Of a DNA stretch of 43,693 nt, positions 1 to 43,693 are shown piece by piece. The DNA lies in the NCBI GenBank assembly GCA_029936965.1, contig JAPYRG010000013.1:1-43693 (forward strand), given 5' to 3'. The notes under the pieces were generated by a model. That model was not told where the DNA came from. It worked only from the letters and a program-made list of their open reading frames with translations, and did no database searches. The stretch is from Fidelibacterota bacterium. GTDB taxonomy: Bacteria > Fidelibacterota > Marinisomatia > Marinisomatales > TCS55. How positions within the stretch are numbered: the first letter of the stretch is position 1; the number at the start of each line of letters is the position of its first letter. The position numbers and the translations under genes are program-made.

Positions 1-16
1 GCCATAATTATTGAAT

Positions 17-90
<74 letters not shown>

Positions 91-104
91 CTTTTACTTA
101 TATA

Positions 105-629
105 ATGATGTATACTGACTGCCATCTAAATCGCCTTATTTTAGCTTTCGCAATAATCCATTCAATCGCTTTTACACAAGAACGTTGGCATGAATCGAAC
201 CTGAAAGGAATGGACCAATTAAAAATTGAAATTATTGTTGATGGATTAGAAAATGCCATTTCTCCATTATGGGTGGAATCCTATGTAGTGGCAAAACTTG
301 ATCAATACAAAATTTGGATTAAAGAAGATCAACCCTATCCTCTTTTACGTGTTTTTATTGTAGGTCGCCCATTAGAAGAGGTTCCAGGGTTTTACTATAC
401 AGTAGAAGTTTCAGTTTTTAACTATATACTTTTGATGGACAACTACATTGAAAATTTTAATGCTGATGAAATGACTAAGGATTTTAGTTTGGCAAAAGTG
501 TATGAACATCAATCTATTGGTTACAGTATTGATAGGGAATTAAAAAAACATCTTGAATCTGCTTTGTTTGATCATATGGATTTATTTTTGGATCAATGGT
601 TCCAAGATAATCCTAGAAGAAGGTTTTAA
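105..629 (+). CDS. Small secreted protein of unknown function
   Basis: The 174-residue product has a hydrophobic N-terminus (about residues 10-24) ending in IAFTQ, which looks like a cleavable signal peptide, so export to the periplasm or surface is likely. The mature part is acidic and aromatic, with alternating hydrophobic stretches and a C-terminal amphipathic helix rich in D, F and W. I recognise no family. No clear ribosome binding site precedes the ATG and the gene starts 14 bases after the tRNA, so the exact start is uncertain, although the signal peptide supports it. An 84-base gap separates it from the next gene on the same strand. Confidence 0.7.
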   Translation: MMYTDCHLNRLILAFAIIHSIAFTQERWHESNLKGMDQLKIEIIVDGLENAISPLWVESYVVAKLDQYKIWIKEDQPYPLLRVFIVGRPLEEVPGFYYTVEVSVFNYILLMDNYIENFNADEMTKDFSLAKVYEHQSIGYSIDRELKKHLESALFDHMDLFLDQWFQDNPRRRF

Positions 630-713
630 TTAATTTATCAATGGATTACGATTGAATTGATTAAACTTTAAGTAATAAATTTGAGTAAACTTCCTTAGGA
701 AGAGGAATAAGAT

Positions 714-1763
714 ATGAAGTGTCCGAAAATAATAGCCTCGGCGGCACTATTTTCATTGATATCAGCAGCTGACCTGCCAGATACATCTCATTTCTATCTC
801 TACGATCAAACGGCTCCTACTATTGCAGTAGTTGATTTCCATAATCAAGGTATATCAAGTGCAGCGGGACAGACACTTACGGACAGATTCCGTTTAACTT
901 TATCTAGATATACTCCTTATAGCGTTGAAGCATCAGGTAACAATAATCGATTTAATATTCTTGATAAGAAACCACGTGATTATTCAACTTGTTTAACTGT
1001 GGACTGTGCAACAAATATTGGAAAACTTCTTAATGTGGACCGTATTGTTATGGGAGTAATAGTTAGAGATAGTGAAAAATTCACTTTAAGTGCAGATTTG
1101 ATATCTGTGCAGATGGAAGAAATTATTCGGTCACGTTTTATAGAATATGTCGGAGAAATGGATGGGATATATGAGTATGTTGATACTCTTGTTACAAAAC
1201 TATTTTATGATGAACTCAACCCTGCACTGTATGCTAGTCGTTTTTTGGTAACCAGCGATGGACTTGCACTCCGGCAATCGAGTTTCCCAGAATTAGAATC
1301 AAAAGTTGATCTCGAACTTGATAAAAATCATGTTTTATGGGCAATGTTATATTCTGCAGCTCTTCCTGGTTCTGGGCAGGTATATTCGAAACGTGTTATT
1401 ATTGGCCAAAGGATCATTGGCGGATGGGCATCAATATGGAGTCTTATGGCATACAATTATTATCACTATCGGACATCGAATAATGCAGCAGATCGTTTAT
1501 ATAAAAAGTATGGTTCTTCTACCACCCCAGAAGATTTGATTAATTATCGACCAAGAATAAATACATATGCAAAAAGGATGGATCGTGCAAATCGTAATAT
1601 GCGTATTATTCGTAATATTAGTTTTGTATACTGGTTTGGAAATATGATTCATACTTGGCAAGTCGCTCCAAGAAAAATCGAAGTGGAACCATCCTCTATA
1701 TTGCTGACCATGAATCCATTAACTCAAGAAGTAGGATTTAAGTTCTCCATTGCACTCAAATAG
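714..1763 (+). CDS. Exported protein with CsgG/TolB-N-like and DUF5683-like regions
   Basis: A purine-rich site (aggaagagg) precedes the ATG. The 349-residue product has a short signal peptide (about 1-19). Residues ~33-160 begin with IAVVDF and contain a 'CATNIGKLLNVDRIVMG' stretch, the pattern of CsgG/LpoB-like lipoprotein-assembly domains, where a strand-helix fold senses or builds envelope structures. Residues ~205-330 resemble DUF5683: MLYSAALPGSGQVYSK followed by a GG-W-A helix and a second hydrophobic segment, a domain common in the FCB group. The role is probably envelope assembly or surveillance, by inference. The next gene overlaps its 3' end by 14 bases, which indicates co-expression. 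Confidence 0.72.
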   Translation: MKCPKIIASAALFSLISAADLPDTSHFYLYDQTAPTIAVVDFHNQGISSAAGQTLTDRFRLTLSRYTPYSVEASGNNNRFNILDKKPRDYSTCLTVDCATNIGKLLNVDRIVMGVIVRDSEKFTLSADLISVQMEEIIRSRFIEYVGEMDGIYEYVDTLVTKLFYDELNPALYASRFLVTSDGLALRQSSFPELESKVDLELDKNHVLWAMLYSAALPGSGQVYSKRVIIGQRIIGGWASIWSLMAYNYYHYRTSNNAADRLYKKYGSSTTPEDLINYRPRINTYAKRMDRANRNMRIIRNISFVYWFGNMIHTWQVAPRKIEVEPSSILLTMNPLTQEVGFKFSIALK

Positions 1764-2337
1764 AAATATTTTATATACGGCCTTTTTATTATGGTTCACC
1801 ATGCCATGCTTGATAATCTTAACTTTATCCTGTGATGATTCAAATTATCCATTGGATAACTGGATTGATGTTCCATTGCAAACCATGGAATCACCAGCAG
1901 TATTCTTTAATCCTCATGAAATTAGTACGAATCAAAATGGTGGACAGCTTAGCGTTGGAGACACATTTGCTGTGAACTTATATGCATTAGAAGTAGAGAA
2001 TGTTGCTGGAATACATTTCCGTGTAGAATATCTCCGGCAAAGTCTGGAATTAATTGATATTATATCTGGTGAATTATTTGTGGATGCATATGATACCTTA
2101 TTTTTTTGGAATGATAGCGCTGGATCGGGATTTTTTGATGTGTATTCATTTTATCTTGCAACAGATGAATACACCTATTCAAATGGAACTGCATCATTAG
2201 CAACGGCCATTTTTCGAACAAAAAACTCGGTGGATTCTGAACTCATTTATGATCGTATAAAAACAAAAATGGTCACTCCCGATAATCAACCAATAAATAT
2301 TAAATCCTATGGCAAAGCAGTTATTAGTGTTGAATAG
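1750..2337 (+). CDS. Cohesin-like surface lipoprotein
   Basis: The 195-residue product starts at a TTG that overlaps the previous gene. An in-frame ATG at 1801 would leave only an 11-residue leader, too short for a signal peptide, so TTG is preferred. The leader ends in a lipobox-like LTLSC (Cys about residue 28). Residues ~65-180 match the cohesin pattern: SVGDTFAVNLYA, then VAGIHFRVEY, LELIDI, a G-x-LF turn and later GTASLATAIF. Cohesin folds bind dockerins or act as adhesion modules. The next gene contains a dockerin-like segment, so the pair may interact; that is inference. The domain call rests on pattern recognition, not on a search. Confidence 0.65.
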   Translation: MHSNRNILYTAFLLWFTMPCLIILTLSCDDSNYPLDNWIDVPLQTMESPAVFFNPHEISTNQNGGQLSVGDTFAVNLYALEVENVAGIHFRVEYLRQSLELIDIISGELFVDAYDTLFFWNDSAGSGFFDVYSFYLATDEYTYSNGTASLATAIFRTKNSVDSELIYDRIKTKMVTPDNQPINIKSYGKAVISVE

Positions 2338-2361
2338 ATAACCCAAAAAAAAATAAATTAA

Positions 2362-5300
2362 ATGTATAAATATATTCCCTATATATTCATCTTTCTTTTT
2401 TATCTATCGCAACTCAATGCGCAGGGGGGATCCCTTGGGTGCGGTCAAGTAATTGTAGATCAAATTCCCTTTTCTTTAGATTCAACAAATCTTGACGGAG
2501 GAGACAATGTTGATGTAGCACAAGAAGAAGTCACTAATGGCAATGGCGAGGATATCGTATTTACTCTTAATGTGCATGAAGAAATAACAATAGATATTTC
2601 TTTGTGTCATTCGGAAACTTTATTTGATGCACAGATGGGCGTATTTCTTTTGAACGATACTTGTGGAATAGATTCTATTCCATCATCTTGCCGATATCCA
2701 ACAGGTGATTTGACTGGTTCAACTTCTAATATTGACTGTTGGGCTGAAGATACACAAGCATGTACATTTTCCGCAGCACCTGTACCAGATAGTGCAGATA
2801 TTCAGACTGATCAACCTTATTATCGACCCATAATCTATGAATACGAACTTGCTCCTCTTGATGGGGATGATACGACCGCATATTATATCGTTGTAGATGG
2901 GTATGGGGGATTAACTGGTAATTTTCGAATTACAATTCAATACAGTCAAGCACCTTATGTCGTATCTACTGAATTGAACCAAGAAAATGACTGGATTGAT
3001 TTAACCTTTAATGAGTCTGTATTTAGTAATGAATTTCCATGGGATGCTCAAGATGAAATAGAACAAAATGATTTAATAATAGATTTTAACCAAAACAACG
3101 GCAATGTAACTGCAGTTGCTATCGAATCAATCAGCAAAACCGATGGGAATCCATTAGAAGGAGGTGAGTTGTCAGTCCGGGTAAATCTTAATATTGAAAA
3201 TGAACCCCCTATCTCTGGTGTTGAGACGATTGAAATAGGCCCTATTAACAGTAGCACACTTTATGATGGCGGCGGAACTTCAATGGAAGATACTTCAACT
3301 TCAGGTGTAATCACCCTAAATCAAGTGGGTGAAAGTGAATGCTATGATCAAGAATTAACTGAAGAAGATTTTCCGTTTAAACATATATCCGACTTTAATA
3401 TTTCCGGTGATAATTGGGATTTTGATACTTTTGATGCAATGGAAAATATAAACGGAAGAGACAGTAATGATTATTCATATAAACTTACCTTAACGGAACC
3501 AAGCACGATTTATATTACCACTTGTGATGATTCAACGACTTTGGACGTTCAAATTGCAATTTTTAATGATTGTGATATATCAAGCTGGATATTTTATCAA
3601 GATGATTCTAACTGGTATATTGTTTACCCTAATGGGATATCGGAAAGATATCCATTTGAATGCATTTCAGGAATATTAATACCAAATCGTGCAAATATGT
3701 TACCTCAAATAGAACTGGAAGCTGGTGATTATTACGTGGTAGTTGATGACCGGAACAGACCCCCAATAACGACCGGTACAACTGTTGCTACAATGATAGG
3801 TTATTCATTGCTTGTAGATTCAACACGAATTCCAGAGAGTTTAAATAGTATAAATTATTACTTTAACCAAGAAGTTTATGGTGGCACTTACGCAGATGTC
3901 TATAGTGATGATGGTATCGGTCTAGAAATTTCTGATTTTGAAATAACTATTGAATCCAATGGTGGAAATACCACTGGGGCGGGATTTACTTCGATTACAA
4001 ACTTATTGGGCAATCCTCTTCAAGGCGGAGAAGAAGCAATAAGGTTAAATATAGGATATAACGAATTACCAAGTGGAAGCGAGGTGGCAATCATTAAACC
4101 GGCATCATTGCGTTCTGTCTTTAACGTGATTGGCGTACCATTATTGGATACGACCGGGATCGAAATAAATTTAGTAGACCAACTTCCGCCCAGCTTATCC
4201 TTTAATCCTGATGTTGGAGAAGCCATTTTACCAACTGATCAATTCACACTAACCGCATCGGAACCAATTCGGCTATTAAATGACTCGACTATTACAAATA
4301 TAGATTTAAATAATATGATTTCCATAGCATATACAGATGGAGATGAAGAGACTATAGCCTTTTCTGCAAGTATTGAAAATAACGTAATCACTATCATACC
4401 CAATTTAAGCTTAACAGAAATGAGACAGCTTAGGATTACACTTTTAGATAGTCTTGAAGACTTATCAAATAATCAAATAGATACTTATACAGCAAATTAT
4501 TCTGTCCGTGATATTTCACCACCTATAATAAATACACAATCCGACTCTATTAGTACTAGTAATGCATTTTTTATTCTTTCCTTTTCTGAAAGTGTATACA
4601 CAAATAATAATGGGACAGGATCCCTTGAGCTATCAGATTTCTCTTTGGATTTTTCCGATAATGGTGGAAATGCGACTGATGTAACAATGGTAGATTTGCA
4701 ACGGCCCGGCCCATCAGGGCCCTTATTAGGTGGAGAAGATAGTATTTGGATATATTTAAGTATTGATGGAACTCCAAGTGGAGTAGAAACATTTACTATT
4801 ACTACAAATGGTAATGAAGCAATTTTTGATGGCTTTGGAAATCCGCTAGCTTTTCCAAATAACAGCACAAGCGAAATCATGTTAAATCCCTATCCTCGTT
4901 TAACAGGAAATTCCTTAGAAAATAATAATGTATATGTAGAATTAGTGTTTAGTGAAGGTGTTTTTAGTGCAAGTGATACATCAAGTGGAGTAGAGGTAAC
5001 AGATTTTGATATTAGCTTTAATCAGAATAGTGGAAATGCAAATGATGCTGTTATTCATTCATTAACTAAGATAAACGATTCTCCATTATCTGGAAATGAA
5101 AGTACGATAAGAGTAGTGTTAAACATTAGTTCTCCACCTCCTAGTGGCTTGGAAACAATTCAAATAACTCCTGCGAATGCATATGCGATATGCAACTATG
5201 ATGGGAACAGACTTTCAGTTTCGGAATGTACTGTTAACCTTACATTGATTGATCGATTAGTACCTACAATCAATGATGTCCATATTATTGCAGACAGTAT

Positions 5301-7134
5301 TGTAACTATTACATCAAGCGAAGACATGTATAATAATGTAGGCGCCACTGGGGCTGTAAGCACAAATCATTTTCAAGCTACTGTTTATCTAAATAATGGA
5401 AATGCTTCTGAAGCAACAATTGTAAATATTACAAATGATAATCAAGGGCCTCTAGTGGGTGGTGAAAAAATAGTAAGAATTGGTTTTGTAACTGATCTAT
5501 CACCTAGTGGAGTTGAAGAAATGACGATTAGTCCTGCAGGACCTGCTAATCCAATATATGACCCCGCGAATAACCAAATGCCTCAAAGTACAATTAGCGC
5601 TAGAGTAATGTTGCCTGATAGATTACCCCCAACAATTATATCAGAAACTGCAGTAATAGCTATTGATAATTCGTATGTTGAGTTTTCAGTTACTGAAGGC
5701 GTATATGGATCTTATGAGATCACTAATCATCCGGTAGAGCCCAATGATTTTGATATAATATTTATACAAAACAATGGGAATGCTTCAAGCGCGATCGTGG
5801 ATTTCATTACAAATGAAAACCAATTTCCTGTAGCTGGAGGAGAAAAGATCTTAAGATGTTATTTATCTTTTGATGCAACACCAAGTGGTCATGAACAATT
5901 ATATATACGGGCATTCAATGGTAACTCCGTATTTGATATGGCAGGTAATAGTTTACGTCTAGATCAAGTTACTGATACTTTGCAATTATCAGATCAATTG
6001 GTGCCAACAGTTAGTTCGATCTCTATACCACATGGTTCCTCCATTAGCTCAAGCACTGATCAGCCAATAAATATTACTTTTTCAGAACCAATACAATCAT
6101 TTAACTATTCAATTTCTGCAAGACACTATAATTCATTATCATGGGATACAACTGGATCTTCAGATGCAAGGCAATTTCAATTAACCTTAAATAAGCCAAT
6201 GGCGAGCTTAGATACTATTACTATTACCATAAAAAGTTTAACTGATAGCTCAGGATTAGAAGCTGTGGATTTTAGCTATGAATTTTATACTCCAGCATTA
6301 GGTGATTATGATACTTCAGGAATAATTGATATTGAGGACTTGACACGTTTTGTAACATTTTGGCTTGCAGATTCTGAAGCAATATTTAACGGTTTGGGCC
6401 CAACAACAGGTCAAATACCACATTTTGTTCCACATCTTGATCATCAATATGATTTAGATGATGGAATGACTTTTATCAGAATGTGGTCGTGGTCTATTGA
6501 TAAATTTGGTTTCGAACCATTAGATGTTATGCATATTGGCTCACCCATGGATTGGCATGATTTTATTGAAGATATACCAGCGGAAGCAATTTCAGGACAA
6601 TTATATATTAAATATGATCCAAGAAAAGGAAGTGTAGATCTTGAACATACTTCTTTTGGTCCTCAAAATTTTACTCTATTAAAAAATTCAAATGAAAAAG
6701 GTGAAATATTATTAGAGTTTGGACTTATAGAGCTAGATGATATTACTAGAACAATTTCAATTAATGCATCAGTAGATGCTCCTAGTGAAGCATTAATAAA
6801 ATATAAATTTTTTGATAAAAATCAGAAAATTATCTCTTCAGGAACTCAAAAAATTCAATTATTAATTCCAACAGATTATATTTTAAATCAAAACTATCCC
6901 AATCCATTTAATCATAGGACTACCATATCCTATGGAGTGCCAAATAAATCATTTATTAATATTGATATATTTGATATCAATGGGCGCTTAGTTGAAACGT
7001 TAGTTTCCCATGAACATGAAATTGGATTTTATCAACAAAATTGGAGCGGAAGAAATGTTGCATCAGGTATATATTTTATTAAACTAACAGCTGAAAAAAG
7101 AATTTTAACCAAAAAAATGATTCTATTAAAATGA
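2362..7134 (+). CDS. Giant secreted repeat protein with dockerin-like segment and type IX-like sorting domain
   Basis: This 1590-residue protein has a signal peptide ending LNAQ. Two regions resemble PPC-type beta sandwiches (about 35-195 and 335-490; each ends with a YYIVVDG or DYYVVVDD strand). Six diverged ~115-residue beta domains follow the pattern 'NGGNAT...PLxGGE...xxSGxExxxI'. Two other Ig-like domains lie at ~605-715 and ~1215-1310; they carry FTLTASEPI and INITFSEPI, like SbsA-type Ig domains. Residues ~1313-1375 hold a dockerin-like pair of loops (GDYDTSGIIDIEDL, then DHQYDLDDG). Residues ~1506-1590 are a sorting domain starting NQNYPNPFN and ending KKMILLK, which implies export and surface attachment or release by a type IX-like system. 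The start has an A-rich leader without a Shine-Dalgarno site. The function is probably adhesion or scaffolding; no catalytic motif is visible. Confidence 0.85.
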   Translation: MYKYIPYIFIFLFYLSQLNAQGGSLGCGQVIVDQIPFSLDSTNLDGGDNVDVAQEEVTNGNGEDIVFTLNVHEEITIDISLCHSETLFDAQMGVFLLNDTCGIDSIPSSCRYPTGDLTGSTSNIDCWAEDTQACTFSAAPVPDSADIQTDQPYYRPIIYEYELAPLDGDDTTAYYIVVDGYGGLTGNFRITIQYSQAPYVVSTELNQENDWIDLTFNESVFSNEFPWDAQDEIEQNDLIIDFNQNNGNVTAVAIESISKTDGNPLEGGELSVRVNLNIENEPPISGVETIEIGPINSSTLYDGGGTSMEDTSTSGVITLNQVGESECYDQELTEEDFPFKHISDFNISGDNWDFDTFDAMENINGRDSNDYSYKLTLTEPSTIYITTCDDSTTLDVQIAIFNDCDISSWIFYQDDSNWYIVYPNGISERYPFECISGILIPNRANMLPQIELEAGDYYVVVDDRNRPPITTGTTVATMIGYSLLVDSTRIPESLNSINYYFNQEVYGGTYADVYSDDGIGLEISDFEITIESNGGNTTGAGFTSITNLLGNPLQGGEEAIRLNIGYNELPSGSEVAIIKPASLRSVFNVIGVPLLDTTGIEINLVDQLPPSLSFNPDVGEAILPTDQFTLTASEPIRLLNDSTITNIDLNNMISIAYTDGDEETIAFSASIENNVITIIPNLSLTEMRQLRITLLDSLEDLSNNQIDTYTANYSVRDISPPIINTQSDSISTSNAFFILSFSESVYTNNNGTGSLELSDFSLDFSDNGGNATDVTMVDLQRPGPSGPLLGGEDSIWIYLSIDGTPSGVETFTITTNGNEAIFDGFGNPLAFPNNSTSEIMLNPYPRLTGNSLENNNVYVELVFSEGVFSASDTSSGVEVTDFDISFNQNSGNANDAVIHSLTKINDSPLSGNESTIRVVLNISSPPPSGLETIQITPANAYAICNYDGNRLSVSECTVNLTLIDRLVPTINDVHIIADSIVTITSSEDMYNNVGATGAVSTNHFQATVYLNNGNASEATIVNITNDNQGPLVGGEKIVRIGFVTDLSPSGVEEMTISPAGPANPIYDPANNQMPQSTISARVMLPDRLPPTIISETAVIAIDNSYVEFSVTEGVYGSYEITNHPVEPNDFDIIFIQNNGNASSAIVDFITNENQFPVAGGEKILRCYLSFDATPSGHEQLYIRAFNGNSVFDMAGNSLRLDQVTDTLQLSDQLVPTVSSISIPHGSSISSSTDQPINITFSEPIQSFNYSISARHYNSLSWDTTGSSDARQFQLTLNKPMASLDTITITIKSLTDSSGLEAVDFSYEFYTPALGDYDTSGIIDIEDLTRFVTFWLADSEAIFNGLGPTTGQIPHFVPHLDHQYDLDDGMTFIRMWSWSIDKFGFEPLDVMHIGSPMDWHDFIEDIPAEAISGQLYIKYDPRKGSVDLEHTSFGPQNFTLLKNSNEKGEILLEFGLIELDDITRTISINASVDAPSEALIKYKFFDKNQKIISSGTQKIQLLIPTDYILNQNYPNPFNHRTTISYGVPNKSFINIDIFDINGRLVETLVSHEHEIGFYQQNWSGRNVASGIYFIKLTAEKRILTKKMILLK
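2974..5980 (+). repeat. Six diverged in-gene repeat units (~340-360 bp each)
   Basis: Six copies of one beta-domain lie at about 2974-3321, 3838-4150, 4530-4890, 4897-5250, 5269-5610 and 5638-5980. Each encodes an E-x-V strand, a D-F-x-x-x-F/I strand, an NGGNA- or NNGNA-like turn, a PLxGGE-like turn and a SGxE strand followed by I-x-P. Sequence identity is low at DNA level, so the duplications are old. Unit borders are approximate. Confidence 0.7.
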
Positions 7135-7215
7135 AAACTGTTAAATGCAATATGTAAATCTAGCTTATCTTGATTTTTCTATAATAAATTTTTACATTGA
7201 ACGAACCTAAAATAT

Positions 7216-7947
7216 ATGGACATTAGATTTAGATTTATGAATAAAGCTATCATTCCCAATATATCTTCTCTTTTATTTTTATTTATTTTATCTAATGTAT
7301 TCCTAGTCCAAGCTGTAAGAGCACAACAATCTTTTGCTATAATAACAGGTTCTGGTGTTCCTGTGTCCGGCTTAAATAGTTGGTATAACAGTGCCCCTAT
7401 ACTTGGATTACAATATATTATAGATAATAATGAAAACTCGAAAACTATAATTGAATTTCACTATCAGTTATATAGTGATAATTCTCTTTCTGATAGAGAA
7501 TTTTATTGGGTGGTAGATCGTAATAATTATAAAAGCCCAGATGCAAATGCAAATATGGACTGGGTAGATTTTATAATCAAATCGCGAATTTATTTTCCCG
7601 ATAAAACTCGATCATTTGGAAAAAGAAAGCTTAATCCATTTTCCTCATACGGATTAGGACTTTATTATTATAATCATGAGGTTAGTGGGCTAATTTATCC
7701 TGGTCAGTCAAAAAAACCATTGGATACGGAATTTCAGCTTTCTCCCATTGTAGATAAACGTTATGCATGGGGTGCAAATGTTGGATTTGGATTTGAAACA
7801 ATATTAAATGCTAATTTAAGCTTGATTATTGATATCAATTACAATGCTGCCATTGGTTACTTACGACCATTTGAAGATTGGGGTTTAAAAGAAGTAATGC
7901 CCTTACAGTTCTTGACAATTGGTCTAGGATTTAACTATAATTACTAA
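7216..7947 (+). CDS. Predicted outer-membrane beta-barrel protein, unknown function
   Basis: The 243-residue product has a signal peptide ending AVRAQQ (around residue 36). The remainder alternates glycine/aromatic strands with polar loops (for example SSYGLGLYYYNHEV, GANVGFGFE, LTIGLGFNYNY) and ends in an aromatic residue, as outer-membrane barrels do. A second ATG at 7237 would give a more typical leader length, so the start could be there; neither has a clear ribosome binding site. A consensus promoter for the next gene is embedded in its last codons. The family is not recognised. Confidence 0.68.
   Translation: MDIRFRFMNKAIIPNISSLLFLFILSNVFLVQAVRAQQSFAIITGSGVPVSGLNSWYNSAPILGLQYIIDNNENSKTIIEFHYQLYSDNSLSDREFYWVVDRNNYKSPDANANMDWVDFIIKSRIYFPDKTRSFGKRKLNPFSSYGLGLYYYNHEVSGLIYPGQSKKPLDTEFQLSPIVDKRYAWGANVGFGFETILNANLSLIIDINYNAAIGYLRPFEDWGLKEVMPLQFLTIGLGFNYNY
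7912..7941 (+). promoter_or_regulatory. Consensus sigma-70-type promoter for the 7978 gene
   Basis: TTGACA (7912-7917) and TATAAT (7936-7941) are separated by 18 bases; both hexamers match the bacterial consensus exactly. The start of transcription would fall near 7948, about 30 bases before the next ATG, which has a strong aaggag site. The element overlaps the end of the upstream coding sequence. It is predicted from sequence only, and AT-rich DNA raises the chance of a random TATAAT. Confidence 0.6.
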
Positions 7948-7977
7948 TCAAATAAACAACCTAAGGAGTACAAATAA

Positions 7978-8958
7978 ATGAAAAAAACGATAATAGCTTG
8001 TTTAATCATGGTCTTAAGCACAGGCAATATAAATGCCGGATGGTCTGAGACTTTTGAAACTGCAGCGGAACCAACTGCTACTTTATCCCTTACTAGTGAT
8101 ATGACCTGGAATTGGTGGGGCTGGGGCGTTGCCAGTGTCGCTGATGGTTATTTAACATTGGTTGGTGCGGCTGATCCTTTTGGAAATACAACCAGTTGGG
8201 TGCAAATTGACCAAAGCTTGGATGCCAATGCTGAGATCACCCCTTCTGCAGCCGAAATATACGTAAAAGCTCGTTTTATGACTGAAGGTACGCCTTCAAC
8301 AGGCGATCAATTACATGTTTGTGTAAAAGTTGATCCTGAGTTTCTCACTAATCTAGCAGTTCATACAGTTGCAGCTGCCCCCGGTGCTATTGGAGACTTT
8401 TGGTTCCAGACAAATGAGAGTAATGTAGTTCCAAATGCTGCAGTCGCCTATGATGCATGGCACTGGCAGAAAATTGTAGTAGAAGGTCAAAATGTTAGTG
8501 TAACGGCTTGGGCAGATGGTGAAGTAATGCCAGATACCGCTACATATTCTTTTGAAGCATTGACAACAACTGAGGCACCAATGTTAGTTTTAGTAGGCGT
8601 TACAGATGATGACTCTTCTTCTATTCAAATAGATGAAATATGGTATAATGATAGACCAGCAGGTTTGGGGATTTCTGATGATGCACCAATTGCTACTAGA
8701 TATGAACTTGGTCAAAACTATCCAAACCCATTTAACCCAACAACACATATCCGATTTAACATTCCTGAAACAGCGAATGCAAAACTAACTGTGTTCAATG
8801 TTATGGGTGAAGAGATAGCTACCTTAGTTGATGGAGTTATGCAAGCTGGTGGACATACAGTAAGCTGGAATGCAGCAAGTATGCCAACAGGCGTATATTT
8901 CTACCAACTTGAATCTGGTAATTTTTCTCAAACAAAGAAATTATTACTGGTTAAATAA
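7978..8958 (+). CDS. Secreted beta-rich protein with type IX-like sorting domain, probably highly expressed
   Basis: The 326-residue product has a signal peptide ending INAG. Residues ~20-225 carry a Trp-rich start (MTWNWWGWG), many beta strands, and an ETFE...GDFWFQTN...WHWQKIVVEG layout reminiscent of concanavalin/jelly-roll carbohydrate-binding folds; no catalytic motif is visible. Residues ~240-326 are a classic sorting domain: LGQNYPNPFNPTTHIRFNIP to KKLLLVK. It has a strong ribosome binding site (aaggag, 9 bases upstream), a consensus promoter, a 12-bp-stem terminator directly after it, and visibly more GC-rich codons than its neighbours. Together these suggest a separately transcribed, abundant surface protein. 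The ligand is unknown. Confidence 0.82.
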   Translation: MKKTIIACLIMVLSTGNINAGWSETFETAAEPTATLSLTSDMTWNWWGWGVASVADGYLTLVGAADPFGNTTSWVQIDQSLDANAEITPSAAEIYVKARFMTEGTPSTGDQLHVCVKVDPEFLTNLAVHTVAAAPGAIGDFWFQTNESNVVPNAAVAYDAWHWQKIVVEGQNVSVTAWADGEVMPDTATYSFEALTTTEAPMLVLVGVTDDDSSSIQIDEIWYNDRPAGLGISDDAPIATRYELGQNYPNPFNPTTHIRFNIPETANAKLTVFNVMGEEIATLVDGVMQAGGHTVSWNAASMPTGVYFYQLESGNFSQTKKLLLVK

Positions 8959-8967
8959 ATCTTGTGT

Positions 8968-9001
8968 AAAGACCGCCAGGAAACTGGCGGTCTTTTTTTT
9001 T
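8968..9001 (+). terminator. Rho-independent terminator
   Basis: A perfect 12-bp stem, AAAGACCGCCAG and CTGGCGGTCTTT, closes a GAAA tetraloop and runs into a T-rich tract. It begins 10 bases after the stop of the sorting-domain protein and lies only 21 bases before the TonB-receptor ATG. It may therefore act as a partial barrier between a highly expressed gene and the following operon. Confidence 0.93.
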
Positions 9002-9022
9002 CTACTTAATAAGTGAGAAAAA

Positions 9023-12000
9023 ATGACAAGAATAATTAAAAATACTTTAGCCTTAATACTGGTTATGGGATATACAATATCCTACGCTGGTATAACAGGT
9101 AAAATCCAAGGTACAATCACGGACCAAAATGGACAGCCTTTACCTGGATCAAATGTTATGGTATTAGGCACAAATCGAGGTGCTGCTGCAGATGAAAATG
9201 GATTCTATATTATACTAAATATGCCGCCTGGAAAATATAGCCTATCTACTCAGATGATTGGCTTCAAAAGCATAACAACAACTGAAGTAAAAGTGAATTC
9301 CGATAGAACTACACAAGTCAACTTTGTTTTATACGAAGAAGCTATTGGAATGGATGAAGTTAAGGTAACTGCAGAAAAGCCAAAGGTGGAAGTTGATCGT
9401 ACCTTCAGCGAATATATTGTTACTTCAGACGATATTGAAAGATCGGTTATGGTAAAATCGGTTGCCGATTTAATTTCGCTGCAACCCGGTATGGATGTAA
9501 ATGGCCAAGGCATGATCCGTGGTGGAGATATGAATTCTATTGCAGCTGATGTTGTATACTATGTTGATGGTGTCAAGATGACAAGCAATGATGGTTTAAC
9601 CTTAAATAATTTTACAGGTGTAGGAAAATATGATATTGAATCAATTTCCATTATAACTGGAGGACTTAGCGCTGAATATGGCAACGCGCAAGCAGGTGTA
9701 ATCAATATTGTTACAAAAGAAGGCGCAGATTCATTTCATGGAAATTTTGAATATACCAATGAATTTGGTGGTGCAAATCATTGGGGTCCAGACTTTTATG
9801 ATGCTGCAATTCACCAAGGAAAAATGCACTGGGAAAATCCAGAATGGGTAAATGAAGTTGATAGTAGAACAGGTGAACTTGTACATAAAAGAATTGATTA
9901 CACAAACTTTGCCGGTTATGCGCTACAGGGAAATATCTTAGGGCCATTAATGAAAGGGGTATCTTTTTTTCTTGGAGGAAGAACAAATAAAAGTGGAATT
10001 AATAATATCAGCCCTTTGTCTTACTCTCCAAGAAACTTTGAAGGAACATGGAAATTGTCTTTAAACCTACATCCTAAAATTTCGATAAAATTTGGTGGAG
10101 TATATTCTGAAAACTGGAGCTTCCATTCAATAGCAAATGTTGGAGGAATTAAAGGAATGGGTGATAATGGAAAAAATATATTTTTACCAATGGGAAGTTC
10201 TTCTTCCGGAAAAATTATCAATAATGACCAAATGAATTATATGGCAATTAGTCATATGTTATCAGAAAGAACATTCTATGAATTAAGAATTTCCAAGAGT
10301 CTTAATTCACAAACGCCTGAAGAAACTCCTGATTCAACAATGGAAATAAATAAAGATGAAGATAATTGGTTCAATTTGCCTAGAGATGTTTATGCTTTCA
10401 ATGAAGGATCGCGTAACCGTTTCCAAGTTAAATTTGATTTTACTACTCAGTTTAATAAGAATAATCTTCTTAAAACAGGAATCGACTATATAGATTACAG
10501 TGTATGGGCTCGTAATTATTCTGATGAATTAAATAAACGTGAGTTACATTATATTGGTCATCATCATCGCACAGGTGACCCAATTCGACCAAAACAATTT
10601 GCATGGTATATTCAAGATAAAATGGAGTACAAAGGTCTTGTGTTAAATGCAGGTGTCCGAATGGATTATTTTGATCCTTCAGTAAAGCATCCTTTAACTA
10701 CAGCCATGGCTGCCTCTGATTATTTTTTTGATACATTTACACGATTTAATTATGACTCTCTAGAATCATTCGGATTGCTAGAAAAAACAGAACCTATTAC
10801 TGCCTGGAGTCCAAGGATTGGAGTAGCACACCCAATTACTGATCGATCGATGATTCATTTTTTTTATGGTCATATTTATCAGCTCGCAAGCTTTTATACA
10901 ATGTATGGCGAACGTTGGGTGAATGACGGAACAAGAGATTCAGATTATAATAATAACAATCTAAACGATGATGCTGAATTATATAACAAACTGGAAGAAG
11001 GATTCTTTGGAAACCCTAGACTAACTTATGAAAAAACAATCAGCTTTGAGTTAGGTTTTGATTGGAATTTCTATTCTGATTACATATTAGCTCTATCAAC
11101 ATTTTATAAAAGCTCCAGTAATCAAGTGTCTAGCCCCGGAACGGTTCAGTTAAATTGGTGGGATCCAGCAAAACAAATGTTTGATTTCCAATTTACACAC
11201 ATGGCTGGAAATGGAATTCATGAGGATATTCAAGGATTTGAATTATCATTAAAGAAAAACTTCAATAATCACTTTGGATTCAATATTGCCTATAATATAC
11301 AATGGGCAGTAAAAGGAGAAGCTGGAGTGGGAAGTCAATTTTGGATACCTGATTCAGCATTTGTTGCAGACGGAAGATTCTGGACAATGTATAGTACAAA
11401 TGATGATGGATCTGAAACACCAAGACCACTGGCTCCGGTTTTCCTTGCTAGCCAATATGCCAGCAAAGCAAATACGTTTCTTGATTCTTTACGATCTCTA
11501 GGTATGGAAATAATTGATGCTGGAAATAGCGGTTTACATTATGTGCAATTTTGGGGTGGCACTGAAGAAGAGCCAAAACCGGACGCTGATATCAGAAATT
11601 ATGGTAAGGCTCAATTGTTTATTTCAACTCCTGATAAATTTGGCCCTATGGGTTTACTTGGTAATATAACAGCAAACATTATATATCGCATGTCCACTGG
11701 AACTCCTTTTGAATACTCTCCAATTGGTGGCGCTTCCGAATGGCGAAATGGACCGCTTACTACTAGAACAGATATGTCTTTTGAAAAAGTAGTATTTCAG
11801 AAAAAGAATTCCAGAGCAACATTGTATATACAAATATCTAATTTATTTAACCAACATGATATTAGAGGAGATGGAAGTTTTAGTTCTATCTATGGACCTG
11901 GAGAGTTTATACGCTGGGGAATGGAAACGCCTCGACCAGATAATAAGCAGTATCAAGACTATGGTGATTTCTATGCAAATTCACGGTATCATGGGTCTCC

Positions 12001-12037
12001 AAGAGAAATTCAAGTGGGCATTAGAACATCATTTTAA
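9023..12037 (+). CDS. TonB-dependent outer-membrane receptor with carboxypeptidase-regulatory-like domain
   Basis: The 1004-residue product has a signal peptide (~1-22). Residues ~24-112 form a CarboxypepD_reg-like domain (GKIQGTITDQNGQPLPGSNV, ENGFY, PPGKYSL). The plug is at ~118-235 (DLISLQPGMDVNG, YYVDGVKM, ISIITGGLSAEYGNAQAGVINIVTK). A ~770-residue beta barrel follows and ends in an aromatic residue (RTSF). The layout resembles SusC-type receptors that move large substrates across the outer membrane using TonB-ExbBD. No SusD is adjacent; instead a large secreted sorting-domain protein follows after 14 bases. It is the first gene of the 9023-19972 run. The 21-base gap after the terminator leaves little room for a promoter, so it may depend on read-through. 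Confidence 0.93.
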   Translation: MTRIIKNTLALILVMGYTISYAGITGKIQGTITDQNGQPLPGSNVMVLGTNRGAAADENGFYIILNMPPGKYSLSTQMIGFKSITTTEVKVNSDRTTQVNFVLYEEAIGMDEVKVTAEKPKVEVDRTFSEYIVTSDDIERSVMVKSVADLISLQPGMDVNGQGMIRGGDMNSIAADVVYYVDGVKMTSNDGLTLNNFTGVGKYDIESISIITGGLSAEYGNAQAGVINIVTKEGADSFHGNFEYTNEFGGANHWGPDFYDAAIHQGKMHWENPEWVNEVDSRTGELVHKRIDYTNFAGYALQGNILGPLMKGVSFFLGGRTNKSGINNISPLSYSPRNFEGTWKLSLNLHPKISIKFGGVYSENWSFHSIANVGGIKGMGDNGKNIFLPMGSSSSGKIINNDQMNYMAISHMLSERTFYELRISKSLNSQTPEETPDSTMEINKDEDNWFNLPRDVYAFNEGSRNRFQVKFDFTTQFNKNNLLKTGIDYIDYSVWARNYSDELNKRELHYIGHHHRTGDPIRPKQFAWYIQDKMEYKGLVLNAGVRMDYFDPSVKHPLTTAMAASDYFFDTFTRFNYDSLESFGLLEKTEPITAWSPRIGVAHPITDRSMIHFFYGHIYQLASFYTMYGERWVNDGTRDSDYNNNNLNDDAELYNKLEEGFFGNPRLTYEKTISFELGFDWNFYSDYILALSTFYKSSSNQVSSPGTVQLNWWDPAKQMFDFQFTHMAGNGIHEDIQGFELSLKKNFNNHFGFNIAYNIQWAVKGEAGVGSQFWIPDSAFVADGRFWTMYSTNDDGSETPRPLAPVFLASQYASKANTFLDSLRSLGMEIIDAGNSGLHYVQFWGGTEEEPKPDADIRNYGKAQLFISTPDKFGPMGLLGNITANIIYRMSTGTPFEYSPIGGASEWRNGPLTTRTDMSFEKVVFQKKNSRATLYIQISNLFNQHDIRGDGSFSSIYGPGEFIRWGMETPRPDNKQYQDYGDFYANSRYHGSPREIQVGIRTSF

Positions 12038-12051
12038 TTCTAGTTAGATCA

Positions 12052-14373
12052 TTGAAAATCCTAAGAATAGATGCTCAGTTTTATAGTTACTTATTACTGA
12101 TAATCTTATTGATACCATACAATAATCTTTTCTCTCAAGCTGATCCAGTTAGTGGGTTTACTCCAAGACTTTTAACTAGAGCAAAGCTATGGGAAACATT
12201 TAGAAATAATGGATTACAAGGTGGTGGAAATACTCCACGATATCAAAGCCACGACCAAACTGCATTAGAATATCCTGGAAATGCTGGTCGTGCTCAAGAC
12301 TTTATGGCATATTGGCTAGATATTGAAGCAGTCCTATCTGAAGCTCCTAATATACTTGATGTTTCTAGAGTATGTAATCCTCAGAATGCCAGAGGTGTTG
12401 GTTTGTGGTTTCTTGGTATTGCAGATGGAGAAGACACATTAGTCTCTTATTCTGGCCCTCGAGATGTAACAAATGATGTAAGCGCAAAAAGATATCCTAT
12501 TGCAAATGAAATTGAAGCTTCACTTGGTGATTCAACGGGGGATAATATTGAACGTTCAAATTATTCTCCTTATCATACAGATATTACTGGCAATGAGCCA
12601 ATTGAAATTCATAATTACCGGTATGGAGATTATACCGCTGATGATAATTTCCCTGAAGAAATAATACTAGCACAGTGGGAAAATAAACTTGGACTTTTAG
12701 TAACAAGAAAAGCATATGCTTATAGCTATCAGAATTTTGATGATTTTATTATTCAAGAAATAATATTTGAAAATACAGGATCAAAAATATTAACAGATAC
12801 ATTTATATCATTTTTGAATAGTTTTAGTGTTTCAAGTGGAGGTCATCAATGGGCAAGGGGAAATGGAATGAGCTGGAGTGATTGGAGAGTAAATCGCGAA
12901 TCAGCACAAGATGATTGGTTCTATTATACCCAAGCACCAAACTATATTGCAGATAACCCTGAAAGTACTGATGAGTACAATGATTTAGTTTTCTGTTATC
13001 AAAGAGATGATGATTGGATTGGAACTTCCTATGATGATACTGGACAACCATTTGCATCTAATTTTGCTCAATTATCAAACTACAATGAGTTTCAAGGACA
13101 AATAGAAGGTCAATTAATGGGATATCAATATATAGGCTTTGGACCTTTAGATGTAAATCCACCATATGTTAATGATCCTAACGAAAATTATGTTAGCCCA
13201 GGAACTTTAGATCAACCATATAATTTTAAATGGTGGAAAAACGGGGATTCTAATCAAGAAGATTATGAGGAACCAACTTATAGACGTCAAACAGATGCAG
13301 AAATGTACCGTATGATTATAGGAAGTTCTGATAATGATAATACGGAAAATCCAGATTCATCTATGCTAGTTACTCATTCACTAGCTTTTGGTCCATACTC
13401 TTTAAACCCTGGAGAAAAAGGAAAAATTGTAATTGCATTCGTCGCTGGATCTGGTGCAGACTGGAATAATGAAGATGAATTGACATGGTCTATGAAACCA
13501 GAATCAAAAGATCAGCTTAAAGATGGAGAACATTCAATTATAAAAAATTTCAAACAAGCACAATTTGCTTATGATATGGGTTTTGATTTACCAGACCCCC
13601 CCCCAGATGTTAAAATTAATTTCAAAAATAATTCTTTAGGACAAATGGTTATTTCATGGGATGATCAAGCAGATGATGCTTCGGACCCAGATTATGAAGG
13701 TTCTGAGGCCAATGATGTCGAAGGATATCGGGTGTATAGAGCTTGGCCGCCATCTTTTGATTGGCATTATGGCCCTTGGGCGCAAGTTGGTGATATAGTA
13801 TTAAAAGATGAAAATTATTATGATTCAACTACTGGTAAATATACTTTTATAGATACAGAGTCTTATGCAGGATATAATTATTATTATAATGTAAGAACTT
13901 ATGATTCAGGTCACGATAGTTGGGTTGATATGTTTGGTGTTGATCATGGGTCTATCCCATCATTAGAAAGCGGATATGTTTCCCCTGAACAAAAAAATAT
14001 GATTGCAGTTACTCCATTTCAACCTTCTGCGCAGATTTATGATCAAATGAAAGGAACGATTCGGGTTGTACCTAATCCTTATCGTCTTGATTTCCGGGAT
14101 CCACTTCACATGTATCCAGATGTCGCAGATCCATATAAAATTAGATTTATTAATTTACCAAAGCATTGTATGATACGTATATACTCCACTTCAGGAGACT
14201 TAGTATATGAGTCAGAGCATCAAAAAGAATCATCGGCAGAATCTGCATGGAGACAAAGTACAATAACATTTTCTGGAAGAATTGTCAGTGGTATTTATTT
14301 TTGGGTTGTTGAATCTCTTGATCCTCAAAGTTCTGGAACTATACAAAAAGGAACCTTAGCAGTGGTTAAATAA
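12052..14373 (+). CDS. Large secreted protein A with fibronectin-III-like and divergent sorting domain
   Basis: The 773-residue product starts at TTG (no ATG is available before the leader) and has a signal peptide ending NNLFSQ. The N-terminal ~500 residues are a novel beta-rich region with conserved blocks shared with the 17699 gene (LTRAKLWETFRNNGLQGGGN, SGPRDV, EPIEIHNYRYG, CYQRDDDWIG). A fibronectin-III-like stretch follows at ~510-640 (PPPDVKINF, GYRVYRAWPPS). The C-terminus (~665-773) holds VVPNPYRLDF, IRIYSTSGDLVYE and SGIYFWVVES, a divergent sorting-domain pattern. It lies 14 bases after the TonB receptor and 4 bases before a PorV-like gene. It might bind substrate for the receptor, by position only. 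No SusD similarity was seen. Confidence 0.8.
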   Translation: MKILRIDAQFYSYLLLIILLIPYNNLFSQADPVSGFTPRLLTRAKLWETFRNNGLQGGGNTPRYQSHDQTALEYPGNAGRAQDFMAYWLDIEAVLSEAPNILDVSRVCNPQNARGVGLWFLGIADGEDTLVSYSGPRDVTNDVSAKRYPIANEIEASLGDSTGDNIERSNYSPYHTDITGNEPIEIHNYRYGDYTADDNFPEEIILAQWENKLGLLVTRKAYAYSYQNFDDFIIQEIIFENTGSKILTDTFISFLNSFSVSSGGHQWARGNGMSWSDWRVNRESAQDDWFYYTQAPNYIADNPESTDEYNDLVFCYQRDDDWIGTSYDDTGQPFASNFAQLSNYNEFQGQIEGQLMGYQYIGFGPLDVNPPYVNDPNENYVSPGTLDQPYNFKWWKNGDSNQEDYEEPTYRRQTDAEMYRMIIGSSDNDNTENPDSSMLVTHSLAFGPYSLNPGEKGKIVIAFVAGSGADWNNEDELTWSMKPESKDQLKDGEHSIIKNFKQAQFAYDMGFDLPDPPPDVKINFKNNSLGQMVISWDDQADDASDPDYEGSEANDVEGYRVYRAWPPSFDWHYGPWAQVGDIVLKDENYYDSTTGKYTFIDTESYAGYNYYYNVRTYDSGHDSWVDMFGVDHGSIPSLESGYVSPEQKNMIAVTPFQPSAQIYDQMKGTIRVVPNPYRLDFRDPLHMYPDVADPYKIRFINLPKHCMIRIYSTSGDLVYESEHQKESSAESAWRQSTITFSGRIVSGIYFWVVESLDPQSSGTIQKGTLAVVK

Positions 14374-14377
14374 TATT

Positions 14378-15316
14378 ATGGGAAAACTTTCTAAAATAAT
14401 ATTCATTGTCTGTTTTTTAAGCGGAATTATTATTGGGCAGGATGAATTTAAAAGAGTGGGCAAATCAGGTTTTGGTTTTTTAAAAATTAGTCCTTCAGCT
14501 CGTGCTGCTGGTATGGGAGATGCTTTCACAGCAATTGCAAATGATGTCACAACTATTTTTTATAATCCAGCAGGATTAACAAACTTAAATCAATTTGTAT
14601 TTAATTTTAATCACACAGATTGGATAGTTAATTCAAGTATAATTTCAGGAGCCATTGCTAAACCTTTGGGTCGTAATGGAACTCTTGGTTTTAGTATTGT
14701 AAAATTTGATACAGAAGACTTTGAAGAAACAACAGTGTTAGATCCAGAGGGAACTGGCAGAATGATTGATGCTGGGGATTTAGCTCTAGCCATTGCCTAT
14801 GCTATTAAATTAACTGATAATTTATCATTTGGTTTCAAAGGTCAATACTTAGAAGAAAAGATTGATATTGATAAAGCCACAGCTATTACTGCTGATTTTT
14901 CTACATATTATAGAACTGGTTTTCGAGATTTAACATTAGCTATGATCATGAAGAATTTTGGTCCCGAAGCAAAATTTTTATCCGATAAATTTAAACTTCC
15001 TCTCTATTTTAATATTAATACAGCAATGAGCATTGTAGGATCAAAAGGGAGTCCATTCCAATGTATTGTTTCGGTGGAAAGCGCATTCGCAACTGATTAT
15101 CGTGATAGATACCATCTAGGAACAGAAATATGGATAGCCGATATGATTGCTTTAAGGGGAGGATACAAATTTTACTATGATACAGAAGATTGGACAATAG
15201 GTGCCGGGTTAAAACTAGGATTAGGTAGTAGAGAAGTCATTATTGATGTATCTTATTCAAACTTTGTCGAATACTTTGATCCGCCATTCCGCTTCTCAAT
15301 TGGTGGATCTTTCTAA
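14378..15316 (+). CDS. PorV/PorQ-like outer-membrane barrel protein
   Basis: The 312-residue product has a signal peptide ending IIIGQ. The start of the mature part contains SPSARAAGMGDAFTAIANDVTTIFYNPAGL in shorter blocks typical of the PorV/PorQ (UPF0164-like) family, followed by alternating barrel strands and a C-terminal GGSF. In type IX secretion, PorV carries cargo with a C-terminal sorting domain from the translocon to the attachment complex. Its place directly after such a cargo gene (4-base gap) suggests a dedicated shuttle, by inference. The family also contains FadL-like hydrophobic-compound channels, so a transport role is possible. Confidence 0.8.
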   Translation: MGKLSKIIFIVCFLSGIIIGQDEFKRVGKSGFGFLKISPSARAAGMGDAFTAIANDVTTIFYNPAGLTNLNQFVFNFNHTDWIVNSSIISGAIAKPLGRNGTLGFSIVKFDTEDFEETTVLDPEGTGRMIDAGDLALAIAYAIKLTDNLSFGFKGQYLEEKIDIDKATAITADFSTYYRTGFRDLTLAMIMKNFGPEAKFLSDKFKLPLYFNINTAMSIVGSKGSPFQCIVSVESAFATDYRDRYHLGTEIWIADMIALRGGYKFYYDTEDWTIGAGLKLGLGSREVIIDVSYSNFVEYFDPPFRFSIGGSF

Positions 15317-15333
15317 ACATACCCATTATATTA

Positions 15334-16350
15334 ATGACTCTTATCCATAGGCGTAATTCAACAAAGTTTTATTTTTTTATATGTTCTATACTTCTATGTA
15401 TTTCATGTAATAAAGATATTACTTATCTGGATGCTCAAGGACATAGAGGCGCAAGAGGTTTGTTCCCTGAAAATACAATCGAAGGTTTTAGGCGTACAAT
15501 TGATTTAGGTATTTCAACGCTTGAATTAGATATACTAATTACAAAAGACCATGTCCCTATCGTTTACCATGATTTTTATATAAATCCCCATTTATGCTTA
15601 GATGCAAATGGTGATTCTGTTGATAGTAAAAATAGTTCTTTAATATATGATCATACTCTAAAAGAAATTAAAAAGTATGATTGTGGATCATTGAACCCAA
15701 ATATTAATCGCTTTCCTGAGCCACCAAGAATAAATATCCCTGGTGAAAAGATACCTACATTATATGAAGTTTTCGATTTAATTACTGAGTATCCGAATAG
15801 AAATATATGGCTAAATATTGAAATCAAATTCAATCCTGAAAAAGAATTAACTGCACCAATTAATATATTTGTTAATGAAGTAATCAAAGTTGTTAAAACT
15901 TATAATTCTACAAATGTTGTAAATATTCAATCTTTTGATTGGAAGATATTAGAAATAGTTAAATCAATTGATTCAACTATTTTGACTGCTGGGCTTCTAG
16001 ATTACTCTACCGTCAAATCATTAAATGACTCTATCCCTTCCCCATGGTTAAATGGAATACATTTTGAGAATACTGGTGGAACGAGTCTTTCAATTTTAAA
16101 TGAGGCTAAAAGATATATTGATATTTTCTCTCCTAATTGGAAATTAATTATGCCAAACAATGCAATATACTTAGGTAATAGCGTGACGGAACTTCAGAAT
16201 AACGGTTATACTATTATTCCTTGGACAATTAATAGAACAGATATTATGCTACAATTAATTGAAGAAACAGTCGATGGAATTATTACTGATTATCCTGATA
16301 GTCTATTATTGCTAATGAATAAAATGAATATTCATTTAAAGAATAATTGA
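15334..16350 (+). CDS. Glycerophosphodiester phosphodiesterase, lipoprotein
   Basis: The 338-residue product carries a lipoprotein leader ending LCISC (Cys about 25). The catalytic GDPD pattern is complete: GHRGARGLFPENT (first His, Arg, Glu), LELDI (Glu, Asp metal ligands), VYHDF (second His), NIEIKF and ending IITDYPDSL. It hydrolyses deacylated phospholipids such as glycerophosphocholine to glycerol-3-phosphate and an alcohol, using a divalent metal, here in the periplasm or on the outer membrane. Its stop overlaps the ATG of the next gene (TGATG), so the two are coupled with the ceramidase-family hydrolase. The family assignment is firm; the actual diester is unknown. Confidence 0.9.
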   Translation: MTLIHRRNSTKFYFFICSILLCISCNKDITYLDAQGHRGARGLFPENTIEGFRRTIDLGISTLELDILITKDHVPIVYHDFYINPHLCLDANGDSVDSKNSSLIYDHTLKEIKKYDCGSLNPNINRFPEPPRINIPGEKIPTLYEVFDLITEYPNRNIWLNIEIKFNPEKELTAPINIFVNEVIKVVKTYNSTNVVNIQSFDWKILEIVKSIDSTILTAGLLDYSTVKSLNDSIPSPWLNGIHFENTGGTSLSILNEAKRYIDIFSPNWKLIMPNNAIYLGNSVTELQNNGYTIIPWTINRTDIMLQLIEETVDGIITDYPDSLLLLMNKMNIHLKNN

Positions 16351-17699
16351 TGAAGTATGTATTGAGAATAACGTCTATTATAATAACTTTTATTCTATCT
16401 TTCTTATTATTAACAATCACATTTGTTGATGATACATTGCTAGAAGAAAGTTCCTATTTTAAAACTGCGGAAGAAATAATTGACAGTCTTAACGCAAATA
16501 TTCAAATAAATAATGCAAAATATTTTAAAGTTGGTTGGGCAAAAACAAATATTACTCCTTCATACACATTGCCACTTGCAGGTTACGGAGCACGGAATGG
16601 TGTATATGTATCTGAAGTGCTAGATTCAGTCTGGGTGAGGGGTTTTGTTTTTGATGATGGATATAAAAAATATGCAGTTATTACTTTAGACGCATTAATT
16701 GTTCCACCTGCAGTAACGAAAAAACTTCAATTATTGCTTCCTGAAATAGGATATGAATTATCGCGAATATATATGAGTGCAACTCATACTCATTGCTCTA
16801 TTGGAGGTTGGGGTGATAGCTGGATTGGAAATCAATTTGCTGGAGAATTCAATGAGCAAATAGTTAATGACCTCGCAAATGCAATCATTCTAACTATCAA
16901 AAAGTCAGAGAAAGAATTATCTCATGCTAAAATTGGATTTGGTAGCTATCATGCAGGTAAATTTGTTCGAAATAGGCTAGTAGGAAATAAAGGTACTACT
17001 GATCCATGGTTTAGGTTAATTAAAATACAAAAAGAGGATGGTTCTATCGGGCTAATAACATCATTTGCAGCACATGCTACAGTGTTTTCTCATAGACAAA
17101 TGAAATACTCTAGAGATTACCCCGGAGCACTTGTTGATTCATTAGAGAAAATAAATAATATTAAGATTGCTGCTTTTTGCGCTGGAGCAGTAGGTAGTCA
17201 TTCTCCAAATATTAACGGATATGATAACTATGAAAAAATATCTAATCTATCCTCAGAATTATTCTCTTTAGCAAATGAAAATATTAATAGTATTCAAATA
17301 AGAAGTGTAAAAAGTATGGGTTCATTATTATTTGATATTCCATTGCGAGAAGCTCATTTACGAATTTCAACAAAATTACGTATACGCCCATGGGTCTTTA
17401 ATAAATTAACTGAACAATCAAAAGTCTATTTATCTTTATTAAAAATTGGGGATATCATTCTAGTAGGCACACCGTGTGATTTTTCTGGAGAGCTAGTTAA
17501 TAATATTGAGTTCAATGCAAAACAAAATAACCATGATATCATGGTTACAAGCTTTAATGGAGGATATATAGGATATATCACAAATGATAAGTGGTATAAT
17601 TTAAAAGAATACGAAACATTTACTATGAACTGGTTTGGTCCTTATAATGGAAGTTATTTTATTTATTTAATAAATAATCTGATGGAAATATTTATATAA
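16350..17699 (+). CDS. Neutral ceramidase-family hydrolase (copy 1)
   Basis: The start is taken at the ATG that overlaps the upstream stop, rather than a TTG one codon earlier. The 449-residue protein has one N-terminal hydrophobic segment (signal peptide or anchor). It follows the neutral/alkaline ceramidase N-domain: VGWAKTNITPS, LAGYGAR, then a zinc-binding ATHTHCS (His about 147 and 149), a second-His block SFAAHATVF, and GAVGSHSPN in the place of the family's Ser-Pro-Asn nucleophile block. The late PGE block, whose Glu binds zinc in the Pseudomonas enzyme, reads TPCDFSGE here, so Asp may replace Glu. It should cleave an N-acyl amide such as ceramide. It is short for the family and lacks the usual C-terminal domain. 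Confidence 0.85.
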   Translation: MKYVLRITSIIITFILSFLLLTITFVDDTLLEESSYFKTAEEIIDSLNANIQINNAKYFKVGWAKTNITPSYTLPLAGYGARNGVYVSEVLDSVWVRGFVFDDGYKKYAVITLDALIVPPAVTKKLQLLLPEIGYELSRIYMSATHTHCSIGGWGDSWIGNQFAGEFNEQIVNDLANAIILTIKKSEKELSHAKIGFGSYHAGKFVRNRLVGNKGTTDPWFRLIKIQKEDGSIGLITSFAAHATVFSHRQMKYSRDYPGALVDSLEKINNIKIAAFCAGAVGSHSPNINGYDNYEKISNLSSELFSLANENINSIQIRSVKSMGSLLFDIPLREAHLRISTKLRIRPWVFNKLTEQSKVYLSLLKIGDIILVGTPCDFSGELVNNIEFNAKQNNHDIMVTSFNGGYIGYITNDKWYNLKEYETFTMNWFGPYNGSYFIYLINNLMEIFI

Positions 17700-19972
17700 T
17701 GATAAAACGCCTATTTTTTTTAATAATTATATTAAATAATGTTTTTGCACAAGCGGATATGACAGAAGGATATAGACCACGTAATCTTACAAGAGGAAAA
17801 ATGTGGTCAAGCTATAGGAATAATGGATTAGATGGGGGCGGTAATCGCTCTAAGTCAGATAGCCATTCTCAAGAAAGTTTAACCTACCCTGGAAATATGT
17901 CTCGTGTCGCTCTTGACTTCATTGAATATTTTATTGATGTAAGCGCTTATCTTGCGGGAGAACCAAATGTAATAGAAATTCCTCGTGTAACAATACCTCA
18001 AAGTTCAAAAGGACAAGGAGTATGGATTCTAGCAATAGATGAACAAGGAGATACTTTGGTGTCTCACTCTGGACCAAGAGATGTTTCATATGATATACAG
18101 CCTGCACCATATAATATAAATAATTCAGCAGAATCAGTATTAGGGGACTCTACTTATCATAATCTTGAGAGAAGTAATTATTCCATCTATCATAATACAA
18201 TAAAGGGAAATGAGCCAGTAGAAATACATAATTACCGATATCATAATTATACGGAACATAATAATTCACCAGAAGAAATAATTATTAGTCAATGGGAAAC
18301 TAAAACAGGTATTCGTGTAACTAGGAAAGCGTACGCATGGAGTTATCCTGATTTTGATGATTTTATTATTCAAGAATTAACCTTTGAAAACATAGGATCA
18401 AAAACATTAGACCCAGCATATCTTTCATTAATAAATACATTTAGTTTGAATGCAATGGCGCACGGATGGGCAGATAAATATGGGATGAATTGGAGTGACT
18501 GGCGTCATAATAATAAACAAACACAAGACGATATTTTTTTCTACACTAAAGCAGACACTTTTATGGCAGATGAACCTATTAATACTGATTTATATACAGA
18601 TGATATCATGTTTTATCAGCGCGATGATGATTGGATTGGTACTAATTGGAATGATATTGGACAACCATACAAGTATGAGGCAGCAAGTACAGATGCAGAT
18701 GAAATGCAGGGGCAAGCTGAAAATCAGTTGTTAGCATATCAGTATATAGGAATGGGAATCATAGATTTTATGCCAGAAGGATCTGATTTCATACAACCTA
18801 CAAGTACGGACCAACCAATATATTCTAAATGGTGGCGAGGCGGAAATAATAGACAATTTGATTATGAAGATCCAAATAGTGGGATGCATACAGATGAAGA
18901 GATGTTTAAAATGATAATTGGTAATAATGAAGATGAAATTAAAAAATCTCCTCAAGAACCTTCTTTAGGAACACACGCACTTGTATTTGGGCCATATCGT
19001 TTTGAACCTGGTCAAAAAACAAAATTAGTTATCGCATTTGTTGGTGGTTCAGCTGCGGATTGGTTAGATGAAGATGAGATTTCATGGTCATTAAAAGAAA
19101 ATGCACCAGAAGAACTTAAGTTAGGTGAAAAATCGTTATTTAGAAATTTTGATCGAGCCAAGTTCGCCTATAGAAATAATTATAATATTCCTGATCCCCC
19201 TCCAGATGTAAAGATTTCATTCTCCAATACCCACTTAGGGCAGATTAAAATAAGTTGGAGCAATGAAGTTGAAAATGCTATGGATCCTGACTATGAAGAT
19301 GCAGAAGCACTTGATGTTCGTGGATATAGAATTTATAGATCATGGCCACCATCTCATTATTGGCACTATGGTCCCTGGGAATTCCTTTATGATATCCCAA
19401 TCGGATCCCCAAAATATTATAATGCTGATACTAAAGAATATTCTTTTATAGACTCAACTTCTTACTCAGGTTATAATTATTATTATAGTGTGCATACATA
19501 TGATTCTGGGCATGATCATTGGTTTGATATTAATGGAAATGATATTGGACCTATTCCTTCTCTTGAAAGTGGAATGACTTCTGTAGAACAAAAGAACCCC
19601 ATTGCGGTTACTCCATTTCAAGCTTCATCTTCATCTTTTGATAATATGAGTATTCCAATACGAGTTGTTCCAAATCCGTATCGGTTAGATTTCAATGATG
19701 TATTACATATGTACCCTGATGCTGCAGACCCACATAAATTACGTTTCATAAATCTTCCCAAAACATGCATTATTAGAATATATAGTATTAATGGAGATCT
19801 TGTTTTCGAAAGAAAACATATAAATGAAAATTCTGCAGAAGAATCTTGGCGTCAAGAAACTATTTCATTATCTGGAAGAGTAGTTAGTGGGATTTATTTT
19901 TGGGTTGTTGAATCTCTTGATGCTTCAAGTGTTGGAGAGATTCAAAAAGGAACATTGGCAATAATTAAATAA
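17699..19972 (+). CDS. Large secreted protein B, paralogue of the 12052 gene
   Basis: The ATG overlaps the upstream TAA. The 757-residue product has a signal peptide ending NNVFAQ and aligns along its whole length with protein A. Shared blocks include LTRGKMWSSYRNNGLDGGGN, SGPRDV, EPVEIHNYRYH, FYQRDDDWIGT, GTHALVFGPY, PPPDVKISF and WPPSHYWHYGPW. The same divergent sorting domain closes it (VVPNPYRLDF, SGIYFWVVES). The pair arose by duplication and now brackets the PorV-like, GDPD and ceramidase genes. No function is recognised; extracellular binding or structural roles are most plausible. It ends the plus-strand run, facing a minus-strand operon 39 bases away. Confidence 0.8.
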   Translation: MIKRLFFLIIILNNVFAQADMTEGYRPRNLTRGKMWSSYRNNGLDGGGNRSKSDSHSQESLTYPGNMSRVALDFIEYFIDVSAYLAGEPNVIEIPRVTIPQSSKGQGVWILAIDEQGDTLVSHSGPRDVSYDIQPAPYNINNSAESVLGDSTYHNLERSNYSIYHNTIKGNEPVEIHNYRYHNYTEHNNSPEEIIISQWETKTGIRVTRKAYAWSYPDFDDFIIQELTFENIGSKTLDPAYLSLINTFSLNAMAHGWADKYGMNWSDWRHNNKQTQDDIFFYTKADTFMADEPINTDLYTDDIMFYQRDDDWIGTNWNDIGQPYKYEAASTDADEMQGQAENQLLAYQYIGMGIIDFMPEGSDFIQPTSTDQPIYSKWWRGGNNRQFDYEDPNSGMHTDEEMFKMIIGNNEDEIKKSPQEPSLGTHALVFGPYRFEPGQKTKLVIAFVGGSAADWLDEDEISWSLKENAPEELKLGEKSLFRNFDRAKFAYRNNYNIPDPPPDVKISFSNTHLGQIKISWSNEVENAMDPDYEDAEALDVRGYRIYRSWPPSHYWHYGPWEFLYDIPIGSPKYYNADTKEYSFIDSTSYSGYNYYYSVHTYDSGHDHWFDINGNDIGPIPSLESGMTSVEQKNPIAVTPFQASSSSFDNMSIPIRVVPNPYRLDFNDVLHMYPDAADPHKLRFINLPKTCIIRIYSINGDLVFERKHINENSAEESWRQETISLSGRVVSGIYFWVVESLDASSVGEIQKGTLAIIK

Positions 19973-20011
19973 TTAATGATCGTTTAAGTTTTACAATTTA
20001 TTTTTAGGCTC

Positions 20012-20647
20012 TTAATCAATTATTTTTTTGCTAATCAATAAATACCAAGAAACATTTAAATAAACGACAATTTTCTGTGTGGTTGCTACAATTGGAGACC
20101 ACATTCCCAAAAGACCTTGCCCAGTATGTATACATACTGCAAAGAGTAAAACAAATGATAAATAAAACATACTATCATAAGAATGATTAATTATTTTTGA
20201 TATAATTATTAGAATTAATACAGTAGATAGGGATAATATCCATATCCAAACTGCTATCATATGTTGATCAGATAAAATATCATCAGGGGTTAAACCAACA
20301 CCAATAATACCTATTCCAGAAATAATTCCAAAAATTGTAATAAAAAAAATAAATTTATCAGTAAGCAATAATCTTTTTCCCATGCTTAGATATATTATAA
20401 TTATGCTTATACCAAAAAAAATCAGTGAAGTATTAAATATTGTGCTTGAAAAAGTATTTGAAATACCAGAATAGGATACTGTTCTTCCTAGATCACTCAT
20501 AACATTATGCCAAAACGTGTAACCTTCTGCTGACTTATTCCACGACGTTCCTCCACTGTAATTAAACATTGCAATCGTTGAAAATATTAGAAATTGTGAG
20601 CAACCAACTCCTCCAATTATTCCACCGATCTTTTTCCAGTTTTTCAT
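20012..20647 (-). CDS. DUF998 family integral membrane protein
   Basis: The 211-residue product has six predicted membrane segments and, after the first, the WHNVMSDLGR block (Asn, Ser-Asp-Leu-Gly) typical of DUF998 proteins. The biochemical role of the family is unknown to me. It is the last gene of the seven-gene minus operon, 7 bases after the ceramidase-family gene. Its conserved polar motif next to membrane helices could suit a lipid-linked role, but this is speculation. Confidence 0.7.
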   Translation of the reverse strand: MKNWKKIGGIIGGVGCSQFLIFSTIAMFNYSGGTSWNKSAEGYTFWHNVMSDLGRTVSYSGISNTFSSTIFNTSLIFFGISIIIIYLSMGKRLLLTDKFIFFITIFGIISGIGIIGVGLTPDDILSDQHMIAVWIWILSLSTVLILIIISKIINHSYDSMFYLSFVLLFAVCIHTGQGLLGMWSPIVATTQKIVVYLNVSWYLLISKKIID

Positions 20648-20654
20648 AAGATTA

Positions 20655-22205
20655 TTAATCTTCCAGAATTTTACTTAAAGACATATGGATTATGGGACCT
20701 GCTTCAGGACCAAGAGAATTAATTTCACCATATGGAGATTTATGATGATTATATAAATAGGGAGGTACTTCATCCCACTCACTCTTTGGAATGATATAAC
20801 CTATTTCATCATTTGCTAATCCAAAAACAAATTTATAATCACCCTTCATCATTGATCTCAACGGTGGAATCTCAACAGGATCTATATTATAATCTTGACC
20901 TAAAGGTGATACGACGCCTCCGTTAATAATTTCTGGGTAAATTTCTCCAGGTATTGTTATGATTGATATTGGACCAATTTGTATAGATGCTATTTCTGTT
21001 TTCACATTCAACCATCCAACTGTACCATGGTCAATTACACCTAAAATAAAACCAAGTAAAAAATTTTTATTATCAAGCGGTATTGTGATTGTTTTTGCGC
21101 GTAAAGTAATTTTGGAATTTGATATTTCTACTGCATCTTTTGAACGAATTGCCTTAAGCGCTAATAAACCAAGCTGTTGCCCTTGTGCCTGCGTTTTTTC
21201 AAATGTTGCGCCATCAAGCATTGTTCCATTAAATGGATCAGCAATAGGGTGACTTGGATTAGTCGTCATTAACCCGCCAACTGCTCCATTAACAAATACG
21301 GAGATACCTCCAATTCCTTTTGCCAAAGTTGTATCCTTATTAAAAACTCCATTTTCAATAGAAGCCCTAAAATAATGTGGAAAATCTGATGATATTAATA
21401 GATTTTTACTCCATAGGGTCTCAGGATGATTACTCCAACTTATTAATGAACCCAAAGTTTCTTCTGAATTTCTATCGATTGCTTGTATAATTCTAATACC
21501 TGGATCTAATGCTTGAGGGTCTCGGGAATCAACAACAAACGGTATTGCACCTTTTAAATCTTGACCTATTCTAAGTTTTGCTGGAGTAAGGCTCTTTACT
21601 GCAGTAGCAATGGCTGCAATTGTTTGCTTTTTAACATACTGCATATATTTTTTATCTACGCCACTTTTAAAGTAACTAGGGCCCCAAATTCCAATTAGGT
21701 CCGGCGCTTGATGTACATGAGTACTAGAAATTATAGTATAATCACATCCGATATTCTTTTTTACTTCTTTTCTTATATCTACAGCATCATCATATATAAA
21801 ACCAACTGCATCAATACTTACAATAGCAATCTTGGTTTCTCCATCATCTATTACCATCACTCTAGACCAAAGATCATCATTAACCCCTTGTGCAGGGCGA
21901 CTATTATGAAATCCTCCTATCCAAATAGGATCAAACTTATTATTCCCATTAACGTCATTATAAAAGTCGCCTTTATCAGGTTCATATCTTGCATTGCCAT
22001 TTAAATCATTCCATGTATCAGTAATTTCAGGAGTTATAGGCATCTTTGCAAAACCAACAGATATTGAACCAATCTGTCCAGTATTTTTTAAATAAATATC
22101 AATGTCAAAATCGGGATGGCGATCTCTAAGATTATATTTAACACGAACTGCAAGTATTACTATTAAGAAAATAAACACTAAGAATAAATATTTTATAATC
22201 TTCAT
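20655..22205 (-). CDS. Neutral ceramidase-family protein (copy 2) with calcium-loop insert
   Basis: The 516-residue product has an N-terminal membrane segment (~5-22). The family's opening block (VGFAKMPITPE) is followed by an acidic insert with two DxNGN-type loops (DLNGNARYEPDKG and DVNGNNKFDP), which resemble calcium-binding loops. A metal-binding STHVHQAP (His about 164, 166) and a second-His block WSNHPETLW follow, then SSDFPHYF, IPGEIYPE (metal Glu) and DEIGYIIP (Tyr). The block holding the nucleophilic Ser in true ceramidases reads NGAVGGLMTT here, so that Ser is absent and the substrate or mechanism may differ. It sits 1 base after a deacetylase-like gene. Confidence 0.85.
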   Translation of the reverse strand: MKIIKYLFLVFIFLIVILAVRVKYNLRDRHPDFDIDIYLKNTGQIGSISVGFAKMPITPEITDTWNDLNGNARYEPDKGDFYNDVNGNNKFDPIWIGGFHNSRPAQGVNDDLWSRVMVIDDGETKIAIVSIDAVGFIYDDAVDIRKEVKKNIGCDYTIISSTHVHQAPDLIGIWGPSYFKSGVDKKYMQYVKKQTIAAIATAVKSLTPAKLRIGQDLKGAIPFVVDSRDPQALDPGIRIIQAIDRNSEETLGSLISWSNHPETLWSKNLLISSDFPHYFRASIENGVFNKDTTLAKGIGGISVFVNGAVGGLMTTNPSHPIADPFNGTMLDGATFEKTQAQGQQLGLLALKAIRSKDAVEISNSKITLRAKTITIPLDNKNFLLGFILGVIDHGTVGWLNVKTEIASIQIGPISIITIPGEIYPEIINGGVVSPLGQDYNIDPVEIPPLRSMMKGDYKFVFGLANDEIGYIIPKSEWDEVPPYLYNHHKSPYGEINSLGPEAGPIIHMSLSKILED

Positions 22206-22206
22206 A

Positions 22207-23199
22207 CTATATTCTATCTTTATGCCGTTTCATCATTTCTTTCCAATTGGTAAATAGAATACCTTTAATTTTTAAAAAATTAATAACATCTGGATCAGAA
22301 AACATTTTTGCTTCCCAGACTCTTTGTTGCCAAGAATTGGTAATTTTCTTTAGGCCATTGCTTTCAATAGATGGATGAAAATATATCTCCGTAATACCCG
22401 ATTCAAGATTTCTAATCAAATTATAAAAGCTCTCCTTTTTCTCATTATAGCTATTAGCGTTCGGTACTGGGACCATGTTATCAATCTTTGGCAACATATA
22501 CTTTGAAGCACTTGCTACTAATTGATCTGTAATAGGATAACCTTGTTTCTTGAATTTTTTAACTAACTCAGGTGTGAATTCAATAACATTAGCTGGAATA
22601 CCATACTCCATTGCTATATTAAAGAATAATTCTGCATACTCTACTTTACTATACAGTGTTCCCATATGCGTATCGATATGTCCCGGCTCAATGCCTAATT
22701 GTCTTGCACGATTTATTTGAGCTCTTATCTCTTTTTCAATATCATTTACAGATACACGAGATACAACATCCTCTACTCTTCTCCATAAATATCCCTCTGA
22801 ATCCGTTACGTTAGAATTCATTAATTCATTTGAAATAGGTCCCCATCGATACAATTTCCATTCACTTGTCAATGTTAAATGTAGTCCAATATCTTGATCG
22901 GGATTATTTTTATACCAATCCGCAATATCATTAAACCACGGACATGGAACCATTGCTGAAGCAGATTGTATTTGATTATTTAATAAATATGGAATTACAG
23001 CTTCATTTGCTTCAGAACACATACCAATGTCATCTGCATGGAGTATAATAACCTTACTCTTTTCAGGATAACCTAATTTTTCGGCCCAATTATTCCCTTT
23101 TAATTTAATTGGCTGTGATAGCTTAGTATGATTGTTGTTATTTGTTTCGCATGCCAAATAAACAAAAGAAATAGTTAGTAATATCAAAAAGATTTTCAT
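22207..23199 (-). CDS. YdjC/ChbG-like deacetylase, lipoprotein
   Basis: The 330-residue product has a lipoprotein leader ending VYLAC. It shows the YdjC pattern: ILHADDIGMCSEAN (metal Asp pair), IGLHLTLTSEW (His) and PGHIDTHMGTLY (His-x3-His). Known members such as ChbG remove an acetyl group from N-acetylated oligosaccharides in the cytoplasm; this one is exported, so it probably acts on an N-acetyl sugar or other N-acyl amide outside the inner membrane. It is coupled with an esterase upstream (6-base gap) and a ceramidase-family gene downstream (1-base gap). Confidence 0.85.
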   Translation of the reverse strand: MKIFLILLTISFVYLACETNNNNHTKLSQPIKLKGNNWAEKLGYPEKSKVIILHADDIGMCSEANEAVIPYLLNNQIQSASAMVPCPWFNDIADWYKNNPDQDIGLHLTLTSEWKLYRWGPISNELMNSNVTDSEGYLWRRVEDVVSRVSVNDIEKEIRAQINRARQLGIEPGHIDTHMGTLYSKVEYAELFFNIAMEYGIPANVIEFTPELVKKFKKQGYPITDQLVASASKYMLPKIDNMVPVPNANSYNEKKESFYNLIRNLESGITEIYFHPSIESNGLKKITNSWQQRVWEAKMFSDPDVINFLKIKGILFTNWKEMMKRHKDRI

Positions 23200-23205
23200 T
23201 GTATT

Positions 23206-24159
23206 CTAATCCCTTAAATATTGATTAAAGAACTTATCCATATAATGTTGAGTATAATTGTTTACAAGCCGAACAGCATCCATCGTATGTGGCCATCCTT
23301 TCAAAATATGATAGTCATGGTATACATTAACCTTTTTCAATGATTGATCTAACTTGTTTGTTTGATTTAATGGTACAAGTTCATCTAGTGTTCCAATAAA
23401 GGTCATCGTTGGAGGATCATCTTTAGTGACATAATATATTGGAGATGCAATAAGATATTTGTCAGGTTGACTTTTATAATCGGCACCTATAAAAAAACGC
23501 GGTTCTTTTCTATTTATAGCATAATCTGTCGTTAAATCAGTTGGTCCATAAAAATTTACTACTGCATCTACTTTATGAGATGCAGGCCCACTATCACAAT
23601 CTTCTATTCCAAAAGAGTTACCCATCGTATAAGCTGCCATTAACGCAAGATGTGCACCGGAAGATCCTCCAACAATTGCAACATTATTTGAGTCAATTCC
23701 ATATTCAACTGCATTATTTTTTAACCATTTAATTCCACAAATTATATCTTCCACCGCTGCAGGAAATTTTGCTTCTTGAGAAAATCGGTATGATAATGAT
23801 GCAGTGACAAATCCTTTTTCTGCATATGATAATAAATAAATAAGGTAATCTTTTTTATTTCCTTTTGTCCAACTACCACCATGTACAAAAATAATTAAGG
23901 GTGTTGGATTATCAATATCCTTCTCACGATATATATCAAGGAAAAGAGATCTCTGTTCAGTTTTTTTAAACTCCAAATCATTGAATACTTCAATGTTCTG
24001 AGGTGTTTCTGGTTTAGTATCAACCATATCAATCCAACCAAGCATTGCGGACCATTTTAAAAATGTATTATTTAAGTATCCACGTGGTGGCTTCATGTCA
24101 TTCTGTTCTGCTTTCATTATAGAAAGAGAAATAATAAAAATAATTAATATGTATTTCAC
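23206..24159 (-). CDS. Exported alpha/beta-hydrolase esterase
   Basis: This 317-residue protein starts with GTG, 1 base after the PAP2 stop, and has a signal peptide (~1-17, ending MKAEQ). It has the oxyanion motif HGGSW and the nucleophile elbow GGSSGAH (Ser), an Asp in the GTLDELVP block and a His in KGWPHTMD, the layout of carboxylesterases in the hormone-sensitive-lipase/BD-FAE group. It should cleave acyl esters in the periplasm. The surrounding genes attack amide and phosphate bonds, so a role in stepwise dismantling of acylated molecules fits, by inference. Confidence 0.9.
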   Translation of the reverse strand: MKYILIIFIISLSIMKAEQNDMKPPRGYLNNTFLKWSAMLGWIDMVDTKPETPQNIEVFNDLEFKKTEQRSLFLDIYREKDIDNPTPLIIFVHGGSWTKGNKKDYLIYLLSYAEKGFVTASLSYRFSQEAKFPAAVEDIICGIKWLKNNAVEYGIDSNNVAIVGGSSGAHLALMAAYTMGNSFGIEDCDSGPASHKVDAVVNFYGPTDLTTDYAINRKEPRFFIGADYKSQPDKYLIASPIYYVTKDDPPTMTFIGTLDELVPLNQTNKLDQSLKKVNVYHDYHILKGWPHTMDAVRLVNNYTQHYMDKFFNQYLRD

Positions 24160-24160
24160 T

Positions 24161-24886
24161 TTAGTTTAATGGGATTGTGATACGAATTGTAAGAGGGCTA
24201 TCTATGCTTACATATTTATTGTTTATCCTATCTCTATAGGTCAATGCAAACCCTCTTCCTACTGCCGTACCTAACCCGGCACCAAATATAACATCACTCA
24301 AATAGTGTTTATTATCATGAATTCTACTTGCTGCAACTAAGGCGGCTAAGCAATAAGCGGCAATACCAACTTCTTTTCCATAAAGTTCATTAGCAATTGT
24401 AGCGACTGTAAAACTATGAGAGGCATGACCAGAAGGAAATGATTTACAACAACCACCATTTGGCCTTACTCGTCCAAATGATCTTTTCATCAATTCAGTA
24501 ATTACTCCATTTGTAATCATAGCCAATGTGGAAAATTCAAGTTTTTCTGAAAGATAATTATATCCGATAGAAGATATGGAAGTACCTAGAATTGATGACC
24601 ATAGTATCCAATGCGCCCAATAACCACCATACATATCACCAAAGTGAGATACTTTTTCAGGTAATAGACCATTATCCTGTGCATATACTTTTATTTTTTG
24701 ATCTATTTTTGTTGAAGCAAATGCTGCTAAAGCAGCAGATCCTAAAATAAATTGGTTTGAATTATTTGATAATATTCTTCCACTCGATTCAGAAAAATAA
24801 TCTTTTAACTCATTATTGCTCTGAGCATCTAATATAGATGATATAATCAGTATATAAATATATATGTACTTATTTTTTATCTTCAA
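24161..24886 (-). CDS. PAP2-superfamily phosphatase
   Basis: The 241-residue product starts with TTG, whose last bases overlap the upstream TGA stop; no ATG gives a signal sequence. It has a signal peptide ending LDAQS and all three acid-phosphatase motifs: KRSFGRVRP, SFPSGHAS and SRIHDNKHYLSD, with the conserved Arg, His and Asp present. PAP2 enzymes remove phosphate from phosphatidic acid, undecaprenyl diphosphate or related lipid phosphates on the outer face of a membrane. Hydrophobic helices flank the motifs. It shares an operon with a symporter, an esterase and a deacetylase. Confidence 0.9.
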   Translation of the reverse strand: MKIKNKYIYIYILIISSILDAQSNNELKDYFSESSGRILSNNSNQFILGSAALAAFASTKIDQKIKVYAQDNGLLPEKVSHFGDMYGGYWAHWILWSSILGTSISSIGYNYLSEKLEFSTLAMITNGVITELMKRSFGRVRPNGGCCKSFPSGHASHSFTVATIANELYGKEVGIAAYCLAALVAASRIHDNKHYLSDVIFGAGLGTAVGRGFALTYRDRINNKYVSIDSPLTIRITIPLN

Positions 24887-25173
24887 AATATTAAATATAT
24901 AATAACGATCAACACCATTGCGGAAATTGCAAATGGTCTTAGGTTAATATCTTTCCCAGAATTTTTATCATTTAGAATAACTTCGGATTTGGGCAATTTA
25001 TATACCCAATAAGTGATTGATAAAAAATAAATAATAAATAAGGATTTAGCTATATGCAAATCGATACTTAGTAAAATTTCTCTCATAAGTTGACCAGGTA
25101 TACGAAAAAGATTAGATATGGTATCTGCAATGGATACGGATACAGATAAAATAATTGTTAATATATCAATCAT
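24883..25173 (-). CDS. Small membrane protein overlapping the symporter gene
   Basis: The 96-residue product has two clear hydrophobic segments (about 40-58 and 79-95) and an N-terminal amphipathic or hydrophobic stretch. Its ATG lies 8 bases inside the end of the symporter gene and its TGA overlaps the PAP2 start codon, so translation is coupled on both sides. I recognise no family. A small partner subunit of the symporter is one possibility suggested only by the overlap. Confidence 0.7.
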   Translation of the reverse strand: MIDILTIILSVSVSIADTISNLFRIPGQLMREILLSIDLHIAKSLFIIYFLSITYWVYKLPKSEVILNDKNSGKDINLRPFAISAMVLIVIIYLIF

Positions 25174-26950
25174 ATCTATATACCATCCCTCTTAATTTTT
25201 CCTCTGGTTCTTGTTTCGTATATAAACTCACGATTACTGTAAGCATTATGGAAAGGATGAATGACCACAGAGCCACATATAAAAAAGGTTCAGAAACTTG
25301 GAATAAAGGTATTGTAGCATTACTATGAACCCACATCAAAAGGGCAGAAAAAGAAACACCTCCGATTAACCCTACTAAGGCGCCTGTTCCAGTAGCTCGT
25401 TTCCATAAAACTCCTAAAATTATTATAGCAAGACTTGGGCCCTGGAAAAATGATAATAATGTTTGCGCTAGATCATACAGGCTTTCAAAACCAGTTGCAA
25501 ATTGCGCAACATAAATAGCTACTAATATAAAAATAATTGTAAAAACTCTTCCTACAACTAAGTAATGGGCATCATCTCCTTTAGGACGAAAATATTTTTT
25601 ATAAATATCTGTTGTCCAGACTGTTGCTGCAGAATTTAAAAATGAGTCAACACTAGACATCAATCCAGCAAGAAATGCGGCAAAGAAAATACCTATTAAT
25701 CCCGTAGGCATAATTTCTTTGATTAATGTTGCCATTGCTTTATCTGCATCTGCTATATTAGGATTGTAAGCTAATGCAATGATTCCAGGAACAACCATAG
25801 CAAATGGAATTAAAATTTTTAATAATGCTCCAAAAATATAAGAAGCTTTTGCATCAGCCATTGATCTTGCGCCTAATGCACGCTGAACTATTGATTGATT
25901 TCCAATCCAATATGCATTTGCTAGAACGAAACCTAAACCAAAAAGGATACCGGACCATGGGTGAGGTGTTTTTGTATCAACAGGTAATACAAGAGAAAAA
26001 TGATCTTTTGTCCGTTCTCCCATAGAGGTTATGATATTTACAAACTCACTTACACCACCGAGCTTAATAATCCCAAAAAACAGTACAAAAAGTGAACCTC
26101 CTAACATCACAACGCATTGAATTACATCTGTATACACAACGGCTCGAAGTCCACCTAAAAAAGTATAAACTCCTATCACAATTCCCATAATTAGAATTGA
26201 ATAAAATATATCCCAGTCCGGTTCCCGTGCGCGGTTCATATTCATTTCTCCCCAAGAAGAACTAATTTCATTTTCTGTAAAGGAGACAAATGGAATACCG
26301 GAAAATATATTTCTGTTATTTGATTCAGCTGATAAGTTTTTATCAATAAAAATGATAATTGGATTTCGATCTTTAGATAGTTGAATGCCTTTATCTATAG
26401 AACTAGCATAAATAAAATCATATTTTTTTTTATCTGTAGAATGAGCAACTTTTTCAACAACTGCTTTATCATCACTTAAAATTAATACTTTTGGGTTAAG
26501 ATCTAATAAAACGTTTAGCATTACTGCAGAAGCATATAATATGATTCCTAAATTAATTGGCATATAGATTCCCCATATCAACGCAGAAGTAGTTTGTACA
26601 GATGAATTATATCTTGCACCTAGCCATTCAGGAATTGTAGAAACTTTCTTTTTCCAAAACATAGGTATAAATAAAAAGGCAGCTATAATCATAACAGGAA
26701 CACTACCTAACCAATCATAATTCCCAAGTACTATACCATATAAGTAAGCTGATCCTGCAATTCCTACCATATCAATAGCACCAATATCAGAAACAACTAA
26801 TGACATGCCTATTGCCCACCAAGGTAAAGATCGTCCTGCTAGGAAATAATCTTTTCCAGACTTTATCTTTCTACCTATATAAGCACCAAAAACTACTGTG
26901 CCAACTAAGTAAATAATAATTATCGTATAATCTATTGGACCAAGTACCAT
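25166..26950 (-). CDS. Sodium:solute symporter (SSS/SLC5 family) with inserted ~95-residue domain
   Basis: The 594-residue protein has the SSS core: YFLAGRSLPWW after helix 1, the helix-2 block SDIGAIDMVG, TIPEWLGARY, FLGGLRAVVYTDVIQ in helix 5, NAYWIGNQSIVQRALGARS and SSVDSFLNSAATVWT. It should couple Na+ entry to uptake of a sugar, acid or amino-acid-like solute. Between helix 4 (~122-149) and helix 5 (~248-270) a hydrophilic insert of about residues 153-246 replaces a normally short loop. It reads KVLILSDDKAV, then YASSIDKGIQL and IIIFIDKNL. It is the first gene of the operon and is divergent from the quinone-oxidoreductase gene. Confidence 0.92.
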   Translation of the reverse strand: MVLGPIDYTIIIIYLVGTVVFGAYIGRKIKSGKDYFLAGRSLPWWAIGMSLVVSDIGAIDMVGIAGSAYLYGIVLGNYDWLGSVPVMIIAAFLFIPMFWKKKVSTIPEWLGARYNSSVQTTSALIWGIYMPINLGIILYASAVMLNVLLDLNPKVLILSDDKAVVEKVAHSTDKKKYDFIYASSIDKGIQLSKDRNPIIIFIDKNLSAESNNRNIFSGIPFVSFTENEISSSWGEMNMNRAREPDWDIFYSILIMGIVIGVYTFLGGLRAVVYTDVIQCVVMLGGSLFVLFFGIIKLGGVSEFVNIITSMGERTKDHFSLVLPVDTKTPHPWSGILFGLGFVLANAYWIGNQSIVQRALGARSMADAKASYIFGALLKILIPFAMVVPGIIALAYNPNIADADKAMATLIKEIMPTGLIGIFFAAFLAGLMSSVDSFLNSAATVWTTDIYKKYFRPKGDDAHYLVVGRVFTIIFILVAIYVAQFATGFESLYDLAQTLLSFFQGPSLAIIILGVLWKRATGTGALVGLIGGVSFSALLMWVHSNATIPLFQVSEPFLYVALWSFILSIMLTVIVSLYTKQEPEEKLRGMVYRYD

Positions 26951-27024
26951 TATGATAGCATTCTATTACTAGAAATAATAATTTAATTATCTATAACCAT
27001 AATAAAACTATAAAAAAGGGTGTA

Positions 27025-28029
27025 ATGATGAAAGCATTGCTATGTAAAGATTTTGGTCCTGTTGAGAATCTTGTTTGGGAAGATATACCAGATCCAACTC
27101 CAAAGGATGGAGAGGTTGTTGTTGATATCAAAGTAGCAGCACTTAATTTCCCAGATAATTTGATTGTACAGGGTCTATATCAATTTAAACCAAACTTTCC
27201 ATTCTCTCCAGGATCTGAAGGAGCTGGAGTCATTAGTGCTATTGGAAAAAATGTACATAATTTTCAAATTGGGGAAAAAGTGTCATTTATGTGCGGATGG
27301 GGAGCTTTTGCTGAAAAACTAGCAATTAATCATAAGCAACTAATAAAAATGACTGAAGGCATGACTTTTGAATTAGCATCTGCCACGCAAATTGCATATG
27401 GAACCAGTTATCATGCTTTAATCCAAAGAGGCCGATTAAATCAAGATCATGAAATTCTAATATTAGGATGTTCTGGAGGGGTTGGGTTGGCAGCTTTAGA
27501 TATTGCGAAAGCACATAATGTCCGAGTCGTTGCTGGTGTATCTACAGAAGAAAAGGCTGATTTGTGTAAACAGTATGGTGCAGATGAAGTTGTAGTATAT
27601 GGATCAGATAAATTAGATAAAGAGAGTCAAAAAGATTTATCAAATAAATTAAAAGAAAAAAGTAAAAAAGGCGCTTTCGATATTATCTATGATACAGTTG
27701 GAGACTGCTATACTGAACCTGCATTGCGTTCAATAAACTGGAAAGGTAGATATTTAGTTATTGGCTTTGCTGCAGGAGAAATACCAAAGATTCCTTTAAA
27801 TCTAGCTTTACTTAAAGGATGTGAAATCGTTGGTGTTTTCTGGGGGGCATTTACTGGACATGAACCAAAACAAAATATGAACAACATAATTGAAATTGGT
27901 AAAATGATATCATCCAAAAAACTAAATCCATTTATCTCAAAAAAGCTTCCGATGAAATCTGCAACAGATGCTATTAAGATGATTGGGGAAAGAAAGGTGC
28001 TAGGAAAAGTTATTCTAATTAATGAATAG
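27025..28029 (+). CDS. Zinc-independent quinone oxidoreductase (MDR superfamily)
   Basis: The 334-residue cytoplasmic enzyme has an N-terminal GroES-like fold (residues ~1-120, including ALNFPDNLIVQG, PGSEGAGVI and GWGAFAE) and a Rossmann domain with GCSGGVGLAALDIA as the NADPH-binding loop. The Cys/His set for catalytic zinc is missing, as expected for NADPH:quinone reductase (Qor-like) members; IPDPTPKDGEVVV and a C-terminal GKVILI are also typical. Two adjacent ATGs are possible starts; aaggg lies just upstream. It is a single gene between a divergent symporter and a convergent GNAT gene (6-base gap). Confidence 0.9.
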   Translation: MMKALLCKDFGPVENLVWEDIPDPTPKDGEVVVDIKVAALNFPDNLIVQGLYQFKPNFPFSPGSEGAGVISAIGKNVHNFQIGEKVSFMCGWGAFAEKLAINHKQLIKMTEGMTFELASATQIAYGTSYHALIQRGRLNQDHEILILGCSGGVGLAALDIAKAHNVRVVAGVSTEEKADLCKQYGADEVVVYGSDKLDKESQKDLSNKLKEKSKKGAFDIIYDTVGDCYTEPALRSINWKGRYLVIGFAAGEIPKIPLNLALLKGCEIVGVFWGAFTGHEPKQNMNNIIEIGKMISSKKLNPFISKKLPMKSATDAIKMIGERKVLGKVILINE

Positions 28030-28035
28030 AACTAT

Positions 28036-28638
28036 CTATATATACAAACCCATATATATTGAATCATCATCTTGTTCTAATTTATCCATGCCATATTTTC
28101 TATAAAAATTAAATGCACGTTCGTTTGTAATACTGAGCTCTAAATGAACACCTTTAATATTGTTTTTTTTCAAATGAGAAATATAACGATCCATCATCAA
28201 CTTTCCCTGACCCTGTCCTTGGGCTCTCGGTAATAAATCAATATGTAAATGAGCAGGATAATCTTTAAATAATTTTTTACTCATTGGCTGAAATAAAATA
28301 TTGACCGTTTTTTCTGTTCTATTCCATTTTGATGGTTCACCGCTTGGCTGATTATAATTATTGCGTACAGTTGGAAACCAATCTTTATACATCCAAACAT
28401 AAAATGCATTTGAATTCATCGTACCCATTATATAACCACATAGGCCATTTTCATCATTAAGAATAAATACAGATTGCGGCTCATATTCCATATATGGGCC
28501 AGCATATATGTGACCAAGTACTAAAGAGTCAGTAAATAGATGGGTCGCATCTTTACCAGATTCTCCTGTCTGAAGACAGATATTATATACATGATCCTTA
28601 TCTGCAGAATTATAAGACCGAATATTAAAATCAGACAT
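28036..28638 (-). CDS. GNAT-family N-acetyltransferase
   Basis: This 200-residue protein has the GNAT fold order: an N-terminal strand RSYNSADKDHVYNICLQTG, a central FILNDENGLCGYIMG strand pair, then HIDLLPRAQGQGQGKLMM, where the Q-x-x-G-x-G-like loop binds acetyl-CoA, and the final NERAFNFYRKYGM block. The acceptor is unknown. It is the last gene of a short minus run; its ribosome site (tggagc) sits just before the ATG, in the 13-base gap after the FKBP gene. Confidence 0.88.
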   Translation of the reverse strand: MSDFNIRSYNSADKDHVYNICLQTGESGKDATHLFTDSLVLGHIYAGPYMEYEPQSVFILNDENGLCGYIMGTMNSNAFYVWMYKDWFPTVRNNYNQPSGEPSKWNRTEKTVNILFQPMSKKLFKDYPAHLHIDLLPRAQGQGQGKLMMDRYISHLKKNNIKGVHLELSITNERAFNFYRKYGMDKLEQDDDSIYMGLYI

Positions 28639-28651
28639 GCTCCATAATTTT

Positions 28652-29353
28652 CTATTCGATTTCTAGTAATTCAATTTCAAAAAGTAATGTACTATTTGGT
28701 GGAATGCTTGCGCCATTACCTCTAGCTCCATAACCTAATTTTGAAGGAACGGTTAATTCCCATTTTGCTCCAACTTGCATTAACAATAATGCTTCCGTCC
28801 AAGCTTTGATTACGCCCGTTACTTGAAAAGATATAGGTTGACCACGATCAAATGAACTATCAAAGACTGAACCATCAGTCAATGTGCCTTTATAGTGAAC
28901 TTTTACTTTATCAGTTTGTAAAGGACTTGGCCCATCGCCAGGTCTAATCACTTTATATTGTAATCCACTAGGTGAGGTAACCATGCCTTCTTTTTTGGAG
29001 CTTTCAGTTAAATACAATTCTTCAGCAGCTGCGGCTTCCTGGGCTTTCCGCTGAGCAATCTCACGTTGTTTTTGCTGAAATTCCTGACGAAACTTTACAA
29101 GGGTTAATTGCACTTCTTCTTCAGTTAATTTTATTTCTTTTTCATTAAACGCATCATCTAATCCTTTTGCTAAAACACTAGGATCAATATCCATTTCCTG
29201 ATAACGAAAAGATTTACCAATATCTAGGCCTACACTATAACTAACTGTATCCATATAATCATTTAATTCGACTTGCGCCATCTGTTGTTCATTATTTGAA
29301 CAAGATATAGAAATTATCAATATTGAAATAATTATTGCACTTAAATGTTTCAT
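28652..29353 (-). CDS. FKBP-type peptidyl-prolyl isomerase, lipoprotein
   Basis: The 233-residue product has a lipoprotein leader ending ISISCSN (Cys 18). Residues ~28-110 form the helical dimerisation arm of FkpA/Mip-type proteins (DTVSYSVGLDIG to a Q/E-rich helix). Residues ~120-233 are the FKBP domain with VHYKGTLTDGSVFDSS, GVIKAWTEALLLM, YGARG and PPNSTLLFEIELL. It assists folding of exported proteins by isomerising prolyl bonds, attached to a membrane in the periplasm. A good ribosome site (aaggatg) precedes it, and the PQ-loop gene ends immediately upstream. Confidence 0.94.
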   Translation of the reverse strand: MKHLSAIIISILIISISCSNNEQQMAQVELNDYMDTVSYSVGLDIGKSFRYQEMDIDPSVLAKGLDDAFNEKEIKLTEEEVQLTLVKFRQEFQQKQREIAQRKAQEAAAAEELYLTESSKKEGMVTSPSGLQYKVIRPGDGPSPLQTDKVKVHYKGTLTDGSVFDSSFDRGQPISFQVTGVIKAWTEALLLMQVGAKWELTVPSKLGYGARGNGASIPPNSTLLFEIELLEIE

Positions 29354-29653
29354 TTATTCATCCTTTTTTGATTCATTTTTTTCATCGGGTTTAATACGAT
29401 ATTTTAATACTGTCCAGACAACCAAAAAGTTGAGAACAGAAGTTAATAAAAAGGCTAATATTGCACGGATATCTAAATATCCACCACCAGTTTCAGCAAA
29501 CAAAAAATATGCACCAATATTTGCAACACCAAACATCAACCATGATAAAACACTTACTCCACCCGGATTATGTGTTTTCCATAATTGAACTAATTGTATT
29601 AATGCGGCACCTGGTAGTACAAGGGCAGGCATCCATGTTAATAATTCAATCAT
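29354..29653 (-). CDS. Small PQ-loop/SemiSWEET-like membrane protein
   Basis: The 99-residue product has three predicted membrane helices and a lysine-rich tail. The first helix and its loop (PGAALIQLVQLWKTHNPGG, then VSVLSWLMFG) resemble the three-helix PQ-loop unit of SemiSWEET sugar transporters, which work as dimers. The classic Pro-Gln pair is not intact, so the call is tentative; any small three-helix membrane protein would look similar. A ribosome site (ggagaag) precedes the ATG, and the FKBP ATG follows directly. Confidence 0.5.
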   Translation of the reverse strand: MIELLTWMPALVLPGAALIQLVQLWKTHNPGGVSVLSWLMFGVANIGAYFLFAETGGGYLDIRAILAFLLTSVLNFLVVWTVLKYRIKPDEKNESKKDE

Positions 29654-29713
29654 TAATCTTCTCCATAATTAACTATAGCACTAAATGTAAGATAAATCTT
29701 GAGAAATACTTAT

Positions 29714-30034
29714 TTAATTTCTAGAAAGCTTTACTGCAGTTCCATATGCTAATAATTCCGCAGAACCCTGTAAAACCATCGATGTTTGGAAACGGACACT
29801 CACTACTGCATCCGCATTTAAATCTTTTGCGCCATCTAACATTCTTTGTAAGGCTTGCTCCCTTGCTTGTGCCATCATTCTAGTATATTCTGGAATTTCA
29901 CCTCCTACAATACTTCGTAAAACAGCAGTAATCTCTTTACCCAAATGCCTTGCTCGAATGGTGTTTCCCATCACCATACCTAATGATTCACTAATACTAT
30001 AGCCAGAAACAGTTTCAGTTGTTACAAATTTCAT
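29714..30034 (-). CDS. YbjQ/UPF0145 family protein
   Basis: The 106-residue product closely follows the YbjQ (DUF74) pattern: TTETVSGYSI, VMGNTIRARHLGKEI, EIPEYTRMM, REQALQRMLDGAKDLNADAVV and ELLAYGTAV. These proteins form small oligomeric rings and have been proposed to bind heavy metals, without a firm function. The length is normal for the family. Its ATG overlaps the stop of the small membrane-protein gene upstream. Confidence 0.92.
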   Translation of the reverse strand: MKFVTTETVSGYSISESLGMVMGNTIRARHLGKEITAVLRSIVGGEIPEYTRMMAQAREQALQRMLDGAKDLNADAVVSVRFQTSMVLQGSAELLAYGTAVKLSRN

Positions 30035-30234
30035 TCTTCAATATCTTTAAAATCATCTTTTTCCCGTTCTTCTTGAATAATGCTGTATAGTAATACAAAT
30101 ACTCCAAGCACTACGGACATAAGCGCTAATCCAAGTAATGGGTTATTAAAAATGAGTGCAATAATTTTTCCTATAAATACTAAAATAAATACTACTGCAC
30201 CTCCAAGAATTAAATAAATACCGGTTTGTTTCAT
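30031..30234 (-). CDS. Small two-helix membrane protein
   Basis: The 67-residue product has two hydrophobic helices (about 7-29 and 34-53) and an acidic, charged C-terminal tail. It is translationally coupled (ATGA overlap) to the YbjQ gene. An agaggtg site lies 5 bases before its ATG. I recognise no family; it may anchor or accompany the YbjQ protein, judging by position only. Confidence 0.65.
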   Translation of the reverse strand: MKQTGIYLILGGAVVFILVFIGKIIALIFNNPLLGLALMSVVLGVFVLLYSIIQEEREKDDFKDIEE

Positions 30235-30335
30235 ACCAACACCTCTATAAATAATAATATTTCACTAAAATAGTGCATTTCAACTATTCAGAAGATAAAC
30301 TATTGCTTAATTAAATCATTTGAAAATATTTAATC

Positions 30336-30983
30336 ATGATAGAAACTGATTTTTCAATACGAACATTTCGTGGGGGATATGATAATAATTTTTCGTATTT
30401 AGTTTCCTGTATGCAAACTGGAATACAATTTTTGATTGATGCAGCTATCTCACTTGATGAAATTAAACCATATATTAATCAGCACCTTGGGGCACTCCTT
30501 ATAACACACACTCACGGTGATCATATAGCGTATTTAGATGAGATTCTAGATGAATATCCAAATGCAAAATATATTGGATACAAAAATTTAGTTCATAAAA
30601 GTACAAAATATGAATTTTCTCCTGTAAACGATCAAGATAGGGTCCTCTTAGGAAAAATAAATATTGATATAATATATACACCTGGGCATTTCCCTGATTC
30701 TCTATGTTATTTGATGGAAAATATCATTTTTACTGGAGATACATTATTTGTGGGTAGAACAGGTAGAACAATAAGTGCTAATGCAAGTACCAAAGAGTTA
30801 TACTATAGTATATACGATAAGATTTTATCATTACCTGGTAATACACTAATTTACCCAGGTCATGATTATGGGGAAAACCCTACAATAAGCTTAAAAGATA
30901 ACATAAAAATAAGTCCTTTACTTCAAGCAAAAAGTGAAAGGGATTTTATTGAGCGAATGGCAAATTATGAAGCTATTCGTTAA
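30336..30983 (+). CDS. Metallo-beta-lactamase-fold hydrolase (glyoxalase II/persulfide-dioxygenase-like)
   Basis: The 215-residue cytoplasmic protein has the MBL metal site: THTHGDH at about residue 58, a His in TPGHFPDS, an Asp in FTGDTLFVG and a final His in YPGHDYG. GDTLFVGRTGRT is near to the glyoxalase II/ETHE1 branch, but the C-terminal substrate domain of glyoxalase II is missing. It could hydrolyse a thioester or oxidise a persulfide. It heads the plus-strand run to 33373. The ATG has no clear ribosome site. Confidence 0.85.
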   Translation: MIETDFSIRTFRGGYDNNFSYLVSCMQTGIQFLIDAAISLDEIKPYINQHLGALLITHTHGDHIAYLDEILDEYPNAKYIGYKNLVHKSTKYEFSPVNDQDRVLLGKINIDIIYTPGHFPDSLCYLMENIIFTGDTLFVGRTGRTISANASTKELYYSIYDKILSLPGNTLIYPGHDYGENPTISLKDNIKISPLLQAKSERDFIERMANYEAIR

Positions 30984-31005
30984 CAAAATAAAAGGAGAAA
31001 CTAAT

Positions 31006-31314
31006 ATGAAAAAATATCTTAGTGGATTCATAACAGGTACTATTGCAACTGTATGCATTTTTATATTTATGGGCGCAAGTCAAATAGATGATGATTCTTT
31101 AAAAGTAATGCTTGGTCGTATTGATGCCTACTTAAGTGGCGATACAAGCATTGGTCCAAGTGGAAGATATCAATTACAGAGTTTTAGTATTGATCGTACG
31201 CATTGGCATTATCTTCTAGATACAACTACTGGAGAATTATATCGTATGGAACCAAGTCGTACACCTGCAAATGCTCGCTGGGTGCTAAGTGCAAAACCAA
31301 ACTTTAAAAAATAA
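31006..31314 (+). CDS. Small membrane-anchored periplasmic protein
   Basis: The start is placed at 31006, 8 bases after a strong aaggag, and not at an earlier in-frame ATG inside the preceding gene. The 102-residue product has one N-terminal membrane helix (~7-26) followed by a short folded domain with FSIDRTHWHYLLDTTTGELYRM, a beta pattern seen in small envelope proteins. The function is not recognised. Its TAA overlaps the next ATG. Confidence 0.75.
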   Translation: MKKYLSGFITGTIATVCIFIFMGASQIDDDSLKVMLGRIDAYLSGDTSIGPSGRYQLQSFSIDRTHWHYLLDTTTGELYRMEPSRTPANARWVLSAKPNFKK

Positions 31315-31589
31315 TGATGGGCATATATAAAAGAATCCTAAATGGAATTGTCTCTATACTATTTCTTGCTCTGATCACTTGTCAGGATAATTCAGAATGT
31401 TCCGATTGCGGTGGAAATCTTCTTGATGGATATTTATTCAAGAAAGTAACTCAAGAAGATTTGTCAGATATTGGGAATATTGATGGAGTCAATATTGGTA
31501 TTTGTATACGTTATCAATTAAGTGGTTTAACAGAGGGAGATTTTGACCTTGAAACGATAGAAATAGTTGATGACTGTTGTTGCGATTAA
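31314..31589 (+). CDS. Small cysteine-rich lipoprotein
   Basis: The 91-residue product has a hydrophobic leader ending FLALITC, a lipobox-like site (Cys about 23). The mature part carries C-S-D-C in its first ten residues, one Cys in the middle and a CCC triplet near the end, with many Asp and Glu. The Cys pairs and triplet suggest a metal site or disulfides. No family is recognised. It is coupled to the upstream gene (TAATG) and the hydrolase gene follows at once. Confidence 0.65.
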   Translation: MMGIYKRILNGIVSILFLALITCQDNSECSDCGGNLLDGYLFKKVTQEDLSDIGNIDGVNIGICIRYQLSGLTEGDFDLETIEIVDDCCCD

Positions 31590-31595
31590 TTGGAT

Positions 31596-32234
31596 ATGAT
31601 TCTTAATTATTATCAAGAATCAGATAACATAAATACTGCAATTATTGGACTTCACGGATGGACAGGTAATGAACATTCTATGGTCCCGGTTGCTAAATCA
31701 ATGAAGGTCCCAAATGCAAAATGGTATATCCCAAGGGCCCCATACAATGCAAGTAGTGGTAAAGGATATACATGGTTTAGTGGAACACCAGAAAATGGCT
31801 GGAAAACAAAAAAAACATTCAATTTAATGGATAAGCTATTTGATAAAATTATTGATGACGGATTCTTGCCAAATAAAATCATTTTACTTGGATTTTCAAT
31901 GGGAGCAAGTGTTTCATTGTTCTATGGATTAAGATTAGATTTTTCACTTAAAGGAATAATCCCTATAGCTGCAATGATACGAGATACAGAAGAACTATTA
32001 AATACTTCTTCAATTGAAAGCAAACAAACACCAATTTTAATGATTCATGGCAAAAAAGATTCCGTTGTTGACTATCATAAAAGTATCAACCTTAACAATA
32101 TATTAAAAAATAATGGATTTACATCTCACCTGCAAATTGTTGAAAGCGGTCATATAATTAATATTCCTGCTTCCAAACTAGTGAACGAATTTATAAAGTC
32201 TGGAAGCATAGCGAATGTGCAATTTGAATTATAA
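31596..32234 (+). CDS. Alpha/beta hydrolase (YpfH/carboxylesterase-like)
   Basis: The start is placed at the ATG 6 bases after the upstream stop; an in-frame TTG two codons earlier is possible. The ~212-residue protein shows GLHGWTGNEHSM, the nucleophile elbow LGFSMGASVS (Ser), an Asp in IHGKKDSVVD and a His near the end (ESGHIINIP), the phospholipase/carboxylesterase type-2 layout. No signal peptide is visible, so it is cytoplasmic. It should cleave short acyl esters or thioesters. Confidence 0.88.
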   Translation: MILNYYQESDNINTAIIGLHGWTGNEHSMVPVAKSMKVPNAKWYIPRAPYNASSGKGYTWFSGTPENGWKTKKTFNLMDKLFDKIIDDGFLPNKIILLGFSMGASVSLFYGLRLDFSLKGIIPIAAMIRDTEELLNTSSIESKQTPILMIHGKKDSVVDYHKSINLNNILKNNGFTSHLQIVESGHIINIPASKLVNEFIKSGSIANVQFEL

Positions 32235-32245
32235 AGGATTGGAAA

Positions 32246-33373
32246 ATGAAAGATATAGAAATACATCCCTTTCTAGATAAGGAAAAACAAGCAAGAGCAA
32301 AAACATATGAAAATGAAAAAAGGAAAATCGGTATTGTTGGTTCATTATCATCACTCATATTTATTTTAATATTTTATTTCAGCGGACTTAGTAATTACTT
32401 AGCAAATATTGATCTGACATTTATATATGTATTTCTCATTTATGTAAGCATATTTCTTGTACTATCAACTATAATTGGGCTGCCTCTAGGGTATTATTCA
32501 AGTTATGTTCATGAACATAAATGGGGCTTTTCAAATTATACTAACAAGACATGGCTCCTTGATCAATTAAAATCATTTACAGTTAGTTTAATGTTATTAC
32601 CTATCTTACTGGGACTTTTTTTCTGGGTATTATGGAAATTTCCTGACACCTGGTGGCTTGTTGCAGCTACGGTTACTACACTTGTTTCTATTGTATTTGT
32701 AACATTATTCCCTGTAGTTATTCTTCCAATATTTAATAAATATGATCCGATAGAAGATGAAAAGCTAACTAATCAATTATCCGATATACTACATAAAGCT
32801 GGTTTAAAACCCAGTGGTTTTTTCCGACAAGATATGAGTCGACAAACAAAAAAAGAAAATGCTTTCCTTGCGGGAATGGGTAAAACCAGAAGAGTTGTTA
32901 TCGCTGATAACTTATTAGAAAATATGAGTTTATCAGAAATTAAATCTGTTATTGCGCACGAAGTTGGTCATTATCATTTCTCACATTTACCAAAAAACAT
33001 CCTAATAGGAACAATTCAGCAACTAATAATATTTTATCTACTAAATATAATAATGAAAATACTGTATCCGGAGTTCCTTACATCGAATACAAATAATCTG
33101 TCTCTATTCCCAATGTTTAGTCTAATTATGAGTCTATTGTCCAGTCTACTTTTTGGTCCATTGAATAATATGATATCTCGTTACTTTGAAAGACAAGCAG
33201 ATAGAACATCGTTAGAGTTATATCCTGATAAAGATTCATTTCAAAAAGCAATGGCTGGTTTAGCAAATAGAAACCTTTCAAATGCGTATCCAGAATGGTG
33301 GGTAAAATTATTATACTACTCACATCCTCCAATTGGAGAACGTCTTTCTTTTGCAGAAAACTATAAGTTGTAA
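32246..33373 (+). CDS. Ste24-like M48 membrane metalloprotease
   Basis: The 375-residue protein has several membrane helices and the zinc motif IAHEVGHYHFSH (His about 238 and 242) followed by the third ligand in FERQADRTSLE (Glu about 315). The N-terminal part, with GLPLGYYSSYVHEHKWGFSN and PIFNKYDPI, matches CAAX prenyl protease 1 (Ste24). Bacterial members degrade or process membrane proteins in envelope stress. It is somewhat shorter than the eukaryotic enzyme. aaggattgg precedes the ATG. It converges with the cold-shock gene, 3 bases away. Confidence 0.93.
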   Translation: MKDIEIHPFLDKEKQARAKTYENEKRKIGIVGSLSSLIFILIFYFSGLSNYLANIDLTFIYVFLIYVSIFLVLSTIIGLPLGYYSSYVHEHKWGFSNYTNKTWLLDQLKSFTVSLMLLPILLGLFFWVLWKFPDTWWLVAATVTTLVSIVFVTLFPVVILPIFNKYDPIEDEKLTNQLSDILHKAGLKPSGFFRQDMSRQTKKENAFLAGMGKTRRVVIADNLLENMSLSEIKSVIAHEVGHYHFSHLPKNILIGTIQQLIIFYLLNIIMKILYPEFLTSNTNNLSLFPMFSLIMSLLSSLLFGPLNNMISRYFERQADRTSLELYPDKDSFQKAMAGLANRNLSNAYPEWWVKLLYYSHPPIGERLSFAENYKL

Positions 33374-33376
33374 GAA

Positions 33377-33577
33377 CTAAATAGGCCGAATATTGATTGC
33401 CTTATCTCCTTTGTGATCATAATCGATATCAAAGGCAACGTGCTGGCCTTCACGCAATCCAAATTTTTGCAGCTTTGGGCCTATTCCAGAAATGTGAACA
33501 AAATAATCATCTCCATCTTCCCCGATAATAAATCCAAATCCGCGGTCTCGATTGTATTCTTTTACTTTTCCTTGCAT
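33377..33577 (-). CDS. Cold-shock-domain protein
   Basis: This 66-residue protein is a single cold-shock domain with both RNA-binding motifs, RGFGFIIG (RNP1) and DYFVHISG (RNP2), and the usual final NIRPI. It binds single-stranded nucleic acid and acts as an RNA chaperone. Length and motifs are standard for the family, and it contains no additional domain. It follows the TIM-barrel gene by 8 bases. Confidence 0.95.
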   Translation of the reverse strand: MQGKVKEYNRDRGFGFIIGEDGDDYFVHISGIGPKLQKFGLREGQHVAFDIDYDHKGDKAINIRPI

Positions 33578-33585
33578 TTATAATA

Positions 33586-34500
33586 CTAAGTGAAAGATTT
33601 TTTTAACAAGTCTATGCTTTTGGGGACGCCTGTATTTGCATCTTCTTTTCCTTCAAATTCCAATGATATATAGCCCTTATACTCTACTTTATTTAATATT
33701 TCTGCTATTCGCGCATAATCAAGATCTAAGGTATACCATTCACCACCGCCATAATATGTTTTTGCCTGAACAAATACTGTCTGAGGAGCAATCTCTTCAA
33801 GTTTTTCATAAGGGTCTTCCAGAAAGTTCCCAGTATCCATTAACACACCTATCCAGGGTGAATCTATAGAATTTACAATCCGTAATAAACCTTCCGGTGT
33901 TCGAGTCAATCCCCAGTGATTTTCTAATGCTAGTACAACGCCAGCTTTTTCTGCGTGAGGTAAACATTCATTAATAGAATCAATACACCATTTAAAACCA
34001 TCGTCTTCAGTAAAACCAGGGAGAACGGGTTCAACTCCTTTATTTACCATAAGGTCATCAAACGAATCAATTGTATTCCACCTTCCAGAGTTGAGTCGGA
34101 TATAAGAAATCCCTAAATCATGAGCTATATCAATACATTTTTTTGTATGATCAATATTTTTATTTCGTTTCTCCTTATCCGGATCGACAAAATCCTGATG
34201 TATTGATAAACAAATCAGTTCAATATTTTTATCTTGAGCTCTATCTCGTAAAGATTGAATATATTCAGGACTTTCATTATCCATTTGTACATGAAGAACA
34301 TCCACGCCATCTACTCCAAGATTAGAAGCATGATCAATTACTTGCTGTACTGTTACTTTTGGCTCACGAAAATGCCAATAGGAATAAGTTGCTATTGCAA
34401 ATTTATAGTTAGAATTCATATTTATTTTCCCACATGTTTGTAAAAAAGAACCAGCAAATGGTGCAAGAAAAGCTGTTGAAATAAATTTTCTACGATCCAT
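33586..34500 (-). CDS. Exported sugar phosphate isomerase/epimerase-like TIM-barrel protein
   Basis: The 304-residue product has a twin-arginine-like leader (MDRRKFISTAF) ending in a possible lipobox (QTCG, Cys about 23). The rest follows the xylose-isomerase-like TIM barrel (AP_endonuc_2): YSYWHFR, GVDGVDVLH, LICLSIHQDF, IRLNSGRW, LALENHWGL, GVLMDTGNF, VQAKTYY and ISLEFEGK, with the Glu, Asp and His residues that usually bind a divalent metal. Tat export is common for this family in FCB and planctomycete bacteria. It probably epimerises or oxidises a sugar derivative outside the cytoplasm. Confidence 0.87.
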   Translation of the reverse strand: MDRRKFISTAFLAPFAGSFLQTCGKINMNSNYKFAIATYSYWHFREPKVTVQQVIDHASNLGVDGVDVLHVQMDNESPEYIQSLRDRAQDKNIELICLSIHQDFVDPDKEKRNKNIDHTKKCIDIAHDLGISYIRLNSGRWNTIDSFDDLMVNKGVEPVLPGFTEDDGFKWCIDSINECLPHAEKAGVVLALENHWGLTRTPEGLLRIVNSIDSPWIGVLMDTGNFLEDPYEKLEEIAPQTVFVQAKTYYGGGEWYTLDLDYARIAEILNKVEYKGYISLEFEGKEDANTGVPKSIDLLKKSFT

Positions 34501-34502
34501 GA

Positions 34503-37500
34503 TTATTTTTTATCGGAAAAACGATAATCATTTTCACCAAATATCTCCTGACAATTAATTTCTTCACTATCTTCACGTTTATAGCACTTTTCAGAAATTA
34601 ATTCACCATTATTAAACTTAACTTCACTCATTATATTTCCTTCTTCACCTGGATCTCCTCTGTTCATATAATACCAAAACCAAGAACCATCTTTTTTATC
34701 ATCCTTGTAAATACCTTGAAAAGCAATCTCGTCTTTACGGTAATAATCTACCCATTCTCCCACACGTTTCCCATTTGCAAATTCACGCACTCCGCTAATT
34801 TCACCATCTGGAAAATAGCGAAACCATTTTCCATGTTTTTTTCTATTTTTATAACTTGGTTCTTCCTTTAATTGTCCATTTTCATAGTATTCATATTCAA
34901 ATGTATCATATAATTCACCCATTCTCCACTCTTCAAATCTTTGGTATCCTCTTTCATCCCAAAATGCCCATAGCAAATGTTTTATACCATATTCATAATA
35001 ACCTTCAATCATTGGATTCTCATTAATATACCATTCTTTATAATCACCATGTTTTAAATTGTTCTCATAATTAGTCTCTGTAGATACTTCAAACGTAGAA
35101 TCAAAATGTACATACCAAGTACCGGTCTTCTTACCGCCATCATATACTGATATTGTTGAGTCTTTCCCCTCTTCAAAATACGTATACCACTTCTGATCAC
35201 GTTTCCCATTTTCTAAAAATACAGCATCTGCTTTAGATTTGTCGTTTTCATAATATTCATAAACAAAACCATCAATAATTGAATCAGCATCGTATACTTC
35301 ATATTTTATTACAGAATCATTTCTCGCATAAGTCCATAATGCAGACATTAGATCATATTCATAATAACCTCTTTGAACTAATTCTTTTTTAATCGTCCAT
35401 TCTTCATATAAACCATATTTTTTTCCCATTGAATATGTAGTTAGGTACTGTAAGCGCTCATTATCAAATAACTGCCTCCATTCCCCATCACGAAAATATT
35501 CTGTAAAAGATGGCTCTTCCATGGGATTGCCATTATCATAGTATTTAAAAAAATATTTTAATTTTGCTACACCCATATCGTAATACTCATATGATTCCTG
35601 TCTTTTTAAATCTGGGTCAAATGTTATCCAGACGCCATGTTTGAGATCATTCGAGTATTCTCCCTCTTTAATAATTCTTCCTTCTTCATCCCAAAGTGAG
35701 TACATACCATTTGCTTTCCCACTATAATAACTTAATCGTTCTTTCTTTTTACCGGAAGGATACCATGTTAACCAATCGCCAGTCTTTAACCCCATATCAT
35801 ATTCTCCCTTAGTTTCTTTTCTGCCTAGGCTATCGTAGGACATAAAGCCACCATTTAACTTTCCTGCAGTATAAGAGGTTTTCACTTTTACTTTGCCATT
35901 TAAATACCATTCCTTTGAAGCCCCATCAAGTAAATCATTTGCATATGACTGCTTCAGTAATATTTGTCCTGCCTCCGTATAATCAGCATATTTCCCTTCT
36001 AACTTATCATCTTTATATGTCCTTATATAATTCGTTTGACCGCTTTCATAATAACCAGTGAATTTTCCATTTTTCCGTCCTTCTTTATATGAAATTTTTT
36101 CTATCAATTGTCCATTTGGATAGTGTAAATCCGCATATTCTGAAACAAGAGAATCTTGATCCCAATATTGATAATATGTATCTCCATTCTCTTCATAGGT
36201 TATCCATTCCTCATTCTTTTTTCCCATTTCATATCGTTCTATCTTTTTTGTTGTACCGTCTTCTTTAATAAATTTCCACACTCCCATAGGCTTATCTTCT
36301 TCATAACGTTTTACATATTCCACTTTACCTGAAGGATAATAACCAGTGAATTTCCCATCCTTTAAACCTTCTTTGTACGATATTTTTTCTATCAATTGTC
36401 CATTAGAATAATGTAAGTCTGCATACTCTGAAATAAGAGAATCTTGATCCCAATATTGATAATATGTATCCCCCTTTTCATCTATACGGAACCATTCTTC
36501 AACCTTCTTTCCCTCCGCATAGATTTGTACTTCATTCTTATCCCCTCCTGCAGTATAAAACTGCCACTTTCCATCTGGTTTATCATCTGTATATTTTTTC
36601 TTATACTTCGTTGCGCCACTTTCATAATAACCAGTGAATTTCCCATCCTTTAAGCCCTCTTTGTACGATATTTTTTCTATCAATTGTCCATTTGGATAAT
36701 GCAAATCCGCATATTCTGAAATTAATGAGTCCATATCCCAAAACTGATAATATACATCTTCATTTTGTTCGACTCGGTACCACTCATCGTTGCGTTTACC
36801 TTCAACATAAATCTCTTCTGCATTCGTTTTCCCAGCCATTGTGTAATATTGCCATTTTCCAGCTGGGATATCATCCTCATAACGTTTTACGTATTTCTTC
36901 GCACCATTTTGATAATAACCTGTAAATTTTCCTTCCTTCAAACCTTCTTTATACGAAATTTTTTCTTTCAACTGTCCATTAGGATAATACAAGTCTGCAT
37001 ACTCTGAAATTAATGAGTCCATATCCCAAAACTGATAATGTACATCGTTCCCATCAGTCTTTTTATACCACTCCCCATTCCGTTTATCATTTTCATATAA
37101 TTCTAAAGTCTGTATATCACCTAATTCTGTATAGTATTGCCACTTTCCCTGTTTTTTTCCATCTTCAAATCTTTTAACATGTTTCGTCTCCCCATCTTTG
37201 AAATAACCTGTCCATTTCCCATGTGGAAGACTATCCTTAAACGCATATTTTTCCATCAATTGAAAATTAGGATAGTAGTGTTCCGTATATCGAACTATAA
37301 ATTTATCTTCCCTGTATTCTTCATAATGAATATCTCTTGTTTCCAAATCTTTTGTATACCATAACCCATCCTTTAAATCATCATTATATATCTCAACTCG
37401 CACGAGAACTACATCATCATTATAAAAATTCCATTCACCATCTTTTAATCCATCTTTATACATTTTATCTGAATCTTTTTTTCCGGTAGAATCATAATCA

Positions 37501-38195
37501 ATGCTTACTCCATGAAGATTATCATTTTTGTATGTATACTCGAGTTTTAATGTTTTATCTAGATACCATTCTTTCCATATACCGTGTAATAAATCTTTTT
37601 TATACATTTTTTCAATAATCTTCTGAGCACTCGCAGAATCAAAAATAGCATAAGATCCATCTAATGCATCTTTTTTATAATGGTATATCTCCCTTGGTGA
37701 TTCATCAACAAACCACTCTATCCACTCTCCTTCTTTTAAGCCTTTTTCATAATAATGGCTAAATTTCTTATTTGCATCTGAAGGAATTACAACTTTCTTA
37801 AAACCAAACAGTCCATCATAAAATATGCTATCAATCTGACTCCCTTGTACTACATATAATTCTTCTTTTGGTCCTTCATCGGCAAACTTATATACTTCAG
37901 CAAAATTCTTAAAAATATCTATTTCTTGTCTAGTTAGTCGGCCAGCAATCTTATTAATGGCCATTTTTGTTGTATCGATTTGAAATGGGTGAAATGCTAA
38001 ATATGTGACTGAAAGTGTATCTCCATTATTTTCAATACCTTCCGATATTTGACGATTAAATCTGTCTTTACCTATAAAAGGTTTTTTCTTACCAAATAAT
38101 CCTTCGGGATTAATGATAAATGCCAATAATATAAATATTACCATCCTATACATAGAATAGCCCTGTTGAGTAATATTTAAATATTTTGAATTCAT
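34503..38195 (-). CDS. 1230-residue secreted MORN-repeat protein
   Basis: The protein has a hydrophobic leader (~15-35). From about residue 130 to the end it is built of MORN_2-type units of about 24 residues with the pattern DGxWxxYYxNGxxKxxxxYxxGKK; units that differ in length occur near the end. The central part has a higher-order period of exactly 96 residues. MORN_2 repeats build long beta ribbons, are common in exported FCB proteins, and can bind lipids or partner proteins. No enzymatic domain is seen. The start is uncertain: the second Met at residue 15 would give a more usual leader, and neither start has a good ribosome site. It is 2 bases upstream of the TIM-barrel gene. Confidence 0.85.
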   Translation of the reverse strand: MNSKYLNITQQGYSMYRMVIFILLAFIINPEGLFGKKKPFIGKDRFNRQISEGIENNGDTLSVTYLAFHPFQIDTTKMAINKIAGRLTRQEIDIFKNFAEVYKFADEGPKEELYVVQGSQIDSIFYDGLFGFKKVVIPSDANKKFSHYYEKGLKEGEWIEWFVDESPREIYHYKKDALDGSYAIFDSASAQKIIEKMYKKDLLHGIWKEWYLDKTLKLEYTYKNDNLHGVSIDYDSTGKKDSDKMYKDGLKDGEWNFYNDDVVLVRVEIYNDDLKDGLWYTKDLETRDIHYEEYREDKFIVRYTEHYYPNFQLMEKYAFKDSLPHGKWTGYFKDGETKHVKRFEDGKKQGKWQYYTELGDIQTLELYENDKRNGEWYKKTDGNDVHYQFWDMDSLISEYADLYYPNGQLKEKISYKEGLKEGKFTGYYQNGAKKYVKRYEDDIPAGKWQYYTMAGKTNAEEIYVEGKRNDEWYRVEQNEDVYYQFWDMDSLISEYADLHYPNGQLIEKISYKEGLKDGKFTGYYESGATKYKKKYTDDKPDGKWQFYTAGGDKNEVQIYAEGKKVEEWFRIDEKGDTYYQYWDQDSLISEYADLHYSNGQLIEKISYKEGLKDGKFTGYYPSGKVEYVKRYEEDKPMGVWKFIKEDGTTKKIERYEMGKKNEEWITYEENGDTYYQYWDQDSLVSEYADLHYPNGQLIEKISYKEGRKNGKFTGYYESGQTNYIRTYKDDKLEGKYADYTEAGQILLKQSYANDLLDGASKEWYLNGKVKVKTSYTAGKLNGGFMSYDSLGRKETKGEYDMGLKTGDWLTWYPSGKKKERLSYYSGKANGMYSLWDEEGRIIKEGEYSNDLKHGVWITFDPDLKRQESYEYYDMGVAKLKYFFKYYDNGNPMEEPSFTEYFRDGEWRQLFDNERLQYLTTYSMGKKYGLYEEWTIKKELVQRGYYEYDLMSALWTYARNDSVIKYEVYDADSIIDGFVYEYYENDKSKADAVFLENGKRDQKWYTYFEEGKDSTISVYDGGKKTGTWYVHFDSTFEVSTETNYENNLKHGDYKEWYINENPMIEGYYEYGIKHLLWAFWDERGYQRFEEWRMGELYDTFEYEYYENGQLKEEPSYKNRKKHGKWFRYFPDGEISGVREFANGKRVGEWVDYYRKDEIAFQGIYKDDKKDGSWFWYYMNRGDPGEEGNIMSEVKFNNGELISEKCYKREDSEEINCQEIFGENDYRFSDKK
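36105..37262 (-). repeat. Exact-period 288-bp tandem super-repeat inside the MORN gene
   Basis: The marker caattg/caactg (encoding part of NGQL) occurs at 36105, 36393, 36681, 36969 and 37257, each 288 bases apart, which corresponds to 96 residues or four 24-residue MORN units. Each unit also repeats SEYADL, YPNGQL, ISYKEG and GKFTGYY. Unit similarity is highest in the four lower-coordinate copies; the copy at 37257 is clearly diverged. The array limits are approximate. Confidence 0.9.
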
Positions 38196-38272
38196 TTATG
38201 AATCATTCAATTTATCATATGACATTGAAATTACAATCTTATATGAAAAAAAATCATGTTCTTAATTTTTTA

Positions 38273-39586
38273 TCAATAATGATTAAATAGTTCTGCACTT
38301 TCAATAATCTTATGTACAACCAAAGGTCCTAGCGTTGATCCATAAAAACTGACACTCGTCTCATACCCCCCTTTTTCATATTCTTCCTCTGATAGCATAT
38401 AACTAATCCATTCATTGGCTAGACCACCAATAGTTATAAATTCTATTTCTATTTTTTCATGAACCTTATCCTTGATATCAATACCTAATTCAGCTGTCAT
38501 TTCTCCAGGAACTCCAACAATCAATAAATCTCCAATAGTAAAAAAAGTACTTGATGTGCTATCTGGAAATAATAGATTAATTATATAATCAGCTTGATCA
38601 CTATTAATTCCATATTCCTTACCACCTGTCATCATGAACGTAGGGTGCCAACTACGTTGAGGTAACGCTATATCAAACTGATAATAATCAAAATTGAATA
38701 CGGGTTTTGTTTGAATATTTTGAACTAAATCCCATGACAAATAACCTAAATCTACACCATACGTTTTGGCTTGCTCCCAATTTTTTGCAACTTCTAAGCG
38801 TGGAGTAGGGCTTTGGTCCCCTTCAGCTCCATTATAATAAAATACCATTGTATTTGATTCAGATAGTTCTTCTATAGTTCGCTGTAGGTGTCCAGGCCAT
38901 CCACCAGAAAATTCCATATCTTCTGGGCCCATAAATGTTGGATGAGCAGTCCAATTAATCAATATTGCTAATGGTGATTGATCCATTCGATTGATTCTTG
39001 TTATTGTAAGATCATTATCAACTATACTGTTTCCTTTTCTCCGATTTCTATTCCACCCATTGAGTTTTTGTCTGCCAGTCCCAATGGTGACTGGCTGCAA
39101 ATTTTGCTGTGCTTCTAAAATTATATTTTTAATGTTCTCAATCGTTAACATAAGTACATCATTATTAAAAATACCAATCTGTGGAATGTTTAAGTTATTC
39201 TTCATATGCAAAGACATCATTTCTATACTAGTATGTGAATGGCTTGGTAATAGCAACATATTATTATCACTCCAACCATATTCTTGTAATGACTCCACAA
39301 GTTGTGATTTGAAATAAGGTGGAAACGATTGCATATCTGCAGTTACAATTGCAAAACTTTTATCCTGATCCTTAAATACAATTGCCTTGGCATAAATATA
39401 ATCATGGACTCCTATAGCTGGTTGACTCATTCGATCACCATATCCTCCAAGGATCGGATTTAAATCTAGAGGTGGAGTGATATTAATTACGGCAACTCCA
39501 GCATGGATAAGTTGTTTTTTTTCATCACACCCAAAAAAAGATAGAATAAAAAAAGCTAGAAATGCCCTTATTATATAATTTTTTAT
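38273..39586 (-). CDS. Neutral ceramidase-family lipoprotein (copy 3), non-canonical start
   Basis: The first ATG in the frame (39430-39428) cuts off the family's N-terminal motif. Upstream, the same open frame continues back past 39586 and encodes a lipoprotein leader ending LSFFGC and then GVAVINITPP and LGGYGDR, the conserved opening of this family. No ATG, GTG or TTG exists there, so I place the start at an ATA (39586; an ATT is at 39589), giving about 437 residues. Further motifs are SHSHTS (zinc His pair), NWTAHPTF, GAEGDQSP (Ser-containing block), VGVPGEMT (metal Glu) and NEWISYML (Tyr), so a full set appears present. It lies 13 bases after the DUF1479 gene, which might couple translation. 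An outer-membrane or periplasmic amidase is likely. Confidence 0.8.
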   Translation of the reverse strand: MKNYIIRAFLAFFILSFFGCDEKKQLIHAGVAVINITPPLDLNPILGGYGDRMSQPAIGVHDYIYAKAIVFKDQDKSFAIVTADMQSFPPYFKSQLVESLQEYGWSDNNMLLLPSHSHTSIEMMSLHMKNNLNIPQIGIFNNDVLMLTIENIKNIILEAQQNLQPVTIGTGRQKLNGWNRNRRKGNSIVDNDLTITRINRMDQSPLAILINWTAHPTFMGPEDMEFSGGWPGHLQRTIEELSESNTMVFYYNGAEGDQSPTPRLEVAKNWEQAKTYGVDLGYLSWDLVQNIQTKPVFNFDYYQFDIALPQRSWHPTFMMTGGKEYGINSDQADYIINLLFPDSTSSTFFTIGDLLIVGVPGEMTAELGIDIKDKVHEKIEIEFITIGGLANEWISYMLSEEEYEKGGYETSVSFYGSTLGPLVVHKIIESAELFNHY

Positions 39587-39599
39587 AATTTCTACAATC

Positions 39600-40850
39600 T
39601 TACCAGGGAGTAAAGCCCATTTGTTTTTTACCTAGATCAGATAAATCATCCATCGTTGCTCTATTAAGAAAATTTACTTCATAGTCTTCTTTGGAAAAAT
39701 CAGGAGCACTCTCTCCTTTCAGAAAGCGCTCTCCTTGAAGAGTTAAATAATCACTATTTTTTTTGCATAATGGAGAAGATCCAATGTACATGACATTACT
39801 ATAATTTTTACCTACATGAGTATCTTCTACTGCATGGGTAATGTCAGGGTGCCACCAGACCGTATCACCAGGGGATAATAATGGAATAGAAATAAGTGCT
39901 TTTAATGATAAAGCATGCCATTCAGGTGAAGTATCAAGAGCTCTTCCTGGTAACGCACCGCAGAGTGAATCTTCGGGGACATCATCTAATAGAGCGCGAT
40001 ATAAAATATAAATAATGTTGTTCACTATTGGTATTAACTGCAATGTCCCATCATTCGGTCCTTGTTCAGTTAGAGCAGTCCATCCTTGAAAGGTGCGAAA
40101 AACATGACTTACAGCTGGAGAAGGGATTTCACTTATTTCTGTGCGATATGTAGCATCAAATGGATCATATTCGCGCCATTTCCCCTCAAAAATACTACGA
40201 TATACTTTTTGATATCCTTTATCAATCCACCGCTCTATAGAACCCGCATCAGTATGTGGCGATAAACCAAATGTATTATCTCCTGGTTCACGTCTTCTGA
40301 TTCTATCCGCATAAGAACATTCTTTAGTTGGATCAAAGACTGTATTACTATTCTGTTTATATACCCACAAATTATTTAACCAAGCCTTGGCCTTGGCCAT
40401 AGACTTGTCCTGGCGCGCCTTAACTTGTGGTTGTGACCAATAAATGCCAAATACCTGCGGTTTTGACGATTGCAAAGAATTAAAATATTGATCTAAATGA
40501 TCTTTTTCCTGGCATTGCTCATAATAACCATTTGCTGTAATATATTCCTCAAGCTGTTCATTCCATTCATCAATCTGATATTTTGAAAATACATTTCTAA
40601 TGATAACACAACCTCTTTTTTTAATGAGATCAATGGTCTCTTGGTTAACTTTTTCATCTTCTATATCTTTATAAGAAATATCAGGAATCACCTCTTTACC
40701 ATCAGCGATTAAAGTTTGAATTATTGATACCTCCTCGGCTATACAGCTTTCTACCTCTTTAAATATTCCTTTAAGATCGGGAAGGTTCTGTTTCAATTGT
40801 TTTTTGGTTTTTACAATTGCTTCTTCAATATTATCTATTATTAGATCCAT
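39600..40850 (-). CDS. DUF1479 (YbiU-like) Fe(II)/2-oxoglutarate-type oxygenase
   Basis: The 416-residue protein follows DUF1479: RGCVIIRNVF near the start of the domain, SPHTDAGSIERW (His-x-Asp metal pair, about residue 199), VFRTFQGWTALTEQGPNDGTL, PGDTVWWHPDITHAVED (distal His, about 345) and the C-terminal KKQMGFTPW. The fold predicts a mononuclear-iron oxygenase using 2-oxoglutarate; the substrate is unknown. No signal peptide is present, so it is cytoplasmic. It has a clear ribosome site (agaggaatg) and lies 14 bases after the hydroxylase gene. Confidence 0.9.
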   Translation of the reverse strand: MDLIIDNIEEAIVKTKKQLKQNLPDLKGIFKEVESCIAEEVSIIQTLIADGKEVIPDISYKDIEDEKVNQETIDLIKKRGCVIIRNVFSKYQIDEWNEQLEEYITANGYYEQCQEKDHLDQYFNSLQSSKPQVFGIYWSQPQVKARQDKSMAKAKAWLNNLWVYKQNSNTVFDPTKECSYADRIRRREPGDNTFGLSPHTDAGSIERWIDKGYQKVYRSIFEGKWREYDPFDATYRTEISEIPSPAVSHVFRTFQGWTALTEQGPNDGTLQLIPIVNNIIYILYRALLDDVPEDSLCGALPGRALDTSPEWHALSLKALISIPLLSPGDTVWWHPDITHAVEDTHVGKNYSNVMYIGSSPLCKKNSDYLTLQGERFLKGESAPDFSKEDYEVNFLNRATMDDLSDLGKKQMGFTPW

Positions 40851-40864
40851 ATCATTCCTCTCAT

Positions 40865-41704
40865 TTATGTAGCTATTTCACTACCTGCTTTATCGGATTT
40901 AATAAAGGGATAATACAAATGAGATTTCCAATTATCATCAGGATCATCTGGTATTCCATATACTGAAGGATATTTTCTAGTAATCCGCGCAGTACCAAAA
41001 ATCACATCCCAAAGAAAAAACATATTACTAAAGTTCCCATCGGGATTGCTAATTCCATCATCTGCAGTTTTTCCATGGTGAGCAAAATGTGTGGCTGGTG
41101 TGGATATGAAACGTTCAATCACCCAAGCAATTGGATGCAATGGCTTAAACTTATATAAGAATGAATCCCATCTTGCTTCACTATGTGCGCCGGTAACAAT
41201 TATCTGTTTTAATATAATTGCCATAATCATTTCTTGATATAATCCAAAATATGTTACTATTGCAAGCCACCATATATTTGGCATAAGCACATAATACATG
41301 ATTGCATTACGATAAGAAACTAACACGCCCATTTCTCTTGAAGAATGATGGGGACGATGTAATTTCCATAACCAAGGCCATTCATGAGCTTTACGATGGT
41401 ACCAATACTGTAAATAATCATCTCCAAAGATTACTACTAATGACGATATCCAAAAGGTTGAATCGCTAAATATATTATGGTACTGGGGTAATAAATTTAT
41501 TAAAAGAAACGTAGTTGAAAAGAATATGATTGGTTTAATTAAAAAAAATAAATTAAGCGTACTTACAAGTTCCACATACCAATCATTTTTAGATCGGATT
41601 GAATTTTTTCCATATAAACCACCCAAAGACTCAATAAGACCAAACAGAATTAATATGGAAAAGACAGCATAAACATCTATATATTTTATATTCAGTATAA
41701 CCAT
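40865..41704 (-). CDS. Sterol desaturase/fatty acid hydroxylase family membrane enzyme
   Basis: The 279-residue protein has about five membrane helices and the histidine boxes of the diiron hydroxylase superfamily: YWYHRKAHEW, HRPHHSS and THFAHHG. These enzymes hydroxylate or desaturate lipid chains, sterols, ceramides or carotenoids. The third box is followed by DGNFSNMFFLWDVIFGT, usual for bacterial members. It starts after aaggata and is the first gene of a three-gene unit that leads to DUF1479 and a ceramidase-family lipoprotein, which hints at lipid modification. The substrate is not predictable from sequence. Confidence 0.92.
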   Translation of the reverse strand: MVILNIKYIDVYAVFSILILFGLIESLGGLYGKNSIRSKNDWYVELVSTLNLFFLIKPIIFFSTTFLLINLLPQYHNIFSDSTFWISSLVVIFGDDYLQYWYHRKAHEWPWLWKLHRPHHSSREMGVLVSYRNAIMYYVLMPNIWWLAIVTYFGLYQEMIMAIILKQIIVTGAHSEARWDSFLYKFKPLHPIAWVIERFISTPATHFAHHGKTADDGISNPDGNFSNMFFLWDVIFGTARITRKYPSVYGIPDDPDDNWKSHLYYPFIKSDKAGSEIAT

Positions 41705-41763
41705 TATCCTTTTTTATCCAACACGTGAGCAAATCTAATGCATTTTGTAAAAAGAATTATATG

Positions 41764-41794
41764 GAAAAAAAGCCCCACTATTTCGGGGATTTTT
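41764..41794 (-). terminator. Rho-independent terminator after the YHYH protein gene
   Basis: Read on the minus strand, CCCC (41788-41785) pairs with GGGG (41776-41773) around an 8-base loop, extended by A/T pairs, and is followed by CTTTTTTT. It starts about 8 bases after the stop of the 41796-43457 gene. The GC core is only 4 bp, so it is weaker than the terminator at 8968-9001. Confidence 0.7.
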
Positions 41795-41795
41795 A

Positions 41796-43457
41796 TTATT
41801 TGAGCAATATCATTTTCTTCGTTTGTATAAAATCACCAACCTGTGCTTGATATATATATAGACCAGCACTAACAGCTCTTCCATAATCATCCTTGGCATT
41901 CCAAAGGACTGATTTATACCCTGGATTTTGTTGCTCATTCACTATTGTGCGAACTTTTTTTCCCATCATATCATAAATCGTTATATCTACAAACGTTTGT
42001 TCTGGTAGATCATATCTAATGGTTGTTTCTGGATTAAATGGATTTGGATATGCAGGGTATAATCTAAATGAGTTGGGTATTGGATGCGAATCCATAGAAA
42101 ATAATTCTTCTGTATTGCTAGTCCCAGGTGTAGGATTCATTTGTTGCCAGGTATCCGATCCATTTGGAAATCTACCATATGAGACATCTACAGTTTGTTC
42201 TCCATAAGATAACGTATCAACTACAGTAGTTGAATCAGCCATAAAAAGCGCTATTTGCTCTCCACTTCCACTTAATTTAATCTCTAAATGAAGCACTCCC
42301 TGTTCCGAATCATTATCCGCCCAAAATAAAATTATTTCACCTGGTTGAATAATAGTTGAATCATTCCCAATTGGGATTTGATGATAATTTTCATAGTCAC
42401 CAATATTATCTGTTATTAAATAACCACCAATATCAACTGCTTCATTACCATAATTATATAACTCAATATAATCATCATATTCTCCATTTGGATCGGTACA
42501 GCATGCGTCATTTAATGCCAGAAATTCATTTACTACTATGGTAGGTTCTATTGCAGTTGCGCAATCCGCTGGACAATTTGTTTCGGTTTCAGGACCACCA
42601 CAAGTTCCATCACCGCAACAAGGCATTCCAGGAGGCACTTCATTACAATCTGGAGGATTACCGCCTCCACCACCTCCACCACCTCCGCCGAATCCAGTTC
42701 CCAATGTTCCAGCAAAAGCACCTATGATATACGGCTGCGTATAATTAGTGTGATAATGGTAAATACTATCAGGAAAATCCGGTGTTGAACCATATTCCCC
42801 ATGAAAGTCATCGAGGCTTTGCGCATTATTTCCATCCAGATTTTTGGGCCCATAAACAGGAAATCCATCGCCAGCAAATCCTATAAAGTTATCCTCTGTT
42901 ACTGTAAATAATGATTCAGGTGGAAAATGATAATGATAATTTCCTTGAGGAGCAGGATGACCATTTGCCGGATCAAATGATTGAATTACCTGATTTGTAA
43001 CTGTTTGAGTAGGAGATTCATACTCATTGAAAAAAGGAACACCATTAATGGATACGCCGATAGGCCCCAGAAACGTATCAGTTGGTCCATTCGGATTAAT
43101 TTCAGGATATAATGGTATTCGAAATTCATAGTTTTGTTGTGCTATACGGTTCGGATTTAGATTCATATTTGCAGGCGTCTGCATCCATAAATCATTAATG
43201 CCATCTCCATCATTATCCTGCCAATAATACATTCCATTGTTCGTTTGACTATATGTCTGAACAAAATATGGACTTAAGTGACTTGGCACTCCATCTCCCT
43301 CAATAACAATTTCATCTCCTTCCACATATATTGTGATGGTAGAATCAAAATAATCAAATAGTACTGTCATATCTGGTTGATTTTGAGCAATTAACACCAT
43401 ATTAATTAATAATGTTAAAGAAAAAATAATTTGTTTTACCATCTTCCTAGTATTCAT
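41796..43457 (-). CDS. Secreted YHYH-domain and lamin-tail-domain protein with sorting domain
   Basis: The 553-residue product has a signal peptide ending VLIAQ. The YHYH region (about 95-255) contains NYHYHFPP, GFAGDGFPVYGP and YHYHTNYTQPYIIGAFAG. A run of about ten glycines (~256-266) and a short Cys-rich segment (CCGDGTCGGPE, NCPADC) follow. Then comes a lamin-tail-like domain (~305-445: VVNEFLALND, YDDYIELYN, GYLITDN, SYGRFPNGSDTW) and a sorting domain from ~461 (AYPNPFNPETTIRYDLP to KKMILLK). Its ATG overlaps the stop of the SCO1-like gene and has an aaggag site. The YHYH domain's function is unknown; the histidines could bind metal. Confidence 0.88.
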   Translation of the reverse strand: MNTRKMVKQIIFSLTLLINMVLIAQNQPDMTVLFDYFDSTITIYVEGDEIVIEGDGVPSHLSPYFVQTYSQTNNGMYYWQDNDGDGINDLWMQTPANMNLNPNRIAQQNYEFRIPLYPEINPNGPTDTFLGPIGVSINGVPFFNEYESPTQTVTNQVIQSFDPANGHPAPQGNYHYHFPPESLFTVTEDNFIGFAGDGFPVYGPKNLDGNNAQSLDDFHGEYGSTPDFPDSIYHYHTNYTQPYIIGAFAGTLGTGFGGGGGGGGGGNPPDCNEVPPGMPCCGDGTCGGPETETNCPADCATAIEPTIVVNEFLALNDACCTDPNGEYDDYIELYNYGNEAVDIGGYLITDNIGDYENYHQIPIGNDSTIIQPGEIILFWADNDSEQGVLHLEIKLSGSGEQIALFMADSTTVVDTLSYGEQTVDVSYGRFPNGSDTWQQMNPTPGTSNTEELFSMDSHPIPNSFRLYPAYPNPFNPETTIRYDLPEQTFVDITIYDMMGKKVRTIVNEQQNPGYKSVLWNAKDDYGRAVSAGLYIYQAQVGDFIQTKKMILLK

Positions 43458-43693
43458 ATTTGATACTCCTTTTTAAGTATATATATATCTTCTATTAATC
43501 GATTCATTTCATGAACGTTTGTACCATTGTAAATCCCGCGAAGTCTTCTTTGTTTATCAACTAAAACAACATTTTCGGTATGTATAAATCCTTCATCGCT
43601 TAAATCAGGCTGATAGGAAATAGCAAAATATCCTTTTCTAGATATTGTATATAAATCTTGTTTGGATCCAGTTAATAAGTGCCATTTCGTTGA
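43454..43693 (-). CDS. SCO1/SenC family protein, C-terminal 79 residues (cut by window edge)
   Basis: The minus-strand frame entering from the right edge encodes KWHLLTGSKQDLYTIS, GFIHTENVVLVD and LRGIYNGT, then a terminal helix and TGA. This matches the C-terminal half of SCO1/SenC thioredoxin-fold proteins; the His in IHTE is the conserved copper-ligand position. The CxxxC copper motif would lie outside the window. These proteins deliver copper to cytochrome oxidase CuA or act in copper homeostasis. Its TGA overlaps the ATG of the YHYH gene (ATGA), so the two are co-translated. Confidence 0.88.
   Translation of the reverse strand, partial: STKWHLLTGSKQDLYTISRKGYFAISYQPDLSDEGFIHTENVVLVDKQRRLRGIYNGTNVHEMNRLIEDIYILKKEYQI

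Follow-up and report, generated by a model that had tools for sequence, protein, structure and literature searches.

A degenerate receiver domain inserted into a predicted periplasmic loop of an SGLT-like Na+/solute symporter

A sodium/solute symporter (SSS) of a Fidelibacterota bacterium carries an additional domain between its fourth and fifth transmembrane helices (TM4 and TM5). Profile and structure methods give good support for homology between this domain and CheY-like receivers, mainly over β1–β4. The domain was gained once, is under purifying selection and has a degenerate active site. The window, the whole stretch of DNA that we analysed, comprises 43,693 nt of a TCS55 genome (GCA_029936965.1, contig JAPYRG010000013.1, positions 1 to 43,693); its relevant features are collected in Table 1.

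The symporter gene is intact, with a single open frame of 594 codons (594 aa) and no stops. Its product matched the Pfam SSF profile with an E-value of 2.7e-66 and 224.6 bits (cut-off 22.8) and TIGR00813 with 306.2 bits (curated cut-off 184). The full-length AF2 model had a pLDDT of 84, and Foldseek matched it to SGLT1/2 and vSGLT (SGLT2: E 2.4e-22, TMq 0.75). The protein belongs to the SSS (SLC5) symporters and is SGLT-like; it has the core fold and the aligned Na+- and sugar-site positions in common with vSGLT and other SGLT-type members of the family (TC 2.A.21). By the Na+-site and sugar-site assignments of vSGLT, the aligned transport-site positions K378, N345, Y347, Q496 and S432/S433 are conserved among the insert-bearing members, and S432/S433 would occupy the Na2-site serine positions. 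The substrates are probably sugars, carried in a Na+-driven manner.

The position of the insert follows from two alignments. SSF aligned to the symporter in two stretches, the best of which begins at residue 246, and the phmmer alignment with vSGLT broke off at query 150/vSGLT 159 and restarted at query 248/vSGLT 162. These gaps mark residues ~150–246 as extra, adding ~97 residues to a loop for which vSGLT has ~2. A reading of the DNA made from the letters alone (the sequence-only reading) had placed a soluble insert at residues ~153–246, a nearly identical interval. Insert-bearing homologues, found in Marinimicrobia, Omnitrophota, Verrucomicrobiota and one further lineage, have 93–115 residues at this site, whereas insert-free relatives have ~2. 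The junction of the closest insert-free relatives reads L(D/G)W or similar, with the flanking L(D/G) and W kept. For several other SSS matches in the same genome the flanking pieces aligned separately but only a few bases apart, indicating paralogues that lack the insert.

Table 1. Features of the symporter locus and of one related locus, with positions on the window unless a locus is named.
Feature	Position	Strand	Basis or remark
SSS/SGLT-type Na+/solute symporter with inserted domain	25166..26950	-	SSF, TIGR00813, vSGLT/SGLT1 matches, AF2, Foldseek
TM4 (residues 116–148), ahead of insert	26507..26605	-	AF2 helix
Inserted pseudo-receiver domain (residues 150–246), between TM4 and TM5	26213..26503	-	Alignments, profiles, AF2, Foldseek
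β1 of insert, followed by the receiver acid-pair positions	26477..26491	-	AF2; hhalign register
β3 of insert, ending at the acceptor position	26342..26356	-	AF2; hhalign
β4 of insert, followed by the receiver Thr position	26279..26290	-	AF2; homologue alignment
TM5 (residues 248–264), behind insert	26159..26209	-	AF2 helix start, vSGLT alignment; boundary to TM6 drawn by hand
96-aa protein, two apparent TM segments; overlaps the symporter stop	24883..25173	-	Conserved neighbour, no Pfam match
PAP2, BD-FAE-type hydrolase, YdjC-like protein and neutral ceramidase-like protein, behind symporter	20655-24886	-	
GH84-type β-N-acetylglucosaminidase	L041:6706-7998		Directly downstream of the L041 symporter pair

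The kinship of the insert with receivers was assessed with profile methods. An HMMER search of the PDB with the insert profile returned the PhoP receiver 1mvo as the best match (E 2e-4), and most of the 58 matches were receivers, aligned from β1 to β3 or β4. The best single-sequence matches of the insert were likewise response regulators such as PhoB, NblR and RstA. Aligned with hhalign to a profile of 30 receivers from related genomes, the insert profile scored 42.4 (probability 93.7, E 1.8e-7), compared with a maximum of 19.0 for 200 column shuffles and 11.6 for the reversed alignment; with the window's genus left out, the E-value was still 1.2e-6. The sequence-only reading had also suggested an HMM comparison with Response_reg, and its outcome was divided: one of 14 inserts matched Pfam Response_reg (PF00072), at E 0.094 and below the gathering score, and a Pfam search with the insert alone gave nothing useful, but NCBIfam response-regulator models matched single inserts, those of distant lineages included (PhoB in 10 of 14, best 1.5e-6). 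Because the PDB matches, the margin of the hhalign score over its shuffled and reversed controls and the predicted fold agree, the receiver-like order of strands and helices goes beyond chance. The likeness to the first half of a receiver, as originally perceived, is thus real and lies mainly in β1–β4. A convergent origin, with the insert being an extracytoplasmic α/β domain like that of ABC-2 permeases and without kinship to receivers, is very improbable. Such domains are extracytoplasmic and have a comparable strand-helix order, and an ABC type-2 transporter (3cni) was weakly matched in the PDB search (E 0.45); yet hhalign of the insert to the relatives' ABC-2 ectodomains scored only 12.4 (probability 0.2), and none occurred among the top 50 fold matches. 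We therefore rejected this identity.

Structure prediction returned an ordered domain. Modelled alone, the insert folded as β-α-β-α-β-β-α with a pLDDT of 87.4 and a pTM of 0.83; since the model was built from 15 related insert sequences, it supports the alignment but is not independent of it. The full-length model has the identical order, with strands at residues 154–158, 178–182, 199–203 and 221–224 and helices at 162–171, 185–195 and 231–238; pLDDT is mostly 85–90 across the blocks of the insert and 68 in residues 211–220. Receivers made up 49 of the top 50 PDB matches in Foldseek, the remaining one being a de novo design, and DivK matched with a TMq of 0.75. These results agree with the flavodoxin-like (Rossmann-like) fold that had been anticipated. 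For the window protein, AF2 predicts four strands instead of the five of a complete (βα)5 receiver.

The active site is degenerate in all 18 insert-bearing members examined in the hhalign register. The receiver acid pair falls on S159-D160, so that the pair D160-D161 (in KVLILSDD) picked out by the sequence-only reading was shifted by one residue. S, T, A or G occupies the first acid position, which is acidic in 0/18, whereas the second is D or E in 13/18. The phosphoryl-acceptor position (D203) is D in 13/18 and H, E or S in the other five. The Thr position (T225) is variable, with Thr or Ser in some members, and the β5 Lys was not found in any of the 18; neither position had looked convincing at the outset. 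The five catalytic residues DD, D, T and K are therefore not present together. A pseudo-receiver is defined as a receiver without at least one of these five residues (Bourret et al. 2025, PMC12632262), and by its sequence the insert is one.

Where the domain lies can be predicted from the topology of the family. The N-termini of SSS proteins lie outside (PMC7918813, figure 2 legend), which after four membrane passes places the TM4–TM5 loop outside as well. The alternate loops 27–43 and 101–115 are rich in K/R, in agreement with an outer position of loop 4–5. Taken with the homology to vSGLT, this points to a periplasmic location, the side originally proposed. The inserts contain almost no cysteine. 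Phosphorylation of the acceptor, which had not been expected on topological grounds, is also chemically unlikely, as no member has an acid at the first acid position. A working, phosphorylated receiver controlling the symporter is hence an idea we practically discount: the acceptor Asp in 13 members and the occasional Thr or Ser at the Thr position would fit it, but the first acid and the Lys are missing, five members have replaced the acceptor and the loop is predicted to be periplasmic.

The history of the insert was reconstructed on a tree of 39 core sequences from which the insert columns had been removed. All 18 insert-bearing proteins fall on one side of a single branch (support 100/99, 100% of bootstraps), adjoining proteins that lack the insert and come from the same phylum as the Omnitrophota genomes. 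The insert was gained once, by one change on this tree, and no loss occurred among the 18 proteins sampled. The deepest lineages, L026/L028 and L027, given a root that depends on the insert-free outgroup, carry the longest inserts (115/104 residues), and those of Marinimicrobia have 93–97. By eye, the end of the L027 insert reads like a receiver β5-α5 (GARDWVVPI...EL..AV); searched alone against the PDB, this insert found weak support, and none for the β5-α5 end. The longer inserts of the deepest lineages and this β5-α5-like end suggest that the insert was trimmed after insertion.

The insert is under purifying selection but less constrained than the core, with dN/dS values of ~0.2 and ~0.035, respectively; several dS values were saturated, and the close pairs are the reliable ones. 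In the segment from β4 to the end dN/dS was ~0.09, from few usable pairs. The divergence of the insert outpaces that of the core several-fold, and few of its residues are invariant. The insert is patchily distributed: it occurs in 14 of 245 genomes of the source phylum, in 1 of 388 of the phylum to which the Verrucomicrobia genome belongs, and in 2 of 14 and 2 of 68 of two other phyla. The symporter frame of L014 (L025) is broken by a TAA near the N-terminus. Genome G002, of the same genus as the window, has two insert-bearing matches on different contigs (L011 and L016), one of them cut off, which may be due to duplication or to an assembly of mixed strains.

Wherever the DNA downstream of an insert-bearing symporter was readable, it encodes a small membrane protein; beside more distant relatives that lack the insert, a shorter form of 69 aa occurs. 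We considered whether the N-terminal extension of the longer form arose together with the insert and rejected this, since the insert-free close relative L068 has the small protein with its extension too; the protein thus did not arise with the insert. PAP2-like and hydrolase-like ORFs occur in L041 as well, where a probable TonB-dependent receptor (by eye) lies upstream, and ORFs similar to the GH84 ORF of L041 follow the symporter in L024, L030 and L035. Guilt by association with the YdjC-like protein and BD-FAE hydrolase of the window and the GH84-type enzyme of L041 hints that the transported sugar is perhaps an N-acetylated amino sugar.

Among the functions considered, we prefer structural bracing or partner docking. 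On this reading, a receiver module was inserted once into the extracytoplasmic TM4–TM5 loop of an SGLT-like Na+/sugar symporter. The chemistry of phosphorylation was later lost, as were, in most lineages, the C-terminal strand and helix. The remnant would persist as a compact, constitutively folded, non-phosphorylated pseudo-receiver in the periplasm. There, on the outer side of the symporter, it may brace the TM4/TM5 hairpin or dock a partner, for example the small membrane protein encoded next to the symporter, while the core, driven by Na+, would carry sugar, perhaps an N-acetylated amino sugar. We hold it reasonably probable that the domain is such an accessory module. That a receiver moved outside the cytoplasm was recruited as an ectodomain for regulation or docking and controls the symporter from the periplasm is possible, and we put it forward tentatively.

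The main rival is a tolerated passenger, a receiver fragment that was inserted by chance recombination and folds harmlessly without a function of its own. We regard it as unlikely, though it deserves serious attention, as fast divergence and few invariant residues count against our proposal and fit a tolerated spacer equally well; the shrinking length, the unconserved active site and the rarity of the insert also speak for a passenger. Against it stand the dN/dS values, although selection that merely keeps a harmless fold would also give values below 1, and the retention of the fold across several phyla without a sampled loss. A periplasmic ligand sensor, in which the gating of the symporter would respond to a small molecule or ion bound in a pocket where the strands end C-terminally, appears improbable. 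The receiver fold offers a natural pocket at this place, and the acids at the second acid and acceptor positions, each kept in 13 of 18 members, could belong to it; but none of the pocket residues is invariant, the first acid is never acidic and the Lys is absent. The bracing or docking module remains our preferred reading.

Several known systems resemble the symporter in part. With CheY-like receivers (OmpR/PhoB-type, DivK) the insert shares the profile match in register over β1–β4 and the predicted fold; it differs in its predicted place in a periplasmic transporter loop, the lack of an output domain, the degenerate active site and the usual absence of β5-α5. Compared with the pseudo-receivers of Bourret et al. 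2025 (PMC12632262), the main text of which does not mention the periplasm or transporters, it is truncated and predicted to be extracytoplasmic. In CbrA and MxtR/CrbS, which are SSS-STAC-histidine kinase fusions, an SSS transporter is likewise joined to two-component modules, but there the signalling domains are C-terminal to the transporter (PMC7918813), whereas here the module lies inside it. Our literature search, covering few subscription journals or preprints, turned up no account of a receiver lodged in the loop of a transporter. The pseudo-receiver within an SSS symporter loop is a real domain architecture and apparently an undescribed one, in keeping with the novelty that the sequence-only reading had suspected. 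Receivers are familiar as signalling modules of the cytoplasm, and the mode of action of pseudo-receivers is still under discussion (PMC12632262). Here a receiver is built into the predicted outer loop of a transporter of a well-understood kind, and close relatives that lack the insert could serve as natural controls. Such a system would make it possible to ask what the fold does where there is no phosphorylation, no kinase and no output domain, and how a domain of cytoplasmic origin adapts to the periplasm as part of a membrane protein.
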